Shown here one piece after another: positions 1 through 64,000 of a DNA stretch of 64,000 nt. Within the stretch, counting starts at the first letter, position 1; each line of letters begins with the position of its first letter. The notes under the pieces were generated by a model that searched no databases, was not told the origin of the DNA, and was given only the letters and a program-made list of their open reading frames with translations. Origin of the DNA: Phytohabitans maris (GTDB lineage Bacteria > Actinomycetota > Actinomycetes > Mycobacteriales > Micromonosporaceae); NCBI RefSeq assembly GCF_031085175.1, contig NZ_JAVHUY010000046.1, positions 1 through 64,000 on the forward strand, in the 5' to 3' direction. Both the position numbers and the translations under genes were made by a program.

Positions 1-1032
1 CAGATCGCCGAGGTGCTGGCGAACTGGACGGGTATCCCGGTGTACAAGTTGACCGAGGAGGAGACGTCCCGGCTGTTGCGGATGGAGGACGAGCTGCACA
101 AGCGGGTCGTCGGCCAGGAGGATGCGGTCAAGGCGGTGTCGAAGGCGATCCGGCGTACACGGGCTGGGTTGAAGGATCCGAAGCGGCCGTCGGGTTCGTT
201 CATCTTCGCTGGTCCGTCGGGGGTGGGTAAGACCGAGTTGTCCAAGGCTCTGGCGGAGTTCTTGTTCGGCAGCGAGGATGCGTTGATCCAGTTGGACATG
301 TCGGAGTTCCACGATCGGTACACGGTGTCGCGTCTGGTTGGTGCCCCGCCCGGGTATGTCGGCTATGACGAGGGTGGTCAGTTGACCGAGAAGGTGCGGC
401 GGCGGCCGTTCTCGGTGGTGTTGTTCGACGAGATCGAGAAGGCGCACCCGGATGTGTTCAACACCCTGCTTCAGATCTTGGAGGATGGGCGGTTGACGGA
501 TGGTCAGGGGCGGATCGTCGACTTCAAGAACACGGTGATCATCTTGACGACGAACTTGGGTACTCGGGATGTAGCCAAGGCGGTCAGTTTGGGGTTCCAG
601 GCGTCGGAGGACTCGGAGTCGAACTACGAGCGGATGAAGCAGAAGGTCAACGATGAGTTGAAGCAGCATTTCCGGCCGGAGTTCTTGAACCGGATCGATG
701 ACACGATCGTGTTCCATCAGTTGCAGCAGGCGGAGATCTTGGAGATCGTGGATATCATGATCGCTCGGATCGAGACGCAGTTGCGGAACAAGGACATGTC
801 GATGGAGTTGACCGACAGTGCCAAGCGGTATCTGGCGGTGAAGGGGTTCGATCCGGTGTTGGGTGCGCGGCCGTTGCGTCGTACGATCCAGCGGGATATC
901 GAGGACAACCTGTCCGAGCGGATCCTGTTCAACGAGCTCAAGCCGGGTCAGATCGTCGTGGTCGACTGCGAAGGCGACCCCGCCGACGGCCCGGGACTGG
1001 TCTTCCACGTCACGACCGCCACGGCTGGCTGA
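1..1032 (+). CDS. clpC: ATP-dependent Clp protease ATP-binding subunit ClpC, 3' part
   Basis: This is the C-terminal 343 residues of a Clp/Hsp100 unfoldase, cut by the window edge; the frame is open from base 1. It holds the second AAA+ module: Walker A GPSGVGKT, Walker B VVLFDEIEKAH, the substrate-loop motif GAPPGYVGYDEGG, and the C-terminal small domain with FRPEFLNRIDD and the GARPLRR sensor-2 region. In actinobacteria ClpC feeds unfolded substrates to ClpP1P2 in the cytoplasm, and the protein is essential in mycobacteria. The first AAA+ module and the N domain lie outside the window. Only the 5' truncation is artificial; the C-terminus looks complete. Confidence 0.95.
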   Translation, partial: QIAEVLANWTGIPVYKLTEEETSRLLRMEDELHKRVVGQEDAVKAVSKAIRRTRAGLKDPKRPSGSFIFAGPSGVGKTELSKALAEFLFGSEDALIQLDMSEFHDRYTVSRLVGAPPGYVGYDEGGQLTEKVRRRPFSVVLFDEIEKAHPDVFNTLLQILEDGRLTDGQGRIVDFKNTVIILTTNLGTRDVAKAVSLGFQASEDSESNYERMKQKVNDELKQHFRPEFLNRIDDTIVFHQLQQAEILEIVDIMIARIETQLRNKDMSMELTDSAKRYLAVKGFDPVLGARPLRRTIQRDIEDNLSERILFNELKPGQIVVVDCEGDPADGPGLVFHVTTATAG

Positions 1033-1126
1033 CCACACCGGGTACGGCCGCGCGCTTGGCGGCGCCCGGCGCGGGTCCGGCGACGGCCGATGGCGGTATC
1101 TGGAAGACCTGCCCGCGCCAGCGCTG

Positions 1127-1155
1127 TTAACCAGGCCCGCCACCATCCCGATAAT
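1127..1155 (+). promoter_or_regulatory. Candidate sigma70-type promoter for the nucleosidase-PBP fusion gene
   Basis: TTAACC at 1127-1132 and GATAAT at 1150-1155 are separated by 17 bases. Transcription would begin about 20 bases before the GTG at 1181, so the leader would be very short. No clear Shine-Dalgarno precedes that GTG. Seen by eye only; no test of significance. Confidence 0.35.
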
Positions 1156-1180
1156 TCGGGGCCCGATCAGATTTGCTTAC

Positions 1181-3415
1181 GTGCGTAAACTCGCTCCTGT
1201 GTCCGAAAGCGAGGATGTCGTCGCGGTGGTGTTGACCGCGTTGGACGAGGAGTATGACGCGGTCCGCGCGCACCTTATAGATCTGCGGGAGCAGCGCCAT
1301 TCGATGGGGACAATCTTCGAGGTCGGTGTTCTGCCGGGCCGGCAGGTCCGAGTCGCGTTGGCGTTGACGGGGCAGGGCAACACCGTCGCGGCTGCCCTCG
1401 CGGAGCGGGCCTTGGCCATGTTCAAGCCGAAGGCATTACTCTTTGTGGGGATCGCGGGCGCGCTCCGCGACGGCTTGAGGCTTGGCGACGTGGTGGTCGC
1501 AACGCGCGTGTATGCCTATCACGGCGGGCGGTGGGAGCCAGAAGGGTTTCGTGCCCGTCCGCGCGTTTTCGAGGCGCCGCATGAGCTGGAGCAGATCGCC
1601 CGGAGCGTTGCGCGGACCTTTCGCCGAGAAGGGTGGGGACGCACTCTGGACGCGGGGGCGCCTCGCATCCTTTTCGCACCGATCGCGGCTGGCGAGGTAG
1701 TGCTGAATTCCCGCACGTCACCGTTGCGCGAGCAGATAAATCGACATTACAACGACGCTGCCGCAATCGAGATGGAAAGTGCTGGCGCCGCCCACGCCGC
1801 GCATCTCAACCAGGCGCTGGCGATGGTGGTTCGGGGTATCAGCGATCTCGCCGACGGCGACAAGGACTGGGCCGACGTCACTGCGTGGCGCAATATCGCA
1901 TGCGAAAACGCGGCGCAGGTCGCCATGGCGTTGATCGGTGCGTTGCCTGAAGCACCGCCGGCGAGGCCGGGCCTGGTGGAGCGTCTTGGCCAGCGGCTGC
2001 TGGGCGCCTCCGTGGGGAGTATGGGCCGGAGGACCGCGGTGATCGGACCGATGCTGGCCATAGTGTTGCTCGCGGTCACTGTGCCGGTGGCGTGGCAGCT
2101 CACGCGTCCGGGCCATGGCGGCGCGGGCGTGCTTCGCGGACAGATCATCGTGAGCGGGTTGGTCGTCGCCCGCAGCGACCAGGGTGGACGCGACGATCGG
2201 CGGTCATACTCCGCTGTGGCCTACGCGCACGTCGTGGGCGTCGCCCCTGTCGCGTTGCCGGCCACCGGAGTGGAGCGGCTCGAGGATGCGTTCCTCGCGG
2301 GTAATGCAACCCGATCCGGTGGCCAGGTGGTGCTCAGCCTCCGTAGGGAAGTGCAGGAAACGGCATTCCGAGAACTGTCACAGAGCAGGAACCCGGCCGG
2401 CCGAGGTGCCGTGGTCGTGTTGGATCCAGCCACTGGCGCGGTCTTGGCGAGCGTGTCAACACCGGCCTTCGACCCGAACGAACTCGTCGCATCGGACCCG
2501 AGCTCGGCCCGGGCCGCATACGAAAAAGCTAGCAACGACTGGACACAACCGCTACTCAACCGCGCGATCTCGCAGGCCTATCCGCCTGGATCGATCTTTA
2601 TGGTGGTCATGGCGGCCGCGGCGTTGCAGAACGGCGGGACGACTTCGGAGCAAATGATCCGCGGCGGCGACCACTACCAACCTCCAGGCGTCACCGTGGC
2701 CGTTAGAAACGCACCGAACGTCGTATGCCCGGATGCCATTACGCTCAAACAGGCGTTTACGGTCTCCTGCAACACCGCCTTCTCGCGGCTGGGGGTCGAA
2801 AGAACCGGCAGCGCCGGAATCGAGAGCACGGCGCGCGCCTTCGGTTTCGCGACCGTCCCTACATTCGACCGGGACGAGGCCAATGCCATGGCCGTTGGCG
2901 CCAGCGACACCGGAGCGATGACCACTGCTGCCGGACAGCCGGACGTCAACGCGGTCGCCAACGCCAGTATCGGGCTGGCCAACGTCAGGATGACCCCGCT
3001 GCAAGGTGCCCTGCTGGCCGCGACGATCGCCAACAAGGGACGTCAGATGCGTCCCTACTTGGTCGACAGGCTGGTGAACGCGGACGGCACAATCGCCTAC
3101 AACGCCCATCCCAGCGTCCTTCGCGAGCCGCTCACACCGCAGACCGCGGACGTGTTGAGCGACATGATGTACAACGTCGTCGACAACGGGACCGGCCAGA
3201 ACGCGCGGGTTGACGGGATCAGGGTTGCCGGAAAGACGGGTACCGCCCAAGCTGGCGCCGGTCGTAACACCCACGGATGGTTCATTGGGTTCGCCGTCAA
3301 GAACGGCAAACCGATCGCGGCGTTGGCCGTGTTCCTCGAACAAGCCGGCGCGGGCGGAGCCGGTGATGCCACCCGCATCGGCGGGGCAATCCTCGCTGCG
3401 GCCGCGGGTACGTGA
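1181..3415 (+). CDS. Nucleosidase-transmembrane-penicillin-binding-like fusion protein with altered SxxK motif
   Basis: This is a 744-residue fusion. Residues 10-260 match the MTA/SAH nucleosidase (PNP/UDP phosphorylase) fold, with the counterparts of the E. coli MTAN catalytic residues present: E24 in ALDEEYD, E199 in IEMES and D222 in GISDLAD. A hydrophobic segment at about 285-308 follows. The rest resembles the actinobacterial class B penicillin-binding protein PbpA: a short pedestal region, then a transpeptidase domain. There SCN (529-531) and KTG (685-687) are present, but the SxxK motif reads S471-I-F-M474, so the general-base lysine is lost. The nucleosidase should face the cytoplasm and the PBP domain the outside. 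The likely role is sensing at the wall with an intracellular effector (inference). The start may be GTG 1181 or GTG 1199; neither has a good ribosome site. clpC upstream is probably unrelated. Confidence 0.8.
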   Translation: MRKLAPVSESEDVVAVVLTALDEEYDAVRAHLIDLREQRHSMGTIFEVGVLPGRQVRVALALTGQGNTVAAALAERALAMFKPKALLFVGIAGALRDGLRLGDVVVATRVYAYHGGRWEPEGFRARPRVFEAPHELEQIARSVARTFRREGWGRTLDAGAPRILFAPIAAGEVVLNSRTSPLREQINRHYNDAAAIEMESAGAAHAAHLNQALAMVVRGISDLADGDKDWADVTAWRNIACENAAQVAMALIGALPEAPPARPGLVERLGQRLLGASVGSMGRRTAVIGPMLAIVLLAVTVPVAWQLTRPGHGGAGVLRGQIIVSGLVVARSDQGGRDDRRSYSAVAYAHVVGVAPVALPATGVERLEDAFLAGNATRSGGQVVLSLRREVQETAFRELSQSRNPAGRGAVVVLDPATGAVLASVSTPAFDPNELVASDPSSARAAYEKASNDWTQPLLNRAISQAYPPGSIFMVVMAAAALQNGGTTSEQMIRGGDHYQPPGVTVAVRNAPNVVCPDAITLKQAFTVSCNTAFSRLGVERTGSAGIESTARAFGFATVPTFDRDEANAMAVGASDTGAMTTAAGQPDVNAVANASIGLANVRMTPLQGALLAATIANKGRQMRPYLVDRLVNADGTIAYNAHPSVLREPLTPQTADVLSDMMYNVVDNGTGQNARVDGIRVAGKTGTAQAGAGRNTHGWFIGFAVKNGKPIAALAVFLEQAGAGGAGDATRIGGAILAAAAGT

Positions 3416-3427
3416 GGTGATCTGCTG

Positions 3428-4086
3428 TTATTTGATCGACGCGGGTCCGCCGGGCGTCGGGGCGAGGAACGTACGCGCGCCGCGCAGCGATGTGGTCAGT
3501 CTCGCCTGGGTCCTGGCGCAGTCGAGGCGTACGTCGAGCGGGCCGGCGACACCGCTGCCGGCGCGCCGGCCGGCGGGTAAGGCGCTCGCGTCGAGGCCGT
3601 CCCGGCGCGCGATGAGCACGCCCAGTTCGTAGCGGCTGACCGCGTCGGCGCCGGCGACGTGGTGGATGCCGGAGTACGACGAGCCGGCCAGCTCCAGCAG
3701 TGCGGCGGCCAGGTCCGTGACGTGGACCGGGCAGCGCACGTCGTCGGTGAAGAGGGCACCGGCGGTGGCGCCCGAGGCGAGCGCGTGCACCAGCTTCTCG
3801 TGGGGCGAGCGGCCGCCGCCGCGGCGGCGACGTGCATGGCGCCGTCCGCGGTGGTCGTCCAGTCGCTCTGCCGGTACGCGGCGTTGACCACCACGGCGGG
3901 TCGGATCTGCTCTACCAGCGCGGCGACGCCTTGGCGGTTTCGGACGTCCAGCATCCGCCAGTCCACATCGGAGAGTGGCAGCGGGCGGCTGTGGAACGTC
4001 GCCACGACCCGCTGGCCCGCGACCCGCGCCTGGCGGGTGACCTCCTGGCCGAGAAGGCCGCTGCCGCCCACTACGAGAACAACCAT
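3428..4086 (-). pseudogene. RmlD-like NAD(P)-dependent sugar reductase, disrupted by internal deletion
   Basis: The N-terminal part, read from ATG 4086, shows the Rossmann motif VVGGSGLLGQEV and continues through VVNAAYRQSDW to a run of alanines. The C-terminal part (SxxHxLVHALASGATAGALFTDD) is read in a different frame from about 3815 to 3428. In dTDP-4-dehydrorhamnose reductase-like proteins about 80 residues, including the YxxxK active site, lie between these parts, and here they are missing. The join falls in a GCG-rich stretch at about 3810-3820. The product is therefore broken and cannot be catalytic. It converges on the fusion gene, with only 12 bases between the stops. Confidence 0.8.
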
Positions 4087-4182
4087 CCGGCTACCGTAGG
4101 CGCCTGAGCCCCCTTGCCGTTCGACGCGGGCGGCACGGCACGGCGACTGTCGTGTCGAACCGATGCCCGATAGGTTGCCCAC

Positions 4183-4599
4183 ATGAAGCCCGCTACCGTC
4201 GTCCTTTCGTTGCCGGTCATGGATGTGGAGAGGTCGTTGCGCTTCTACCGCGACGGTCTGGAGCTGGCCACGCCCGGCATCGAGGAGGGCATGATCGCGT
4301 TCGAGCTGCCAAACCTGTCGCTGTTTCTGATCGAGCACTCGCAGTACGCGACGTACACGAGCCGTGCCGGCGTCGAGTCGAACGGCGTTCCCGCCCCGGG
4401 TGCGTGCACCATCTCGTGCGCGATGGGCAGCAAGGCAGAGGTGGACGACACGCTCGCGCGCGCGGCGGCGGCCGGAGGGTCGGCCTCCCGGCCCGCCGCC
4501 GACCACGACGGGTCGTACACGGGCTACTTCAGTGACCCGGACGGGCACCTCTGGGAACTGGTGTTCAACGCGCGCACCGAGGCGGCCGCGGCGGCATAA
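4183..4599 (+). CDS. VOC (glyoxalase/bleomycin-resistance-like) family protein
   Basis: The 138-residue protein has the single-module VOC layout: an N-terminal beta-alpha-beta half (VVLSLPVMDVERSLRFYRDGL) and a C-terminal half ending in SDPDGHLWELVFN. That ending is the usual DPDGxxWEL signature with the metal-binding or substrate-site glutamate. VOC proteins cover lyases, dioxygenases and antibiotic-binding proteins, so no substrate can be named. The ATG at 4183 follows AGG at a workable distance. The gene stands alone, between a broken reductase and a permease. Confidence 0.8.
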   Translation: MKPATVVLSLPVMDVERSLRFYRDGLELATPGIEEGMIAFELPNLSLFLIEHSQYATYTSRAGVESNGVPAPGACTISCAMGSKAEVDDTLARAAAAGGSASRPAADHDGSYTGYFSDPDGHLWELVFNARTEAAAAA

Positions 4600-4902
4600 C
4601 CGTCCTTCGCAGCCCTCCGTGGCGTCCCGCGTGCTGCTCAGCTGACGCGGACCTGAAAGGTACCGGCGCTCAGGCCGGTCCTGATCGGCCGCCGGCCATC
4701 CGGTCTCAATACTGTGGTGCCGGCGTCTGGGCAGGTAGGGTGATCCCCAGGTGTGCCGGGAAGTCTGGTCGGCGTCGTTGTGTTGTCCACCGGGCAGGAG
4801 GCACACCCCTTTGCGGGCACGATACTTGGCCGCGCCCTTCGCCGGCGCCGGCGCCGCCCGTGCCCGCGGCCCGATCGGGCCCGCGGCGAAGCGAGGGCGG
4901 GC
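4600..4902 (+). promoter_or_regulatory. Structured GC-rich leader of the ArsB/NhaD-type permease gene
   Basis: No gene is seen in these 303 bases, but there are several inverted repeats. GCGGGCACG (4813-4821) pairs with CGTGCCCGC (4859-4867), enclosing a GC-rich arm, and GGCCCGATCGGGCC follows directly. Upstream, CTGGG near 4721 can pair with CCCAG near 4747. The density of hairpins just before a transporter start suggests a structured 5' leader, possibly a riboswitch-like element. I could not match it to a riboswitch class I know. Confidence 0.3.
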
Positions 4903-6201
4903 GTGAGCGGGGGCGCCTGGGCCGCCGTCGCGGTCTTCGCCGTCGCCTACGTCCTGATCGCCACCGAGAAGGTCCACCGGGTCGCCGCCGCCCTCGGCGG
5001 CGCCGCGGTCATGCTCGTCATCGGCGCCACCGACGCCGAGCACGCCTTCTTCTCCGAAGAGGCCGGCATCGACTGGAACGTCATCTTCCTGCTCGTCGGG
5101 ATGATGCTCATCGTCGCCGTCCTCAAACGCACCGGCGCCTTCGAATACCTCGCCATCTGGGCCACCAAACGCGCCGGCGGCCGCCCGTTTCGGGTCATGG
5201 TCCTGCTCGTGCTCGTCACCGCGGTCGCCTCCGCCTTCCTGGACAACGTCACCACCGTCCTCCTGATCGCACCGGTCACCTTCCTGGTCTGCGAACGCCT
5301 CGACGTCCCCGTCACCCCGTTCCTGATCGCCGAGGTCCTCGCCGCCAACATCGGCGGCACCGCCACACTGGTCGGCGACCCACCCAACATCGTGATCGCC
5401 AGCCGCGCCGGCCTGTCCTACAACGACTTCCTCATCCACCTCGCCCCGTTCGTCCTGCTGCTGCTCGTGGTGTTCGTGGGGCTGTGCCGGATCCTGTTCC
5501 GGTCCGCGTTCCGCTACGACCCCGAACGCGCCGCGCACATCGCCACCCTGCGCGAACGCGACGCCATCCGCGACGGCCGGCTCCTGATCGTCAGCATGGT
5601 GGTGCTGGCCCTGGTGACCGCCGCCTTCGTCCTGCACACCGTGCTGCACCTCGAACCGTCGGTCGTCGCCATCGTCGGCGGGCTCACCCTGCTGACCCTG
5701 TCCCGGCTGGACGCCGGCGAGGTCGCCAAAGACGTGGAATGGCCGACGCTGGTCTTCTTCGCCGGCCTGTTCGTGATGGTCGGCGCCCTGGTCAACACCG
5801 GCGTGATCGAGGAGATCTCCCGCGCCGCCACCGAGGCCACCGAGGGCCGGCTCTTCTTCGCCACGATGGTGCTGCTGTGGGGATCCGCCGTACTCTCCGC
5901 CGTCGTCGACAACATCCCCTACGTCGCGACGATGAGCCCGGTGGTCGCCGAGATGGTCCACAGCAGCGGCGGCACCAGCCAGTCCCAGGTGCTCTGGTGG
6001 GCCCTCGCGCTCGGCGCCGACCTGGGCGGCAACGCCACCGCCGTCGGCGCCTCCGCCAACGTCGTCGTACTCGGCATCGCCGAACGCGCCGGCAAACCCA
6101 TCACCTTCTGGCAGTTCACCAAGTACGGCCTGGTCGTCACCGTGGTCACCGTCGCGCTCGCCGTGCCGTACCTGTGGCTGCGCTACTTCGCCCTCGCCTG
6201 A
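4903..6201 (+). CDS. ArsB/NhaD-type (SLC13-like, ion transporter superfamily) permease
   Basis: The 432-residue integral membrane protein has about 11 hydrophobic segments arranged as an internal repeat. Each half has the re-entrant signature: SAFLDNVTTVLLIAPV near residue 110 and SAVVDNIPYVATMSP near 335. Each is followed by a glycine/asparagine loop (GGTATLVGDPPNIV and GGNATAVGASANVV). This is the pattern of NhaD, ArsB, P-protein and citrate permeases. Substrate cannot be decided among Na+/H+ exchange, arsenite and dicarboxylate; no ars genes are nearby. I chose GTG 4903 because the first membrane helix starts right after it. The open frame continues upstream but is arginine-rich and overlaps the structured leader. 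Confidence 0.8.
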   Translation: MSGGAWAAVAVFAVAYVLIATEKVHRVAAALGGAAVMLVIGATDAEHAFFSEEAGIDWNVIFLLVGMMLIVAVLKRTGAFEYLAIWATKRAGGRPFRVMVLLVLVTAVASAFLDNVTTVLLIAPVTFLVCERLDVPVTPFLIAEVLAANIGGTATLVGDPPNIVIASRAGLSYNDFLIHLAPFVLLLLVVFVGLCRILFRSAFRYDPERAAHIATLRERDAIRDGRLLIVSMVVLALVTAAFVLHTVLHLEPSVVAIVGGLTLLTLSRLDAGEVAKDVEWPTLVFFAGLFVMVGALVNTGVIEEISRAATEATEGRLFFATMVLLWGSAVLSAVVDNIPYVATMSPVVAEMVHSSGGTSQSQVLWWALALGADLGGNATAVGASANVVVLGIAERAGKPITFWQFTKYGLVVTVVTVALAVPYLWLRYFALA

Positions 6202-6374
6202 GCGCACGGCGGGGCGGCGAAGCCGGGCGCGCCGAGATTGGCGGGCTCTCCGATGTCGCCGGGACAGGCTGTTAGCGATAACATCGATTGGTACGGATGC
6301 TTTGGTGGCCTGGGCCGGCCCGCGGCACGGGCTCGCCGCGCCGCCCGACAGTCTCACCCGACTCTGGAGGAACC

Positions 6375-7841
6375 ATGGTCAGTCGCCGGACGCTGCTCGC
6401 CTCCGCCGGCGCCGGTGTCGTGGGCAGCGCCCTCGTCGCCGGCCCGGCTCGCGCCGACGCCACCGTCACGATCAGTCCGAACGCCGACTACGGCGCCTGG
6501 GAAGGCTGGGGCACCTCGCTGGCCTGGTGGGCCAACGTGTTCGGCGACCGCGACGACTTCGCGGACATCTTCTTCACCACCAACTCCGTCTCCTACAACG
6601 GCGCCACCCTGCCCGGACTCGGCCTGAACATCGCCCGCTACAACCTCGGCGCCTGCGGCTGGAACAGCGTCGACGGCGAGACGATGGTGGCCTCCCCCAA
6701 CATCCCGCGCTTCAAGCAGATAGAAGGCTTCTGGCAGGACTGGCGCAACGAGGACCCGACGTCGTCGGCGTGGAACTGGAACGTCGACGCCAAGCAACGC
6801 GCCGCACTGGGCAAGGCCGTACAGCGGGGGGCGATCGCCGAGCTGTTCGCCAACTCTCCAATGTGGTGGATGTGCCTCAACCACAACCCGTCCGGCGCCG
6901 CCGACGGCGGCCTCAACCTCCAGTCGTGGAACCACCGCCAGCACGCCCTGCACCTGGCGGTGACGGCCCGCTACGCCCGCGACCGTTGGGGCGTCACCTT
7001 CCGGACCGTCGATCCCTTCAACGAACCGTCGTCGAGCTGGTGGCAGGCGAACGGTACCCAGGAGGGTTGCCACATCGACGCCACCACGCAGCGCAGCGTC
7101 CTGGCCAACCTGCGCACCGAGCTGGACCGCCAGGGTCTCGGCGGGGTGGCCGTCTCGGCGTCCGACGAGACCAGCTACGACCTCGCCCGCACCACCTGGA
7201 ACAGCTTCGACGCCGCGACCAAAGCGTTGGTACGGCAGGTCAACGTGCACGGGTACCAGGGTGCCAACGGTCGACGGGACCTGCTGTACAACGACGTGCG
7301 CGCCGCCGGAAAGACCCTGTGGAACTCCGAGAGCGGCGACAGCGACGGCACCGGCATCACGATGGCCCGCAACCTCTGCCTGGACTGGCGCTGGCTGCAC
7401 CCGACCGCCTGGTGCTACTGGCAGGTGATGGACCCGAGCGCCGGATGGGCGACCATCCAGTACGACTTCGACACCCTCCGCGCCGGCGCGGTGCAGCCGA
7501 AGTACTACGTGCTGGCGCAGTTCACCCGGCACATCCGCCCCGGCATGCGGATCATCGACACGGGGGTGGGCTACGCCGCGGCCGCCTACGACCCCGCCGC
7601 TCGCCGGCTGGTCATCGTCGCGGTCAACACCGGCGCCGCCCAGACGCTCACCTTCGACCTGTCCGGCTTCGGCCAGGTGGCCGGTGGCACCGGCGGCGTG
7701 GTGCCGCGCTGGACCACCGTGCCGGCCGGCAGCGACCGGTACACCCAGCGCCAGGACATCCGGGTGAACGGCAAGCGGGTCAGCCTCGCCTTCCCCGCGG
7801 CATCGGTGCAGACGCTCCATGTCGACGGCGTCACCGTTTAG
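6375..7841 (+). CDS. Secreted GH30-family endo-beta-1,6-galactanase-like hydrolase
   Basis: The 488-residue protein has a Tat-type signal peptide (SRRTLL, hydrophobic stretch, cleavage near ARA). The mature part opens with GWGTSLAWWANVFG, typical of fungal and bacterial endo-beta-1,6-galactanases of GH30. Likely catalytic glutamates lie in DPFNEPSSSWW (acid/base) and LWNSESGDS (nucleophile). A C-terminal beta domain (GVGYAAAAYDP to VQTLHVDG) completes the GH30 layout. It would act outside the cell on arabinogalactan side chains. The ATG at 6375 follows GGAGG at 6 bases. A strong hairpin terminator follows. Confidence 0.85.
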   Translation: MVSRRTLLASAGAGVVGSALVAGPARADATVTISPNADYGAWEGWGTSLAWWANVFGDRDDFADIFFTTNSVSYNGATLPGLGLNIARYNLGACGWNSVDGETMVASPNIPRFKQIEGFWQDWRNEDPTSSAWNWNVDAKQRAALGKAVQRGAIAELFANSPMWWMCLNHNPSGAADGGLNLQSWNHRQHALHLAVTARYARDRWGVTFRTVDPFNEPSSSWWQANGTQEGCHIDATTQRSVLANLRTELDRQGLGGVAVSASDETSYDLARTTWNSFDAATKALVRQVNVHGYQGANGRRDLLYNDVRAAGKTLWNSESGDSDGTGITMARNLCLDWRWLHPTAWCYWQVMDPSAGWATIQYDFDTLRAGAVQPKYYVLAQFTRHIRPGMRIIDTGVGYAAAAYDPAARRLVIVAVNTGAAQTLTFDLSGFGQVAGGTGGVVPRWTTVPAGSDRYTQRQDIRVNGKRVSLAFPAASVQTLHVDGVTV

Positions 7842-7875
7842 CACGGCGAAAGCAAAAGGACGGGCCCAAAAGACG

Positions 7876-7904
7876 AAGGGTAAGGAGATTCTCTCCTTAC
7901 CCTT
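7876..7904 (+). terminator. Rho-independent terminator after the galactanase gene
   Basis: A perfect 13-bp stem, AAGGGTAAGGAGA paired with TCTCCTTACCCTT around a TTC loop, is followed by TTTC. It lies 34 bases after the GH30 stop and separates that gene from the rifampin-resistance unit. Confidence 0.85.
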
Positions 7905-7924
7905 TTCAAGATATAGCGTGCTGG

Positions 7925-7943
7925 GGGGCTTGCGGCAAGACCC
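7925..7943 (+). promoter_or_regulatory. Rifamycin-associated element (RAE) upstream of rph
   Basis: The 19-base imperfect inverted repeat GGGGCTTGCGGCAAGACCC lies about 80 bases before the rph start. It matches the RAE described upstream of rifamycin-inactivating genes in actinomycetes (a 19-bp inverted repeat with GGGGCTTGCGGCAAG). RAE is known to mediate induction by rifamycins. The match is from memory of the consensus. Confidence 0.85.
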
Positions 7944-8020
7944 GGGTGGTACCGCAGAATCGTCGGCCGGAGCCACAACCTGCGGATATGGGGCGCGCGC
8001 TGGCGTCCCGGAGGAATCGC

Positions 8021-10621
8021 ATGAGCGAGCGACATGTGCTGGATCTTCGAGAGATCGACGAGACGCGGGGCGCGTTGGTCGGTGGGAAGGGCGCGCACCT
8101 GGGGGCATTGTCGCGGATCGACGGCATCCGCGTGCCGGCCGGCTTCTGCGTGACGACGGACGCGTTCCGGCGGGTGACGGCGAAAGCGCCGGCGATCGAC
8201 GTTCACCTGGATCGGCTGTCGGGGCTGGACCCGGACGACCGGGACGCTCTCCGCGCGCTCAGCGCGGAGATCCGCCGGACGCTCGAAGGGGTCGCGATCC
8301 CCGACGACCTGGCGGCGGCGGTCACCGGCGCGCTCGCGCAGCACGGTGAGCGAGCGGCGTACGCCGTGCGGTCCAGCGCGACGGCGGAGGACCTGCCGAC
8401 GGCCTCGTTCGCGGGCCAGCAGGACACGTATCTGAACGTCGTGGGGCCGGCGGCGATCCTCCAGCACGTCAGCCGGTGCTGGGCCTCGCTCTTCACCGAG
8501 CGGGCCGTGACCTACCGCCAGCGCAACGGCATCGACCACCGCACGGTCCAGATGGCCGTGGTCGTGCAGCGAATGGTCTTTCCGCATGCGGCCGGCGTCC
8601 TGTTCACCGCCGACCCGGTCACGGGCAACCGGAAGGTCGCCTCGGTGGAGGCCAGCTTCGGCCTCGGCGAGGCCCTGGTCTCCGGCCTGGTCAACCCGGA
8701 CGTCTACACGGTGCGCGACGGCGAGGTCGTCGCCAGGGCGATCGGCGCCAAGCGGGTCGCGATCCACGCCGCGCCGGACGGCGGTACGCGGGAGCAGGCG
8801 GTCGACCCGGCGCGGCAGGACCAGCCGGCGCTGACGGACCCGCAGGTCGTACGGCTCGTCGAGCTCGGGCGGCGGATCGAGGCGCACTTCGGCCACCCCC
8901 AGGACATCGAGTGGTGCCTGGTCGACGACGGCTTCCAGATCGTCCAGAGCCGGCCGATCACCACCCTGTTTCCCATCCCCGAGGCCGGCGACGAACAGAA
9001 CCACGTCTACCTCTCCGTCGGCCACCAGCAGATGATGACCGACGCCATGAAGCCCCTCGGGCTCTCCTTCTGGCAGATGACGACCCCCGCGCCGATGGCC
9101 GAGGCCGGCGGCCGGCTGTTCGTCGACGTCACCCAGCGGCTGGCCACGCCGGCGAGCCGCACCGGCTTCCTGGAGCTCATGGAGCGATCCGATCCACTGA
9201 CCGTGGACGCGGTGCGGACCGTCCTCGACCGTGACGGCTTCGTCCGGCCGCTCCCGGACGAGGGTCCCCCAGGGCCGCTGCCCGGCGGCGCACCGGTCGC
9301 GATCGAGACCGACCCGGCCATCGTCACCGAGCTGATCACGCAGAGCGAGGCGTCCGTCGCCGCCGCGGAACGTGACATCCGGACGAAGTCCGGAGCGGCG
9401 CTGCTCGACTTCATCCAGGCGGACATCCAGGAGCTGCGGCGGATCCTGTTCGATCGCCGGAGCCATCAGGTCTTCAAGTCGGCGATGGAGGCCACGTGGT
9501 GGCTCAACGAACGGCTGGAGGCGTGGCTGGGCGAGAAGAACGCGGCGGACACGCTCACGCAGTCCGTTCCGCACAACGTCACGTCGGAGATGGGGCTGGC
9601 GCTGCTCGACGTCGCCGACGTGATCCGCCCGCATCCGGAGGTGGTGGCGTTTCTGCGGCAGGTCGAGGACGAGGACTTCCTGGACGAGCTGCCCAAGCTC
9701 GCGGGCGGGCGGGAAGCGCGGGACGCCATCGAGGCCTGGCTCGATAGGTACGGCGTGCGCTGCGTCGGCGAGATCGACATCACCCGGCCGCGCTGGAGCG
9801 AACGCCCCTCCACGCTCATTCCCACGATCCTCGGCAACATCAAGAACTTCGCGCCGGGAGCCGGCGAGCGGCGCTTCGAGCAAGGCCGGCAGGAGGCCTG
9901 GGAGAAGGAGCGGGAGCTGCTGGAACGCCTGCGGGCCCGGCCGGACGGGGAGGGCAGGGCCGAGGAGACCAAGCGGATGATCGACCGGGTCCGGACCTTC
10001 ATCGGGTACCGGGAGTATCCGAAGTACGGCATGGTCAGCCGCTACTTCGTGTACAAGCGGGCCCTGCTGGGCGAGGCCGAGCGCCTCGTGCGGGCCGGCG
10101 TGCTCGCCGACGAGGAGGACATCTTCTACCTCACGTTCCCGGAGCTCCACGACGTCGTACGCACCAACCAGGTGGACGGCCAGCTGATCCGCCGGCGCGC
10201 GGAGGCGTTCCGGTCGTACCAGGCGCTCACCCCGCCCCGGGTGCTCACCTCGGACGGCGAGGCCATCTCCGGGGCGTACCGGCGCGGCGACGTGCCGGCC
10301 GGAGCCCTGGCCGGCCTGCCGGTCTCCGCCGGCACCGTCGAGGGCCGGGCCCGCGTCGTCCTCGACATCGGGGAGGCCGACCTCGAACCGGGCGACATCC
10401 TGGTCACCGCCTACACGGACCCCAGCTGGACGCCCCTCTTCGTCGCCATCGCCGGCCTGGTGACGGAGGTCGGCGGGCTGATGACCCACGGCGCGGTCAT
10501 CGCCCGGGAGTACGGCCTGCCGGCCGTCGTCGGCGTGGTGGACGCGACCCGGCTGATCGCCGACGGGCAACGGATCCGGGTACACGGAACCGGCGGATTC
10601 GTCGAAATCCTGCCCGACTGA
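8021..10621 (+). CDS. rph: Rifampin phosphotransferase
   Basis: The 866-residue protein has the three-domain Rph/PEP-synthase-like layout. It comprises an N-terminal ATP-grasp part (GGKGAHLGAL, VRSSATAEDLPTASFAGQ, DIEWC with SRPITTL at about residue 310), a rifampin-binding insert at about 330-760, and a C-terminal swivelling phosphohistidine domain. The last carries GGLMTHGAVIAREYGLP, which holds the catalytic histidine. Length and motif order match Rph enzymes (about 865 residues) rather than PEP synthase. Rph uses ATP to phosphorylate the ansa-bridge hydroxyl (C21) of rifampin, giving AMP and phosphate. The RAE box upstream supports the call and predicts rifamycin induction. The ATG at 8021 follows GGAGG. 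The gene appears complete and monocistronic. Confidence 0.93.
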   Translation: MSERHVLDLREIDETRGALVGGKGAHLGALSRIDGIRVPAGFCVTTDAFRRVTAKAPAIDVHLDRLSGLDPDDRDALRALSAEIRRTLEGVAIPDDLAAAVTGALAQHGERAAYAVRSSATAEDLPTASFAGQQDTYLNVVGPAAILQHVSRCWASLFTERAVTYRQRNGIDHRTVQMAVVVQRMVFPHAAGVLFTADPVTGNRKVASVEASFGLGEALVSGLVNPDVYTVRDGEVVARAIGAKRVAIHAAPDGGTREQAVDPARQDQPALTDPQVVRLVELGRRIEAHFGHPQDIEWCLVDDGFQIVQSRPITTLFPIPEAGDEQNHVYLSVGHQQMMTDAMKPLGLSFWQMTTPAPMAEAGGRLFVDVTQRLATPASRTGFLELMERSDPLTVDAVRTVLDRDGFVRPLPDEGPPGPLPGGAPVAIETDPAIVTELITQSEASVAAAERDIRTKSGAALLDFIQADIQELRRILFDRRSHQVFKSAMEATWWLNERLEAWLGEKNAADTLTQSVPHNVTSEMGLALLDVADVIRPHPEVVAFLRQVEDEDFLDELPKLAGGREARDAIEAWLDRYGVRCVGEIDITRPRWSERPSTLIPTILGNIKNFAPGAGERRFEQGRQEAWEKERELLERLRARPDGEGRAEETKRMIDRVRTFIGYREYPKYGMVSRYFVYKRALLGEAERLVRAGVLADEEDIFYLTFPELHDVVRTNQVDGQLIRRRAEAFRSYQALTPPRVLTSDGEAISGAYRRGDVPAGALAGLPVSAGTVEGRARVVLDIGEADLEPGDILVTAYTDPSWTPLFVAIAGLVTEVGGLMTHGAVIAREYGLPAVVGVVDATRLIADGQRIRVHGTGGFVEILPD

Positions 10622-10681
10622 CCACACCGGGAAAGCCGTCCCCGCTGGAGCGAGACTGGCAGAATAGGCGCGTCTCGATCC

Positions 10682-13624
10682 ATGGGGGGTGGATCCTTGG
10701 AGTTCGGTGTCCTCGGCCCGCTGCGGGTTCGCGACGGAGAGCACGTCCTGGCCTTCCGGCCACCCCGGGTGCGGGCGCTGCTCGGCGTGCTGCTGATCAA
10801 CGCCGGTGGCCTGGTCGGCGTCGACACGCTGGTCGACGAGCTGTGGCCGGCCGACCCGCCGCCGGACGCGCGCGGGCTGGTCCACGGCTACGTCTCGCGG
10901 CTGCGCCGGGCGTTGCGGGGCGGCCCGAGCGGTGCCGCCGCGGCGGCCCGGCTGGTCACCCGCAAGCCGGGATACCTGCTGGTGGTGGCCGACGGCGAGC
11001 TCGACCTGCACCGGTTCGACGAGCTGCTGGCCCAGGCCCGGGCCGCGCGCCTCGCCGGTGACCTGGGCCGGGCGGTCGACGAGTACCGGCGGGCGCTCGG
11101 GCTGTGGCGCGGCGACCCGTTCGCGGACGCACCGCCGACCCCGGTCATCTCCGGCGCCGCGCTGCGCCTGGCCGAGCTGCGCCTGCAGAGCCAGGAGGAG
11201 CTGTACGACGCCGTGCTCGACGCCGGAGACAGCGCGGCGATCGTCGCCGAGCTGACCGGGCTGGCGGCCACCCATCCGGTACGCGAGCGGCTGGTCGGGC
11301 AGCTGATGCTCGCCCTGCACCGCTCCGGGCGTACCGCCGATGCCCTGGACCTCTACCAGCGGACGCGCACGCGGCTGCGCGAGGAGCTGGGGGTGGACCC
11401 GGGGCCGGCGCTGCGCGAGGTCGAGCTCGCCGTCCTGCGCGGCACCGACCCCGCTCCCCCGGCTCCCGCACCGGCCACGCGGCCGGTGCCGCAGCAGCTG
11501 CCGGCCGACATCCCGAGCTTCACCGGCCGGGCCGCCGAGGTGGGAGCGCTCCACGCCCTGCTCCGCGCGCCGGAGCCGGCCGGACCCGTGGTGGTCTCCG
11601 CGATCCAGGGCACGGGTGGGGTCGGCAAGTCGGCGCTGGCGGTGCACGTCGCCCACCAGCTCGCCGGCGAGTTCCCCGGCGGGCAGCTCTACGCCGACCT
11701 GCTCGGCTCGACCGCCGGGCTGACCGCCGCCGACTCCCTCGAAGTGCTGGGGCGCTTCCTGCGCGCGCTGGGCGTACCCGGTGCCGAGGTGCCGTCCCAG
11801 CTGGCGGAGGCGGCGGCCCGGTTTCGCACCGAGGCCGCCGGGCGCCGGCTGCTGGTGCTGCTCGACAACGCCGCCGACGAGGCCCAGGTTCGCCCGTTGC
11901 TCCCCGGTACGCCGGGCTGCGCCGTGGTGGTCACCAGCCGCCGGCCGCTCGCCGCGCTCAGCGGCGCCACACCGCTGCCACTCGACGTACTGGGGCCGGC
12001 GGAGGCGGTCGAGCTGCTGGCCCGCCTCGCCGGCCGGGCACGGGTCGCCGCCGACCCGGAGGCCGCCGCCCTGGTCGCGCGGCGGTGCGGATATCTGCCG
12101 CTGGCCCTGCGCATCGCCGGCGCCCGGCTCGCCGCGCGGCCGGCGTGGTCGATGGCGGTGCTGGCCGAACGCCTCGCCGGCGAAAACCACCGCCTCGACG
12201 AGCTGGAGGTCGCCGATATCGGCGTGCGGGCCAGCTTCGCGGTGTCCTATCAGGAGCTGGAGACCAGCGCGGACCCGGCGGACCGGGCGGCGGCCGGCGC
12301 GTTCGCCCGCCTGGGCTGGTGGATCTGCCCGGACTTCTCCGTGCCGGTCGCGGCCGCGCTGCTCGGCGACGGCGCCGTCGAGCCGTTGCTGGAGCGGCTG
12401 GTCGACGCGCGGCTGCTGGAGTCGCCGGCACCGGGCCGCTACCGGCTGCACGACCTGATGCGCCTCTACGCGGCCGAGCTCGCCGCCACCCTGCGGCCGG
12501 CCGACCAGATCGAGGCGGTCACCCGGGCCACCCGCTTCTACACCGCCACCGCGTGGCGGAGCCTGTCCCTGATCCGCCCCGGCGACAGCCGCCTGCGGCT
12601 GGCCGGCGAGCGGTGGACCGAGGGTGGCGCGCCGCTGGCCGACCGGGCGTCCGCGGTCGCCTGGATGGCCGCCGAACGGGAGAACGTGCTCGCCGTCGTC
12701 GCGCACGCGGCCGCCACGCCCGCGATCGGCGCCGCCGCGTCCCAGCTCGCCCACGCGCTGTTCGGGTTCTTCCTGGTCCGCGGGCTCTGGCGCGATCTGG
12801 TACGGGTCAACGAGACCGCCGTCGCCGCGGCCAGCGAGCGGGGTGAGGTCGCCAGCCACGCCCAGGCGCACGTCGACCTCGCCGGCGCGGCGGAGATGCG
12901 CGGCGCCTACACCACGGCCCTGCGCCACCTGGAGCAGGCGCTCGCCCTGCAGCGCTCGCTGGGCGACCGGCGCGGCGAGGGCGCGTCGCTGACCAACCTC
13001 ATCGGCGTCAACGTGCGCATGCACCGGCTCACCGAGGCGCTCGAGTGCGGCGAGCGGGCGCTGGTGATCAACCGCGAGGTCGGTGAACGCAACGCGGAGG
13101 CGATCGCGCTGAGCAACCTCGGCCTGGTGTACAAGGAGCTCGACCGGCTCGACGAGGCCGCCGACGCATACCGGCTCAGTGTCCAGATCGGACGGTCGCT
13201 GGGCAACGACAACGCGACCGGCAACGGCCTGTCCAACCTCAGCACCATCCACCGGATGACCGGCCGCTACGCGGAGGCGATGGAGTGCGCCCGGGAGAGC
13301 CTGGCGATCCGGCGGGAGATGGGCGACTGGCGGGCCGAGGGCGACAGCCTGGTCAACATCGGGGCCATCCACCACGAGCTGGGCCGGTACGACGAGGCCG
13401 GGGAGTGCTTCGCGCGCGGCCTGGCCGTGCTGCGCGAGCTCGGCGCCGGCTACCTTGAGGCGGAGGCGCTGCGCCGCTACGGCACGACGCTGCACGCGCA
13501 GGGCCGGCCTGCCGACGCCCGCGACCGGTGGCAGGCGGCCCTGGAGATGTACGAGCGCCTCGGCTCCCCGCTCGCTGACGAGGTGCGGGCCCTGCTAGCC
13601 GGCACCCCCGCCGGCTCCGGCTGA
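10682..13624 (+). CDS. AfsR/SARP-family transcriptional regulator with NB-ARC and TPR domains
   Basis: The 980-residue protein has an OmpR-like winged-helix DNA-binding domain (about 5-95, LEFGVLGPLRV) and a bacterial transcriptional activation domain (about 100-250). An NB-ARC/STAND ATPase follows, with Walker A GTGGVGKSA near residue 310 and LLVLLDNAADEAQVRPLL as the Walker B region. From about residue 690 there are TPR repeats, with phrases such as AIALSNLGLVYKELDRLDEA repeating. This is the AfsR plan of a large signalling regulator of specialised metabolism. No obvious target cluster adjoins it. Start candidates are ATG 10682 and the TTG at 10697; the winged helix begins right after the latter. 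Confidence 0.9.
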   Translation: MGGGSLEFGVLGPLRVRDGEHVLAFRPPRVRALLGVLLINAGGLVGVDTLVDELWPADPPPDARGLVHGYVSRLRRALRGGPSGAAAAARLVTRKPGYLLVVADGELDLHRFDELLAQARAARLAGDLGRAVDEYRRALGLWRGDPFADAPPTPVISGAALRLAELRLQSQEELYDAVLDAGDSAAIVAELTGLAATHPVRERLVGQLMLALHRSGRTADALDLYQRTRTRLREELGVDPGPALREVELAVLRGTDPAPPAPAPATRPVPQQLPADIPSFTGRAAEVGALHALLRAPEPAGPVVVSAIQGTGGVGKSALAVHVAHQLAGEFPGGQLYADLLGSTAGLTAADSLEVLGRFLRALGVPGAEVPSQLAEAAARFRTEAAGRRLLVLLDNAADEAQVRPLLPGTPGCAVVVTSRRPLAALSGATPLPLDVLGPAEAVELLARLAGRARVAADPEAAALVARRCGYLPLALRIAGARLAARPAWSMAVLAERLAGENHRLDELEVADIGVRASFAVSYQELETSADPADRAAAGAFARLGWWICPDFSVPVAAALLGDGAVEPLLERLVDARLLESPAPGRYRLHDLMRLYAAELAATLRPADQIEAVTRATRFYTATAWRSLSLIRPGDSRLRLAGERWTEGGAPLADRASAVAWMAAERENVLAVVAHAAATPAIGAAASQLAHALFGFFLVRGLWRDLVRVNETAVAAASERGEVASHAQAHVDLAGAAEMRGAYTTALRHLEQALALQRSLGDRRGEGASLTNLIGVNVRMHRLTEALECGERALVINREVGERNAEAIALSNLGLVYKELDRLDEAADAYRLSVQIGRSLGNDNATGNGLSNLSTIHRMTGRYAEAMECARESLAIRREMGDWRAEGDSLVNIGAIHHELGRYDEAGECFARGLAVLRELGAGYLEAEALRRYGTTLHAQGRPADARDRWQAALEMYERLGSPLADEVRALLAGTPAGSG

Positions 13625-13774
13625 CGATATCGAAGCTCCCCTGAAGTCCCTCGTGTGGGTGCGCGGGTGGCAGGGGTTCAGTGGTTGACTCCCTGCCGTG
13701 CGCGCCCGCGCGCTCACGGACGACCTCGACCACCCGCTCAAGGCGAATCACTTCGAAACGGATGCCCCGCTATC

Positions 13775-15058
13775 ATGACGCGGGTGACCGGCGGGGTCGC
13801 GATCGAGATGGGAGCCGACTTGCGCAGCGCCAACCGCGACTACCTAGCCTCGGTCGACCATCTCCGCGCTTTCGCCGCTCTGTTGATCGTCTTCTACCAC
13901 GGCGTCCAGCTGTTCAGCTCCGCGATCAGGGACACTTCGTTCAACTCCCGAACCGGCTGGCTGTACTCGTCGAACCCGGTCCTCACCTTCGTCCTGGAAG
14001 GCCACACCGCCGTCGCGCTGTTCATGGTGCTGAGCGGGTTCATCTTCACCGTCGGCACCTTGGATCGGGAGGTGTCCTGGTCCCGCTTCATGGCCAACCG
14101 GCTGCTGCGGATATACCCCATGTTCGTGCTGCTTCTGGTCATCGGGATCGCGGCCAATCCCGACGCGTTCAGCCTGAGCGGCCTGGCGCAGGCGGTCCTG
14201 GGCCTGGGTAACCTACCCGGCGGGATGATGCTGGGTGACGTCTCAGGCATGTTCTGGGCCGTCGCGGTCGAGATGCAGTTCTACCTGGTGTTTCCCCTGC
14301 TCAACCGGCTGCTCACCAGGTTTGGCATCAGCATGCTCGTCCGGCTCTTCGCCGCGATCGTCGTCGTCCGGGGCCTGGTCTGGGCCGCCGCCACCACGCA
14401 CGACGCCCACCGCATGCTCTACCTCAATATCGCCGGCCGCATCGACCAGTTCCTCCTCGGCATGATCGCCGCGTGGCTGTTCGTGCGCTACCGGGACCGC
14501 TTTCGGGGCTGGTGGAAGACAGGCATCGCCCTGGCTCTGGCCATCGTCACGCTGTGGGCGTTCAACCAGGCGCACGGCTTCCACTCCAACGAGGCGTGGC
14601 GGCTGGCCTGGGTCGACGTCGAAGGCGGCGTCTGGGCACTGGTCATCCTCACGTACGCCGCGACCTGCCGCGGCACCAGCCTGCCGTCCCGGGTCGTCGC
14701 CAAGGTCGGCGAGACCAGCTATTCGATCTACCTCCTACACTTCCTCGTCGTCAGCTACCTGGCCGACAACGGTTACCTGATCGAGCTGCGCTGGCTCAGC
14801 CCGATCGAGAACGCGTTGCTGACCACCGCCGTCATCGTCGTGCCAGTGGTCCTGGCCATCTCGGCGCTGACGTACCAAAGCGTGGAGCAACCGTTCCTTC
14901 GCATGAGAATCAAATACCTACTTCCGGTCCCGCCGCCTAGTCACCGTCTACCACCGGCGGACCGGTCGGATCGTGCGGTTCCGCAGACACCCCGCGGCCA
15001 CCCGGAACCTGCTGCCCTGGCCACATCCCGGGCGGCGTCAATCCCGGAAGCTCGCTAA
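13775..15058 (+). CDS. Acyltransferase 3 family membrane protein
   Basis: The 427-residue multi-pass protein opens with YLASVDHLRAFAALLIVFYHG, which contains the R-x10-H active-site pattern of acyltransferase-3 (OafA/NodX) proteins. About ten hydrophobic segments follow, with GETSYSIYLLHF near the end, the usual SYxxYLxH motif. Such enzymes transfer acetyl or other acyl groups to exported glycans or lipids. No polysaccharide genes adjoin it, so the acceptor is unknown. ATG 13775 was taken as start; ATG 13808 is possible. The C-terminal 40 residues are polar and proline-rich and probably cytoplasmic. Confidence 0.85.
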   Translation: MTRVTGGVAIEMGADLRSANRDYLASVDHLRAFAALLIVFYHGVQLFSSAIRDTSFNSRTGWLYSSNPVLTFVLEGHTAVALFMVLSGFIFTVGTLDREVSWSRFMANRLLRIYPMFVLLLVIGIAANPDAFSLSGLAQAVLGLGNLPGGMMLGDVSGMFWAVAVEMQFYLVFPLLNRLLTRFGISMLVRLFAAIVVVRGLVWAAATTHDAHRMLYLNIAGRIDQFLLGMIAAWLFVRYRDRFRGWWKTGIALALAIVTLWAFNQAHGFHSNEAWRLAWVDVEGGVWALVILTYAATCRGTSLPSRVVAKVGETSYSIYLLHFLVVSYLADNGYLIELRWLSPIENALLTTAVIVVPVVLAISALTYQSVEQPFLRMRIKYLLPVPPPSHRLPPADRSDRAVPQTPRGHPEPAALATSRAASIPEAR

Positions 15059-15149
15059 CGGAGCGTAGTGCTTCGGGGGAAGCCGGCACCGCGGGATTTG
15101 CGGGCCCATCGCGCTCCGCGAGGATCTGGCGCAGTTGGTTCCGGCTAGG

Positions 15150-15311
15150 TCATGCACGCCCGAAACGCTCCAGCAACGGATTGCCGGCGTCGCCGGCAAT
15201 GTCCCCCACCGCGCTGCCCGAACGAGCTGTGCCGACCGCCCGGGCCCGGAACGGGATGAGCACGCCGTCGATGTCAACGAAGATCAGCGGACGCGCGACT
15301 CCGGCAGGCAC
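15150..15311 (-). pseudogene. HAD-superfamily hydrolase, N-terminal remnant
   Basis: Read from GTG 15311, the 53 codons give ARPLIFVDIDGVLIPFRARA. This is the DxDGVL motif I start of HAD-like phosphatases, with the aspartate nucleophile, followed by GNPLLERF and a stop. Actinobacterial HAD proteins of this type run to about 150 residues or more, so only the first quarter remains. The rest of 15059-15498 holds no other gene that I can support. Confidence 0.6.
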
Positions 15312-15498
15312 CCCGGGACGGTACCCCTTCCCATGCCGTTGCGGTGGGTGCGAAGCCCCAGCCCGCCGAAGGCTGAGCTCACGCGCCGGGCATCAGCTGA
15401 CTCTATCGAAAGCGGCGCTGCCCCTTGTCCCATGAGCCATGACGTCCGTGCGGGCACGCCGCGCTTCGTCCGCGAACCCGGCCGGATACTGTGCGTCG

Positions 15499-17466
15499 GT
15501 GGCCCGTGCACAGCTCACCGCCGAGTTGGTGGTCGACGGTCGTGTTCCGCAGGCGTTGGCGCTGTCGCCGGACGGCAGGTGGGTCGCCTACGTGGTCGCC
15601 CCGGTCGGGCGGGCCGGCGTTCACCCGGTCGGTGAGCTCTGGGTCGCCGCCGTCGACGGGGCCGAGCCGCCGCGGCGGTTGACGCCGGGTGAGGCGTACG
15701 ACTCGGCGCTGCGGTGGGCGGCGGACTCGCTGTCGATCTACTTCCTCTCCGACCGGGCCGAGCGTGGCACGGCGCAACTGCACCGGGTGGGGCTGGCCGG
15801 CGGTGCCGTGCGGGCGGTCACGTCCTGGGCCGGTGGGGTGTCCGGTCACCTCCCGCTCGCGGTCGGCGACCGTCCCCATGACCGGCAGCACGAAGACGGT
15901 GCCGATCCGGGCCTGGTCGTGGTGATCGCCGCCGATGAGCCGTCCACTGAGGACGAACGTCGGCGCGGGGAGCGCGACGACGCCTGGGTGTGGGGTGAGC
16001 GCGTACGCCCGGACCGGCTGCGGCTGCTCGACGTACACAGTGGTCGGATCCGGACGCCGGACGGGTTCGGCGAGCGCCATGTCGTGGAGGTGGCCCAGCG
16101 GCCCGGCGGCGGAACGCTGGCGGTGCTGACCTGGTCCACGCCCGACATCGATCCGGGCCTGGTGGAGCCGGCCCTGCACCTGTTCGACCCGGACAGCGGC
16201 GTCACGCGCGACCTCGGCCCGGCGGCGGCGGGCGCGTCGTCGCTCGTCTGGTGGCGCGCCGGCGACGGCTGGCACCTGGCGTACGTCGCGAAGACCCCGC
16301 CCGGTCTGGTCGGCGGGCGCGCGGTGCTCGACGTCGCCGTACCGGTGGACGGGCCGGTGGGCGAGCACCGCAACCTGACCGCCGGCATGACCGTCTGCCC
16401 GACCCACCTGGTCCAGGTCGACGCCGGCGTGCCGCTGGTGCTGGTGGCGGACGGGCTCGACACCGCGATCCACCGGCTCGATCCGGCCGGGCCGACGCTT
16501 GTCGAGGTGTCCCGGCTCGACGGCCTAGCGACGTCGCTGACCACGAACCGGCACGGTGACGCCGTCGCGGCGGTGGTGAGCACGTCCTACCGGCCCGGAA
16601 ACGTCCACGCCGGTCCCCCGAGCGGGCCGCTGGCGAGGCTGACCGACCTGCGGCCCGAACTCCGCGACGTCCAGTGGGGTGTCCAGCGACGCCTGTCGTA
16701 CGAGGCGTCGGACGGGCTGGCGCTCGACGGGCTGCTGATCCTGCCCGCCGGCCGGTCCCGCGAGGACGGCCCCTTCCCGCTGGTGACGCTGGTCCACGGC
16801 GGCCCGTACGACCGGTACGCCGACGGGCTCAAGCTCGGCTGGTACCCCTCCGGCCAGTGGCTGGCGACCGCCGGCTACGCGGTCTTCCTGCCCAACCCGC
16901 GCGGCGGCCAAGGCCACGGCCACGACTTCGCGGTGCGCGTCGCCGGCGCCGTCGGCCTGGACGAGTGGGGCGACATCAGTGCCGGCATCGACCTGCTCGT
17001 CGCCGGCGGCGTCGCCGATCCCGACCGGCTGGGCATCGGCGGCTGGAGCCACGGCGGATTCATGGCCGCCTGGGCGGTCGGGCAGACCGACCGGTTCAAG
17101 GCCGCCGTGATGGGTGCCGGCATCAGCGACTGGGGAATGCTCGCCGCGACCGGAGAAGAGGGACCGTTCGAGGCCGCCCTCGGCGGCAGCACCGGCTGGG
17201 AAGGGACCGGCCCGCACCCCCACGACCGGCTCAGCCCCATCTCGTACGCCGCGAAGGTCGGCACGCCGGTGCTGATCCTGCACGGCGAGAACGACACGAA
17301 CGTGCCGCTGTCGCAGGCCCGGTTCTTCCACCGCGCGCTGCGCCGGTTCGGGGTCGAGCACGAGTACGTCGTCTACCCCCGCGAGAACCACTCGATCCGT
17401 GAACGCAACCACCAGCTCGACGTGCTCCGCCGCACCCGTGCCTGGTTCGACCGGTGGCTCGGGTGA
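15499..17466 (+). CDS. S9 family peptidase (prolyl oligopeptidase-like)
   Basis: The 655-residue protein has an N-terminal beta-propeller-like region (ALSPDGRWVAYVV and similar WD40-like phrases to about residue 370). A C-terminal alpha/beta-hydrolase domain follows. The catalytic serine is in GGWSHGGFMAAW, the aspartate in HGENDTNVP and the histidine in ENHSIRERNH. The oxyanion region is LVHGGPYDRY. No signal peptide is seen, so it is probably cytoplasmic and trims short peptides. GTG 15499 fits the usual family N-terminus (RAQLTAELVVDGR); an in-frame ATG at 15439 would add 20 arginine-rich residues. It stands alone. Confidence 0.88.
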   Translation: MARAQLTAELVVDGRVPQALALSPDGRWVAYVVAPVGRAGVHPVGELWVAAVDGAEPPRRLTPGEAYDSALRWAADSLSIYFLSDRAERGTAQLHRVGLAGGAVRAVTSWAGGVSGHLPLAVGDRPHDRQHEDGADPGLVVVIAADEPSTEDERRRGERDDAWVWGERVRPDRLRLLDVHSGRIRTPDGFGERHVVEVAQRPGGGTLAVLTWSTPDIDPGLVEPALHLFDPDSGVTRDLGPAAAGASSLVWWRAGDGWHLAYVAKTPPGLVGGRAVLDVAVPVDGPVGEHRNLTAGMTVCPTHLVQVDAGVPLVLVADGLDTAIHRLDPAGPTLVEVSRLDGLATSLTTNRHGDAVAAVVSTSYRPGNVHAGPPSGPLARLTDLRPELRDVQWGVQRRLSYEASDGLALDGLLILPAGRSREDGPFPLVTLVHGGPYDRYADGLKLGWYPSGQWLATAGYAVFLPNPRGGQGHGHDFAVRVAGAVGLDEWGDISAGIDLLVAGGVADPDRLGIGGWSHGGFMAAWAVGQTDRFKAAVMGAGISDWGMLAATGEEGPFEAALGGSTGWEGTGPHPHDRLSPISYAAKVGTPVLILHGENDTNVPLSQARFFHRALRRFGVEHEYVVYPRENHSIRERNHQLDVLRRTRAWFDRWLG

Positions 17467-17551
17467 CCCGGCACGAGCCGTGACGTCCAGGTCAGCGCGC
17501 ATCGCCCGGGGCCGTCGCCGCGGGTTTGCGGCCGGCCGGTAGGGTGCCCGC

Positions 17552-18016
17552 GTGGCGGTCCGCATTGATGTCGAGGCGTTTCGCGAGTCCATCCCACCCG
17601 GCGTCGAGAAAGCCGCCGACCGGCTGCGAGAAGACGACGGGATCGCCGAGCTCGAGCCCGCCGGCGGCGGCGCCCAGGCCCGAGTGGAGGCCTCGGACGG
17701 CGTCTTCCGGCCGTGGGTGGGCATCGTCGACGGAGCCCTCACCGGCCGATGCACCTGCCCGGGTACGGACGAAGACGAAGACCTCTGCGCCCACACGGCC
17801 GCGCTCGTGTTGGCGGCCGTCGCCGGCGGCATCAACTTCTCCGCCGCCGCGACCCCACCCGACGACGAACCCATCGACACCACGCGCGCCAGCTACGCCG
17901 AGGCCGCACGGCGGCTCACCCACGAGCAGCTAGCCGACCTGGTCGTGGCAGCCGCCCTGCGTGACGAGCCGCTCGGCGCCGACCTGCTCAGCCAGGCGGC
18001 CCGGCTCGACCCCTAG
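17552..18016 (+). CDS. SWIM zinc-finger domain protein
   Basis: The 154-residue acidic protein starts at GTG 17552. The central segment reads CTCPGTDEDEDLCAHTAALV, the C-x-C-xn-C-x-H pattern of the SWIM zinc finger, preceded by beta-strand-like RPWVGIVDGALTG. SWIM domains bind DNA or mediate protein contacts and occur in Swi2/Snf2 helicases and in small stand-alone proteins. The C-terminal 60 residues resemble the helical segment that often follows SWIM in actinobacterial proteins (RLTHEQLADLVVAAALRD). No SNF2 helicase partner lies next door. Function unknown. Confidence 0.75.
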   Translation: MAVRIDVEAFRESIPPGVEKAADRLREDDGIAELEPAGGGAQARVEASDGVFRPWVGIVDGALTGRCTCPGTDEDEDLCAHTAALVLAAVAGGINFSAAATPPDDEPIDTTRASYAEAARRLTHEQLADLVVAAALRDEPLGADLLSQAARLDP

Positions 18017-18085
18017 CCCGCCGCCCGGTCCACGGCGGCCGTCCGCGAGCGGGACCCCCGGTGGTCGCCGACGGCGCGCGAGGCG

Positions 18086-18616
18086 TCAGGTTTCTTCCGG
18101 CAACGGCGACGAGGTGGCGAACGCCCTGGCGTGATGGATCAGGGCCCCGTCGTCCGGTCCGTGAAAGACCTCGACCACGGAAGCGACGACGAGGGTCGCG
18201 TCGCCGACCGGTACGAGGTGCAGGGGCGTAGCGCGCAGCGCGGCGAGGGCGCTGGGCAGGATCGGTTCGCCCGAAGGGAGCGTGCGCCAGCCCTGTTCCG
18301 GGACGAAACGCGCCCCGCCGGTCTGGGCGAAGGCCCGGGCCAGGTCGACGTGCTTGCGCCCGAGAAGGTGCACGACGAAGCTCGGCGCTTCGAGTAGAAG
18401 CCGCGCCGAGCGGGTGCCCATGACCGAGAAGGACAGCGCCGGTGGCGCCAGTGACACCGACGCGACGCTGGACGCCGTCAGCCCGACCGGCCCCTCCGGG
18501 CCGGCCGCGCAGATGAGGGCGACACCCGTCGGGTACCGGCGAAAAGCCTCCCTGAACCGCTCGGTTACCGGCTCCGGCGCAGCTCCTCGATCCACGAACA
18601 GACGGTAAAACCTCAA
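18086..18616 (-). CDS. Flavin reductase family (FMN-binding) protein
   Basis: The 176-residue protein matches the flavin-reductase-like FMN-binding split barrel: FREAFRRYPTGVALICA near the N-terminus, VGLTASSVASVSLAPPALSF in the flavin site, and FVVHLLGRKHVDLARAFA. Such enzymes use NAD(P)H to reduce FMN for a partner monooxygenase. No monooxygenase adjoins it. The start ATG 18616 is the first in frame. The gene is single, with the dispersed repeat element upstream. Confidence 0.85.
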   Translation of the reverse strand: MRFYRLFVDRGAAPEPVTERFREAFRRYPTGVALICAAGPEGPVGLTASSVASVSLAPPALSFSVMGTRSARLLLEAPSFVVHLLGRKHVDLARAFAQTGGARFVPEQGWRTLPSGEPILPSALAALRATPLHLVPVGDATLVVASVVEVFHGPDDGALIHHARAFATSSPLPEET

Positions 18617-18814
18617 CCACAGTTCATGTCAACTCCGGGCCAACGACGCCCGGCTGGCGGGACTGAGTGCTGGGGGGTCTGTGCGTCCACGACATCTCGC
18701 CACCGCGCCGTCGGGCGGATGTGTGCGTGCGGGAAGCTCTCGAGCTGCCCCGTCTGTGCGTGCGACTCGACAGCTCCCACGCACATGCTGCGGGCGCCGC
18801 TCGTCCTGCCCCCC

Positions 18815-18950
18815 GGGTGGGCTTGCCCCGCGGAGCCGGCAGCGGAGGCCGGGGATCTCGGCGAGCGCCAGCTCGCCGCCGGCCGCAGCGGTGCCCGCGG
18901 GAGCATGCGGTCCACAGCTGAGGCGGACCGGGGCATACATCTGTCTGAAA
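18815..18950 (-). repeat. Dispersed structured repeat element, copy B (inverted relative to copy A near 50.4 kb)
   Basis: The reverse complement of this stretch matches 50337-50470 almost throughout, with only scattered substitutions over roughly 125 bases. It carries three hairpins: GGTCCGC/GTGGACC, GGCGAGC/GCTCGCC and GGGGCAAGCCC-type. The first stem differs between copies but still pairs (a C-G pair in copy A becomes a U-G pair here). Both copies lie between genes. The rest of 18617-18981 holds no gene I can support. It could be a MITE-like element or a structured RNA. Confidence 0.65.
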
Positions 18951-18981
18951 AAGCTACGACGCTCCCGGCCCCCGAAAGCCG

Positions 18982-19593
18982 CTAAACGACGTCGTAGGTC
19001 AGGTGGGTCGCGGTCGTCGTCGGGATCACGCGGCGCCGCACCAGGGTGTGCGCCGCGCCGGTGAACAGCGGTGTCCCGGCGCCCAGCACGACGGGGGCCA
19101 GATGCAGCGTCAGCGCGTCGACCAGCCCGGCGTCGAGCGCCGAGCCGATGAGGGCGCCGCCGCCCATCAGTACGACGTCGAGGTCCTGCCCGCGGTCGGC
19201 GGAGGCCGCCAGCGCCCGCTCCCGCGCGGCGGCGACGGCATCGGGCAGACCGGTGGTGACGAACGTCCAGTCGAGGTTGGTGAGCCGCACCGACCGCGGC
19301 CGCGAGCTCGTCACGACGACGAACGGGCCCTTGCCGACCTCGCCGGCGCCGTAGCCGACCTCGTCGTTCCAGCCGTGCGCCCCGTCGACCAGGTCGAAGA
19401 GCCGGCGGCCCAGCACGACGGCGCCCGAACGGGCGGTCGCCTCGCGCAGCACCTCCCGGTCGTCGGGGTCGTCGGAGAACGCCCACGTGTGCAGGGCCTC
19501 GCCGCCGGCGCCCAGACCGCTGTCCGGGCCCGGGTCGGGCCCGGTGACGAAGCCGTCGAGCGATATCGAGATGTCCGCGATGATTCGGGTCAT
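18982..19593 (-). CDS. Dihydrofolate reductase-like (RibD C-terminal domain) protein
   Basis: The 203-residue protein has the RibD-C/DHFR-like fold: IIADISISLDGFVTGPD at the N-terminus, GAVVLGRRLFDLVDG, FVVVTSSRP and VVLMGGGALIGSALDAGLVDALTLHLAPVVLG. These are the NADPH and substrate-site phrases of the stand-alone actinobacterial family. Members are used as generic NADPH reductases; the substrate is unknown. Start ATG 19593. Its neighbours are also single small genes. Confidence 0.85.
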   Translation of the reverse strand: MTRIIADISISLDGFVTGPDPGPDSGLGAGGEALHTWAFSDDPDDREVLREATARSGAVVLGRRLFDLVDGAHGWNDEVGYGAGEVGKGPFVVVTSSRPRSVRLTNLDWTFVTTGLPDAVAAARERALAASADRGQDLDVVLMGGGALIGSALDAGLVDALTLHLAPVVLGAGTPLFTGAAHTLVRRRVIPTTTATHLTYDVV

Positions 19594-19623
19594 GTCAAGG
19601 TAGACCCGATCCGCGTGCCGAAC

Positions 19624-19733
19624 TCATCGCTCCCGCACGGCCCGCCGGATGCGCCGCGGTCGACTCCCCGTCGAGGAGAACTCGTTGCCGTCGGGATCGG
19701 CCAGCACGACGTGCCCCCTCCTCGGGGCCGCTG
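19624..19733 (-). pseudogene. VOC-family protein, C-terminal remnant
   Basis: Read on the minus strand to the TGA at 19624-19626, the frame gives GHVVLADPDGNEFSSTGSR. This is the terminal DPDGNEF signature of a glyoxalase-like domain, followed by an arginine-rich tail. No start or N-terminal module precedes it; the stop of the intact VOC gene lies only about 15 bases away. It is best read as the leftover end of a lost tandem copy. Confidence 0.55.
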
Positions 19734-19749
19734 CCCTGGCGCCGGCCGG

Positions 19750-20472
19750 TCAGCCCTGATCGACGTCCCACACCAGGCAGAAGGGCTTGCCGGCGGGATC
19801 GGCGTAGACCCGCCAGTTGTCCCCCTCGCCGGGCAGGCGGGTGGCGCCGAGCGCGAGCGTCGGCGGCTCGGCCACCGCCACGTCGTCGACCCGCACGTCG
19901 AGGTGGAACTGCTGCGGGTGGGCCGGGTCCGGCCAGCGCGGCGGCGAATACTCGGCCACCTGCTGAAACATCAGCGGCCGGGCACCCTCCTCGCCGATCA
20001 TCGCCATGCCGTCGCCCTCGTAGGTCACCGGCTTGCCGAGCAGCTCCGCGTAGAACACGCTCAGCTCCTTGGCGTCGGGGCAGTCCAGCATCACGCCCAT
20101 GAGCGTGGTGCGCGGGTCGTCGGCGTTGAGGCAGAGGTCGAACGGGTGCCCGGCCGGGTCGGCCATGGTGTGCCACGCCTCGTTGCGGCGCAGCAGCGTC
20201 GCGCCCAGCTCCTGTGCCCGGGCGGTGGCCGCCGCCAGGTCGGGCACCCGCAGGTCGAGGTGGGCCTGCTGGGGATAGGCGGGATCCGGCCACCGGGGTG
20301 GCACGTGGTCCGGTGCGAGCTGGACCGCCACCCGCCAGCCGTCGTCGGTGGTCATCGTGATCCACTCGTCGTCGGCGTGGATCTGCGTCCACCCGGCCAG
20401 CTCCTGGTAGAACCGGGCCAGGCCGGCGATGTCACGCGCGTCCAGGACGACGGTCCGCAGCGTGCCGATCAT
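19750..20472 (-). CDS. Two-domain VOC (glyoxalase-like) family protein
   Basis: The 240-residue protein is a tandem of two VOC modules. Module 1 has VVLDARDIAGLARFYQELAGW and ends DPAGHPFDLCL. Module 2 has GVMLDCPDAKELSVFYAELLGK and ends YADPAGKPFCLVWDV. Paired half-sites in one chain are common in actinobacterial glyoxalase/bleomycin-resistance-like proteins. In both modules the usual terminal metal-ligand Glu is replaced by a Phe-Asp or Phe-Cys context, so it may bind rather than catalyse. ATG 20472 follows a purine-rich GGAGGGGGAG site. Substrate unknown. Confidence 0.8.
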   Translation of the reverse strand: MIGTLRTVVLDARDIAGLARFYQELAGWTQIHADDEWITMTTDDGWRVAVQLAPDHVPPRWPDPAYPQQAHLDLRVPDLAAATARAQELGATLLRRNEAWHTMADPAGHPFDLCLNADDPRTTLMGVMLDCPDAKELSVFYAELLGKPVTYEGDGMAMIGEEGARPLMFQQVAEYSPPRWPDPAHPQQFHLDVRVDDVAVAEPPTLALGATRLPGEGDNWRVYADPAGKPFCLVWDVDQG

Positions 20473-20558
20473 CGTTACTCCCCCTCCGTTGGGCGTCGAC
20501 ACATGATTACCCATAGGTACGACAATGTGCCCGCCGTTTCCGCCCGGGGCGAGACTCG

Positions 20559-20600
20559 GCCTCAGCGGTACACGCGGAAGCCTCAGCGGTACACGCGGAA
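20559..20600 (-). repeat. 21-bp tandem duplication at the 3' end of the GH43-like gene
   Basis: The unit CCTCAGCGGTACACGCGGAAG occurs twice back to back (20559-20579 and 20580-20600). The right copy contains the stop and last codons (FRVYR-stop) of the GH43-like gene. The left copy lies just past the stop. It is a recent-looking slippage or end-joining scar beside a gene that also has an internal deletion. Confidence 0.8.
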
Positions 20601-21275
20601 GTAGTCGAACACCGCGGTCGCTGGCGGATCGTCGCCGCCGTGGGCGATCAGGCCGATCCGGGGCGCCGCACCCGCGCCGAACGTCCATGTGCCGCCCCAG
20701 GTCCAATGCCGCCCGTCGGTGCTGTAGCCGGCCCGGTACCGGTGCTCGCCGCGGGCGGCGGTGTGCGCCAGGCGCAGCCAGGTCGTGCCGGCGGGCGGGC
20801 CCTCGACCATGCCGCTGTCGGTCCACGGCCCGAGCGGTGTGGGCGCGGTCGCGACGCCGATCGCCGAGTCGTCGCCTGGGTTGAGCGCCGTGTCGGTGAC
20901 GGTGTAGTAGAGGACGTAGCGCTCGCCGATCCGCCGGATGTCCGGCGCCCACAGGCCGGCGGTCGGCGTGGCCCAGGCCGGCCGGGTCACGGTGGAGAAC
21001 GCGTCACCGGCGTACGTCCAGTGCACGAGGTCGTCCGAGCGGAGGATCGGGATGAGCCGGTGCGTGGTCTCGCCGGCCTTGAGCGGGTCGCTGGTGCCGA
21101 AGGCGTACCAGAGTCCGTCGCCGCCGCGGATCACGGCCGGATCGGCGAACGTGTCCGCCGCGGGCGCGGAGACCGGGTTCGTATAGGTGGCGTGCCTGGG
21201 TCGCGCGCTTGCCGGCGGTGCGGCGCCGACGCTGAGCACGGTGAGGATCGCGGCCGCCAGGACGAGCGGTTTCAT
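20583..21275 (-). CDS. GH43-family arabinanase-like protein with large in-frame internal deletion
   Basis: The 230-residue secreted protein has a Sec signal peptide (cleavage near ASA) and the start of a five-bladed GH43 propeller: FADPAVIRGGDGLWYAFGTSD (general-base Asp) and LWAPDIRRIGERYVLYYT (the second Asp). After PLGPWTDSG the sequence jumps to a C-terminal lectin-like end (TTWLRLAHTA to FDYFRVYR). Family members of this layout are about 500 residues, so roughly 250 residues are gone, including the blade with the general-acid glutamate. The frame stays open. It lies downstream of the arabinose ABC operon, 6 bases from the permease stop. It is probably inactive, though it would still be secreted. 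Confidence 0.75.
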   Translation of the reverse strand: MKPLVLAAAILTVLSVGAAPPASARPRHATYTNPVSAPAADTFADPAVIRGGDGLWYAFGTSDPLKAGETTHRLIPILRSDDLVHWTYAGDAFSTVTRPAWATPTAGLWAPDIRRIGERYVLYYTVTDTALNPGDDSAIGVATAPTPLGPWTDSGMVEGPPAGTTWLRLAHTAARGEHRYRAGYSTDGRHWTWGGTWTFGAGAAPRIGLIAHGGDDPPATAVFDYFRVYR

Positions 21276-21281
21276 CGACGT

Positions 21282-22097
21282 TTACCCCTTCAGCCCGCTG
21301 CGCGAGACGCCTTCGATGACGTAGCGCTGGGCCAGCACGAACAACAACAGCGCCGGAACGCTGGCCAGCACGGCACCGGCCATGATGACCGGGTAGTCGG
21401 CGATGTAGGCGCCCTGCAACAGGCCCAGCCCGGCCGGCAGCGTGAGCCGGTCGGCGCTGAACAACACGTAGATGGGCCACAGGAAGTCGTTCCAGTTGCT
21501 CAGGAACGACAGCACGGTGAGCGTGGCCAGGGCGGGCTTGGACAGCGGCAGCACGACTCTCCAGAACACCTGCCACTGGTTCGCCCCGTCCAGGATCGCG
21601 GCCTCCTCCAGTTCGCGCGGCAGCGTCAGGAAGAACTGCCGCAGGAAGAACACGCCGAACGCGCTGGCGGCACCGGGCACCACCACCACGGCCAGGGTGT
21701 CCAGCCAGTCGAGCGTGTCGGCGACGAGGAAGCCCGGGATGATGAGCGTGGCGGGCGGCACGAACAGCGTCGCGACGACGACGGCGAAGACCAGGCGCCG
21801 GCCGGCGAACCGCATGCGGGCCAAGGCGTAGGCGGCGGTCGACGCCGTCACCAGCACCAGCGCGGCGTGCAGGGTCGCGGCGAGCATGCTGTTGACGAAC
21901 CACAGCAGCACCGGGTTTTGCGAGCCGGGCTGGAAGAGCCGGTCGTATCCGTAGGTGGAGACGGGGTCCGGCAGCCAGGTGGGCGGGCTCTGCTGCGCCG
22001 TCGAATAGCTCTTCAGCGAGGTGAGCACCATCCACACCAGAGGGACGACGAACACGGCCGCCAGTGCGATCAGGACGAGGTAGCGTGCCTTCCTCAT
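21282..22097 (-). CDS. Carbohydrate ABC transporter permease (MalG type)
   Basis: The 271-residue membrane protein has six hydrophobic segments. The EAA loop reads LEEAAILDGANQWQVFWRVVLPLSKPAL, the contact with the ATPase. Its ATG at 22097 overlaps the stop of the upstream permease as ATGA, indicating translational coupling. With the MalF partner and binding protein it would import arabinose-containing oligosaccharides, judging by the neighbouring GH51 and GH43 genes. No ATPase gene is in the cluster. Such CUT1 systems in actinobacteria commonly use the shared MsiK ATPase encoded elsewhere. Confidence 0.9.
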   Translation of the reverse strand: MRKARYLVLIALAAVFVVPLVWMVLTSLKSYSTAQQSPPTWLPDPVSTYGYDRLFQPGSQNPVLLWFVNSMLAATLHAALVLVTASTAAYALARMRFAGRRLVFAVVVATLFVPPATLIIPGFLVADTLDWLDTLAVVVVPGAASAFGVFFLRQFFLTLPRELEEAAILDGANQWQVFWRVVLPLSKPALATLTVLSFLSNWNDFLWPIYVLFSADRLTLPAGLGLLQGAYIADYPVIMAGAVLASVPALLLFVLAQRYVIEGVSRSGLKG

Positions 22098-23053
22098 CAG
22101 TCCTCCCGGTAGCGGAAGATGCGGAAGTTGGCGACGCTGACGAGCACCAGCATCAGCGTCAGCGTGATGCTCATCGCGGCCGCCCGGCCGGCGTCGTTCT
22201 GCGCCAGGCCCCGCTCGACGATGTACGACACGACGGTGCGGGTCTCGTTGCCCGGCGCGCCCTGGGTGATGAGGTAGGACTGGCCGAACATGTTGGCCGA
22301 GGCCAGGATCGTGGTGGTGACGACGAACAGCAGCACCGGCCGCAGCCCCGGCAGCGTCACGTGGCGAAACCTGTCCCAGGCGCCCGCACCGTCCATAGTG
22401 GCCGCCTCGTAGAGCTCGGCCGGGATGTCCTGCAGGCCGGCGAGGTAGATGACGGCGTTGAAGCCGCAGGTCCACCACACCGTCACGCCGACAAGGGACA
22501 GCCATGCCCACGGAGTCGCGGTCACCCACGGCGTGTCCGACGGCAGGCCGACCACGCCGAGGAGGTGGTTGACGAAGCCGAGGTTGGCGTCGAGCAGAAA
22601 CCGCCACAGCAGACCGATGACCGCCACGCCGAGCACGTACGGCGCGAAGTAGAGCGCGCGGAAGAACGTCCGTCCCGGAAACGACCGGTTGAGCAGGAGC
22701 GCCATGCCGAGCGGCAGCACGACCAGCGGCGGCACCGACGCCACGGTGAAGATGGCGGTCGCCCGGACACTCTCCCACCAGTCCCCGTACACCAGGGAGC
22801 CGGAGGAGAACAGCTCCTTGTAGTTGGAAAGGCCCACGAAGGGTTTGTTCGGCAGCTGGAAGTCCCACTGGTGCAGGCTGAGCCACACCCCGAGCACGAT
22901 CGGCAGCAGGCCGAAGACGCCGAAAATGAGCAGGTACGGCAGGAGGAACAGGTACGGGGTCGCCCGGCCGTGCATGACCCGGGCGGCCGGGGGCGGCGCG
23001 TCGACCGGCGCCGCCCCCGTCACGGTCGGTTCGGCCACGAGCGGAGCGGCCAT
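22097..23053 (-). CDS. Carbohydrate ABC transporter permease (MalF type)
   Basis: The 318-residue protein has a short polar N-terminus, then six membrane segments beginning ATPYLFLLPYLLIFGVFGLL. The EAA motif is ELYEAATMDGAGAWDRFRHVTLPGLRP. It is the first permease of the operon, six bases after the binding-protein gene, and overlaps the second permease by ATGA. As a CUT1 family heterodimer subunit it acts in the cytoplasmic membrane. The substrate is inferred from context (arabino-oligosaccharide). Confidence 0.9.
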   Translation of the reverse strand: MAAPLVAEPTVTGAAPVDAPPPAARVMHGRATPYLFLLPYLLIFGVFGLLPIVLGVWLSLHQWDFQLPNKPFVGLSNYKELFSSGSLVYGDWWESVRATAIFTVASVPPLVVLPLGMALLLNRSFPGRTFFRALYFAPYVLGVAVIGLLWRFLLDANLGFVNHLLGVVGLPSDTPWVTATPWAWLSLVGVTVWWTCGFNAVIYLAGLQDIPAELYEAATMDGAGAWDRFRHVTLPGLRPVLLFVVTTTILASANMFGQSYLITQGAPGNETRTVVSYIVERGLAQNDAGRAAAMSITLTLMLVLVSVANFRIFRYRED

Positions 23054-23059
23054 CGCCGG

Positions 23060-24397
23060 TCAGCTCCCGTACTTCTTGCGGTTGTCCGCCAGGAGCTTGT
23101 CGGCCTTGGCGACGCCGTCGTCCAGCGCCTGCTTCGGTGACTTCTTGCCGAGCACGGCCTCGTTGAACGCGGTGTAGAACAGCAGCGTCACGTCGCCGAT
23201 CCCCGGTGCGGCCGGCGGGAACGCGGCGTCCGGCAGCTCGGCGGCCAGCGTGTTGACCTCGGTCAGCGCCGCGAACTTGGGGTCGTCCAGGACCGAGCGG
23301 CGGGCGGGCACCTGGCCACCGGCGGCCCAGTCCAGCGAGTGCTGGCTGAGCCAGTTGATGAACACCTTGGCACCGGCGACCTTGTTGGCGTCGGCGCCGC
23401 GCGGCTGCTGGACGATCGTGAAGTTGTGCGAGTTGGCCCAGACCGACTTCCTCGACCCGATCTGCGGCATCGCCGCCACGCCCCACTGGACCTCCGGGCT
23501 CTTCTTCAGGTCGTTGACCTGCCAGATCCCGTTGACGTTGAAGGCGTTCCTGCCGCTCTTGAGCGCGAGGTAGTCGGCGTCCTGGCCGACGTTGGCCGGC
23601 GAGTGCCCACCGGAGACGAGCTGCGCGCACCAGGTGACCGCCTCCACGGCCTCCGGTGAGTTGAACGTCGCCTTGGTGGCGTCGTCGTTGTAGAGCGAGC
23701 CGCCGAACTGGTACACCAGCGAGTATCCGGTCATGCCGCCGGTGAACTGGAACGGGCTCATCCAGAAGCCCTGGATTCCGGCGCCTTTCAAGGCGGTCAG
23801 CGCCGCTTCCAGCTCCGACCGGTTCGCCGGCGGTTTGTTCGGGTCCAGGCCGGCCCGCCGCAGCAGGGTCTTGTTGTAGTAGAAGCCGACCGGGTGCATG
23901 TCCAGCGGGATGCCGTACCGCCGGTCCTGGTACAGGCCGCCCTTCCAGACCGTCGGGGCGAAGTCGGCCTCGGTCAGCCCGAGGGCCGAGGCGACGTCGT
24001 CGACGGGCTGGATCACCTTGCGGGCCGCGAAGGTGGCGAGCTGGTCCATGTGCATCACCGCGATGTCGGGGCCGTTGCCGCTGGTCACGGCGCCGGGCAG
24101 CTTGGCGTAGTAGTCCTCCCACCGGTAGGTGGCGACGGTGATCGCGATGTTGGCGTGCTCGCCGTTGAACTGGTCGACCAGCTTCTTGAAGATGTCGCCG
24201 TCGCCGCCGGTGAAGCCGTTCCACAGGTTCAGCGAGACTTTCGGTCCTTCGTAGGTCCGGCCGCCGTCGCCGGAGGCCGCGCCGCCCTCGCTGTCGTCGT
24301 CGCCGCAGCCGGCGAGGCCGAGGGTGGCGGCGGCCCCGACGCCGATGCCCAGACCGAGCAGCAGGCGACGGCTGAGCTCGGCACGCTGGATGGTCAT
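23060..24397 (-). CDS. Extracellular solute-binding lipoprotein of sugar ABC transporter
   Basis: The 445-residue protein starts with SRRLLLGLGIGVG and a lipobox LGLAGC, so it is probably Tat- or Sec-exported and lipid-anchored. It has the family 1 binding-protein layout: VSLNLWNGFTGGDGDIFKKLVDQFN near the N-terminus, and KSGRNAFNVNGIW and VFINWLSQHS further on. A strong AAGGAGGG site precedes ATG 24397. It lies 11 bases downstream of the GH51 gene, placing sugar binding and intracellular arabinofuranosidase in one operon. Confidence 0.9.
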   Translation of the reverse strand: MTIQRAELSRRLLLGLGIGVGAAATLGLAGCGDDDSEGGAASGDGGRTYEGPKVSLNLWNGFTGGDGDIFKKLVDQFNGEHANIAITVATYRWEDYYAKLPGAVTSGNGPDIAVMHMDQLATFAARKVIQPVDDVASALGLTEADFAPTVWKGGLYQDRRYGIPLDMHPVGFYYNKTLLRRAGLDPNKPPANRSELEAALTALKGAGIQGFWMSPFQFTGGMTGYSLVYQFGGSLYNDDATKATFNSPEAVEAVTWCAQLVSGGHSPANVGQDADYLALKSGRNAFNVNGIWQVNDLKKSPEVQWGVAAMPQIGSRKSVWANSHNFTIVQQPRGADANKVAGAKVFINWLSQHSLDWAAGGQVPARRSVLDDPKFAALTEVNTLAAELPDAAFPPAAPGIGDVTLLFYTAFNEAVLGKKSPKQALDDGVAKADKLLADNRKKYGS

Positions 24398-24408
24398 ATG
24401 GACCCTCC

Positions 24409-25917
24409 TTACGGGAGTTTATAGCGGATGAGGTTCCAGGACGCCGGTGCGAGCCGGACGGCGGACCGTCCACTGTCGACCTGCGGCCGCTCCCGCAGGC
24501 GTGGCACGACCCGTTCCGGGTCGTCGGCGGTGTTCACGGCGTCGGGTTCGGTGCCCGCGTCGATGGCGAGGTGCTCGGCACCGGCGAGGCCCGGCAGGCC
24601 GCGCAGGTCGATGTCGAGCCGGATGTCGGTACCGCCGCGGTTGACGGCGAAGACGGCGAGCCCTCCGGCCTCTTCGTCGTACACGGCAACGGTGTCCACT
24701 GAGGACACCCTGCCGTAGCGGGCGGTGTCGTGCGACGGGCCCACCGGTTCGGTGCGCAGCACCGTGCCGCGGGCGTACCGCGCGGCGAGCGCGAACGGAT
24801 GGAAGATGCTCTGCCGCCACGCCGGCCCGCCGTTGAGGGTGCGGATCGGCGCGATCACGTTGACCAGCTGAGCCTGGCAGGCCACGCCGACCCGGTCGGC
24901 GTGGCGCAGGAGCGTGACCAGCAGGTCACCGACGACGACCGCATCGGTGGCGGTGAACGTGTCCTCGATCAGCGCCGGCGCCTCGACCCAGCCGCGCCGG
25001 CCCAGGTCGGCGTGCAGGCGCTCCTGGTACCAGACGTTCCACTCGTCGAACGAGACCATGAGGCGGCGCTTGCGGCGCTGTTTGGCCGCGACGTGGTCGG
25101 CGGTGGCGACGACCTCGCGGATGAAGGCGTCCAGGTCGACGGCGGACGCGAGGATGCTGGGCCGGTCGCCGTCCGACGGGTCGTAGTAGGTGTGCGCGGA
25201 GATGTAGTCGACGTGTTCGTAGGTGTGCTCCAGGACGGTGGCCTCCCACGCGGCGAACGTGGGCATCCCCCGGTTGGAGCTGCCGCAGGCGACCAGGCTC
25301 ACGGACGGGTCGACCATCTTCATGGCCCGAGCCGTCTCGGCGGCCAGCCGGCCGTACTCGTCGGCGGTCTTGTGCCCGACCTGCCAGGGACCGTCGAGCT
25401 CGTTGCCCAGGCACCAGAGCCGGATCCCGTACGGCTCCTCGGCGCCGTACTTGCGGCGCAGGTCGGAGAAGTAGGTGCCGCCCGGGTGGTTCGCGTACTC
25501 GAGCAGGTCGCACGCCTCCTGCACACCCCGCGTGCCGAGGTTGACCGCCATCATCGGTTCCACGCCGGCGGCCCGCGCCCAGCGCATGAACTCGTCGAGC
25601 CCGAACGCGTTGGTCTCGATCGTCTTCCAGGCCAGGTCGAGCCGGCGCGGCCGGTCGCCGACCGGACCCACTCCGTCCTCCCACCGGTACCCGGAGACGA
25701 AGTTGCCGCCCGGGTAGCGCACCACCGACACGCCGAGCTCGCGGGTGAGCGCGAGGACGTCACGCCGCAGGCCGTGCCCGTCTGCGGTGGGGTGCCCCGG
25801 CTCGTAGACCCCGCCGTAGACGCATCGACCCATGTGCTCGACGAACGAGCCGAACAGGCGCCGGTGGACCGGCCCGATGCGGAACGCCGGATCGACGGTC
25901 AACTGTGCTGTGTCCAC
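24409..25917 (-). CDS. abfA: Alpha-L-arabinofuranosidase, GH51
   Basis: The 502-residue protein has no signal peptide. It shows GH51 signatures: GSFVEHMGRCVYGGVYEPGH at the N-terminus, VVRYPGGNFVSGYRWEDGVGP, the acid/base glutamate in LWCLGNELDGPWQ (about residue 175) and the nucleophile in MVSFDEWNVWY (about 295). GH51 enzymes release terminal arabinofuranose from arabinan and arabinoxylan oligosaccharides, here inside the cell after ABC import. It is the first gene of the operon, with a GTG start at 25917 directly downstream of the LacI operator. The symbol is the common family name. Confidence 0.9.
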   Translation of the reverse strand: MDTAQLTVDPAFRIGPVHRRLFGSFVEHMGRCVYGGVYEPGHPTADGHGLRRDVLALTRELGVSVVRYPGGNFVSGYRWEDGVGPVGDRPRRLDLAWKTIETNAFGLDEFMRWARAAGVEPMMAVNLGTRGVQEACDLLEYANHPGGTYFSDLRRKYGAEEPYGIRLWCLGNELDGPWQVGHKTADEYGRLAAETARAMKMVDPSVSLVACGSSNRGMPTFAAWEATVLEHTYEHVDYISAHTYYDPSDGDRPSILASAVDLDAFIREVVATADHVAAKQRRKRRLMVSFDEWNVWYQERLHADLGRRGWVEAPALIEDTFTATDAVVVGDLLVTLLRHADRVGVACQAQLVNVIAPIRTLNGGPAWRQSIFHPFALAARYARGTVLRTEPVGPSHDTARYGRVSSVDTVAVYDEEAGGLAVFAVNRGGTDIRLDIDLRGLPGLAGAEHLAIDAGTEPDAVNTADDPERVVPRLRERPQVDSGRSAVRLAPASWNLIRYKLP

Positions 25918-25929
25918 ACCTGTAGATTT

Positions 25930-25955
25930 TTACAACGTTGTATGCAACGTTGTAA
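25930..25955. promoter_or_regulatory. Double LacI-type operator between the arabinose operon and its regulator
   Basis: The 26 bases hold two copies of the palindrome ACAACGTTGT (25932-25941 and 25945-25954) in a larger near-palindrome beginning TTACAACG and ending CGTTGTAA. CAACGTTG with a central CG is a classic LacI/GalR-family half-site arrangement. The site sits 13 bases upstream of the GH51 start and 57 bases before lacI, so it could control both. Confidence 0.8.
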
Positions 25956-26011
25956 AGAGTCTGGTACGCGATAATGTGCGATCCGAAACGTTGGGGAGAG
26001 AGGGTACGGCC

Positions 26012-27031
26012 GTGCGGCACAGGCTGAAGGACGTCGCCGAGCGGGCCGGGGTCTCGGTGAAGACCGTGTCGAACGTCGTCAACGGGTACGTGCACGTGCG
26101 GCCCGACACCCGCGCCCGCGTCATGGAGGCCATCGCCGCACTCGACTACCGGCCCAACATCAACGCCCGCAACCTGCGCCGCGGCCGCACCGGCATCATC
26201 GCGCTGGCCGTTCCCGAGCTCGACATCCCGTACTTCGCCGAGCTCGCCAAGCACGTGGTCAGCGCCGCCGCGCAGCACGAGTGGACCGTACTGATCGACC
26301 AGACCAACGGTGACCCGGAGCAGGAGCGGCTGGTGGCGGCGGGCATCCGCGACCACATGATCGACGGGCTCATATTCAGCCCGCTGGCGCTGGGCGGCGC
26401 CGACCTCGACGCCGGCGCCAAGGCCACGCCCATGGTCCTGCTCGGCGAGCGGGTCGCCCACGGCCAGGCCGACCACGTCGCGATCGACAACGTCGCCGCC
26501 GCGCGGGACGTCACCGCGCACCTGCTGGGATCGGGTCGCCGGCGCATCGCCGCGATCGGCGCCCAGGACACGGCCGAAGGGGCCACCGCCCGGTTACGGC
26601 TGGCCGGCTACGGCGAGGCGTTGCGCGCCGCCGGGCTCGGCCGCGACGACACGCTGGTCGCCCCCGCACCGGCCTGGCACCGGGCCGAGGGCGCCGAGGC
26701 GATGCGCGCCCTGCTGGCCACGGGTGCCCGCCCCGACGCCGTGGTCTGCTTCAACGACACGCTCGCGCTGGGCGCGATGAGGGCCCTGCACGACGCCGGC
26801 CTGCGGGTGCCGGACGACGTCGCGGTGGCCGGGTTCGACGACATCGAAGACGGCCGCTTCTCCGTGCCGACGTTGACGACGGTGGCGCCGGACAAGGTCG
26901 AGCTCGCCCGGATCGCCGTCGACCTGCTCGCCGCCCGGCTGGCGTCCACCGAGGGCACCCCACCACGCGAACAGACGGTGCCGCACCGGCTGATCCCCCG
27001 CGAAAGCACCGCAACGGCGCCGGCGAGCTGA
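26012..27031 (+). CDS. LacI/GalR-family transcriptional regulator of the arabinose locus
   Basis: The 339-residue protein opens with the LacI helix-turn-helix LKDVAERAGVSVKTVSNVVNG and the hinge helix at about residue 50. A periplasmic-binding-like effector domain follows (GIIALAVPELDIPYFAEL and VAVAGFDDIEDGRF). The GTG at 26012 was chosen because the HTH must be near the N-terminus; an in-frame start upstream would add 60 unrelated residues. It is divergent from the GH51-ABC operon with the double operator between, so it probably represses that operon until arabinose or an arabino-oligosaccharide binds (inference). Confidence 0.9.
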   Translation: MRHRLKDVAERAGVSVKTVSNVVNGYVHVRPDTRARVMEAIAALDYRPNINARNLRRGRTGIIALAVPELDIPYFAELAKHVVSAAAQHEWTVLIDQTNGDPEQERLVAAGIRDHMIDGLIFSPLALGGADLDAGAKATPMVLLGERVAHGQADHVAIDNVAAARDVTAHLLGSGRRRIAAIGAQDTAEGATARLRLAGYGEALRAAGLGRDDTLVAPAPAWHRAEGAEAMRALLATGARPDAVVCFNDTLALGAMRALHDAGLRVPDDVAVAGFDDIEDGRFSVPTLTTVAPDKVELARIAVDLLAARLASTEGTPPREQTVPHRLIPRESTATAPAS

Positions 27032-27045
27032 GCGCAGCGTGCGGG

Positions 27046-27675
27046 TCAGGGCTGGTCGACGAGGTGTTCGGCGATGAACCAGACCTGCAGCTCGTTCCTG
27101 CGCAGCACGTCGCTGACGAGGATGTCGTTGGTGCCGGCGTCGCCGCTGCGGTCGGTGGCCTCGATCGCGTCGCGGACCTTGGCGATGACGATCTCGTGCG
27201 CCTCCAGCAGGCGGGACAGCATCGCAAACACCTCCTCGGCGCCGTTGGGCGGCCGCGGGACGGTGGTGATCTCGGCGACGTGGCGGGGATCGCCGACCGC
27301 CACGCCGCCCAGGGTCTGCACCCGCTCGGCGATCATGTCGATCAGCTCGAGCTGTTCCTCGGCGTGCTTGTCCAGCAGCAGGTGGAGCTGGTAGAAGGTC
27401 AGACCGCGCATCAGCCAGTGGTGCTTCTTGTAGAGGCTGTACAGGATCTGGCTGTCCGCGAGGATCCGGTTGAGCGCTTGGCAGGACTCGGCGCGTACCT
27501 CGTTGCTCAACGCGATCGGCAGCAGCCGCATGGCGCCGAAGTCCTGGATCTCGATGCCCAGCTCGTGCAGCATCGGCTGGCTGCCGCCACCGTCACCCTC
27601 GAAAAGATGCTGGTACCGCTCCCGCACCTTCGTCGTATCCGCTGACCCGCGTGCCTGTCGCCGTTGACCGGCCAT
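27046..27675 (-). CDS. dps: Dps-family DNA-protecting ferritin-like protein
   Basis: The 209-residue protein has the Dps ferroxidase signature, HHWLMRGLTFYQLHLLLDKHAEEQLELIDMIAER at about 90-125 with the H-x11-D-x3-E pattern. An N-terminal basic tail (MAGQRRQARG) may bind DNA. Dps dodecamers oxidise and store iron using peroxide and compact DNA under stress. At 209 residues it is longer than E. coli Dps (167), as several actinobacterial forms are. ATG 27675 follows GAGGAGG. It converges on lacI with 14 bases between the stops. Confidence 0.88.
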   Translation of the reverse strand: MAGQRRQARGSADTTKVRERYQHLFEGDGGGSQPMLHELGIEIQDFGAMRLLPIALSNEVRAESCQALNRILADSQILYSLYKKHHWLMRGLTFYQLHLLLDKHAEEQLELIDMIAERVQTLGGVAVGDPRHVAEITTVPRPPNGAEEVFAMLSRLLEAHEIVIAKVRDAIEATDRSGDAGTNDILVSDVLRRNELQVWFIAEHLVDQP

Positions 27676-27878
27676 CGCCCATCCTCCTCGCCGCCCGCAC
27701 CAACGCGCCGTTCGATCGGTCCTCCAGCGCTCCTCTCCGCTCACGGTGCCACCTGGCAACGCCGCGGGCGCGCGATTCACCGAAACCCCGGCGACCCGCG
27801 GCGTGATCAGGGCGTCCCGCACGCCGTGGCCACCGCGACGGCGTACGGGACAGGTCCTGATCACCTTTTGCTGACGGG

Positions 27879-28406
27879 TCAGCTCACCGCGAGCGTCTCC
27901 GCCACCGGGCGCGGCTCGTCGGGGGTGCAGTCGATGGTGATGTTGCCGAGCAGGACGACGTTGGCGTTGACCGTGACGTCACCGCCGCGGATCTCGTCGG
28001 TGCCGGCCGCCGTCGGGGTCCAGGTGCCGGCGAGGTCACCGCTGATCGGCTGGTTCGCCGGAACGCCGCCGCCGGAGCCGCTGACCTGGAACTGCGCCGT
28101 CTCCGCGCCGCTGACGTCGAGGTCCGCGGTGATCGTCCACGAGTTGATGGCGACCGGGGCGGTGAGGCTGACCTGCGAGATGTGCAGGTCGAAGTCGACC
28201 ACGGTGCCGGCCGCGGCCGGGTTGGGCGTCGCGGTGAGCGACCCGTCGATCGTGACGTTCTGCGTGCCCAGTACCGGGGCGGTGCAGGTGTACGCCGCCG
28301 AGAAGTCGGACGCGCGTGCCGGCGACTGCACGGCGACGGCCCCCAGGCCACCGATCGCGACCGCGACAGACCCGGCCGCGACACGCCGGCCGTTGATGCC
28401 GAACAT
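27879..28406 (-). CDS. Small secreted beta-rich protein of unknown function
   Basis: The 175-residue protein has a signal peptide (NGRRVAAGSVAVAIGG to ARA|SDF). The mature region is rich in Ser, Thr, Val and Ala, with two cysteines (AYTCTAP and IDCTPD) probably forming one disulfide across the domain. The phrases VTIDGSLTATPNPAAAG and WTITADLDVSG suggest an all-beta domain. I do not recognise a family with certainty. ATG 28406 follows GGAG. Three 19-base-spaced direct repeats lie just upstream, so expression may be specially regulated. Confidence 0.7.
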   Translation of the reverse strand: MFGINGRRVAAGSVAVAIGGLGAVAVQSPARASDFSAAYTCTAPVLGTQNVTIDGSLTATPNPAAAGTVVDFDLHISQVSLTAPVAINSWTITADLDVSGAETAQFQVSGSGGGVPANQPISGDLAGTWTPTAAGTDEIRGGDVTVNANVVLLGNITIDCTPDEPRPVAETLAVS

Positions 28407-28938
28407 CAAATGTCTCCTTTCTTCGGTGGAAGTACGGATCTCCGATGAAAGTTACGATCTTTGGTGAAAGTGGGGACACGGCCGTGTTAACCACATTACC
28501 CATTGGTAACGAAACGGCCATCGATGTCAATGGCTGGACGTGAAAACTTCTCGTGAACCTCGCCGCGACCATCCGCCGCCGTGGTCGCGGCGCGACCACC
28601 GGCTGCCGGAGAAGGCCCCGCGCGCGCCGGCAACGGGAGAGGGCCTTGTGCCGACTCGGCGTCCTTGACGGCGGCGATACGCGCGTCGACCTGGGCGAGT
28701 CGGTCGCGCAGCGCCCGCGCGTACTGCTGCCGCGAAAGCAGACCGCGGAGCGACGCGTCTCGCGTCGGGGCGTGAAGCGCGGAGGGTGAGGCCGCGGGAA
28801 CGCACCCCAAGAAGACGCTCCGCTGCGCTCCACGTTTCCCCGGGGACCCCGCGCAACGGTCTGGACCACCGCGGACGTCGCGGTAGCTCAAATCCTTTGG
28901 GTTCGCTACAGCGCTTCGATCACAGCCCATCGGTGCGG
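28407..28938. other. Long intergenic region with gene debris
   Basis: There is no confident gene in these 532 bases. The left end carries three direct repeats in the leader of the secreted-protein gene. A perfect 10-bp hairpin GCCGCGACCA/TGGTCGCGGC lies at 28562-28591. A minus-strand frame reading LLSRQQYARALRDRLAQVDARIAAVKDAE (about 28670-28760) looks like a helical fragment of a lost protein, but it has no clear start or homology that I can name. Confidence 0.4.
28425..28471 (-). repeat. Three direct repeats with 19-base period upstream of the secreted-protein gene
   Basis: GGTGGAAGT (28425), GATGAAAGT (28444) and GGTGAAAGT (28463) follow each other at exactly 19-base spacing. Partly conserved ACGGATC/ACGATCT follows the first two. 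They lie 19 to 65 bases upstream of the start, within or next to the likely promoter. The spacing, nearly two helical turns, fits repeated binding of one regulator on a single face. Confidence 0.65.
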
Positions 28939-29718
28939 TCACTCGGGTGGCTTGGTCAGCCGTTCCAGCCGGGTCCAGCTGGCCCAGCCGCGCTCGCGCA
29001 TCATGTCCAGCATCCGCTGCGCCCGCGGGTCGATCTCGACGGCGAGTGCGTCCAGGAGGTGGAACGGCAGGTCGTCGTGCACCTGTTCGCCGAAGCCCTC
29101 GCCGGCGGCGTATGCCTGCTCCTGCAGGTCGGCCATGATGTCGGCGGCTTCCTCCAGGAGCGGGTCGTCGTCGTCCGCGCCGCTTTCGAGGAGCTCCGAC
29201 AGGAGCCGATAGAGCCGGACGAGTTGCGGGTTGTCGAGCTGCGCGTGCTTCGCGGATATGACCTCGCGCATGTGCTCGGGCCAGCGAGCCGCGATCAGGA
29301 TCCAGCCGGACCGTTCACGCTCCACCATCCGCTCTGAAGCCCCGATCTGGCGGAGCCGTTCGAGATAGGAGATCACCTCCGGCGGGAGTGCCAGCGTGTC
29401 CCCGGCGGTGAGTTCAGCGATCTGCTTGCGGCTGGTCTCCAGCCGTTCGATCTCGTCGCGCAGGTGGCTGTCGATCCGTTGGATCGCTTCGGCGAACGTC
29501 GACGCGTCGGCTTCGAGCATCTGACCGATCCGCGACAGCGGTACGCCGGCGTTGGCGAGGGTGCGGATCTTGATGAGCGACACGACCGCCGTGGCGCCGT
29601 ACCGCCGGTAACCCGAGGCGTCCCGTTCCGGCTCGGGCAGCAGTCCGACGTGGTGGTAGTGCCGCACCGCCCGCACCGTGACGCCGGCGTACGCCGCGAG
29701 TTGACCGATCGTGAGCAT
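28939..29718 (-). CDS. MerR-family regulator of the adjacent drug-exporter operon
   Basis: The 259-residue protein starts with the MerR winged helix LTIGQLAAYAGVTVRAVRHYHHVGLLPEPERD. A coiled-coil dimerisation helix follows (RIDSHLRDEIERLETSRKQI), then a long C-terminal effector domain without a cysteine pattern, unlike metal-sensing MerR proteins. This resembles actinobacterial multidrug-sensing MerR regulators. It is the last gene of drrA-drrB-merR, 35 bases after the permease. The TTGACGC-A-GCGTCAA dyad upstream of drrA is its likely site, giving autoregulation. Confidence 0.85.
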   Translation of the reverse strand: MLTIGQLAAYAGVTVRAVRHYHHVGLLPEPERDASGYRRYGATAVVSLIKIRTLANAGVPLSRIGQMLEADASTFAEAIQRIDSHLRDEIERLETSRKQIAELTAGDTLALPPEVISYLERLRQIGASERMVERERSGWILIAARWPEHMREVISAKHAQLDNPQLVRLYRLLSELLESGADDDDPLLEEAADIMADLQEQAYAAGEGFGEQVHDDLPFHLLDALAVEIDPRAQRMLDMMRERGWASWTRLERLTKPPE

Positions 29719-29753
29719 GCTCTGATCCTCGCCCAAGCCCGGCCGCCGGTGGC

Positions 29754-30515
29754 TCAGGAGATCCGGCGACGGTAGGAGACGTTGGCGAAGACGTAGGCGA
29801 CGACGAGGATGCCGGCGCACCAGGCGAGGGCGGTCCAGACGTCGGTGCCGACCGGCTGCTGGGTGAGCAGGCCGCGGAGCGTGTTGACGATGGAGGTCAC
29901 CGGCTGGTGTTCGGCGAAGGCGCGCACCGGGCCGGGCATGGTGCCGGTGGGCACGAAGGCCGAGCTGATGAACGGCAGGAAGACGAGCGGGTAGGAGAAC
30001 GCGCTCGCGCCGTCCACGCTCTTCGCGGTGAGGCCGGGGATCACGGCGATCCAGGTCAGCGCCAGGGTGAACAGGATGAGGATGCCGGCGACCGCGAGCC
30101 AGGACAGCACCCCGGCACCCGAGCGGAAGCCCATGAGCAGGGCGACGCCGAAGACGAGCACGAGCGAGATCACGTTGGCGACCAGCGAGGTCAGCACGTG
30201 TGCCCACAGCACGCCCGACCGGGCGATCGGCATGGAATGGAATCGCTCGAAGATCCCGCCCTGCATGTCCCCGAAGAGCCGGAAAGCGGTGTAGGAGATG
30301 CCCGACGCGATGGTGATGAGCAGGATACCGGGAAGCATGTAGTTCACGTACGAGACCGATCCGGTGTCGATCGCGCCGCCGAACACGTAGACGAACATCA
30401 GCATGATGGCGATCGGCGTGATCGCGGTCGTGATGATGGTGTCCAGGCTGCGGGTGACGTGGCGCAGGGTCCGTCCAGTGAGGACGGCGGTGTCGCCGAG
30501 GAAGTGCGTGGCCAT
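29754..30515 (-). CDS. drrB: ABC-2 type drug-export permease (DrrB-like)
   Basis: The 253-residue membrane protein has six hydrophobic segments and the DrrB/ABC-2 phrases SLDTIITTAITPIAIMLMFVYVFGG, GGIFERFHSMPIARSG and FLPFISSAFVPTGTMPG. DrrB pairs with DrrA to export hydrophobic drugs such as anthracyclines. The start ATG lies 13 bases after the ATPase stop, in one operon with merR. The substrate is unknown. Confidence 0.88.
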   Translation of the reverse strand: MATHFLGDTAVLTGRTLRHVTRSLDTIITTAITPIAIMLMFVYVFGGAIDTGSVSYVNYMLPGILLITIASGISYTAFRLFGDMQGGIFERFHSMPIARSGVLWAHVLTSLVANVISLVLVFGVALLMGFRSGAGVLSWLAVAGILILFTLALTWIAVIPGLTAKSVDGASAFSYPLVFLPFISSAFVPTGTMPGPVRAFAEHQPVTSIVNTLRGLLTQQPVGTDVWTALAWCAGILVVAYVFANVSYRRRIS

Positions 30516-30528
30516 GTGTGTCCCCCAC

Positions 30529-31236
30529 CTACTTGTTCGACGTCGTCGTGCGGTCTTGGGTGCCGTCGACGATGATCCGACCCTGGTGGAGGATCGCGAT
30601 CCGGTCGGCGAGGTGTTCGGCCTCCTCCAGGTACTGGGTGGTGAGCAGCACGGTCGTGCCGCGCTCGGAGAGCTCCTCGACGGCCTGCCACACCTCGATG
30701 CGCGCCTGCGGGTCCAGACCGGCCGTCGGCTCGTCGAGGAAGATGACCGGTGGCGTGCCGATGAGACTCATCGCGATATCCAGCCGGCGGCGCATACCAC
30801 CGGAGTACGTGGCGACCCTCCGCGCGCCCGCCTCGGTCAGCGAGAAGCGCCTCAGCAGCTCGTCCGCGATCGCGCCCGGTTGCCTGACGTGCCTCAGCCT
30901 GGCGACCAGGACGAGGTTTTCCCGCCCGGTGAGGATCTCGTCGACCGCCGCGAACTGCCCGGTCAGGCTGATGGACGCGCGCACGTCGGCGGCCTGCGTC
31001 GCGACGTCGAAGCCGTTGACCCGGACACTCCCCGCGTCGGCCTTGAGCAGCGTGGACAGGATCCTCACCACCGTGGTCTTGCCCGCCCCGTTCGAGCCGA
31101 GCAGGGCGAAGATGGTCCCCCGGGCCACCTCGAAGTCCACACCGCGCAGCACACGCAGCTGCTTGTACGACCTCTCCAGGCCCCGCACGTGGATCGCGGG
31201 CCCGGGGGCGCGGGCGCTTGCCGTCGGGATGCTCAT
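30529..31236 (-). CDS. drrA: ABC drug-export ATPase (DrrA-like), short form
   Basis: From ATG 31236 the protein has 235 residues; ATG 31248 would add four. Walker A is GSNGAGKTT, the signature YSGGMRRRLDIA, Walker B VIFLDEPTAGLD, and the switch TTQYLEEAEHLAD. The protein ends right after GRIIVDGTQ. Typical DrrA proteins run to about 310-330 residues, and their C-terminal regulatory region is absent here. The nucleotide-binding domain itself is complete, so it may still work with DrrB. The MerR-type dyad lies only 7-19 bases upstream of the two possible starts, so the transcript leader must be very short. Confidence 0.85.
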   Translation of the reverse strand: MSIPTASARAPGPAIHVRGLERSYKQLRVLRGVDFEVARGTIFALLGSNGAGKTTVVRILSTLLKADAGSVRVNGFDVATQAADVRASISLTGQFAAVDEILTGRENLVLVARLRHVRQPGAIADELLRRFSLTEAGARRVATYSGGMRRRLDIAMSLIGTPPVIFLDEPTAGLDPQARIEVWQAVEELSERGTTVLLTTQYLEEAEHLADRIAILHQGRIIVDGTQDRTTTSNK

Positions 31237-31254
31237 GGCAGCCAGCATGGAGGG

Positions 31255-31269
31255 TTGACGCAGCGTCAA
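31255..31269 (-). promoter_or_regulatory. MerR-type operator/promoter dyad of the drrAB-merR operon
   Basis: The perfect palindrome TTGACGC-A-GCGTCAA (read on either strand) sits directly before drrA. TTGACG doubles as a -35 box, as usual for MerR-activated promoters with a dyad in the spacer region. A second partial TTGACC lies next to it on the minus strand. Confidence 0.75.
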
Positions 31270-31321
31270 GGTCAAGCCCGCAGGGGCAGAGGCCGACGTC
31301 TGGAACGCGCATCGGCGTGGC

Positions 31322-31354
31322 CTCAAGGTTCGCTCAAGGTTTCCGCCAAGGTCG
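31322..31354 (+). promoter_or_regulatory. SARP operator (three direct repeats) before the cysteine-rich peptide operon
   Basis: TCAAGGT at 31323 and again at 31334 (11-base step) are followed by CAAGGTCG at 31347-31354. Heptamers stepped by one helical turn are the hallmark of SARP-bound promoters. The same three-part string occurs on the minus strand at 35504-35535, before the S26 peptidase gene and beside the SARP gene. The site is about 80 bases upstream of the first peptide gene. Confidence 0.75.
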
Positions 31355-31432
31355 ATTCCGCAGCATCGCTTTCGCGGCTACGTACCAGCCTCCACGACCG
31401 GGGGACCCGTATCCGCGGGAAGCGAGGAGTCC

Positions 31433-31648
31433 ATGATCCAAGCTGTTGGCGCCCTCAGCGACCGGCTTCTGGGTCTGCTGGTGACCAGGGCCGACGCCGC
31501 CGCCGCATGCCCGACGGAGCGCTACGCCCAGTACTGCTTCTGCGACTGTCCCGCAGCGCTTGCCTACTACCGCTGGTGCACCGTGCAGAGCACCTGCTCG
31601 GTCATCTGCGGCGCGTGCTGGCCGTCGGACATCCGCTGCTGCGTGTGA
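31433..31648 (+). CDS. Ten-cysteine peptide precursor 1
   Basis: This 71-residue peptide starts at ATG 31433 after GAGGAG. Residues 10-27 read DRLLGLLVTRADAAAACP and are shared with the second peptide (32200) as DRLLxLLVxxADAAAACP, so this part looks like a leader ending at an AxA-type cleavage site before Cys26. The core has ten cysteines (Cys26, then two C-x-C pairs, RWC, STC, VIC, GAC and a final CC), enough for five disulfides, and two tryptophans. No family was recognised by eye. The gene context (MauE, TlpA-like, ABC exporter, S26 peptidase) suggests oxidation, export and leader removal. Confidence 0.7.
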   Translation: MIQAVGALSDRLLGLLVTRADAAAACPTERYAQYCFCDCPAALAYYRWCTVQSTCSVICGACWPSDIRCCV

Positions 31649-31662
31649 GGCGGACGGCGGGG

Positions 31663-32184
31663 ATGTCCGGTTTCGTCATCGGCTGCCGCTGCCTGATCGG
31701 CGTGGTGTTCGTGGCCGCGGCGGCGAGCAAGCTCCGGAGCCGCCCGGCGTTCTCCGCGTTCACCGGGTCGGTCCGGCAGTTGCGGCTGCTGCCGCCTCGC
31801 CTCGCCGCACCGGCCGCGGGAGCCGTTGTCGCCGCGGAGGCGGCGATCGTGGTGGCGATGGTGGTCGCTCCCGACATCGGCTTTCTGCTCGCGGCGGGAC
31901 TGCTGCTCGCCGTCACGGTCGCGACCATCACGACGATCCACCGCGGCGTGCGAGCCCGCTGCCAGTGCTTCGGGACGTCCGGGACGAATCTTGGCCTCCG
32001 GCACGTCGTGCGCAACGCCGCGCTGCTCGCGGTCGCCGCCGGCGGCCTGGCCGGCCTCGCCACGGCGGGTGGACCGGCACAGCCAGCCGGTGCCGTGCTC
32101 GCGGCGGCCGCCGGGCTCGTCGGCGGCATGGTCCTCGTCCGGCTCGACGACGTCATCGACCTGTACACCACGAACCCGACCTGA
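31663..32184 (+). CDS. MauE/DoxX-like membrane protein
   Basis: The 173-residue protein has four hydrophobic segments and the MauE signature. It starts with RCLIGVVFVAAAASKLRSR, and RCQCFGTSGTNLG at about residue 105 carries the conserved CxCFG cysteine pair. MauE is needed with the thioredoxin-like MauD for maturing the disulfide-rich light chain of methylamine dehydrogenase, and related proteins belong to the DsbB/VKOR-like oxidase group. Here no amine dehydrogenase large subunit is present, and the gene is sandwiched between two ten-cysteine peptide genes. It therefore probably relays electrons during disulfide formation in those peptides (inference). ATG 31663 lies 14 bases after the first peptide. 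Confidence 0.82.
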   Translation: MSGFVIGCRCLIGVVFVAAAASKLRSRPAFSAFTGSVRQLRLLPPRLAAPAAGAVVAAEAAIVVAMVVAPDIGFLLAAGLLLAVTVATITTIHRGVRARCQCFGTSGTNLGLRHVVRNAALLAVAAGGLAGLATAGGPAQPAGAVLAAAAGLVGGMVLVRLDDVIDLYTTNPT

Positions 32185-32199
32185 CCAGGAGGAATCGCA

Positions 32200-32430
32200 A
32201 TGGACCTGCTCGCCAGATCCGTCAACGGGATGGCAGACCGCCTGCTCGCTCTGCTAGTCGACAAGGCCGACGCCGCGGCCGCATGCCCGCCGGAGTCGTG
32301 GAGCGAATTCTGCTACTGCGTCCGGTGCGGGACGACCAGCCCCCTTGCCTACCAGCGGACGTGCTACGTGACGACGGGCTGCACCGTCAAGTGCACGGCG
32401 TGCGCCCCGGCGACCCTCTGCCTCTGCTGA
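32200..32430 (+). CDS. Ten-cysteine peptide precursor 2
   Basis: This 76-residue paralogue of the 31433 peptide starts at ATG 32200 after AGGAGGAA. The leader part ADRLLALLVDKADAAAACP aligns with peptide 1. The core again has ten cysteines in the same order (Cys29, two close pairs, then RTC, TGC, VKC, TAC and a final CLC), while the residues between them differ greatly. Conserved leader and cysteines with a variable core is the pattern of a modified or disulfide-bonded secreted peptide family. It has only one tryptophan, so a tryptophan-derived cofactor as in methylamine dehydrogenase is unlikely. Confidence 0.7.
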   Translation: MDLLARSVNGMADRLLALLVDKADAAAACPPESWSEFCYCVRCGTTSPLAYQRTCYVTTGCTVKCTACAPATLCLC

Positions 32431-32478
32431 GCCGGCGTCTCGCCATCACGACACCGGGCCAGGAAGGAGCGAACACCC

Positions 32479-33039
32479 ATGCCCTACGTCGTCAGCGCGA
32501 CCGTCGTCATCGGCGCTGTCGCGATCTTGAACCTGATTCTGACCTTCGGAGTCATTCGCCGGCTCCGCGAGCACAGCGAGTTGCTCGCGGCCGGCGGGGC
32601 GGGCGAGCCCGAGGTCATGCTGAGCGCGGGGGCGGCTCCGGCCGAGTTCGCGGCGACGACGACCGACGGGACGCGCGTGACCCGCGACGACCTCGCCGGC
32701 GAGACGCTCATCGGGGTCTTCAGCCCGGGCTGCCAGCCGTGCAAGGAGCAGGCCCCGCGCTTCGTCGAGAGAGCGGGTGCCCTTCCCGGCGGGCGGTCGC
32801 AGGCGCTCGCGGTGGTCATCGGCGAGCAGCCCGCCGTCCAGGAACTGTTGCGGCAGCTCGAGCCGGTCGCGCGGGTCGTCATCGAGCGTGACATCAAAAC
32901 CGAGGGGACCGTCAGCCATGCGTTCGGGGTCCGCGCGTTCCCGGCGTTCGCCACCCTCGATCGCGACGGTCTGGTCGCGTCGTCGGGCTGGCAGCTCCCC
33001 GAGCAGCCCACGGCGCACCTCACGTCGCTCGCGTCGTGA
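32479..33039 (+). CDS. Membrane-anchored TlpA/MauD-like thioredoxin-fold protein
   Basis: The 186-residue protein has one N-terminal membrane helix (VVSATVVIGAVAILNLILTFGVI) and an extracytoplasmic thioredoxin domain. The redox motif is GCQPCKEQ near residue 90, preceded by LIGVFSPG, and the cis-proline region is VRAFPAFATLD. It corresponds to MauD/TlpA, the disulfide-handling partner of MauE. Its stop overlaps the start of the ABC gene (GTGA), so the two are translationally coupled. Likely function: thiol-disulfide exchange on the ten-cysteine peptides during export. Confidence 0.85.
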   Translation: MPYVVSATVVIGAVAILNLILTFGVIRRLREHSELLAAGGAGEPEVMLSAGAAPAEFAATTTDGTRVTRDDLAGETLIGVFSPGCQPCKEQAPRFVERAGALPGGRSQALAVVIGEQPAVQELLRQLEPVARVVIERDIKTEGTVSHAFGVRAFPAFATLDRDGLVASSGWQLPEQPTAHLTSLAS

Positions 33040-34919
33040 TCGATCCATCGACGGTACGGAGTCCGGGCCGGCTCGGGCTCCGTACCGTCGCCGGGCTACT
33101 GTGGCGCGCCGGCGTGCTCGCCTGGCGCGCCCAGCCGGGCAGCGTGCTCGCGCAAGGAGCGCTCACGATCCTCCAGGGCCTGCTACCGGTCGCCGCCGCG
33201 TGGCTCACCAAACTCGTCATCGACGGGCTCTCCGGCGACGCCGGCTCCGGCGCAGTAGTCACTTTCGCACTGTCGCTGGCGGCCGTCGGAGTCCTCGCCG
33301 TGGTCGTCCCGCACGCACTGCGGTACGCCCAGAACGAGCTGGGCCGGTCCGTGACCCGCCTGGCCAACCGGCAGCTCTACGACGCGGTCAACCGGTTCGT
33401 CGGGCTGCGCCGGTTCGAGGACCCCGCGTTCCGCGGCCGCCTGCAGCTCGCGGAGACCGCTGGGCGGCAGGCTCCCGGACAGCTGCTGCGAACCGGCCTC
33501 GGCGTGGCTCAGGGCGCCATCACGATGGCCGGCTTCCTCGGCACGCTGCTCGCGACCAGCCACTGGATGGCGCTGGCGGTCGCCGCCGCGGCGCTGCCGA
33601 CGCTCCGCGCTGAGCTGGCGCTCAGCCGCGGCCGGGCGGACATGCTGTGGCAGGTCAACCACAGCACGCGTCGCGAGTTCTTCTACGCCCAGCTGCTCAC
33701 CAGCATCCAGGCCGTCAAGGAGGTACGCCTGTTCGGCCTCGGTGGGTTCCTGCGCGGGCGCATGCTGCGCGAGCTGGCGACGGTGCATGCCGCCAACCGC
33801 CGGATGGACCGCCGCGAGCTCGGTACGCAGGGCCTGCTCGGCCTGCTCGGCGCGCTGGTCGCCGGTACCGGCCTGGTCTGGGCGATCAGCGCAGCCCGCG
33901 GTGGAGCGCTGACCGTCGGCGACGTGTCCGTGTTCGTCGCCGCGGTCGCCGGTACCCAGGCGGCGCTCGGGACGATCGTCGGCGACACGGCGGACGCCCA
34001 CCACTCGGTGCTGACCTTCGACCACTACCAGGCGGTTGTCCGGGCCGCGCCGGACCTGCCGCTGGCGGCGGTTCCCGCACCGGTCGCCCCGCTCCAGCGC
34101 GGTATCGAGCTGCGTGACGTCTGGTTCCGCTACGACGACGGGCACCCGTGGGTGCTGCGCGGGGTGAACCTGACGATCCCGCGCGGGGCGGCGGTTGCCC
34201 TGGTGGGCCTCAATGGCGCCGGCAAGAGCACCCTGGTCAAGCTGCTGTGCCGGTTTTACGATCCGGCGCGGGGATCGGTCCACTGGGACGACACCGACCT
34301 GCGGGTCCTCTCGGTCGAGGAGCTTCGCCGCCGGATCGGCGCGGTCTTCCAGGACTTCATGACCTACGAGCTGAGCGCGCGGGAGAACATCGGCTTCGGC
34401 GACCTCGCTTCCCTCGGCGACGAGGCCCGCGTCCGCGGCGCGGCACGCTGGGCCCGGATCGACGACGGCCTCGCCAGCTTGCCCAAGGGGTACGACACGC
34501 TGCTGACCAGGACGTTCTTCGACGAAGACGATCGCGCCGACCCGGACACGGGGGTGTTTCTGTCCGGCGGCCAGTGGCAGCGCGTCGCGCTCGCCCGGGC
34601 GTTTCTGCGCGACGACCCCGACCTGCTGATCCTCGACGAGCCCAGCTCAGGTCTGGACGCGGAGGCCGAGTACGACATTCACGAGCGGCTGCGACGGTAC
34701 CGCGCTGGGCGGACCAGCGTGCTGATCTCGCACCGGCTGAGCACGGTCCGCGATGCCGACCTTATCGTCGTCCTCTCCGGCGGCGAGGTCGTCGAGCGGG
34801 GCACGCACCCGGAGCTGCTGGCGCTGCGCGGCCACTACGCCCGGTTGTTCGACCTCCAGGCGCGCGGGTACGCCGCGCAGCCTCCGGCGACGGTGGTCGG
34901 CCCGCGGTCGGCGGGCTGA
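33036..34919 (+). CDS. ABC exporter (fused membrane and ATPase domains) for the peptide cluster
   Basis: The 627-residue half-transporter has six transmembrane segments in the first 340 residues. The ATPase has Walker A GLNGAGKSTLVK at about 390, Q-loop FQDFMTYELSARENIGFG, signature LSGGQWQRVALARAF, Walker B LLILDEPSSGLDAEAE and H-loop LISHRLST. There is no N-terminal C39 peptidase domain, so leader removal must be done by another protease, plausibly the S26 enzyme next door. It resembles exporters of modified-peptide clusters. The GTG start overlaps the upstream stop by four bases. Confidence 0.88.
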   Translation: MIDPSTVRSPGRLGLRTVAGLLWRAGVLAWRAQPGSVLAQGALTILQGLLPVAAAWLTKLVIDGLSGDAGSGAVVTFALSLAAVGVLAVVVPHALRYAQNELGRSVTRLANRQLYDAVNRFVGLRRFEDPAFRGRLQLAETAGRQAPGQLLRTGLGVAQGAITMAGFLGTLLATSHWMALAVAAAALPTLRAELALSRGRADMLWQVNHSTRREFFYAQLLTSIQAVKEVRLFGLGGFLRGRMLRELATVHAANRRMDRRELGTQGLLGLLGALVAGTGLVWAISAARGGALTVGDVSVFVAAVAGTQAALGTIVGDTADAHHSVLTFDHYQAVVRAAPDLPLAAVPAPVAPLQRGIELRDVWFRYDDGHPWVLRGVNLTIPRGAAVALVGLNGAGKSTLVKLLCRFYDPARGSVHWDDTDLRVLSVEELRRRIGAVFQDFMTYELSARENIGFGDLASLGDEARVRGAARWARIDDGLASLPKGYDTLLTRTFFDEDDRADPDTGVFLSGGQWQRVALARAFLRDDPDLLILDEPSSGLDAEAEYDIHERLRRYRAGRTSVLISHRLSTVRDADLIVVLSGGEVVERGTHPELLALRGHYARLFDLQARGYAAQPPATVVGPRSAG

Positions 34920-34945
34920 GACTCGGGGCCGTCGGCTCCCGCCCG

Positions 34946-35452
34946 TCATGCCTCGATCGTCGTGCTGTGGCGAGCGCGTCGTGTTGTGGTCCCCAGCCGG
35001 CGCCGCACGACGCCGAGCACGCGCTCGGCGGGAATGTAGCCGAGGCGTTTGGAGTCGAGGCTGTGCGCGCCGTTGTCGCCGAGGACCACGAGGCAGCGCG
35101 GCGGCACCCGGTCCTCGGGCCGTCCGGCGAGTGCCGGCACGAGGCTGCGAGGCACCTGGTCACCGGGTACCGCGACGGCCCGCTTGACCAGCAGCTCCTG
35201 CCCCTTGCCGATGCGGGTCACCGGGGGGCGGGTCCAGTGCCGGTCGGTGTCGGGCCGCTCCAGCACGACGATGTCGCCCCGGTGTACCGCGGCGATGCCT
35301 GCGCGCCGGCAGACGAGCCGATCGCCGTCGGACAGGGTGGGCTCCATGCTGCCGCCGCGGACGGTTACCACGAAGACGCGCCGGCGCACCAGCCAGGCCA
35401 GCGCGCCGAGCGCCAAGGCGCCGACGGCGAGTGTGCCGAGTGTTCGGATCAC
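34946..35452 (-). CDS. S26 family signal peptidase
   Basis: The 168-residue protein has one N-terminal membrane helix (IRTLGTLAVGALALGALAWLV), the catalytic serine in VRGGSMEPTL and the lysine in LVKRAVAVPGD. The GDNGAHSLDSKRLGYIP box closes the active-site fold, the standard SPase I arrangement. It is smaller than housekeeping LepB and belongs to the specialised S26 group. It lies convergent to the peptide operon but shares the SARP operator on its own upstream side. A role in cleaving the ADAAAA-C leaders is inferred. GTG 35452 was chosen; GTG 35464 is possible. Confidence 0.85.
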   Translation of the reverse strand: MIRTLGTLAVGALALGALAWLVRRRVFVVTVRGGSMEPTLSDGDRLVCRRAGIAAVHRGDIVVLERPDTDRHWTRPPVTRIGKGQELLVKRAVAVPGDQVPRSLVPALAGRPEDRVPPRCLVVLGDNGAHSLDSKRLGYIPAERVLGVVRRRLGTTTRRARHSTTIEA

Positions 35453-35503
35453 GGTCGCCCTCACTGTCGTGCTGCGGGTCCAGCGGGACAGACATTGCCG
35501 CCA

Positions 35504-35535
35504 CGACCTTGCAGGAGTCTTGAAGCAACCTTGAA
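35504..35535 (-). promoter_or_regulatory. SARP operator (three direct repeats) before the S26 peptidase gene
   Basis: On the minus strand the order is TCAAGGT (35534-35528), TTCAAGA one helical turn on, then CAAGGTCG (35511-35504). The spacing is 11 bases for each step, and the string matches the operator at 31322-31354. It lies about 50-80 bases upstream of the peptidase start and about 60 bases before the divergent SARP gene. Confidence 0.72.
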
Positions 35536-35595
35536 GCCGGTCGCTGGTAGATCTGGAGCACCTGCGAAACCTTTGTCGGCCAGGGGTGTTGTGCT

Positions 35596-37584
35596 GTGGA
35601 GTTCCGTCTGCTCGGGCCGGTCGAGGCACGCCTGCGCGGAAGGCGGCTCGACGTTGGTCACTCCCGACGCCAGTGCGTACTGGTCGCCCTGCTGGTCGAC
35701 GCCAATTCGCTGATCTCCGTCGACCAGCTCATCGATCGCGTCTGGGGAGAGCGGGCACCGGCGCGCGCCCGCGAGACGCTGTACGGCTACCTGTCGCGCC
35801 TGCGTCGTGCGCTGGCCGACGCCGGCGACGACGTCGGCCTCGGCCGGCGAGCCGGTGGTTACCTGCTCGCCGTCGATCCCCAGGCCGTGGATCTTCACAA
35901 CTTCCGCGCTCTGCTGAACCGGGCGCGGACCGCCGGTGGCGACGACCGGGTCGCCTCGGCCGCGCTGACCCAGGCACTTGCGTTGTGGCGGGGTGAGGCG
36001 TTCGCCGGACTGGACACGACCTGGATCGACGCCGCACGGGACAGCGTCGAGGCGGAACGCTACTCCGCCGAGCTGGACCTGGCCGATCTCCGGCTCCGCG
36101 GTGGACGCGACGCCGAGGTGCTCGCCGCGTTGGCCGGCCGGGCCGAGACGCACCCACTCGACGAACGGCTGGCTCAGCAGCTGATGCTCGCGTGGCACCG
36201 AACCGGTCGCCAGGCCGACGCGCTGGTGTACTACGAGCGGCTGCGCCGGCGGCTCGCCGATGGGCTGGGCGCCGATCCCGGCCCGGAGTTGCAGGAGCTA
36301 CACCAGCGGATCCTCGTCGGCGATCCGAGCCCCGCGCCGGCCCGGCCGGCCTCCGCGCCCGTACCCGGCCCGAGTCCGGTGCCGAGGCAACTGCCGATTC
36401 CGGCTCGCGAGTTCACCGGCCGGGCAGCAGAGCTGGCCGAACTCGACCGCACGGGCGACGGGGCGCCGACGGTCACGGCGATCGCCGGGATGCCCGGAGT
36501 CGGCAAGACCGCGTTGGCGATTCACTCCGCCCATCGACTCGCCGCGCGGTACCCGCACGGCCAGCTGTACATGGATCTGCACGGCGCCACCGCCGGGCTG
36601 ACGCCCCTGGAGCCGCTGCCCGTACTCGGTTGGTTCCTACGCGCGCTGGGCACGGACCCGGCAGCCGTCCCCACGACACTGGCGGAAGCCGCCGCGGCCT
36701 TTCGCTCCCGGACGGCCGGCAGCCGCCTGCTCATCGTGTTGGACAACGCCGCGGACGCCGCACAGGTGGCCCCGCTGCTGCCCGCCGGTCCGGAATGCCG
36801 GGTCCTCGTCACCGGTCGCCGCCCGCTGTCCGCTCTCGATGGCGCCGCCCACATGCACCTGAGCACTCTGCCGGCGGCGGAGGCGATCGAGTTGCTCGCC
36901 CGCCTGGCCGGTCGAGACCGGGTGGCCGCGGAGCCCAAGGCGGCGGCCGAGCTGATCCGCTGGTGTGGCTCGCTGCCGCTGGCGCTGCGGATCGCCGGTG
37001 CCCGGTTGGCGGCGCGACCGGGATGGACGGTGGCCGCGCTGACCGAGCGGTTGGCGGACGCTCGGCGGCGCCTCGACGAGCTTCAGCTCGCCGAGGCAAG
37101 CGTACAGACCAGCTTCGATGTTTCGTACCAGCAGTTGGTCGCGAGCGGCGACGAGATGGACACCTGGGCCGCCATGGCGTTCCGGTTACTCGGCGTCCCG
37201 GACGGGCCGGACGTGGCCGTGCCGGTCGCGGCAGAGCTCCTCGGTCGGGCCGAGCACGTCACCGAACGGGTGCTGGAGCGGCTTGTCGACGCTCAACTGC
37301 TGGAGACGCCCACGCCCGGCCGGTACCGGATGCACGATCTCCTGCGCCAGTACGCCCGCGACCTCGCCGAGCGGGAACGCGGCGCCCCAGCGGTGGCGGC
37401 CGCGCTTGCCCATGCGCTGGGCTGGTACACCGCGACCGCGTGGCGGACGCTGGACCTGGAGCGGGCCAATCTGATCGCTGCCGTGCGGCAGGCGGCGGGC
37501 AGCCCGGGCGTTCCCGACGAGAACCCGTCAGCACGTCTGGCCTGTGATCGGGCCGCCGCCGCGTCCGGCCTCAGTGGACGATGA
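35596..37584 (+). CDS. SARP-family regulator with NB-ARC domain, TPR region missing
   Basis: The 662-residue protein has the SARP winged helix (FRLLGPVEARLRGRRLDVG), the activation domain (to about 235), then NB-ARC with Walker A GMPGVGKTA near 300 and LLIVLDNAADAAQVAPLL. After the winged-helix-like end of NB-ARC (RYRMHDLLRQYARDLAERE) it reaches only the first residues of the segment that precedes TPR repeats, then ends in an unrelated tail overlapping the 3' end of the GNAT gene by 14 bases. Compared with the full SARP at 10682 (980 residues), about 320 residues are lost. It may have been cut by a deletion; the DNA-binding part is whole. Likely regulator of the peptide cluster. Confidence 0.85.
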   Translation: MEFRLLGPVEARLRGRRLDVGHSRRQCVLVALLVDANSLISVDQLIDRVWGERAPARARETLYGYLSRLRRALADAGDDVGLGRRAGGYLLAVDPQAVDLHNFRALLNRARTAGGDDRVASAALTQALALWRGEAFAGLDTTWIDAARDSVEAERYSAELDLADLRLRGGRDAEVLAALAGRAETHPLDERLAQQLMLAWHRTGRQADALVYYERLRRRLADGLGADPGPELQELHQRILVGDPSPAPARPASAPVPGPSPVPRQLPIPAREFTGRAAELAELDRTGDGAPTVTAIAGMPGVGKTALAIHSAHRLAARYPHGQLYMDLHGATAGLTPLEPLPVLGWFLRALGTDPAAVPTTLAEAAAAFRSRTAGSRLLIVLDNAADAAQVAPLLPAGPECRVLVTGRRPLSALDGAAHMHLSTLPAAEAIELLARLAGRDRVAAEPKAAAELIRWCGSLPLALRIAGARLAARPGWTVAALTERLADARRRLDELQLAEASVQTSFDVSYQQLVASGDEMDTWAAMAFRLLGVPDGPDVAVPVAAELLGRAEHVTERVLERLVDAQLLETPTPGRYRMHDLLRQYARDLAERERGAPAVAAALAHALGWYTATAWRTLDLERANLIAAVRQAAGSPGVPDENPSARLACDRAAAASGLSGR

Positions 37585-38482
37585 CGAGGTTTGCCATGTC
37601 GACCACCGGCCGGTAGCCGAGGGCGGTATAGATTTTGTTCGAGGTCGGGTTGGCCTGGTCGGTAAACAGGCAGGCCCGGGCGCCCTCGGCCTGGATCCGG
37701 CGGGAGACCTCCGCGACGGTGTTGCTGGCCCAGCCGCGCCCGCGGTGGGCCGGCGGCGTGTAGACCGGGCCGACCCGCGCTACCCCGAACGACGGCGGGT
37801 TGGCCCCGGTGAGATGGACCCGCTGCCCGGTCGCGTCGACCCAAAACCACAACCGGCCGGACCGGACGCGGTGCAGCATCTCGCCGCGGTCGGGCATCTC
37901 GTGCGCGCTGGCGCCACGCGGGCGGCCCGCCTGTTCGTCGGCGTCGCCGACGAACGCGGCGAACCACTCCGTGACAAGGTCCAGGTCGTCTTCGGTCGCG
38001 GCCACCAACCCACCGGGTACCGGCGCCGGCGGCACCAGCTCACCGAGCTCGAACAGCCGCGTGTGTTGGCTGACCTCGACCCGGCCCCCGCCCAGCCGGG
38101 CCAGCTCACCGGCGCACAGCTCGACGGCGGGCAGCGCCCCGTTGACCGCGAACACCTCCTCGCCACGCTCGTGCAACGCGCGAGCCAGCGCCACGGCCGC
38201 CTCGTCCGGCATCGGCAGCAGGAATGGCGGGTAGGGCGTGAACGGCGCCGAGCGCATCCCGGCCCCGACCACCGCACCGGAACGGTCGCTGACCACCAGC
38301 CACCAGTTGCGGTCGGACTGTGCGATGCCCGCGCTCCGCTGCGACAGTACGCGATGGGTGGCCGTCGTCACGACGGTGCTGACCACCGGGTCGGCGGCCA
38401 GGTGGTCGCCCGCCACGGCGAGGAACTCGCCCGGATCGGTGAAGAAGCGCAGTCGTAGCCCGGCCATCGGGATGGTGCTCAT
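37571..38482 (-). CDS. GNAT family N-acetyltransferase
   Basis: The 303-residue protein has a C-terminal GNAT domain with the acetyl-CoA loop VGPVYTPPAHRGRGWASNTVAEVSRR (R/Q-x-x-G-x-G/A-type) and NPTSNKIYTALGYRPV. An N-terminal half (FFTDPGEFLAVAGDHL) is probably a second, degenerate GNAT module. The acceptor is unknown. It is convergent with the truncated SARP. Start ATG 38482; ATG 38467 is a close alternative. Confidence 0.83.
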   Translation of the reverse strand: MSTIPMAGLRLRFFTDPGEFLAVAGDHLAADPVVSTVVTTATHRVLSQRSAGIAQSDRNWWLVVSDRSGAVVGAGMRSAPFTPYPPFLLPMPDEAAVALARALHERGEEVFAVNGALPAVELCAGELARLGGGRVEVSQHTRLFELGELVPPAPVPGGLVAATEDDLDLVTEWFAAFVGDADEQAGRPRGASAHEMPDRGEMLHRVRSGRLWFWVDATGQRVHLTGANPPSFGVARVGPVYTPPAHRGRGWASNTVAEVSRRIQAEGARACLFTDQANPTSNKIYTALGYRPVVDMANLVIVH

Positions 38483-38599
38483 CCACGTACGCTAGCCACC
38501 GCGGCTCCAGACCGGCACGGAATTTCCGTCCGCGGCGAGGGATCAGCGGCGGCCGATCACGGCGATGGGTGCGGTGCGCCGGCGTTGCATACTGGCGGC

Positions 38600-38920
38600 A
38601 TGGCTGGCTCGCAGTACCGGCAAGGGGACGTGCTGGTGGTCGCGGTGGAGCGGCTGCCCGACGGGTTGACGCCGGTGGCGCGCGAAGACGGGGCGGTGGT
38701 GCTGGCGCACGGCGAGGCGACCGGGCACCGGCACGCGATCCGCGAGCCGCACGCGGAGTTGCTGGAGGGTCGCGGCGAGCGGTTCCTGCGGATCGCCGGC
38801 GGGCCGGCGCGGCTGGTGCACGAGGAGCACGACCCGATCGTGCTGCCCGCCGGCGCGTACCAGGTGATCCGCCAGCGGGAGTATCAGCCGGCCGCCTGGC
38901 CGCGGACCGTCGCGGACTGA
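38600..38920 (+). CDS. Conserved small protein paired with DUF6745 gene
   Basis: The 106-residue soluble protein has a compact beta pattern: YRQGDVLVVAVERLP, VLAHGEATGHRHAI, LVHEEHDPIVLPAGAYQVIRQREY. The histidine-rich HGEATGHRHAI and HEEHDPI segments could bind metal. It stops one base before the DUF6745 gene, so the two are almost certainly co-transcribed. I know of no assigned function. ATG 38600 was chosen because the upstream in-frame extension lacks this pattern. Confidence 0.7.
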   Translation: MAGSQYRQGDVLVVAVERLPDGLTPVAREDGAVVLAHGEATGHRHAIREPHAELLEGRGERFLRIAGGPARLVHEEHDPIVLPAGAYQVIRQREYQPAAWPRTVAD

Positions 38921-38921
38921 G

Positions 38922-40259
38922 GTGGTGTTCCGCCGACGGCGTCAGCCGCCGGCCTCGTGGCGGGAGGAGGCGGCGGCGAACTGGCGGGCCGCGCTGCTGT
39001 CCACCGAGCCGGCCGACCGCGCGGCGGCCGAGGCGGCGGTCGGCGAGCTGTACCGCCTCCACCGCCTGCCACCGCCGGTGTTCGTCTGGACCGACTCGCC
39101 CCTGAGCGGCCTGCTGGTGAGCTTCTGGGCACAGTGGACATGGTCCGGCAGCCGCGAAAGCCTCGTCGAAGAGCTCCACTCCGCGCAGGGGTGGGCGAGG
39201 TTGCCGCAGCGGATCAGGGACTCCGTCGGCGCGTCGGTCGGCGCACTCCTCGACGCCCCACCGCCGTTCTGGAAGCGACCGCAGTACCTCGCGAAGGGCA
39301 GGCGGGTGGTGGAGACGACCGGCGAGGTCAGTGCGCGCCTGCACGGCGTTCCCGGCACGAGGGGCCTGCGCGGGCTGCGGATGCGGGCCGCCGTCGCGCG
39401 GGTCTTCGGCGCCTCGTCCGTCCATCCAGGACAGTTGGCGAAGCCGGTCTCCGCCCTGGAGGCGGGCTACACCTACACCCGCCGCTGGTTTCCGCACGGG
39501 TCCCCGTTGCTGGACACCCAACCGGTCGACGGAGTGATCCGGCGCGCGTGCGCCGAGGGGTTCGAGCCCTTCCGGTACGGTGGGCCGTACGCGACGGAGG
39601 CCGTGTACGGGATGATGCGCGGGCAGGCGCAGCTGGCGGCCGAGATGGCCGGTGAGTTGGACGCGTGCCGGCGGGCCGGGCTCGCCCGCTACCCCGGCCG
39701 GCTCGCCGCGGTCCTGGACCCGGTCATCGCCGCCGCCCGTTCCTGCTGGACCTGGTGGCCGTCGGCGCGGCACTGCACGATGGTGGAACGGCCGGTGCGG
39801 CTGGTGGTGGACTGGCCGGCTCCGCATCGCCCCCGTCCGCACTGCGCCGACGGGCCGGCGATCGCCTGGCGCGACGGCTGGGATCTGTACGCCTGGCGCG
39901 GCGTCCTGGTCCCGCGCGGCGTCATCGACGGCGCGTGGACCGCTGAGGAGTGGCTCGCCGAGCCCAATGCCGAGGTCCGCCGTGCGGTGGCCGAACGGCT
40001 GGGGTACGAGCGCCTCCTCGACGCCCGCGGCGCGCGGCGGGTCGCGACCGACGGCTACGGCACGCTCTGGCGGATCCCGGACCCGAACGCCGGCGAGGAC
40101 ATCACGCTGGTCGATGTGATGAACTCGACGCCGGAGCCGGACGGCTCCGTCAAGCGTTACGTGCTGCGGGTGCCGCCCGACCAGACCGTCCCCCGCGACG
40201 CGATCGGCTGGACCTTCGGGCTGCCACCCGGCGCGTACGACCCGGACGCGATGACCTGA
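38922..40259 (+). CDS. DUF6745-type protein of unknown function
   Basis: The 445-residue protein starts at GTG 38922, one base after the small histidine-rich protein gene. Its C-terminal third (YERLLDARGARRVATDGYGTLWR to VMNSTPEPDGSVKRYVLRVPP and AIGWTFGLP) matches what I remember of the DUF6745 family. The middle has many tryptophans and alanine-rich helices (SFWAQWTWSGSRESL, SCWTWWPSARHC). There are no signal peptide or membrane segments. Such proteins often occur with the small partner seen here; their role is not known to me. No toxin or nuclease motif is seen. Confidence 0.65.
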   Translation: MVFRRRRQPPASWREEAAANWRAALLSTEPADRAAAEAAVGELYRLHRLPPPVFVWTDSPLSGLLVSFWAQWTWSGSRESLVEELHSAQGWARLPQRIRDSVGASVGALLDAPPPFWKRPQYLAKGRRVVETTGEVSARLHGVPGTRGLRGLRMRAAVARVFGASSVHPGQLAKPVSALEAGYTYTRRWFPHGSPLLDTQPVDGVIRRACAEGFEPFRYGGPYATEAVYGMMRGQAQLAAEMAGELDACRRAGLARYPGRLAAVLDPVIAAARSCWTWWPSARHCTMVERPVRLVVDWPAPHRPRPHCADGPAIAWRDGWDLYAWRGVLVPRGVIDGAWTAEEWLAEPNAEVRRAVAERLGYERLLDARGARRVATDGYGTLWRIPDPNAGEDITLVDVMNSTPEPDGSVKRYVLRVPPDQTVPRDAIGWTFGLPPGAYDPDAMT

Positions 40260-40309
40260 CCCCATCTCGGCGGAGGTGCACCGCGCCGCTCACCGCCGCG
40301 GGCGCGTGG

Positions 40310-40945
40310 CTACGCCGCCCGCGCGCCGCCGCCGACCGCTTCGATCGGAAAATCGAAATAGGTGTCCGGGTACGGCTCGTCTTTCAGCGTGTAGTGCCAC
40401 CACTCGCGATCGTACCGCCGGAAGCCGCAGGCCTCCATGATGGAGCAGAGGTGTCGACGGTTTCGCGCTTCGGCTTCCGCGATCCCCCTCGCTCCGTGAT
40501 GGGAGATCGAGTCCATCAGGTCGTGGTCACCGCCCATGGGCGCGAGCTCACCGGTGGCCAGGTGATAGAGCGTCAAGTCGACCGTGCTGCCCCGACTGTG
40601 GCCCGACTTGGCGGCCACATATCCTTTCTCGAACATCTCGGCTCGGTCGATATTCGGATAGTGCCGTCGCTTCGTCCGGCCGTCCTCCGGCTGTCTCGAC
40701 CAGCGCAGAAAGCAGTCGACGGCACGTTGCGGGCGATAGCCGTCCCACACGAGCAGACCAAAGCCGAGGGACTCGGCCTTTTCGCACGCCTTTTCCAGGG
40801 CCGCGCACAAAGCCCTCGTGGCGACGATCCGGTTGGCCAGGTATCCGGTCACCGGCTTGCCGGTGAAGTTGTCCCAGGTGGCATACTTGGCATCCCAACG
40901 GATGCCGGGCACCACCTCGTCTACGAAGACAAAGCCGTCCTTCAT
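40310..40945 (-). CDS. vanX: D-Ala-D-Ala dipeptidase VanX
   Basis: The 211-residue protein has the VanX signature SGHSRGSTVDLTLY (zinc-binding His and Asp), the catalytic glutamate and third zinc histidine in REWWHYTL, and WDGYRPQRAVDCF with the active-site arginine. It hydrolyses D-Ala-D-Ala so that the VanA ligase product replaces it in peptidoglycan, giving glycopeptide resistance. The start overlaps the vanA stop as ATGA. It is the last gene of the operon. No signal peptide is present, as expected for a cytoplasmic enzyme. Confidence 0.93.
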   Translation of the reverse strand: MKDGFVFVDEVVPGIRWDAKYATWDNFTGKPVTGYLANRIVATRALCAALEKACEKAESLGFGLLVWDGYRPQRAVDCFLRWSRQPEDGRTKRRHYPNIDRAEMFEKGYVAAKSGHSRGSTVDLTLYHLATGELAPMGGDHDLMDSISHHGARGIAEAEARNRRHLCSIMEACGFRRYDREWWHYTLKDEPYPDTYFDFPIEAVGGGARAA

Positions 40946-41982
40946 AGAGGTTTTCCTGTCAGCGTCAACGACACCACCCGGTCGATCACGTCGGAGAGCG
41001 TCAAGCCCGCAGCCGCCATCATCCTCGGATAGCGGCTGTACGAGGTCATGCCGGGGAACGTGTTGACCTCGTTGAGGACCACCGTTCCGTCCTCCTTGAG
41101 AAACATGTCCACCCGCGACAGTCCCCGGCACCCCAGAGCCCGATATATGGCCTTGGCCGTATCCTGGACGAGCGAGCGTGACTCTGCCGAGATGTCCGCG
41201 GGAACGATCGGGGTCGAGTTTTCCGAACCGCTTTCGGGCTGGCTCTCCTGATGGATGCGGAAAAATCCGTGGGACAGCGCGATCCGGTCGACCTCGCCGG
41301 CGATCAGGTCCAGATCGTTGCCCAAGATGGCACATCCGACCTCGCTGCCGACGACAGCCTCCTCGATCAACACCTTCGAGTCGTACTGCCGGGCGGTTTC
41401 CACCGCGGCCGGCAGCTCCTCTCCGCGAGACACCTTGCTGACGCCGAAGGACGAACCCGAACGCGCCGGCTTCACGAAGACGGGATAGGTGAGCTGGGCG
41501 GGATCGATGTTTTCGTTCGCCGTGACGATCCAGAAGTTCGGTGTGGCGATTCCCGCGCTTCTGGCGACGACGTAGGCGAGAGACTTGTCCATGCACAGGG
41601 CGGAACTCTGGACGTCGCAGCCCGCGTACGGGATGCCGGAGAGCTCCAGCAAGCCCTGCATCGCGCCGTCTTCGCCGAGCTTGCCGTGCAGGACCGGCAG
41701 CACCAGGTCCAGACTGATCGTCTCGTACTTACCGTGGTCCAGGACCAGCAGTCCGCGTACGCCTCTGTCCGGCGACAGCACAGCCGGGCGGCCACCGCCG
41801 TCTTCCCAGTTCACGCCGGGGCCGTCGCAGAGCCTCCAGGCGCCGCCCTTGGTAATCCCGATGTAGAACGGCTCGTACCTTTCGACATCGAGATGCCTGG
41901 CGACCTCTTGCGCGGATTTGACGGAGACAGGATGTTCCTCGGAACAGCCCCCGAACAGAATCCCGATTTTCAACCTATCCAT
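40942..41982 (-). CDS. vanA: D-alanine-D-lactate ligase, VanA/VanB type
   Basis: The 346-residue ATP-grasp ligase shows LKIGILFGGCSEEHPVSVKSA at the N-terminus and VFVKPARSGSSFGVSKV. The omega-loop residues are typical of D-lactate ligases (KYETISLDLVLPVLHGKLGEDG), and the metal-binding end is FLKEDGTVVLNEVNTFPGMTSYSRYP. Van ligases couple D-Ala to D-lactate. It overlaps vanX by four bases and follows vanH by eight. The order vanH-vanA-vanX equals the core of both enterococcal and actinomycete glycopeptide-resistance operons. Confidence 0.93.
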   Translation of the reverse strand: MDRLKIGILFGGCSEEHPVSVKSAQEVARHLDVERYEPFYIGITKGGAWRLCDGPGVNWEDGGGRPAVLSPDRGVRGLLVLDHGKYETISLDLVLPVLHGKLGEDGAMQGLLELSGIPYAGCDVQSSALCMDKSLAYVVARSAGIATPNFWIVTANENIDPAQLTYPVFVKPARSGSSFGVSKVSRGEELPAAVETARQYDSKVLIEEAVVGSEVGCAILGNDLDLIAGEVDRIALSHGFFRIHQESQPESGSENSTPIVPADISAESRSLVQDTAKAIYRALGCRGLSRVDMFLKEDGTVVLNEVNTFPGMTSYSRYPRMMAAAGLTLSDVIDRVVSLTLTGKPL

Positions 41983-41990
41983 GCTGCTAC

Positions 41991-42938
41991 CTACCTGCCT
42001 TCAAATCTCAGGCAATTGATGATGGAGTTTTCGACGGCGTCGCTCAGTGCGTGGTCCGTGTAGTAGGCGGTGTGCGGGCTGATGAGCACGTTCGGCAGGC
42101 TCTGCAACCGCAGCAGCGCCTCGCTCTCGACGGGCTTGTTTCTGCGGTCGGCGTAGAATATTCCTTCCTCCCCTTCGAGGACGTCCAGCGCCGCTCCGCC
42201 CAGCCTGCCGCTTTCCAAGGCCGAGATGAGGGCCTCGGTATCGATAAGTGAGCCGCGTCCGGTGTTGACGAGAAAGGCACCGTGCTTCATCCGTTCGATA
42301 CGTCGACGGCTGAGGAGATGGTGCGTATCCGCGTTGAGTGGCGTATGGAGCGTCACGATGTCGCTACGCCGTAGCAGTTCGTCGAGCTGAACGTAGTCGG
42401 CCGAGGTCTTGGGACGGTTGTCACAGGCCAGTATTCGGCAGCCGAAACCCCGCAGCCGGTCCATGACGGCGGCACCGATGCGTCCCGTGCCGACGACCCC
42501 GACGGTCAGGTCGCGCAGTTCTTTCCCGCGTACCTCGTTCAGCCTGTAGTCATGGACTTCCACCCGGCGGATCATGTGCTTCGCGTTTCGCACCGCCATG
42601 AGCATCAGCATCAGCGTGTAGTCGGCCACGCTGTCGGGTGAATAGGCGACATTTTCGACGGAGATGCCGACGCTCTCGGCATACCGCAGGTCGATGTGGT
42701 TGTATCCGATGCTTCTCGTGGAGATGTACGCCACTCCGGCTCGGCTGAGCGCGAGAAGTGTGGACGTCGTGACCTGGGTTTTGTGACCGACGCTGATGCA
42801 GCGGTTTCCGGACACCAGTTCGACGTTTGCCTCAGATACCGCCGCCTCGGTGATGGTCGGGATTACCCCGAAGCGGGGCCCCATCTCTCGAAACAAGACG
42901 GCCTCGTCCTGCCCGCATCCATAAATCGTGATGCCCAT
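41991..42938 (-). CDS. vanH: D-lactate dehydrogenase VanH
   Basis: The 315-residue NAD-dependent 2-hydroxyacid dehydrogenase begins GITIYGCGQDEAVLF, closely like enterococcal VanH. It carries the nucleotide-binding VGVVGTGRIGAAVMDRLRGFG, the catalytic arginine region STRSIGYNHIDLR and the catalytic histidine in LISPHTAYYT. It reduces pyruvate to D-lactate for the VanA ligase. I chose ATG 42938 because homology starts there. ATG 43019 would add 27 serine- and arginine-rich residues and has a GGAG very close to it. vanR and vanS are not nearby. Confidence 0.9.
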   Translation of the reverse strand: MGITIYGCGQDEAVLFREMGPRFGVIPTITEAAVSEANVELVSGNRCISVGHKTQVTTSTLLALSRAGVAYISTRSIGYNHIDLRYAESVGISVENVAYSPDSVADYTLMLMLMAVRNAKHMIRRVEVHDYRLNEVRGKELRDLTVGVVGTGRIGAAVMDRLRGFGCRILACDNRPKTSADYVQLDELLRRSDIVTLHTPLNADTHHLLSRRRIERMKHGAFLVNTGRGSLIDTEALISALESGRLGGAALDVLEGEEGIFYADRRNKPVESEALLRLQSLPNVLISPHTAYYTDHALSDAVENSIINCLRFEGR

Positions 42939-43065
42939 GGTCGCGACGGTCGAGGAGGACGCGGACGCCAGCGATCGGCTGCGACGGGCCGCTGTACGCA
43001 CTGGTTCCCTGTAGGACATTTCTCCAGTCAAGGGAATGGGATGTTGCCAGCACGTATCCGGTTTT

Positions 43066-43084
43066 CGATATGCCGACGATATGC
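43066..43084 (-). promoter_or_regulatory. 11-base direct repeats in the vanH upstream region
   Basis: CGATATGC occurs at 43066-43073 and again at 43077-43084, exactly 11 bases apart, followed by the palindrome TACCGGCCGGTA. Direct repeats at one helical turn are how OmpR/PhoB-type response regulators, including VanR, bind. The site lies 128 bases upstream of ATG 42938. Whether it is a VanR site is inference. Confidence 0.4.
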
Positions 43085-43189
43085 TACCGGCCGGTAAGCT
43101 GTGGTTTGTTATGCCCACTCTCCCGGCAGCGGCCGGCGAGCGACAACGGCCCCGGGTAGATTCCACGGTCGGACGGAAGCGGAGACGGC

Positions 43190-43840
43190 ATGGTCCGGGG
43201 TTGGCACGGCTTGCTCGGCACGTTCACCGGCGTGGTGCTCCTCACGGTGGCCGTGCTGCCGCTCGCGGCGCTGGCGGTGTGGGCTCTGGCACGGCGCCGG
43301 AGTGCCACCGGCACCACGCCGGCGCGGGCATGGCGGATGTCGCTGGCCGAGGTCGGCATCGCCTACGGGACGGTGCCGTGGGTATGGATGATCCTGTTGC
43401 CGGGCGAGCAGGCCGGCGCCGTCGCTGGTCGGCTGAGCCTCGTACCGCTGCGGGATCTGCTCACGATTGTCGCCGACCGGGAGCCGCTGACGCTGACCGG
43501 CCAGGTCGTCGGCAACCTGCTGGTGTTCGCGGCGCTGGGATTCTTCGCTCCGCCGCGGTTCGCGGCGCTGGCTTCATTGCCGCGAATCCTGGCGCTCGCG
43601 GCGGGCTGCTCGGTCCTGGTCGAGACCGCCCAGTACATCCTGCGGCTGGACCGGGTGTCCTCTGTGGACGACGTACTGCTCAACGCCGCCGGCGCCGGGC
43701 TGGCCGCACTGGCGTCGCGCCGCTGGTGGCGTGCTACGCCGGACGGGACCCGATGGGCGCGGCGCAACCGGCCGCCGGCGCCGTACCCCGCAGGAAGCAA
43801 CCATCCGGAACCGGTCGCTCACCGGCCAGAGCCGCGGTAG
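43190..43840 (+). CDS. VanZ-like family membrane protein
   Basis: The 216-residue protein has four to five hydrophobic segments and the VanZ-type phrases GNLLVFAALGFFAPP, SVLVETAQYILRLDRVSSVDDVLLNAAGA. That last phrase is the best conserved signature of the family. VanZ itself gives low-level teicoplanin resistance; most relatives have no known role. It is divergent from vanHAX, with a shared upstream region of about 250 bases. The charged, proline-rich C-terminal tail is not part of the domain. Confidence 0.8.
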   Translation: MVRGWHGLLGTFTGVVLLTVAVLPLAALAVWALARRRSATGTTPARAWRMSLAEVGIAYGTVPWVWMILLPGEQAGAVAGRLSLVPLRDLLTIVADREPLTLTGQVVGNLLVFAALGFFAPPRFAALASLPRILALAAGCSVLVETAQYILRLDRVSSVDDVLLNAAGAGLAALASRRWWRATPDGTRWARRNRPPAPYPAGSNHPEPVAHRPEPR

Positions 43841-43910
43841 CCGCAGGCTGTACGCGGCCGGGATGGGGCCGCCGCGCGCGATGGCGGAATAGCCGGAGCC
43901 GAAAAGGCGG

Positions 43911-43940
43911 TTGACCCTTCTGGACGCGCGCCCTTACCGT
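43911..43940 (+). promoter_or_regulatory. Promoter candidate at the head of the tRNA array region
   Basis: TTGACC (43911-43916) and TACCGT (43935-43940) lie 18 bases apart, just before the small ORF at 43980. This is the only sigma70-like pair I see between the VanZ gene and the first tRNA gene, so it may also feed the array by read-through. Confidence 0.45.
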
Positions 43941-43979
43941 AAGAACACAAGGCACCAACGACCTGAGGAGTTACCGGCG

Positions 43980-44108
43980 ATGTTGTGGCACACCTCATCG
44001 AAACCGCAGCGGCACACGCTGTTCGGTGTCGCTGGCGTGCCCTGTGCCGAGCGACTCACCGACGTGACCGCCAGCGACAAGGCGAGCCTGGGCCCACGGC
44101 GGACGTAA
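43980..44108 (+). CDS. Small 42-residue open reading frame before the tRNA array
   Basis: The ATG at 43980 follows GAGGAG at nine bases. The product is basic, with one cysteine (MLWHTSSKPQRHTLFGVAGV then PCAERLTDVTASDK). It has promoter-like boxes 40-69 bases upstream and a terminator 20 bases downstream, which makes a real transcription unit plausible. No family is recognised. It could be a leader peptide for the array. Confidence 0.45.
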   Translation: MLWHTSSKPQRHTLFGVAGVPCAERLTDVTASDKASLGPRRT

Positions 44109-44127
44109 GCGCGACAGACAGCGCGAG

Positions 44128-44163
44128 CGCCGCCCACCCAGACAAGGGACCGGGCGGCGTTTT
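44128..44163 (+). terminator. Hairpin terminator between the small ORF and tRNA-Trp
   Basis: CGCCGCCC (44128-44135) pairs with GGGCGGCG (44152-44159), and TTTT follows. It ends 24 bases before the first tRNA gene. If it works as an attenuator it could set read-through into the array. Confidence 0.65.
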
Positions 44164-44186
44164 CGTTACTGCACAACCTTTTTCCT

Positions 44187-44259
44187 AGGGGCGTGGCGCA
44201 ACTGGCAGCGCAGCGGCCTCCAAAACCGCCGGTTGCAGGTTCGAGTCCTGCCGCCCCTG
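44187..44259 (+). tRNA. tRNA-Trp (CCA)
   Basis: Acceptor AGGGGCG/CGCCCCT with discriminator G; anticodon loop CTCCAAA; T-loop TTCGAGT. This is the first gene of the array and lies outside the 17-bp inverted repeat that brackets the others. No CCA is encoded. Confidence 0.93.
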
Positions 44260-44302
44260 CTTCGCCCTGGGCTCGCCCGGTATGGCGTCGATGGTTGAGA
44301 AC

Positions 44303-44319
44303 TCCACAGTGGATGGCAT
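44303..44319 (+). repeat. Left copy of a 17-bp inverted repeat bracketing the tRNA array
   Basis: TCCACAGTGGATGGCAT here is the exact reverse complement of 47927-47943. The two copies enclose 23 of the 24 tRNA genes, the HNH gene and the rtcB fragment. Confidence 0.8.
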
Positions 44320-44329
44320 ACACACGATG

Positions 44330-44367
44330 CCCGGCCGGCCAGCGGAGGAATCCGTTGGCCGGCCGGG
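44330..44367 (+). repeat. Strong hairpin between tRNA-Trp and tRNA-Glu
   Basis: CCCGGCCGGCCA (44330-44341) pairs perfectly with TGGCCGGCCGGG (44356-44367). CGGA/TCCG in the loop can extend the stem. No T tract follows, so processing or protection of the precursor is more likely than termination. Confidence 0.7.
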
Positions 44368-44405
44368 TGGTTCGGGAGCGACCGGACCCGGTTTGGGGTT
44401 TTCCG

Positions 44406-44471
44406 TTCGATCCGGGGGAAGGGCGCTCGGCGGCGGGATTCGATCCGGGGGAAGGGCGCTCGGCGGCGGGA
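44406..44471 (+). repeat. Tandem duplication of a 33-base unit within the array
   Basis: A 33-base unit beginning TTCGATCCGGGGGAAGGGCG occurs twice without a gap (44406-44438 and 44439-44471). It starts like a tRNA T-arm and may derive from a lost tRNA gene. Confidence 0.75.
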
Positions 44472-44515
44472 GAGGACAAGCCATGCCGGTTCAGGACCGG
44501 GACCGCTGCCGTCAT

Positions 44516-44588
44516 GGGCCGTTGGAGCAGCGGGTAGCTCACCTCGTTCTCAGCGAGGAGGTGGCCGGTTCGAGACCGGCACGGCCCA
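44516..44588 (+). tRNA. tRNA-Glu (CTC)
   Basis: Acceptor GGGCCGT/ACGGCCC with discriminator A; anticodon stem CCTCG/CGAGG with loop TTCTCAG; T-arm GCCGG-TTCGAGA-CCGGC. No CCA is encoded; the next tRNA gene starts three bases later. Confidence 0.92.
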
Positions 44589-44591
44589 CAT

Positions 44592-44664
44592 GCGGATCTG
44601 GTGAGGCTGGTGCTCACGTCGCTCTTCCAAAGCGAAGACGCGGGTTCGATCCCCGCGGTCCGCT
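44592..44664 (+). tRNA. tRNA-Gly (TCC)
   Basis: Acceptor GCGGATC/GGTCCGC with one G-T pair; anticodon loop CTTCCAA on stem TCGCT/AGCGA; discriminator T followed by an encoded CCA (44665-44667). Confidence 0.9.
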
Positions 44665-44707
44665 CCATTGAGGACTCAGCTTGGCACGACGAGGAAAGGA
44701 GGATCCG

Positions 44708-45148
44708 GTGGACGTCCTGGTCATCAACGCCGACCTCGGCCCGCTCCACCGGGTCAGTCTCCGGCACGCCGTACGCATGCTCGTGCGGCGTGTCGCCGAG
44801 GTCCACGAAGCCCAGCCCGACCGGCTGATCGGCGTCTACCCGGTCCCCACGGTCGTGCGGCTGGTCCGGTACGTGGTCACGAAGTGGCGGTACACCGCCG
44901 GCCCGGCCTGGTCTCGGCCGGGTGTGCTGGCCCGCGACGACCGCCGCTGCGGGTACTGCGACGGGCACGCCACGACCGTCGACCACATCCTGCCCCGCTC
45001 CCGCGGCGGCAGGAACACCTGGTCCAACACCATCGCCGCGTGCGATGGCTGCAACCAGCGCAAGGGCGACCGCACCCCCGCCGAGGCCGGGATGCGGTTG
45101 CGGTTCGAGCCGGCGACCCCGACGTGGGCGTCGCTCGCGGTGCGCTGA
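44708..45148 (+). CDS. HNH endonuclease embedded in the tRNA array
   Basis: The 146-residue protein starts at GTG 44708 after a strong GGAAAGGAGG. The C-terminal half is a zinc-stabilised HNH domain: RRCGYCDGHATTVDHILPRS then WSNTIAACDGCNQRKGDRTP. It has paired CxxC ligands, the catalytic DH and the NxxxxC-x-x-CNxxKG ending. The N-terminal part (DVLVINADLGPLHRVSLRHAVRML) is typical of actinobacterial and phage HNH proteins whose genes often sit among tRNA genes. It could be a homing endonuclease spreading the array, or an antiphage or RNA-processing enzyme. It ends 37 bases before tRNA-Gln. Confidence 0.85.
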   Translation: MDVLVINADLGPLHRVSLRHAVRMLVRRVAEVHEAQPDRLIGVYPVPTVVRLVRYVVTKWRYTAGPAWSRPGVLARDDRRCGYCDGHATTVDHILPRSRGGRNTWSNTIAACDGCNQRKGDRTPAEAGMRLRFEPATPTWASLAVR

Positions 45149-45185
45149 TGACGCGGCCGGCGTACCTCTCTCCGCCGGCCGCCTT

Positions 45186-45259
45186 TGGGAGCTGGTGCAA
45201 TCTGGCAGCACGTCCGGCTCTGAACCGGAAGGTTGGAGGTTCGAATCCTCCGCTCCCAG
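45186..45259 (+). tRNA. tRNA-Gln (CTG)
   Basis: Acceptor TGGGAGC/GCTCCCA with discriminator G; anticodon stem TCCGG/CCGGA with loop CTCTGAA; T-loop TTCGAAT. No CCA is encoded. Confidence 0.92.
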
Positions 45260-45265
45260 CAACAT

Positions 45266-45348
45266 GTCCCTGTGGCGGAACGGTAGACGCGCTAGCTTGA
45301 GGTGCTAGTGCCCTTCGGGGCGTGCGGGTTCGACTCCCGCCTCGGACA
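45266..45348 (+). tRNA. tRNA-Leu (GAG), acceptor stem with two mismatches
   Basis: This is class II in shape, with a long variable arm (TGCCC-TTC-GGGGCG). Anticodon stem CTAGC/GCTAG with loop TTGAGGT; T-arm GCGGG-TTCGACT-CCCGC. In the acceptor GTCCCTG faces CTCGGAC, leaving mismatches at pairs 5-68 and 6-67, so the gene may be decaying. Confidence 0.85.
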
Positions 45349-45354
45349 CAACTC

Positions 45355-45426
45355 GCCGACGAAGCACAACGGGTTGTGCCCCGGTCTTGTAAACCGGTGG
45401 ACCCAGTTCGAGCCTGGGCGTCGGCT
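45355..45426 (+). tRNA. tRNA-Thr (TGT)
   Basis: Acceptor GCCGACG/CGTCGGC; anticodon stem CCGGT/ACCGG with loop CTTGTAA; discriminator T followed by an encoded CCA (45427-45429). Position 8 is A instead of the usual T. Confidence 0.9.
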
Positions 45427-45430
45427 CCAT

Positions 45431-45502
45431 GCCAGCGCAGCACGACGGGTGGTGCACCGCATTCGTAACGCGGCGGATCCGGTTCGAGCCCGGACGCTGG
45501 CT
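45431..45502 (+). tRNA. tRNA-Thr (CGT)
   Basis: Acceptor GCCAGCG/CGCTGGC; anticodon loop TTCGTAA on stem CCGCA/CGCGG with one mismatch; T-loop TTCGAGC. Close in sequence to the preceding tRNA-Thr, so probably a duplicate with a changed anticodon. No CCA. Confidence 0.87.
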
Positions 45503-45507
45503 CTCAC

Positions 45508-45576
45508 GGGCGACGCACAGGTGTGCAGCGCTGCCTTGCAAGCAGCGCCTGCTCGGTTCGATACCGAGGTTGTCCA
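45508..45576 (+). tRNA. tRNA-Ala (TGC) with very short D-arm
   Basis: Anticodon stem GCTGC/GCAGC with loop CTTGCAA; acceptor GGGCGAC/GTTGTCC with two wobble pairs; discriminator A and encoded CCA (45577-45579). The D-arm GCAC-AGGT-GTGC has a four-base loop, so the gene is only 69 bases. Confidence 0.8.
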
Positions 45577-45580
45577 CCAT

Positions 45581-45654
45581 GCCCGGGTAGCCCAACGGCA
45601 GGAGGCAGCCGGTTCAGAGCCGGCACAGTGCGCGTTCGAATCGCGCTCCGGGTA
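45581..45654 (+). tRNA. tRNA with leucine anticodon CAG but class I (short variable loop) shape
   Basis: Acceptor GCCCGGG/TCCGGGT; anticodon stem GCCGG/CCGGC with loop TTCAGAG; variable loop of only five bases (ACAGT); T-arm GCGCG-TTCGAAT-CGCGC; discriminator A. Cellular leucine tRNAs have a long variable arm; this one does not. Confidence 0.82.
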
Positions 45655-45659
45655 CGCAT

Positions 45660-45733
45660 GCCTCGTCGGTCCAGCGGAGTGGACGCCGCCCTGTCAAGGC
45701 GGAGATGCGCGGGTTCGAATCCCGTACGAGGCG
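45660..45733 (+). tRNA. tRNA-Asp (GTC)
   Basis: Acceptor GCCTCGT/ACGAGGC; anticodon stem CCGCC/GGCGG with loop CTGTCAA; T-loop TTCGAAT; discriminator G. No CCA. Confidence 0.93.
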
Positions 45734-45774
45734 CGTCAAGCGATCGCAACAGCCGACCACAGGAGGCGCCGACC

Positions 45775-46501
45775 ATGGGATTCGACCCGCTGCCGGGCAC
45801 GAGGGCGCCCGTGCGGGTCTGGACCGACCCGTACAGCATCGAGCCGCAGGCCGCCCAGCAGCTACGCAACATCGGCAGCCTGCCCTGGGTCGAGGGCGTC
45901 GCGGTCATGCCCGACGTCCATTTCGGCAAGGGCGCCACTGTCGGCTCGGTGATCGCCATGCGTCAGGCCATCTCGCCGGCCGCCGTCGGCGTCGACATCG
46001 GCTGCGGGATGTCCGCGGTCCGCACGTCGCTCACCGCGACCGAGCTGCCCGATGACCTCGGCCCGCTGCGTACCGCCGTCGAGGCCGCGATCCCGGTTGG
46101 TTTCGCCCAGCGCGACAGCGCCGTCGACCCACGCCGGATCCGTGGTCTCGAGCAGGCCGGCTGGGAAGCGTTCTGGCGGCAGTTCGGCACCCTCGACGAT
46201 GGCGTGGCCAAGCTTGAGGGACGAGCCCACACCCAGATGGGCACCCTCGGCGGCGGCAACCATTTCATCGAGGTCTGCGTCGAGCAGGACAGCCCTGACG
46301 ACCGGGTGTGGCTGATGCTGCACTCCGGTTCGCGAAACATCGGCAAGGAACTCGCCGAGCGGCACATGGCCGTCGCGCGAGGCCTGCCGCACAACGCGGA
46401 TCTGCCGGACCGGGACCTGGCCGTGTTCCTGGCCGGCACGCCGCAGATGGCCGCGTACCAGCGGGACCTGTGGTGGGCCCAGGAGTACGCCCGCCGGAAT
46501 A
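45775..46501 (+). pseudogene. rtcB: RtcB RNA ligase, truncated after about 242 residues
   Basis: ATG 45775 follows AGGAGG. The first 242 residues are RtcB: MPDVHFGKGATVGSVI, VGVDIGCGM (metal-binding Asp and Cys), GTLGGGNHFIEV, HSGSRNIGKELA and AQEYARRNR. RtcB joins 3'-phosphate or 2',3'-cyclic-phosphate RNA ends to 5'-OH ends and repairs cleaved tRNAs. Family members run to about 400-480 residues. At about 46501 homology stops and the frame runs into tRNA-Ser, so the C-terminal half is missing, including the histidine that takes GMP. The product cannot ligate. Whether a full copy exists elsewhere in the genome cannot be seen. Confidence 0.88.
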
Positions 46502-46522
46502 GGTCTCCGGGCGCCGCCCTCT

Positions 46523-46605
46523 GGAGAGTTCGCCATCGGCAAGGCAAGCGGGTTGCTAACCCGTCGCGGGTCACACCGTTCGGGGTTCGAGTCCCCGACT
46601 CTCCG
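46523..46605 (+). tRNA. tRNA-Ser (GCT)
   Basis: Class II with a long variable arm. Acceptor GGAGAGT/ACTCTCC, anticodon loop TTGCTAA, T-arm CGGGG-TTCGAGT-CCCCG, discriminator G. It begins about 21 bases after RtcB homology stops. Confidence 0.88.
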
Positions 46606-46613
46606 CTCCTCCC

Positions 46614-46682
46614 GTCGTCGCCCAGGTGGAAAGGGCGTCGCTCTGGGGCGAAGAAGCCGTCGGTTCGCATCCGGCTACCCCG
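46614..46682 (+). tRNA. Degenerate tRNA-Pro-like gene
   Basis: A D-arm-like GCCC/GGGC, an anticodon-like arm with CTCTGGGG (eight bases, containing TGG) between GTCG and CGAAG, and a T-arm GTCGG-TTCGCAT-CCGGC are recognisable. The 5' end cannot pair with TACCCCG to form an acceptor stem. Probably a tRNA pseudogene. Confidence 0.35.
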
Positions 46683-46688
46683 ACTCAA

Positions 46689-46762
46689 CGGGCTGTGGCG
46701 CAGTTTGGTAGCGCACCGCGTTCGGGACGCGGAGGTCATCGGTTCAAATCCGGTCAGCCCGA
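46689..46762 (+). tRNA. tRNA-Pro (CGG)
   Basis: Acceptor CGGGCTG/CAGCCCG; anticodon stem CCGCG/CGCGG with loop TTCGGGA; T-loop TTCAAAT; discriminator A. No CCA. Confidence 0.93.
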
Positions 46763-46766
46763 CTGT

Positions 46767-46850
46767 GGAAGGTACCGGCCCGTGGGGGCCAGCCGGCCTC
46801 GAAAGCCGGAGGCGCCGGAAACGGCGGGCGTTCGACTCGTCTACCTTCCG
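46767..46850 (+). tRNA. tRNA-Ser (CGA)
   Basis: Class II. Acceptor GGAAGGT/ACCTTCC, anticodon stem CCGGC/GCCGG with loop CTCGAAA, long variable arm, T-stem rich in G-T pairs, discriminator G. The 180 bases after it hold no further gene that I can support. Confidence 0.88.
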
Positions 46851-47030
46851 CCAGCGATTGCCGGCCGGTTCTGGCTACCTCGGCCCAACGACGAGCGGTC
46901 GCCGTCGCTTCATCGACGCTCGCGCCAGGCCAGGTCCATTCATCGTTACGCAGCCGTCGCCGTGCATGATGCCGGCGACTCAGGCCCGGTCAAGCTCAGA
47001 GGGCATGCACAGAAGCATACCTTCCGCCAT

Positions 47031-47101
47031 GCGCCGTTAGCTGAGTGGTTTAGCCGCCGACTCTTAATCGGCAGACGAAGGTTCGATTCCTTCACGGCGT
47101 A
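47031..47101 (+). tRNA. tRNA-Lys (CTT)
   Basis: Acceptor GCGCCGT/ACGGCGT; anticodon stem GCCGA/TCGGC with loop CTCTTAA; T-arm GAAGG-TTCGATT-CCTTC. Four-base variable loop, 71 bases in all; discriminator A. Confidence 0.9.
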
Positions 47102-47144
47102 CGATTCACGATCGCGGCATGTGCGCTGGCTGGATGCCGCACCA

Positions 47145-47182
47145 TTTCCTCCCGCCAGCTCAATTTCCTCCCGCTAGCTCAA
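47145..47182 (+). repeat. 19-base tandem duplication covering the 5' end of tRNA-Arg(CCT)
   Basis: TTTCCTCCCGCCAGCTCAA (47145-47163) is followed directly by TTTCCTCCCGCTAGCTCAA (47164-47182), which contains the real acceptor 5' strand and D-arm start of the next tRNA. One base differs. It shows local slippage in the array. Confidence 0.8.
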
Positions 47183-47239
47183 TGGAGAGAGCACCCGCGT
47201 CCTAAGCGGTCGGTCAGGGTTCGACTCCTGGGCGGGAGA
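47168..47239 (+). tRNA. tRNA-Arg (CCT)
   Basis: Acceptor CTCCCGC/GCGGGAG; anticodon loop GTCCTAA on stem CCCGC/GCGGT with one mismatch; T-loop TTCGACT with a weak T stem; discriminator A. Confidence 0.85.
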
Positions 47240-47256
47240 CTTCCGGCCACCGCTAC

Positions 47257-47329
47257 GTCCCGATGGTCCAGCTGGCAGGGCGCCGCCTCGACACGGCGGA
47301 GATCGGCGGTTCGATTCCGTCTCGGGGCA
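47257..47329 (+). tRNA. tRNA-Val (GAC) with C33
   Basis: Acceptor GTCCCGA/TCGGGGC; D-stem GTCC/GGGC; anticodon stem CCGCC/GGCGG with loop TCGACAC. Position 33 is C rather than the near-universal T. T-loop TTCGATT, discriminator A. Confidence 0.8.
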
Positions 47330-47334
47330 CGCTT

Positions 47335-47405
47335 CGCGCGTTCGGCTATGGGTAGGCTCTCGTCCTTTCAAGTCGGGGAAACGGGTTCGAGTCCCGTACG
47401 CGCGA
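47335..47405 (+). tRNA. tRNA-Glu (TTC)
   Basis: Acceptor CGCGCGT/ACGCGCG; anticodon loop CTTTCAA on a stem with one mismatch; T-arm ACGGG-TTCGAGT-CCCGT; discriminator A and encoded CCA (47406-47408). Confidence 0.85.
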
Positions 47406-47409
47406 CCAT

Positions 47410-47481
47410 TCCGATGTCGCCCAACAGGCAGGGCCCGCGGCTGTTAACCGCGTGATCCCGGTTCGAATCCGGGCGTCGGAG
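47410..47481 (+). tRNA. tRNA-Asn (GTT)
   Basis: Acceptor TCCGATG/CGTCGGA; anticodon stem CGCGG/CCGCG with loop CTGTTAA; T-arm CCCGG-TTCGAAT-CCGGG; discriminator G. Confidence 0.92.
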
Positions 47482-47497
47482 CGATGGAGGGGCCGGC

Positions 47498-47573
47498 GCG
47501 CGCGCAGCCCATCTGGTTGGTGGGACCTGGCTTATATCCAGGCTGTGGTCGAGTTCGATTCGCACGCGGCGCA
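47498..47573 (+). tRNA. tRNA-Ile-like (TAT), imperfect acceptor and T stems
   Basis: Perfect anticodon stem CCTGG/CCAGG with loop CTTATAT gives anticodon TAT, which would read AUA. D-stem CCCA/TGGG is good. The acceptor (GCGCGCG against GCGGCGC) and T stem pair only partly, so it may be decayed or edited. Confidence 0.55.
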
Positions 47574-47582
47574 CGCCGCGAT

Positions 47583-47654
47583 GCCTGTGTAGCTCAGCGG
47601 GAGAGCGCCGCTCTTACAAAGCGGAGGCCGGGGGTTCGACACCCTCCTCAGGCA
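47583..47654 (+). tRNA. tRNA-Val (TAC)
   Basis: Acceptor GCCTGTG/CTCAGGC with one mismatch; anticodon stem CCGCT/AGCGG with loop CTTACAA; T-loop TTCGACA; discriminator A. Confidence 0.9.
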
Positions 47655-47656
47655 CT

Positions 47657-47727
47657 GTGGCTGTAGCTCAGTGGTAGAGCGTCAGGTCGTGGCCCTGAAG
47701 GCGCCGGTTCGACTCCGGCCAGTCACC
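47657..47727 (+). tRNA. tRNA-His (GTG) with C33
   Basis: Acceptor GTGGCTG/CAGTCAC; anticodon stem TCAGG/CCTGA with loop TCGTGGC (C at position 33); discriminator C and encoded CCA (47728-47730). The base before position 1 is T, so G-1 would have to be added. Confidence 0.87.
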
Positions 47728-47731
47728 CCAT

Positions 47732-47815
47732 GCGGGCGCGCCACCGATGGTGAGGTGGGGCCGGCTGTAACCCGGTTGCCTTCGTGCTCAGGGAGTTCGA
47801 GTCTCTCCGCCCGCA
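47732..47815 (+). tRNA. tRNA-Tyr (GTA)
   Basis: Class II with a long variable arm. Acceptor GCGGGCG/CGCCCGC, anticodon loop CTGTAAC on stem GCCGG/CCGGT, T-arm GGGAG-TTCGAGT-CTCTC, discriminator A. Confidence 0.9.
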
Positions 47816-47820
47816 CCCAT

Positions 47821-47892
47821 GCCCTCGTAGCGCAGCGGAAGCGCGCGGCCCTCCGAAGGCCGAGGTCAGAGGTTCGAATCCTCTCGGGGGCG
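47821..47892 (+). tRNA. tRNA-Arg (CCG)
   Basis: Acceptor GCCCTCG/CGGGGGC; anticodon stem CGGCC/GGCCG with loop CTCCGAA; T-arm AGAGG-TTCGAAT-CCTCT; discriminator G. Last gene of the array. Confidence 0.93.
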
Positions 47893-47926
47893 CGTAAAGC
47901 GCGGGCACGCGAAACGCGGGCACGCA

Positions 47927-47943
47927 ATGCCATCCACTGTGGA
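47927..47943 (-). repeat. Right copy of the 17-bp inverted repeat bracketing the tRNA array
   Basis: ATGCCATCCACTGTGGA is the exact reverse complement of 44303-44319. It lies 35 bases past the last tRNA gene, after a short direct repeat of CGCGGGCACGC. Confidence 0.8.
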
Positions 47944-47960
47944 CGTGCCGCGGGCGGACG

Positions 47961-48458
47961 TCAGGATTGGGCGTGCAACCGCTGGTGGGACTCTGACAAG
48001 GTCTCGCCGGCGAGCCGGGCGGTGATGCCGGCGTTGAGGTTGGGGCATCGCGTGATGTCGTCGTGGGGGCAGTGCAGCCCGTGCAGGATGGCCTCGCGGG
48101 CGGCCTGCGCGGCGGCGATCTGCTTGTCGAGCTCCACAAGCTTGCGCCGCATGAGCTCTCTGCGGTCGCCGGGCGTGCTCGCTTGGTTGGCCAGGAGGGT
48201 CTTCTGCTCGGCGAGGGTAAAGCCCGCGTCGCTGTAGAGCAGGATGGCGGCGACGAGCCGGGCCGCCGACTCGGGGTAGCGGCGCTGGCCGGAGATCCTG
48301 GCCGGTGGGGCGAGCAGGCCGAGCTCCTCGTAGCAGCGCAGGGCCGAGGTGGTGACGCCGGCGCGGCGGGCCAGCTCGCCGATGGTGAGCAGGCCGCCGG
48401 GCGAGTTGACTTCAGGCGCACTTGAAGTCGTTGACTGCCGGCCATGGGAAGACGACAT
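47961..48458 (-). CDS. MerR-family transcriptional regulator
   Basis: The 165-residue protein has a MerR winged helix beginning LLTIGELARRAGVTTSALRCYEELGLL at about residue 23 and a coiled coil (MRRKLVELDKQIAAAQAAREAIL). A C-terminal tail carries GLHCPHDDITRCPNLNAG; its Cys and His residues could bind metal or sense thiol state. It is divergent from the methyltransferase gene, with overlapping start regions (ATG 48458 against ATG 48444), so the regulator probably controls that gene. Confidence 0.85.
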   Translation of the reverse strand: MSSSHGRQSTTSSAPEVNSPGGLLTIGELARRAGVTTSALRCYEELGLLAPPARISGQRRYPESAARLVAAILLYSDAGFTLAEQKTLLANQASTPGDRRELMRRKLVELDKQIAAAQAAREAILHGLHCPHDDITRCPNLNAGITARLAGETLSESHQRLHAQS

Positions 48459-49175
48459 GAGGCAAGCCTGCCACCCGCGGTGCGGCGGATGGTGACCGCG
48501 GCCGCGGAGTACCTGATCGGGTGTGCCGGGATCGCGGCCGTGCGCGCCCTGGACCGCGACGTCGTCGGCCAGGCCCACCGACCTCGGGGCGCGGCCGGGC
48601 GCGTGACCGGCTGGGTGTTCGCCCACCGCCCGTCCAACCGGCGGCGTAACCGCTGGGTGGTCTCGCTGCTCAGTGTTCGCCCCGCCGACCAGATCCTCGA
48701 GGTCGGCTTCGGCCCCGGCATCGCGGTCGCGGAACTGGTCCGCGCCGGCGCGGGCCACGTGCACGGCGTCGACCATTCCGAAGTGATGCTCCGGCAGGCG
48801 TCCAGGCGCAACGCCGCCGCGATCCGGGCCGGCCGGGTCACCCTGGTCAATGCCCCGGCCGATCGGCTTCCGCCCGCGCTCGACGGCCCCTTCGACGCGA
48901 TCCTCGCCGTCAACTCCCTCGGGTTTTGGCCCGCGCCGGCCGAACGCCTCGCCGAGCTGCGCCGGCGACTCGCGCCCGGCGGGCGCATTGCCATCGCGTC
49001 GCAGCCCCGCTGCCCGGGCGCCAGCGCCGGCACGTCCCGCGACGCCGCCGACGAGATCGAGAACCTGCTGCGCGGCGCCGGCTTCACCCAGATGAGTACC
49101 CAGACCCTCGCCCTCAGCCCGCCGGTCATCTGCGTCCTCGCCACCGTCCCTGGAATCGGCACGCCCGAGCGATGA
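48444..49175 (+). CDS. Class I SAM-dependent methyltransferase
   Basis: The 243-residue protein has the SAM-binding motif I ILEVGFGPGIAVAELV (about residue 83), motif II region VHGVDHSEVMLRQASRR, and FDAILAVNSLGFWP followed by LRRRLAPGGRIAIASQP (post-motif regions). An N-terminal helical segment (TAAAEYLIGCAGIAAVRAL) resembles UbiE/phospholipid-type methyltransferases. The substrate is unknown. ATG 48444 overlaps the divergent MerR start by 15 bases; ATG 48489 is an alternative start. Confidence 0.85.
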   Translation: MGRRHEASLPPAVRRMVTAAAEYLIGCAGIAAVRALDRDVVGQAHRPRGAAGRVTGWVFAHRPSNRRRNRWVVSLLSVRPADQILEVGFGPGIAVAELVRAGAGHVHGVDHSEVMLRQASRRNAAAIRAGRVTLVNAPADRLPPALDGPFDAILAVNSLGFWPAPAERLAELRRRLAPGGRIAIASQPRCPGASAGTSRDAADEIENLLRGAGFTQMSTQTLALSPPVICVLATVPGIGTPER

Positions 49176-49301
49176 CTCGGACCTGCCCCGTCACGGGATT
49201 CCGGAGGGGGATGATGCGAAGGATGTCGAGAACGGGCTGGTGGCTCCGTCTCAGGAGCGGATGCCGGCCATGGTGGCCGCAGCACAGCGAGGAGACCCAG
49301 C

Positions 49302-49742
49302 ATGACGATCCAGCGGATGGACAACGTCCTCATCGTTGTCGACGACCTCGACGCCGTTATCTCGTTCTTCGTCGAGCTTGGCATGGAGCTTGAGGGCAAG
49401 GGGCCGATCGAGGGACGCTGGGTGGAGCGCGTCATCGGGATCGACGACGTCCGCCAGGATGTCGCGATGCTGCGGACCCCGGACGGGCACGGCCGGATCG
49501 AGCTGGCGATGTTTCACACGCCGAAGGCGATCAGCCCCGAGCCGAAAGACGCGCCGGCAAACACGCTGGGCATCCGCCGTGTCATGTTCGCCGTGGACGA
49601 CATCGACGACGTCGTTGCCCGCCTGCGCGCCCACGGCGCCGAGCTCGTCGGCGAGCTCGCGCGGTACGAAGACAGCTATCGGCTCTGCTACGTCCGCGGC
49701 CCGGAAGGCATCGTCGTCGGCTTGGCCCAACAGCTCAGCTGA
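49302..49742 (+). CDS. VOC (glyoxalase-like) family protein
   Basis: The 146-residue single-module VOC protein has MDNVLIVVDDLDAVISFFVELGMELEG, LRTPDGHGRIELAMFHTPKAI and FAVDDIDDVVARLRAHGAEL, ending YVRGPEGIVVGLAQQL. GPEGI with a following metal-site position is the family ending. ATG 49302 follows GAGGAG. The neighbouring methyltransferases do not suggest a specific substrate. Confidence 0.83.
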   Translation: MTIQRMDNVLIVVDDLDAVISFFVELGMELEGKGPIEGRWVERVIGIDDVRQDVAMLRTPDGHGRIELAMFHTPKAISPEPKDAPANTLGIRRVMFAVDDIDDVVARLRAHGAELVGELARYEDSYRLCYVRGPEGIVVGLAQQLS

Positions 49743-49780
49743 AAGGACGCGATCGCGGCCGGAGCTCGTATAGTCACGCG

Positions 49781-50017
49781 GTGAACGCGGAGCGGGTCCG
49801 GCAGGCGTATGCGTCCGTGGCGGATCTCTACATCGAGCTGTTCGGCTCCAGCCAGCGGGTGCACGCCGACGACCTCGCCTTCATCGGGCGGCATCTGTCG
49901 ATCCGGCCCGGTCGGGTGCTCGACCTGGGCTGCGGACCCGGACACATCACCGGTTACCTTCGCTCGCTGGGCGTCGACGCGGCGGGAATCGACATGGTCC
50001 CCGAGTTCATCGCCCAG
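49781..50017 (+). pseudogene. SAM-dependent methyltransferase, N-terminal remnant
   Basis: From GTG 49781 about 79 codons encode VRQAYASVADLYIELFG and the SAM motif VLDLGCGPGHITGYLRSLGVD, continuing to IDMVPEFIAQ. There homology stops and an arginine-rich unrelated tail follows to 50137. Intact relatives have about 200 residues, so roughly 60 percent is lost. Confidence 0.75.
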
Positions 50018-50136
50018 CGACGGCACTCACCGGCCACACTCCGCGATCGCGGCAACCGCGACCGAAGCGTGAACTCGCACCGGACACCACGCACGCTCAC
50101 TGGCCCAGGAACGGCCGTAGCTCGACCTTCCGATTG

Positions 50137-50238
50137 ACCCTCCGCCACGAGCCGCTCGTTGAACGCGTCGATGGCCGCCATCTCGTCCGCGGTGGCCAGG
50201 TCGGGCTTGTCGCGGATTACCGAAACCAGGTAATGCAT
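50137..50238 (-). pseudogene. YCII-related protein, N-terminal remnant
   Basis: From ATG 50238 the sequence reads HYLVSVIRDKPDLATADEMA and continues to RLVAEGQ, the start of actinobacterial YCII-type proteins (usually about 115 residues). After 34 residues homology ends. It faces the methyltransferase remnant; both were cut by what may be one rearrangement with about 120 bases of filler between them. Confidence 0.7.
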
Positions 50239-50336
50239 CGGGTATCGGATTCCTCCTTGAGCCGGGTGACGATGTCACCGCTCACGACGGTCGCGTCCGG
50301 CCAGTCGAGCGGGTCCGTGCGCTTTCCGGTGCTTCT

Positions 50337-50470
50337 TCGGACAGGATTTGCCCCGGTCCGCGCCAGCTGCGGACCGCATGCTCCCGCGGGCACCGCTACG
50401 GCCGGCGGCGAGCTGGCGCTCGCCGAGATCCCCGGCCTCCGCTGCCGGCTTCGCGGGGCAAGCCCCACCC
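50337..50470 (+). repeat. Dispersed structured repeat element, copy A
   Basis: This is the partner of 18815-18950 in inverted orientation. Hairpins: GGTCCGC-GCCAGCT-GCGGACC, GGCGAGC-TGGC-GCTCGCC and GGGGCAAGCCCC. An open frame through both copies gives the same peptide core (CGPHAPAGTA, then GGELALAEIPGLRCRLRGAS), but neither copy has a start region typical of a gene. It lies between the YCII remnant and an SDR promoter. Confidence 0.65.
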
Positions 50471-50515
50471 GCCGCGAATGTCGGGTGACGACCGTCACGG
50501 CCACGGAGGTAGACC

Positions 50516-50531
50516 TTGACACTAGTGTCAA
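50516..50531. promoter_or_regulatory. MerR-type palindromic operator of the SDR-merR unit
   Basis: TTGACACTAGTGTCAA is a perfect 16-bp palindrome whose left end TTGACA is a consensus -35 box. It lies 55 bases upstream of the SDR gene, which is followed by a merR gene. MerR dyads usually occupy this place. Confidence 0.75.
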
Positions 50532-50585
50532 TCTTTAGCTTTGGCTGAGTCAGTCTGAGTCAGCTGAAACTGTAGGGAGATCGCC

Positions 50586-51341
50586 GTGTCCAAGGCATTG
50601 ACGGGACGGACTGCGCTGGTGACCGGAGGGTCCCGGGGTATCGGTGCTGGGATTGCCCGCGAACTGGCGCGTGAGGGTGCGAGTGTTGTCATCACCTATC
50701 GAAAGTCGCGCGAGCAGGCGGAAGAGGTTGTCGCCAAGCTGGCCGCTCTTGGGGCGAAGGCATTTGCTGTGCGGGCGGACCAGTCCGTTCCCCACGAGGC
50801 GTCCACCGCTGTCGAGCAGGCTGCCGAGTTCCTGGGTGGCCGAATCGACGTTCTGGTGAATTCTGCTGGAGTCGCCGTCATGGGCACAGTCGACCAGTTG
50901 GACCTGGAACTCCTCGACGGAGTCCAGCAGATGATGGCCACGAACGTGCTGGGGACTATCGTCACCACGCATTCCGCATCACGCTATCTGCCGGATGGCG
51001 GGCGTGTCATCCTGGTGGGAAGCATCGTTGCGCACCGCATTCCCACCCCTGGCGTCGCCGAGTACGCGGCGAGTAAGGCGGCGATTGACCAGCTCGGTCG
51101 CGGGTGGGCGCGCGACTTTGGTCCACGCGGTATCACCGTCAATGTCGTGCAGCCCGGCGCGGTCGACACGGACATGAACCCCGCGGATGGGCCGAACGGA
51201 GCCGCACAGGTGGCCCTGACGCCCCTCGGGCGGTTCGGCACCACCGACGACATCGCCAAGGCGGTCACCTTCTTCGCCAGCGACAAGGCCGCGTTCATCA
51301 CGGGCGCGCTGTTGACCGTCGATGGCGGATTCGGCATTTGA
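50586..51341 (+). CDS. Short-chain dehydrogenase/reductase (SDR), FabG-like
   Basis: The 251-residue classical SDR has the cofactor motif TGGSRGIGAGIARELA, NSAG (VLVNSAGVA), the active-site serine in VGSIV, YAASK for Tyr and Lys, and the C-terminal FITGALLTVDGGFGI. The arginine after the glycine motif (TYRKSREQ) suggests NADP(H). The substrate is unknown. Start GTG 50586. It is under the palindromic MerR operator, and merR follows 46 bases after, so it looks like a stress-inducible oxidoreductase with its own regulator. Confidence 0.9.
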   Translation: MSKALTGRTALVTGGSRGIGAGIARELAREGASVVITYRKSREQAEEVVAKLAALGAKAFAVRADQSVPHEASTAVEQAAEFLGGRIDVLVNSAGVAVMGTVDQLDLELLDGVQQMMATNVLGTIVTTHSASRYLPDGGRVILVGSIVAHRIPTPGVAEYAASKAAIDQLGRGWARDFGPRGITVNVVQPGAVDTDMNPADGPNGAAQVALTPLGRFGTTDDIAKAVTFFASDKAAFITGALLTVDGGFGI

Positions 51342-51387
51342 TGCTGGTGGACTGGTCGCGGGCCACGAAAGGGCAAGTGAGACATCG

Positions 51388-51765
51388 GTGAAGATTGGCG
51401 ATCTGGCGGCGAGGACGGGAGTGGCACCCCGGCTGCTGCGCTACTACGAACAGGTCGGCATCCTGCACCCGTTCCGGTCGAGCAACGGGTACCGGAAGTA
51501 CGGAGAACCGGCCATCGACCGCGTGCTGCAGATCCGCGAGCTTCTCGAAGCCGGCCTGACGACAGAAATGATCCGTGAGGTCCTGCCGTGCCTGGACGCT
51601 GAGACGGAACACCCCGGTACCCGCCACTGTCCGACCGTCAAGGACCTGGACGGACTGCGACGCCAGCTCGTCAGCATCGAACGACGCATCGACGCCCTGC
51701 AGCGCAACCGTCAAGCGATCAAAAACTACCTGAGCGCATGGGAGGAGGCCGAGGCCACGACGTGA
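51388..51765 (+). CDS. MerR-family regulator
   Basis: The 125-residue protein begins KIGDLAARTGVAPRLLRYYEQVGIL, a MerR winged helix. A coiled coil (DLDGLRRQLVSIERRIDALQRNRQAI) follows, with PCLDAETEHPGTRHCPTV between, holding two cysteines. The GTG at 51388 is the start that places the helix-turn-helix at residue 1. This short form lacks an effector domain and resembles SoxR/CueR-sized regulators. It should act on the palindrome at 50516-50531. Confidence 0.88.
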   Translation: MKIGDLAARTGVAPRLLRYYEQVGILHPFRSSNGYRKYGEPAIDRVLQIRELLEAGLTTEMIREVLPCLDAETEHPGTRHCPTVKDLDGLRRQLVSIERRIDALQRNRQAIKNYLSAWEEAEATT

Positions 51766-51826
51766 CGCCCCGGACAAAGGCTGTCATGCGCCAACGGCCG
51801 AAAGCCACCCCGACTCCGAAACCTCT

Positions 51827-52429
51827 CTAAGGGTCGCCGCGCAGGTACCGGGCCACCATGGCCACCAGCTCGTTTTCGAACGTCTCGACCGGGATGGTCC
51901 GCGGATCGGCCATGATCTTGTGCGTGTTCATCTCCACGGTGAACAGGATCAGCTCGGCCGCGGTGTCGACGTCGCGGACGCGGACATCCGGGTGCCGGGT
52001 GAGGAGATCGCGCAGCTGGGCGACGCGGGTCCGTCCGTGCCGGTCGATCGTGTCGAGCAGTTCCTGCGACAGCGGCGCCTCCTCGATCATGATGCGTAGC
52101 AGCTGCGGGTCGTCCCTGTGGTTGTCGATCGCGTCGCGGACCAGTGTCCGTACCGTCGCAGCCAGGCTCCCGGCGGAGAGGTCGAGCTGGTCGACCTGCG
52201 TCCAGGTGCCGCGGTCGATGTGCCGCACCAGCAGCTCGGCGAGGATGGCGTCCTTGTTCGGGAAGTACTGGTACAGCGAGCCGATGGAGATGCGGGCGCG
52301 TTCGGCGATGCGGTTGGTGGTGCCGGCGGCGTAGCCGTGCTCGGCGAAAACGTGAGCAGCGGCGGTGAGGATGCGCTCGCGGGATGCCGTGAGGCCAGAC
52401 GGTGCGCCTACCCGGGTCGCACACGACGA
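51827..52429 (-). CDS. TetR-family regulator with no standard start codon in frame
   Basis: The open frame runs from just after a TGA (52432-52430) to the stop at 51827. It encodes a TetR HTH (SRERILTAAAHVFAEHGYAA, NRIAERARISIGSLYQYFPN) and an effector domain ending ELVAMVARYLRGDP. Upstream of the HTH there is no ATG, GTG or TTG in this frame; the first is a GTG at about 52237 that would remove the HTH. Possibilities are a non-standard start, a mutated start or a sequence error. It is divergent from the flavin/ferredoxin fusion gene and would be its natural regulator. The left limit is certain, the right one is not. Confidence 0.7.
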   Translation of the reverse strand, partial: SSCATRVGAPSGLTASRERILTAAAHVFAEHGYAAGTTNRIAERARISIGSLYQYFPNKDAILAELLVRHIDRGTWTQVDQLDLSAGSLAATVRTLVRDAIDNHRDDPQLLRIMIEEAPLSQELLDTIDRHGRTRVAQLRDLLTRHPDVRVRDVDTAAELILFTVEMNTHKIMADPRTIPVETFENELVAMVARYLRGDP

Positions 52430-52493
52430 TCAGACCCGGCACCGGCTGACGACGGTGGACGAGGTCGAGACGACCGTCGGCCGCCCGGCGCCG

Positions 52494-54602
52494 ATGGTCA
52501 TGCTCAAGCAGATCAGCGCCCTCGACGAGGGGTGCCGCACCATCCTCGCCCGGTGCCCGATCGCGGCGTTCGGCTACCGGGACGCCGGCGGCACCAGCCG
52601 GACCACCTTCGTGGGCGGCCGGCCGGGGTTCGCGCGCGTCCACTCGCCCACGCGGATCTCGTTCTCGCTGCCCGGGTCCGGCGAGCCGCGGGGTCCGGTC
52701 TCGTTCTTCTTCCTCCTGCCCGGCGTCGGGGAGATCCTGCGCGTCAACGGCACGGTGGCCGCGCGGACGGGCGCGGAGACGGCCGTCGACATCGACGAGG
52801 CGTACGTGCACTGCGCGCAAGCCGTCCTCCGCTCCCGCCTGTGGCAGCCGCCCGCCGTGGCCGCGCCGGCCGCCGGGATCGCCGGTGACGGGCCGCTGGG
52901 CCGGCCGGGCGTCGCCGAGTTCCTCGCCGCGGCGCCGTTCCTCGCACTGTCTACATGGGACTCGTCCGGCGGGAGCGACACGAGCCCGCGCGGGGATCGG
53001 CAGGCGGTGGCCCGGATCCTGGACGGCCGCACGCTCGCCATCCCGGACCGAAAGGGCAACAAGCGCGCCGATACGCTGCACAACCTGTTACGGGACGACC
53101 GGCTGTCGTTCGCCGCGCTCGTCCCGGGACGCAGCGGCGTGCTGCACGTGCGCGGCCGTGGCGCGATCACCGACGATCCGGCGTTGCTGGAGACGATGGC
53201 GCTACGCGGCATGCCTCCGCACGCGGCGCTGCTCATCGACGTCGAGCACGCCGAGGTGACCGGCAACGACGCCGTGGCGCGCTCGCGGCTGTGGAGCCCG
53301 GAGGCGCACGTCTCCCCCGGCGAGGTGCCGGACCTGATGGCGCTGGCCGGCGAACACCTCGCCGCCAACTCGACGGACGCCGAGGGTGCCCCGCCCGCGT
53401 TCCTGTTGAAGGCGCTCGGGGCGATCCCGGGGGTGACCCGGCTGCTGCGGCTGGTGATGAACCGCGCCTACCGTTCGGGGCTGCGCAAGGAGGGCTACGA
53501 GGGCATCGAGCCCAGCGTGGGCAACCGGCGCCGCGGCCTCGCCCGCCGCCTGCGCCGGCGTCCTGCCGGCGAAAGCGGGCCGGAGAACCCCTTGCGGGAC
53601 GTGCGGATCGCCGAGGTGCGCAGGGAGACGCCGAGCGCGGTCACGCTCGTGCTGGAGGACGCCGGCGACGGCCCGGGTACGTTCGACTTCCGGCCCGGGC
53701 AGTTCTTCACGCTCGTCGCCGACGTCGACGGCCGGCCGGTGCGACGGGCCTACTCCGCCTCGTCGGCGCCCGGGGCGTCCCGGCTGGAGGTCACCGTCAA
53801 GCGCGTCGAGGGCGGCCGCTTCTCCACCCACGTGCACCGAAACCTGCGCGCCGGTGACCGGCTCGCGGTGCGTGGCCCGTCGGGCTCGTTCCATGCCGGG
53901 CCGCGACAGCCGGAGGAGATCGTGCTGGTCGCGGCGGGCAGCGGGGTGACACCGATGATGAGCATCATCCGCACGCGGCTCGCCGGTCGGGCGGATGGCG
54001 GCCGGATCGCGCTGCTCTACAGCAGCCGCAGCGAGCAGGAGGTCATCTTCGCCGGCGAGCTGGCCCGGCTGGAGCGGGACAACCCCGACCGGCTGTCGGT
54101 CACCCACGTACTGACCCGCAGGGACGGTCGGCTCGGCGCGGAGGGTGTACGCCGCTGGGTCACCGGCCTGGCTCCGGCTCGGGACGCCCACTTCTACATC
54201 TGCGGCCCCGAACCGCTGATGGACGCCGTACACGGCGTGCTGGCCGGGCTCGGGGTCCCGGACGCGCTGGTGCACCAGGAGCGCTACACCAGCGGGGCGG
54301 AGACCGTGGCCGTGGCGACCGTCCCGCAGCAGATGACCGTCGAGGAGAACGGGCAGCCGGTCGGCACGGTGGTGGTCGAGCCCGGCCAGACGCTCCTCGA
54401 CGCGGGACTCGCGGCGGGGCTGCCGATGCCGTACTCCTGCACGGTCGGCAACTGCGGCGAGTGCATGGTGAAGCTCCACACCGGACAGATCGCGCAGAGC
54501 GAGCCGAACTGCCTTACCCCACAGCAGAAAGCCGACGGCTACGTGCTGACCTGCGTGGGCTGTCCACTGTCGAAGGTCACCCTCGACATCGCCGACCCGT
54601 GA
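52494..54602 (+). CDS. FMN-binding split barrel / ferredoxin reductase / 2Fe-2S fusion oxidoreductase
   Basis: About 702 residues with three parts. The N-terminal half resembles pyridoxamine 5'-phosphate-oxidase-like FMN proteins (GVAEFLAAAPFLALSTWDSSGGSDTSPRG, RSGVLHVRGRGAITDD). From about 375 there is a FAD/NAD-binding reductase domain with RRAYSAS (RxYS) and VAAGSGVTPMMSIIR, then CGPEPLM. The C-terminus is a plant-type [2Fe-2S] ferredoxin, CTVGNCGECMV with the fourth Cys in LTCVGCP. Such a protein can carry electrons from NAD(P)H through FAD and iron-sulfur to FMN in one chain. ATG 52494 leaves room for a promoter; the frame is open to 52365. Substrate unknown. Confidence 0.85.
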   Translation: MVMLKQISALDEGCRTILARCPIAAFGYRDAGGTSRTTFVGGRPGFARVHSPTRISFSLPGSGEPRGPVSFFFLLPGVGEILRVNGTVAARTGAETAVDIDEAYVHCAQAVLRSRLWQPPAVAAPAAGIAGDGPLGRPGVAEFLAAAPFLALSTWDSSGGSDTSPRGDRQAVARILDGRTLAIPDRKGNKRADTLHNLLRDDRLSFAALVPGRSGVLHVRGRGAITDDPALLETMALRGMPPHAALLIDVEHAEVTGNDAVARSRLWSPEAHVSPGEVPDLMALAGEHLAANSTDAEGAPPAFLLKALGAIPGVTRLLRLVMNRAYRSGLRKEGYEGIEPSVGNRRRGLARRLRRRPAGESGPENPLRDVRIAEVRRETPSAVTLVLEDAGDGPGTFDFRPGQFFTLVADVDGRPVRRAYSASSAPGASRLEVTVKRVEGGRFSTHVHRNLRAGDRLAVRGPSGSFHAGPRQPEEIVLVAAGSGVTPMMSIIRTRLAGRADGGRIALLYSSRSEQEVIFAGELARLERDNPDRLSVTHVLTRRDGRLGAEGVRRWVTGLAPARDAHFYICGPEPLMDAVHGVLAGLGVPDALVHQERYTSGAETVAVATVPQQMTVEENGQPVGTVVVEPGQTLLDAGLAAGLPMPYSCTVGNCGECMVKLHTGQIAQSEPNCLTPQQKADGYVLTCVGCPLSKVTLDIADP

Positions 54603-54608
54603 ACGTTC

Positions 54609-54647
54609 GGCGGGTGACCGGCGGCGTTCGGCCGCTGGTCACCCGCC
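54609..54647. terminator. Bidirectional hairpin terminator
   Basis: A 16-bp stem, GGCGGGTGACCGGCGG with CCGCTGGTCACCCGCC (one G-T pair) around a seven-base loop. It lies between the convergent fusion oxidoreductase and secreted-protein genes. No T tract, as is common in high-GC genomes. Confidence 0.75.
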
Positions 54648-54670
54648 CCGGCGAAGGTTGGTGGACAGTG

Positions 54671-55471
54671 TCAGGGCAGCGCGGCCCGGAGTCTGGGCAG
54701 CGCGACGACCGCGACCGGGCGGCTGGTGTTTAGGGTGGCCTGGTTTTCGGCCGTCGTCCGGTTCGGCATGCAGTTGCGCCCGAAACAGGGCGATGACCTT
54801 CCGACGTCACCGTTGTAGGCCCAGCACGTCCACCACTTCTCGTAGAAGGCGCTCCCCTCGCTGGTCACGATCAACTGGCAGTTGGTCGGGGTCAGCTTGG
54901 TCACGACGGCTTCGTAGGCGCGGATCTGGCTTTGCAGGACGAGGTCGGTGCCGTTGACGAAGCCGGCCTGGGCGCGGGCCGCGAGAACGATGGCGAAGAT
55001 CGGGCCGATGACGAAGCCGATCTTGTCGACCGCCTGCGGGCTCTGCACCGCGCCCGCGAACGCGCTGGCCTGGGTGGCGCAGTTGGTGGCGTTCTGGGCC
55101 CACGCCCGCAGCGTGAACTCGTCCATGAAGTCGATGTTGAGGAACTCGATGGTGTGTGCTTCGAGACAGGCCTCCACCTCGGCGGCGGCGATGGCGTCGA
55201 TCTGCGCGATGATCTCGGTCTTGCTCTGCTCGATGGCCAGCTTGATCTCGTTGATCGCCGCTTCGAGATTGCCGCCGCCTCCGCTGCCGCTCAACAGGTA
55301 GCCGGCCACGGCGACGGTCAGGCTGACCCAGTCGAAAGCGAACAGCTGCGGGCTGGCCGTTTCGGTCGCGCGCTTGGTTTCGGCGGCCTGGGCCGGCACG
55401 CCGGTGCCCGCAACCGCGATCGACAGCGCCAGGCTGGCGGCGGCGAGGCCGGTCAACAGTCTTCTTCTCAC
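54671..55471 (-). CDS. Secreted protein of unknown function, paralogue of the next gene
   Basis: The 266-residue protein has a Sec signal peptide (RRRLLTGLAAASLALSIAVAG to AQA|AET). A glycine-rich hydrophobic stretch (VAGYLLSGSGGGGNLEAA) precedes a long amphipathic helix (INEIKLAIEQSKTEIIAQIDAIAAAEVEACLEAHTIEF), and a cysteine-containing C-terminal region follows. Six to seven cysteines in the mature part could form disulfides. No enzyme motif is seen. It shares signal, helix and HTIEF/FTIEF features with the upstream gene at 55482 and lies 10 bases after it. Confidence 0.75.
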   Translation of the reverse strand: MRRRLLTGLAAASLALSIAVAGTGVPAQAAETKRATETASPQLFAFDWVSLTVAVAGYLLSGSGGGGNLEAAINEIKLAIEQSKTEIIAQIDAIAAAEVEACLEAHTIEFLNIDFMDEFTLRAWAQNATNCATQASAFAGAVQSPQAVDKIGFVIGPIFAIVLAARAQAGFVNGTDLVLQSQIRAYEAVVTKLTPTNCQLIVTSEGSAFYEKWWTCWAYNGDVGRSSPCFGRNCMPNRTTAENQATLNTSRPVAVVALPRLRAALP

Positions 55472-55481
55472 TGCTCGTCTC

Positions 55482-56261
55482 CTATGGCTGCTTCAACGTG
55501 GGCAGGATGTTCTTGGCCACTTTCCAGCTGGAGTTGACGGCGGCCGCGAGCTTGAGATCCTCCACATTGACCGGTGGGTTGATCCATTGGCCGGTCAGCT
55601 TGTCGAGGGTCTCCGTGGCGGTCGCGTCCTCACCGTTGGCCGCCGTGCACTGCCAGGTCCGCGTGTACCGGTAGGCGTCGTTGTCGGTGAAGGTCACCTG
55701 GCACTCCGGTTCCAGCTTCTGCAGGATCGCCTCGTTGGCCTGGATGTACCGCTGGCGCAGCAGGCTCTTGGACTCCGGGGTGTACCCGGCGTCCGTGGCG
55801 GCCACCTCGGCCATCGCGTACTTGACGTTGAGGGCGTGCCCGATGGCGTCGGCGGCCTTGTCGTCCTGGGTGGCGTCCAGCTCTCTCTTGTCGACCGAGG
55901 CGGACGAGATGAGCCTGCTGGCCAGGTTTCTCACCCACCGCTGGTCGTGGCGAAACTGCTCGTAGTTGGTGAACTCGATGGTGAACGCGTCCATCTCGCC
56001 CAGCGCCCGGGCGGCGACGTGCCCGTCGATGTGGCTGATGACCTCGTTGCGGGCCTGCACGGTCAGGCCGACCACCTCGCGGACCAGCGTCTCGATCTCA
56101 CCCGCGGACAGGCCGCCGCGGGAGATCCTCAGCGCGGTGAACGTCAGGGTGATGACCGAGTCGCTGACGTCGGCAGCCTGGGCCGGCTGAACGCTGGCGG
56201 GCACCGCGACCCCGACCGCCAACAGCGTCGCGATCAGGCCGCGTACCAGTCTTCGTCGCAA
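55482..56261 (-). CDS. Secreted protein of unknown function, paralogue of the downstream gene
   Basis: The 259-residue protein starts at TTG 56261 with GGAGG eight bases before, and has a signal peptide (RRRLVRGLIATLLAVGVAV to AQA|ADV). The mature part is mainly helical: GEIETLVREVVGLTVQARNEVISHIDGHVAARALGEMDAFTIEF matches the helix pattern of the neighbouring paralogue. There are two cysteines (PECQVTF and TWQCTAAN). It is first in a two-gene operon. The family is not recognised; a surface or matrix role is possible. Confidence 0.75.
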   Translation of the reverse strand: MRRRLVRGLIATLLAVGVAVPASVQPAQAADVSDSVITLTFTALRISRGGLSAGEIETLVREVVGLTVQARNEVISHIDGHVAARALGEMDAFTIEFTNYEQFRHDQRWVRNLASRLISSASVDKRELDATQDDKAADAIGHALNVKYAMAEVAATDAGYTPESKSLLRQRYIQANEAILQKLEPECQVTFTDNDAYRYTRTWQCTAANGEDATATETLDKLTGQWINPPVNVEDLKLAAAVNSSWKVAKNILPTLKQP

Positions 56262-56527
56262 ATCTGTTTCCTCCGTCCGGTTACCGATCCCAAAAGACAG
56301 GGCGGCCTCGATCGATCGGGGATCCGCGCAACGCCATTTCGGGCGGCTGGGGGACGCCTTCCTCCCGAGGCGAAGGACCCGCGCGAGCAAGCAAGGCCGC
56401 CAAGAGCATTTCGGCGTACGCGGGGCAGCAGGTCAAGTGGGCGGCTGGCGCTGCACGCGTCCAGGCCACGAGATTGCGTAATCACGCCGGCCGATACTGC
56501 GTGATTCCGCCGTGGGTCGTCCCGCGG

Positions 56528-57451
56528 TCAATGACGGGTCAGATGCGCCTGTGCGGATTGGCGGAACCGGCCGACGAGCGGGTTGGCGTCGTCGCGGCGG
56601 GTGGCGACGACGACGTGGCAGGGCTCGATCCCGTCGACCGCGACGGTGACGACGTCGTCCCGCGAGGTCAGGCGCGGGTCGTCCGCGGCCACGAGGGCGA
56701 CAGCCTGGCCGTCGGCGACGGCTTCGAGCTTGTCTTCGACGGTGTCGGCGAGCAGCGGGGCCAGGGGAACCGTACGTTGGTCCGGACGGGGTTCGAGTCG
56801 CCAGAAACCGGTCCACGCCGAGGGCGCTCCGGCGCAGGCCACCATGGGCTCGTCGGCGAAGTCGTCCGGGGTGACGGTGTCCTTTCCGGCCAGGCGGTGA
56901 GACGCGGGCAGGACGAGCACCCGCGGCTCCTCGTAGAGGACGGTGATGTCGAGGTCGTCGCCGGGGATCGCGAGTGGCGTGCGGACGACCAGCGCGTCGA
57001 CCCGGCGCTCGGGCAGGGCGCGGGCCTCGTGCCAGCCCAGGTGGCGGGTGCGCACATGCGCGTCGGGGTTACGGCGGCGCAGGTCACGGACCGCGGGGGT
57101 GACGACGAGGTCTTCGACGTAGCCGATGGTGATCGTGTGCGGCGGCGCGGCACCACGCGCGGCGCGCACCGCCTGGCTGGCGTTGTGCAGGAGCGTCTGT
57201 GCCCGCGGGAGGAAGGCTTCGCCGGCGGCGGTGAGCCGGCTGCCCTGGGTGGTGCGCTCGATGAGGCGTACGCCGAGGGTGTCTTCGAGTCGCTGGATCT
57301 GGCGGCTCAACGACGGCTGGGCGACGCGGAGCGCCTGCGCGGCACGGGCGAAGTTGAGGTGTTCGGCGACGGCCGTGAAGTAGCGGACCAGCCTCAGGTC
57401 CAGGTCGGGACCGGGCCGTGGGGCCGTGAGGTGTGGTTCGCCGTCGCCCAT
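56528..57451 (-). CDS. LysR-family transcriptional regulator
   Basis: The 307-residue protein has an LTTR winged helix at about 18-76 (LRLVRYFTAVAEHLNFARAA and PSLSRQIQRLEDTLGVRLIERT) and a two-lobed effector domain (TITIGYVEDLVVTPAV and LVLPASHRLAGKD). It is divergent from the SDR gene at 57590, with 138 bases between, the usual LTTR-target layout. The effector is unknown. Confidence 0.9.
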   Translation of the reverse strand: MGDGEPHLTAPRPGPDLDLRLVRYFTAVAEHLNFARAAQALRVAQPSLSRQIQRLEDTLGVRLIERTTQGSRLTAAGEAFLPRAQTLLHNASQAVRAARGAAPPHTITIGYVEDLVVTPAVRDLRRRNPDAHVRTRHLGWHEARALPERRVDALVVRTPLAIPGDDLDITVLYEEPRVLVLPASHRLAGKDTVTPDDFADEPMVACAGAPSAWTGFWRLEPRPDQRTVPLAPLLADTVEDKLEAVADGQAVALVAADDPRLTSRDDVVTVAVDGIEPCHVVVATRRDDANPLVGRFRQSAQAHLTRH

Positions 57452-57589
57452 GTCCGCAGCGTACCCGTTATGTCATTTCTGCATGACGGGGTGCGGAACA
57501 GGTCTTGGACGACCACCCCGGCCGCCCTGTTGACTCGGTCTTGTCCAGCCGGGTCGACCAGTTGTCAATCCACAGTGGAAGGTGTGTGC

Positions 57590-58411
57590 ATGAGCGTCGA
57601 CTATCGCTCGCAGACCGTTCTCGTCACCGGGGCGAGCTCCGGGATCGGAGCCGCCTTCGCGGCGGCTCTGGCCGGGCGCGGCGCGAACCTCGTGCTCGTC
57701 GCACGTCGCGCCGAGCTGTTGACGTCGCTGGCGGACGAGCTGCGCCGCGCATACGGCGTCCGGGTCGAGGCGCTCCCCTTCGATCTCGCCCATCCGGCGG
57801 CCGGAAGCGAGCTTCGCAAGGCCGTCGCCGATCGCGGCGTGGAGGTCACCAGCTTGATCAACAATGCGGCGTTCGGCACGTTCGCCCGGTTTGCTGACGC
57901 GGATCCCGGACGCCTCGCCACGGAGATCGCCGTCAACGCGGCGGCGCCGGTTCAGCTGACCGCGGCGTTCATGCCACAGATGTCGAGCGCCGCCAACGGC
58001 TTCATCGTCAACGTCGCCGGTGTCTCCGCCTACCTTCCCTCCCCCAGGATGGCCGTCTACAGCGCCACGAAGGCGTTCGTGCTGAGCTTCAGCGAGTCGC
58101 TCTGGACGGAGCTGCGCGGCACCGGGCTCACCGCGTTCGCCGTCTGTCCCGGCGCCACCGACACGGAGTTCACCACCGGCATGGGACCGGGTGCCGGCGT
58201 GCTGACCTCCGGAAGGACGCGAAGGCCCGAAGACGTCGTCGCCACCGCTCTGGCCCACCTTGAACGCCGAGACCCGGGTCCGGTCGTCGTCGACGGGCGA
58301 TCCAACCGGTTGGGCGTGCTGATGAGCCGGCTCGCGAGCCGGCGCAGAAGCGCCATGATGATGGAGCGTGTCTTCGACCCGGACCGTCGGTCAAAGCCCG
58401 CCGCGGCCTGA
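57590..58411 (+). CDS. Short-chain dehydrogenase/reductase
   Basis: The 273-residue SDR has TGASSGIGAAFAAALAGRGANL, NNAAFG, an active-site serine region (VNVAGVSAYLPSP) and YSATK with Tyr and Lys. The long C-terminus (RRPEDVVATALAHLERRDPG) is that of the DltE/YqjQ-like subgroup. It probably uses NADP(H). Control by the divergent LysR is likely. ATG 57590 is preceded by GGAAGG. Confidence 0.88.
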   Translation: MSVDYRSQTVLVTGASSGIGAAFAAALAGRGANLVLVARRAELLTSLADELRRAYGVRVEALPFDLAHPAAGSELRKAVADRGVEVTSLINNAAFGTFARFADADPGRLATEIAVNAAAPVQLTAAFMPQMSSAANGFIVNVAGVSAYLPSPRMAVYSATKAFVLSFSESLWTELRGTGLTAFAVCPGATDTEFTTGMGPGAGVLTSGRTRRPEDVVATALAHLERRDPGPVVVDGRSNRLGVLMSRLASRRRSAMMMERVFDPDRRSKPAAA

Positions 58412-58537
58412 GCATCGCCTCACCATTGGGCACCGCGCGACGGCGAGCGTATCGTCCGCGGACAGCCGCGACCCCGGCACCGGGCAGGAGGCACGGCGCG
58501 GGGCGCGTCTGTCCGCGGTCAGGTGGAGACGGCCGAG

Positions 58538-59593
58538 CTAAAGCCCCCAGCCGTACCGGATCCGGTCGCGGCCGGAGGTGTTGCGGACGGTCAGGTTGAG
58601 GTTGGTGCCGCTGCCGCTGAAGGCGAACATCGAGTACCAGTCGTAGCCGATGTCGCCGGGCTTGCCGCCGAGCGCGGGCCAGTAGGTGCCGCCCATCCGG
58701 TTGTCCCGCATGACCTGCGTGACGGCGCGGATGTGGCGCACGAAGTTGTCGGTGCTGCTCGCGTTGGCGTAGTTGAGGCCGGTCGACATCGGCGCGCCGA
58801 ACTCGGTCACGACCGCGCGGGAGGCGCAGTTGCCCAGGCGGGTCTGGACGTGGCTGCGGAAGGCGTCGTACGTCATCGGGCTGTAGAAGAAGGCGTAGTG
58901 GTGGAACGAGAACAACGTACCGCTGAAGCGGCTGTCGTTGCAGACGTCCCGCAGGTCCTGGCTGTAGCCGGTGCCGCCGATGAGCACCCGGCTGGGCACC
59001 GCCGAGTAGTGGTAGCTGAGCCAGTTCGCCGCGACGTTGCGCCAGTCCGCCGAACTGTAGCCGTGCGGCTCGTTCATCGGCTCGAAGTACACGTTGGTGT
59101 TGGAGCCGTAGGTGTTGGTCACGCGCGACCACATCGTGTTCCACGCGGCGATGTTCGTGATCCTGCCGCCGGAGGCGGCGCCGTCCTCCCAGTAGGCCAG
59201 GATGACCTTGAACCCGCGGGCGGTGGCGGCGTCGATGGCGCCGCGGTAGTTGTTCCACCACGTCGTGCCGACGGTGTGGGTGTTGATCGGCAGCCGGACG
59301 GTGTTGACGCCCATGGCCGCCATGTCGTCGTAGAGGGCATTGGCCTTGGCCCGCACGGTCGCGTTGCTGTCGGACTGGCTCAGGCCCTGGATGACGAGCG
59401 GGCCGGTGCTGAAGTTGTCACCCAGCACGGCCCAGTTCATGCCCCTGAACTGGTTGGTGGCCGCGACGGCCGGTGACGCGCCGCTGACGGCCGCGACCGG
59501 AATCAGCGCCACCGCGGCCAGGGCGCCGATGAGCGCGCGCCCCAGTGGTCGCCGGCGAACCCTCGGTACCTCAGTGCCCTCTTGGGTCGTCAA
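58538..59593 (-). CDS. Secreted glycoside hydrolase family 5 enzyme
   Basis: From TTG 59593 the protein has 351 residues, with a signal peptide (RPLGRALIGALAAVALIPVAAVSG to AVA|ATN). The TIM-barrel motifs of GH5 are present: acid/base glutamate in VYFEPMNEPHG, SFHHYAFFYSP, and nucleophile in VVTEFGAPMS, with NTVRLPINTHTVG early on. GH5 covers cellulases, mannanases and others; this size without a binding module does not settle the substrate. The TTG is preceded by AAGGACAAGG. An ATG further upstream would give an atypical arginine-rich extension. Confidence 0.87.
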   Translation of the reverse strand: MTTQEGTEVPRVRRRPLGRALIGALAAVALIPVAAVSGASPAVAATNQFRGMNWAVLGDNFSTGPLVIQGLSQSDSNATVRAKANALYDDMAAMGVNTVRLPINTHTVGTTWWNNYRGAIDAATARGFKVILAYWEDGAASGGRITNIAAWNTMWSRVTNTYGSNTNVYFEPMNEPHGYSSADWRNVAANWLSYHYSAVPSRVLIGGTGYSQDLRDVCNDSRFSGTLFSFHHYAFFYSPMTYDAFRSHVQTRLGNCASRAVVTEFGAPMSTGLNYANASSTDNFVRHIRAVTQVMRDNRMGGTYWPALGGKPGDIGYDWYSMFAFSGSGTNLNLTVRNTSGRDRIRYGWGL

Positions 59594-59895
59594 TGCCTTG
59601 TCCTTCCTCGCGGGGATCCGGTTGCCGAGTACGGCGGTCCGTGCCGTATGCCCTGCACGGAGCCGCCCACCTGGTGTGCACCGGCGCACCGACCCGGGAC
59701 TGGAGACGCCCGTGCCGGCGGCCGCAACACCCCAGCAACCTCTTCCTAATCCCGGCGTGAACGGCCGCGCGATCTATCGAACCGACTCGGTCAGAAACAG
59801 ACATAGACGAACATGCGAGCGGCTGCGCGGCCTCGGCATCAGCGAGGATGCGCGCGGGGCGGTATGACGTCCGACGCCGATCCTGACCGGTCCGG
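59594..59895. other. Upstream region of the GH5 gene
   Basis: No gene is supported here. It is AT-richer near 59770-59810 (ACCGACTCGGTCAGAAACAG, then ACATAGACGAACATG), which could hold the GH5 promoter. No clear operator palindrome was seen. Confidence 0.3.
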
Positions 59896-60345
59896 CTGGC
59901 CGCCAACGCCCCGGCGCTGAGCACGATCGTGCCCACGGCGGCCGCCGCGCTGGCCCAGGCGCATCCGGGAATCGAGCTGAGCCTGATCGACCGTCACCCG
60001 GTCGAGGCGTTGCAGCTGCTGCGGCACGGCGAGATCGACGTCGCGCTCGTCTTCCGCTACCCCGACGCCCCGATCGAGGACGCGGGATTTCGCCTCGACC
60101 ACATCGGAGACGACCCGATCTACCTCGTCAGCCAGCGCCCCGGCGACAGCCTCGCGAACCATCGCCACTCCATCTGGATCGGCGGTTGCGACCGGTGCCA
60201 GGCGGAGCTGACCACCCTGTGCCGATCCGATGGCTTCACCCCCCGCATCGGCTCGCTCAGCGACGACATGGTCGTCGTGCAGTCCCTCGTCGCCGCCGTA
60301 CTGGCGGCGCTGACCGAGGCGACCACGGCACCGAACACCACTGAC
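59896..60345 (+). pseudogene. LysR-type regulator, effector-domain remnant
   Basis: The frame through GTG 59929 gives STIVPTAAAALAQAHPGIEL, EIDVALVFRYPD and DPIYLVSQRPGD, the first lobe and hinge of an LTTR effector domain, ending near DDMVVVQSLVAA. No DNA-binding domain precedes it. The tail after VVVQSLVAA is unrelated to LTTRs. Both ends are lost. It lies beside a RarD-like gene that is also broken. Confidence 0.75.
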
Positions 60346-60415
60346 TAAAGATGCCTATGTGTGACATCCAGGATTGGCATTAGACGTCATATCGCGCCTG
60401 TTCGATGCTGAGCCA

Positions 60416-60760
60416 ATGGCTGGGACAGCCGTGACACCACACACCGCCGACCGCCGTGGCCTGATGACCGGTATCGCGGCCTACGCCGGCTGGGGATTCT
60501 TCCCGCTGTACTTCAAGCTGCTCGCACCGGCCTCGGCCGGCGAGATCCTGGCGCACCGCATCGTCTGGTCGGCCGTGTTCATGGCGGTCCTGCTGGCGGT
60601 CCTGCGCCGCTACAGCCGCCTGCGCGAACTGGCCCGCGACCGCCGGCGTGGCCGTCCTGCGCGAGCGGCTGCGGCGAGCACAGTGGACGGCGGTGGGCAT
60701 CGGCGCGGTGGCCGTGCTGGTGCTGGCCGCCGAGTACGGCGGGCCGCCTCTGGGCATCGG
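60416..60760 (+). pseudogene. RarD/EamA-type transporter, internal deletion and truncation
   Basis: ATG 60416 opens a RarD start (RRGLMTGIAAYAGWGFFPLYFKLLAPASAGEILAHR and the second helix). Around 60640 the frame shifts; the shifted frame reads GVAVLRERLRRAQWTAVGIGAVAVLVLAAEYGGPP, a segment that belongs about 80 residues further on in RarD. The second half of the protein is missing altogether. The transporter cannot function. Confidence 0.8.
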
Positions 60761-60909
60761 CGAACCGTGTACGTCGCCGGGGCGACGCGTCAGTAACCAT
60801 GATTCTTTACTCCGATGTCGCCGATCCTCCATGTGAACGGCGTGCCGGAGTTGGCCCGCGGGAGTTGGCTGCACAGAGTCGCACCCGTCTTGAACAGGAG
60901 CTAAACCTC

Positions 60910-62364
60910 GTGCCCTCCTCTCGTCGCAACTTCCTTGCCGGCGGCGCGGCCGCCGGAGTCGGCCTCGCCGTCGCCGGGGGCGTCCCGTCCCTCGCGCAGG
61001 CCCACCCGAGCCGGCCACGGCCGACCGGCGGTGCCGGCAACAAGCCGTTCCCGCCGCTGGTTGACGACCCCGACGGAATCCTCGCCCTGCCCGAGGGCTT
61101 CAGCTACGCGATCGTCACGCGTACCGGCGTCACCCGGCTCGACCGGGGCCAGGGGGTGACCCCGGCCGACCACGACGGCATGGCGGTCTACGACGCCGGC
61201 CACGGCCGGTACACGCTGATCCAGAACCACGAGATCGACCCGGGCGCCGAGTTCGGCGTGCCGCACGTCCGGGGGACCGTGTACGACCCCGGCGCGGTCG
61301 ACGCCGGCGGCTGCACCGTGATCAGGACGGACCGGGCCGGCCGCAACCTCGGTGAGTTCGTCGCGATCTCCGGCACCGTCAGCAACTGCGCCGGCGGGCC
61401 CACCCCGTGGGGCACGTGGCTGACCTGCGAGGAGACCGAGGACCGCGCCGGCGACGAGTGGGAGGAGGACGGCCGTTCCGGCGTCTTCCAGAAGGACCAC
61501 GGCTACGTCTTCGAGGTCTGGGCCGACGGCAGCGCCGACCCGCGGCCGATCAAGTGCCTGGGCCGCTACGCCCACGAGGCCCTGGCGATCGACAAGGACC
61601 GCACGAAGATCTACCTCTCCGAGGACGCCGACGGGCCCAACGGCCTCTTCTACCGCTGGACCGCGCCGCGCGGCGTCAAGCTCGGCAACCGCGTGCTCAC
61701 CCGCCTCGCCCCGGACGCCGGCACCCTCGCCGCGATGGCGATCGTCATGGACGACGGCTCGGTGCTGCCCGACGTGGCCTACCTGACCTCCGCCCAGCTG
61801 GGCCGCCCCTTCCCGGTGCGGTGGATCCCGGTCCCCGAGCGCGACGCGAAGACCAAGCCGGTGCGCGAGCAGTTCGCCGACGGCCAGGTCACCCGCGGGA
61901 GGAAGTTCGAGGGCGTGTGGGGCACCGACGAGGGCGTGTACGTCGTCAACTCGTACGCGTGGGAAGAGGGCGAGCTCCCCGCGGACGCCGCACCGCACGA
62001 CGGCATGGTCTGGTTCTACGACTACCGCGCCCAGACCATCCAGCTGGTCACCTACTTCCCGCACCAGGCCACGGCCGAGGAGGGCGCGCCGGCCAAGTTC
62101 ACCGACCTGACCTTCGACGGCCCGGACAACGTGACGGTCACCCCATGGGGAAGCCTCGTCCTCGCCGAGGACGGCGCCGGCGCCTCCCACGTGCTCAGCG
62201 CCATCCCCGGTGGCCCGACCTACGCCATCGCCCGCAACCAGCTCAACGACTCCGAGTTCTGCGGGCCGACCTTCACCGAGGACGGCAAGGTGCTCTTCGT
62301 CAACATGCAGGACCCTGGCCTCACCCTGGCCATCACCGGCCCGTGGGAGCGGTACCTGGGCTGA
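60910..62364 (+). CDS. Secreted PhoX-like (DUF839) protein
   Basis: The 484-residue protein starts at GTG 60910 with AGGAGC upstream and a Tat signal peptide (SSRRNFLAGGAAAGVGLAVAGG). The mature part has the PhoX/DUF839 propeller phrases DHDGMAVYDAGHGRYTLIQNHE, NCAGGPTPWGTWLTCEET, YAHEALAIDKDRTKIYLSED and SEFCGPTFTEDGKVLFVNMQDPG. In true PhoX phosphatases such motifs bind Fe3+ and Ca2+. It may be an alkaline phosphatase or a related surface protein; phosphatase activity cannot be assured from the sequence. It ends at a strong terminator. Confidence 0.85.
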   Translation: MPSSRRNFLAGGAAAGVGLAVAGGVPSLAQAHPSRPRPTGGAGNKPFPPLVDDPDGILALPEGFSYAIVTRTGVTRLDRGQGVTPADHDGMAVYDAGHGRYTLIQNHEIDPGAEFGVPHVRGTVYDPGAVDAGGCTVIRTDRAGRNLGEFVAISGTVSNCAGGPTPWGTWLTCEETEDRAGDEWEEDGRSGVFQKDHGYVFEVWADGSADPRPIKCLGRYAHEALAIDKDRTKIYLSEDADGPNGLFYRWTAPRGVKLGNRVLTRLAPDAGTLAAMAIVMDDGSVLPDVAYLTSAQLGRPFPVRWIPVPERDAKTKPVREQFADGQVTRGRKFEGVWGTDEGVYVVNSYAWEEGELPADAAPHDGMVWFYDYRAQTIQLVTYFPHQATAEEGAPAKFTDLTFDGPDNVTVTPWGSLVLAEDGAGASHVLSAIPGGPTYAIARNQLNDSEFCGPTFTEDGKVLFVNMQDPGLTLAITGPWERYLG

Positions 62365-62369
62365 CACCG

Positions 62370-62401
62370 GTGGGGGCCAGGCGGACTCGCCTGGCCCCCA
62401 C
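62370..62401. terminator. Bidirectional hairpin terminator
   Basis: A perfect 14-bp stem, GTGGGGGCCAGGCG with CGCCTGGCCCCCAC around GACT, lies between the convergent PhoX-like and xylanase genes. It starts six bases after the first stop. Confidence 0.85.
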
Positions 62402-62418
62402 GCGGCTTGGACCAGGCC

Positions 62419-63889
<1,471 letters not shown>

Positions 63890-64000
63890 TCAGCCGGTGC
63901 CCGTCACCCGGAAGGTGGCGTCCGCGCGGCCGGTCGCCGTGGCGATCGGATCCAGCCGCAGCGGGGAGTTGGAGTGCCGGATGTACCGGTCGGCGAAGTT
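63890..64000 (-). CDS. Arabinofuranosidase B (AbfB/CBM42)-type domain protein, C-terminal end
   Basis: The last 36 residues of a minus-strand gene are cut by the window edge: NFADRYIRHSNSPLRLDPIA then TGRADATFRVTGTG and a stop. RYIRHxNxxLRLDP and ATFRVT are the repeating signatures of the AbfB carbohydrate-binding fold, which binds arabinofuranose side chains. The catalytic part, if any, lies outside the window. It extends the plant-polysaccharide theme of the xylanase and GH51 genes. Confidence 0.7.
   Translation of the reverse strand, partial: NFADRYIRHSNSPLRLDPIATATGRADATFRVTGTG

Follow-up and report, generated by a model that had tools for sequence, protein, structure and literature searches.

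To our knowledge, bacterial immune-like nucleosidases are mainly known in combination with intracellular sensors. Effectors of the Detocs type convert ATP to adenine and ribose triphosphate, and the ATP nucleosidase of Detocs itself, reportedly described by Rousset et al. in 2023, is said to be a PNP-family enzyme that serves as an abortive immune effector. The protein presented here has a PNP-family enzyme like Detocs, but it carries a pseudo-penicillin-binding protein (pseudo-PBP) as putative receptor in the same chain. PNP-family (PNPase/MTAN) effectors of bacterial conflict systems are also in print (PMC7159879, 2020; PMC8195603, 2021), and in the consulted parts of both papers they are assigned to hosts of multicellular habit and in some systems are found with membrane or wall-facing parts. 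Like our protein they combine a nucleosidase-fold effector with a modular and variable protein architecture. The partners given in the same parts of the two papers are VMAP, GAP1-type, TRADD-N and caspase parts, whereas the partner here is a pseudo-PBP, and the word 'penicillin' does not occur in the main text of either paper. The closest functional likeness is BlaR1/MecR1, with a penicillin-recognising fold outside, a membrane pass and an enzyme inside; BlaR1 senses by acylation (PMC9834060). BlaR1 activates a metalloprotease, whereas the fusion protein has a nucleosidase, one predicted helix and a PbpA-type fold in which the SxxK lysine is absent. BlaR1/MecR1 are marked by a sensor that beta-lactams acylate through an SxxK box and by a cytoplasmic-facing metalloprotease. 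In the fusion protein the lysine of this box is absent, the N-terminal part is a nucleosidase, and no peptidase of this type was among the four Pfam families detected at E ≤ 1. Compared with actinobacterial PbpA, the protein has lost the lysine, has diverged in the helix and juxtamembrane part, is encoded in another neighbourhood and has a nucleosidase attached. A further comparison is provided by the two-gene NrtR-MTAN units, which have the same nucleosidase family. These mostly carry an amyloid-like motif with a helical tail and an adjacent NUDIX-NrtR gene, whereas the fusion shows no such tail on reading and no NrtR neighbour in the window.

The first-pass annotation knew of no described system with this architecture. 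For the exact fusion this stood: it had no second copy in the genomes searched, and we recognised no description of a nucleosidase-PBP fusion in the open-access papers searched (most subscription papers lie outside this scope). In the consulted part of PMC12419801 penicillin-binding proteins are named in the reference list only. The general type was already known, PNP-family effectors of conflict systems being in print in the parts of PMC7159879 and PMC8195603 consulted. Within this scope the exact fusion is new, with the dead PBP as a putative sensor of a new kind.

The fusion gene was studied in a window of 64,000 nucleotides (the whole stretch of DNA analysed) from Phytohabitans maris. It translates without a single stop codon in 744 codons, and its coordinates, reading frame and domain calls were given correctly in the first pass. 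Table 1 lists the features of the gene together with the C-terminal parts found in relatives of its nucleosidase.

Table 1. Features of the fusion gene, its upstream neighbour and C-terminal parts of nucleosidase relatives (residues refer to the fusion protein)
Feature	Position in window	Strand	Basis or remark
3' end of second ClpC (ClpC2) gene	1..1032	+	148 bp upstream of fusion gene
MTAN-TM-pseudoPBP fusion gene	1181..3415	+	744 aa, GTG as predicted start
Nucleosidase domain PNP_UDP_1, residues 16-252	1226..1936	+	Pfam, E 9.8e-33; presumably cytoplasmic side
E24, catalytic Glu (E. coli MTAN E12)	1250..1252	+	alignment with solved MTANs
E199, catalytic Glu	1775..1777	+	alignment with solved MTANs
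D222, catalytic Asp (E. coli D197)	1844..1846	+	alignment with solved MTANs
Single transmembrane helix, residues 284-308	2030..2104	+	Kyte-Doolittle 2.43
PbpA dimerisation/pedestal segment PBP_dimer_2, residues 319-385	2135..2335	+	Pfam, E 2.5e-8
Transpeptidase-fold domain, residues 409-738	2405..3394	+	Pfam (Transpeptidase), E 1.8e-51; presumably extracytoplasmic side
SIFM replacing STFK (SxxK box), residues 471-474	2591..2602	+	lysine lost
SCN (SxN box), residues 529-531	2765..2773	+	kept; PbpA alignment
KTG box, residues 685-687	3233..3241	+	kept, conserved G683 = A; PbpA alignment
L065, C-terminal part NB-ARC with TPR			Pfam
L067, C-terminal part NB-ARC			Pfam
L088, C-terminal part AAA_16			Pfam
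L104, C-terminal part NACHT			Pfam
L078, C-terminal part Lipoprotein_Ltp			Pfam
L102, C-terminal part Peripla_BP_6 after membrane helix			Pfam

The N-terminal half scored 113.9 bits against PNP_UDP_1 (PF01048; gathering score 25.1), and E24, E199 and D222 pair in the alignment with E, E and D of the solved MTANs, the two features that mark members of the PNP/MTAN superfamily. The E. coli residue numbers E12 and D197 were taken from the titles of structures 1z5n and 1z5o; for E199 the counterpart is, we presume, E174 of the E. coli enzyme. Each of the three residues is invariant in all 69 aligned rows, which correspond to 63 of 63 distinct relatives, and the first-pass reading of a kept catalytic trio was borne out. 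An AlphaFold (AF2) model of residues 1-270, built from an alignment of 52 rows, reached a pLDDT of 92.0 and a pTM of 0.89. The first Foldseek match of this model was the V. cholerae MTAN 3dp9 (E 2.5e-21), and the 50 matches listed were all to MTA/SAH nucleosidases or to futalosine hydrolase, a related enzyme. Judged from the sequence, the enzyme class of this half is clear and the nucleosidase is apparently intact.

Matches to the nucleosidase at E ≤ 1e-30 were patchy within the Micromonosporaceae (96 of 354 genomes, the own genome included), and the identity of the fusion nucleosidase to the relatives retrieved was 40-60%. For ten representatives of these relatives we obtained Pfam calls. Several gave the C-terminal parts listed in Table 1, and for L215, L153, L182 and L069 PNP_UDP_1 was the only call above the cut-off. 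We then used a census of 113 distinct relatives (120 loci minus 7 duplicates, fusion gene excluded), a non-random sample with the best 80 of 453 relatives, in which a helix followed by an ectodomain of at least 80 aa occurred in four of the 113 (L102, L153, L182 and L215). The motif-tail classes in this census were defined by our own loose patterns, the 'amyloid-like' one being modelled on BASS/RHIM motifs. For the linker of the fusion protein (residues 226-318) a QAG-type motif was not seen by reading, yet the loose pattern matches four letters there and hence does not discriminate. The consulted part of PMC7889193 contains neither 'phosphorylase' nor 'PNP' and does not name nucleosidases.

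In the tree of the nucleosidase domain the fusion is placed among types with a receptor built in, within nested groups of 12 (support 0.54), 20 (0.59) and 30 members (0.91). As the inner supports are low, its exact neighbour is left open. Among the 19 other members of the 20-member group 14 are of the NTPase, ELHLxP, Ltp or helix types. The helix with ectodomain requires five Fitch changes for five tips on this tree, which corresponds either to five gains or to about four gains with a single loss. Matches to the nucleosidase were also found in 10 plasmid records, in one phage record (32%) and in seven IMG/VR loci (24-43%). In one of these plasmids, from Nostoc, a nucleosidase-SAVED protein adjoins a CBASS cyclase, with a match restricted to query residues 17-181 at 34% identity. 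Ltp is associated with superinfection exclusion. Members of the mosaic actinobacterial MTAN family combine a closely related nucleosidase with a C-terminal partner that varies, and the fusion protein shows this combination. By its sequence the fusion nucleosidase thus belongs to an actinobacterial family with swappable C-terminal parts, several of them receptor-like. The finding that one and the same nucleosidase module occurs with NB-ARC or NACHT ATPases, with Ltp repeats, with an amyloid-like motif or with a helix and ectodomain is new here. Since the C-terminal slot varies among the relatives, the dead PBP occupies an apparent receptor slot.

Many of the relatives are encoded beside an NrtR-type regulator, with NUDIX and NrtR_WHD domains in the neighbour gene (Pfam, two examples). 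NrtR is an ADP-ribose-responsive repressor. In the same census with the best 80 of 453 relatives, an NrtR gene was located at most 600 bp away in 77 of 88 motif-tailed relatives, in three of four helix types, in three of seven others and in 0 of 14 NTPase/ELHLxP/Ltp types (motif-tailed relatives versus the latter 14: Fisher 7e-11, kinship uncorrected). The 18 control loci, a small and hand-picked set that includes stretches of the own genome, had no NrtR gene. For the fusion itself no match at E ≤ 1e-8 was obtained, neither in the 64-kb window nor in 5.3 kb at the end of contig C76 (L119), which is probably the preceding piece. There seem to be two modes for this nucleosidase, an NrtR-paired form that is mostly motif-tailed and self-contained forms whose receptor is part of the same chain, and the fusion gene looks like the latter. 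It is not simply like the helix types, because three of these four have the NrtR neighbour which the fusion lacks. Most helix types with their NrtR gene fit a strict two-mode split poorly.

We modelled the nucleosidase half and the PBP half apart and with separate alignments. The helix was predicted by AF2 at residues 289-305 with low pLDDT. Around the helix there are four K/R per side in 30 residues, so that neither orientation is favoured. With these charges equal, the orientation was taken from homology alone, which would place the nucleosidase in the cytoplasm and the PBP half outside. The latter has the transpeptidase and PbpA dimerisation domains, the SxN and KTG motifs and, in its AF2 model, a preserved PBP fold, all of which are features of a PbpA-type class B PBP; the SxxK lysine of this class is missing. 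In the SxxK column K was found in 30 of 30 aligned PbpA sequences and M in the fusion protein, in agreement with the first-pass reading of SIFM for STFK with SCN and KTG kept. The lysine is not the lone change of this half, as T472I, S595A, Q599L and G683A were lost alongside it. The half departs from 25 of 145 near-invariant columns, whereas each PbpA departs from 0-15 of 151-158 (leave-one-out). The KTG stretch is similar to a Walker motif. An acylation route as in BlaR1 is unlikely because the lysine is lost, and we set aside a beta-lactam receptor of this kind for the same reason.

The host genome has an ordinary pbpA on contig C11, with STFK present and 45% identity to the PBP half of the fusion. 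Its neighbours, named by reading, are a RodA-like protein, a phosphatase and two kinases. As the genome has this ordinary pbpA of its own, the fusion gene is an extra. The usual pbpA neighbourhood of RodA-like, phosphatase and kinase genes is absent beside the fusion gene, which is surrounded by ClpC2, an RmlD-like fragment, a glyoxalase and a CitMHS transporter. The ClpC2 copy probably continues into contig C76; we infer this from gene order, since contigs C10 and C57 together look like the canonical ClpC place. Second ClpC copies in two other genomes (G002 and G003) adjoin a gene reading as adenosine deaminase instead, and relatives of the downstream CitMHS gene in G001-G005 are located away from ClpC. 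An operon with ClpC2 was considered and not retained, with the 148-bp spacing as its one support. No clear defence neighbourhood or partner gene was seen near the fusion gene. The PADLOC match was dropped as defence evidence because it is unspecific: the two models involved are also matched by L004 and L005 (as delimited by us), which are MTAN-like, more distant and encoded in this genome as well.

We consider it reasonably probable that the fusion is a one-protein transmembrane receptor-effector of the conflict-system type with a new kind of sensor. A nucleosidase module of the mosaic family carries a helix and a pseudo-PbpA in its apparent receptor or assembly slot. The pseudo-PbpA could hold a cell-wall signal outside without turning it over, candidates being a stem peptide, lipid II, a non-covalently held beta-lactam or a protein that attacks PbpA. 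A shape change or clustering might then be relayed via the helix and switch on the nucleosidase, which would release the adenine of a nucleoside or nucleotide in the cell, with growth stop or cell death as the outcome. Fusion in one chain is by itself no proof of signalling. The idea of a sensor-effector had been raised in the first pass; it gains from the relatives with varied receptor-like C-terminal parts, four of them with a helix and ectodomain, and loses its beta-lactam sensing by acylation, which is less likely with the lysine lost. A more specific form of the receptor-effector reading, which we put forward tentatively and hold to be rather less than even in probability, is an integrated decoy: the dead copy of PbpA, the elongation transpeptidase, would be displayed outside as bait, an attacker of PbpA or of its substrate would bind it and fire the cytoplasmic nucleosidase, and the protein would be one instance of a broader class of receptors whose helix-linked ectodomains are built on one nucleosidase module. 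Possible attackers are a beta-lactam, a bacteriocin, phage lysis or a wall-synthesis inhibitor. If the receptor-effector reading is true, bacteria also put immune-like nucleosidases under wall-facing receptors and reuse a dead cell-wall enzyme as sensor. Cell-wall surveillance and self-poisoning would be joined in one protein, with a testable link from wall damage to abortive defence, and the wider nucleosidase-helix-ectodomain receptor set (L102, L153, L182 and L215) would have ligands open to search.

The alternative that survives best, though we regard it as unlikely, is a recent orphan chimaera in which a nucleosidase gene was joined to a pbpA-like gene, with a product without selected role or with the gene decaying. 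We searched several genome sets, all of which are samples and which overlap. A relative of the whole protein was found neither in a single-sequence contig scan, which detects close relatives only, nor in a set of 151 genomes from relatives with the own genome included. Searching 354 genomes of the family by the nucleosidase alone gave no second fusion; the C-terminal parts were read for the retrieved matches, and the remaining frames (at most 538 aa) are too short for a fusion. Among the matches listed from 397 genomes of the order and from 396 genomes of the phylum there was no second fusion either, and 0 of 28 matched plasmid records covered at least 80% of the whole protein. Seven candidates per genome were scored in the sets of 151 and 354 genomes and two in the sets of the order and the phylum; with two a full fusion would rank top, and a split or diverged fusion could escape. 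The joint search for both domains in actinobacterial genomes that had been suggested in the first pass thus gave no second fusion in the sampled sets. Within the sets searched the nucleosidase-PBP fusion is an orphan of one genome, as the chimaera would predict. The lack of a second copy in these sets also weighs against the receptor-effector reading, for which no partner gene or defence island gives support, and the function of the fusion is an inference.

Further evidence for a chimaera is found in the PBP half. Its branch is the longest in the PBP tree (0.881 versus 0.469 for the next), although the midpoint root falls beside it. In the transpeptidase core 98 of 112 conserved columns are retained (0.88), compared to 0.93-1.00 in working PbpA, and retention is below theirs in every conservation class. 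Such reduced retention relative to working PbpA is also expected under decay. The GC3 of the fusion gene (0.76-0.78) is below that of several long neighbours (0.86-0.96), but other ORFs of the window are equally low. Against the chimaera stand the 744 codons without stop or frameshift and the retention of all three catalytic residues of the nucleosidase. The same 98 retained core columns also count against it, and losses are heaviest in variable columns, a pattern seen in working PbpA as well. Free drift to such a depth would be expected to leave about 10 stops by rough arithmetic with assumed rates.

A still less probable alternative is a localisation device, in which the dead PBP does no sensing and only anchors a nucleosidase that serves metabolism (MTA/SAH recycling) at the wall-synthesis machinery. 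Class B PBPs usually contact their SEDS partner through the helix and juxtamembrane part. In the fusion this is the least conserved region, with four of 13 conserved columns retained (19 of 23 in residues 319-408), which argues against such tethering. The nucleosidase is far below the housekeeping MTA/SAH nucleosidase cut-offs (NF004079: 88.4 bits for a cut-off of 169; TIGR01704: 47 bits for 73.8), and its relatives have NB-ARC, NACHT or Ltp parts attached, both unfavourable to a metabolic role. In favour of the device are the predicted PBP fold, which is preserved, and the fact that dead class B PBPs can stay structural: according to the consulted part of PMC5656894, B. subtilis PBP 2B S309A supports division.

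That the PBP half is still active or acylated by beta-lactams by means of an unusual general base is very improbable, given the lysine in every one of the aligned PbpA sequences and the further conserved residues lost in the fusion. Equally hard to credit is an assembly or sequencing artefact that joined two genes. The assembly is a draft of 95 contigs, a second example was not found, and about 200 bp before the fusion gene the contig ends in a repeat, the first 987 bp being identical to three other contig ends. The repeat is restricted to bases 1-987, and the fusion gene is internal to the contig (C41). Against an artefact, the PBP half differs from the ordinary pbpA of the genome, with its lysine and its 45% identity, and four relatives share the nucleosidase-helix-ectodomain layout. 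The coding signal, moreover, is in frame through the junction. In the codon log-odds frame 0 is the clear leader across residues 211-330, and therefore a sign of a frameshift near position 2000, where the first-pass annotation had asked for a check on a sequencing error, is absent. Over the whole gene frame 0 ranked top in 22 of 23 segments, each 60 codons long, the sole exception being codons 91-150, where another frame led by 0.2.

An NrtR-type gene, encoding NUDIX and winged-helix domains according to Pfam in two examples, lies within 600 bp of the nucleosidase gene in 77 of the 88 motif-tailed relatives, i.e. those assigned by loose patterns an amyloid-like motif after the nucleosidase (census including the best 80 of 453 relatives). 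The NrtR-type gene and the nucleosidase-family gene thus often form a two-gene unit, and we recognised no account of it in the literature searched. Besides the fusion gene, which joins nucleosidase, membrane helix and pseudo-PbpA, we found four further nucleosidase-helix-ectodomain proteins among the 113 distinct relatives.

Coordinates of the features (window or individual relative locus)
Feature	Position	Strand	Remark
Two-gene unit with NrtR-type gene	L065-L104, L138-L217		frequent in the family; examples L182:4128-6419, L137:4308-6221
Nucleosidase-helix-ectodomain protein	L102:4974-6911		Peripla_BP_6 receptor domain
Nucleosidase-helix-ectodomain protein	L153:4995-6383		
Nucleosidase-helix-ectodomain protein	L182:4974-6419		
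Nucleosidase-helix-ectodomain protein	L215:4965-6398		
RmlD-like sugar reductase	window 3428-4099	-	adjoins fusion gene; apparently split over two frames
Putative vanX, vanA, vanH	window 40310-43166	-	vanA: Pfam D-ala D-ala ligase; vanX, vanH by reading only

Other relatives carry different C-terminal parts. In L078 the nucleosidase is joined to Ltp-like lipoprotein repeats (Pfam PF07553, E 6.5e-49, three stretches), and the same combination was assigned to L072 by sequence pattern; Ltp is a phage superinfection-exclusion protein. In L098, L099, L100 and L103 the nucleosidase is followed by a short tail of the form GGSHGAVAG/E-I-GGVHN; its pattern is amyloid-like, but the helical tail is absent. 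On a Nostoc plasmid (L136, NZ_CP026684.1) a CBASS oligonucleotide cyclase gene directly follows that of a nucleosidase-SAVED protein.

The putative van genes, ∼37 kb from the fusion gene, probably constitute a glycopeptide-resistance cluster, judging by their sequences.

An exact 987-bp repeat common to two ClpC genes breaks the assembly at window 1-987; the repeat also lies at the ends of contigs C10, C57 and C76 of the same genome (G000). In two genomes of relatives the two ClpC copies are 99.5% alike over 2526 bp (G003) and 98.3% alike over 2499 bp (G002), a likeness that points to recent duplication or gene conversion.
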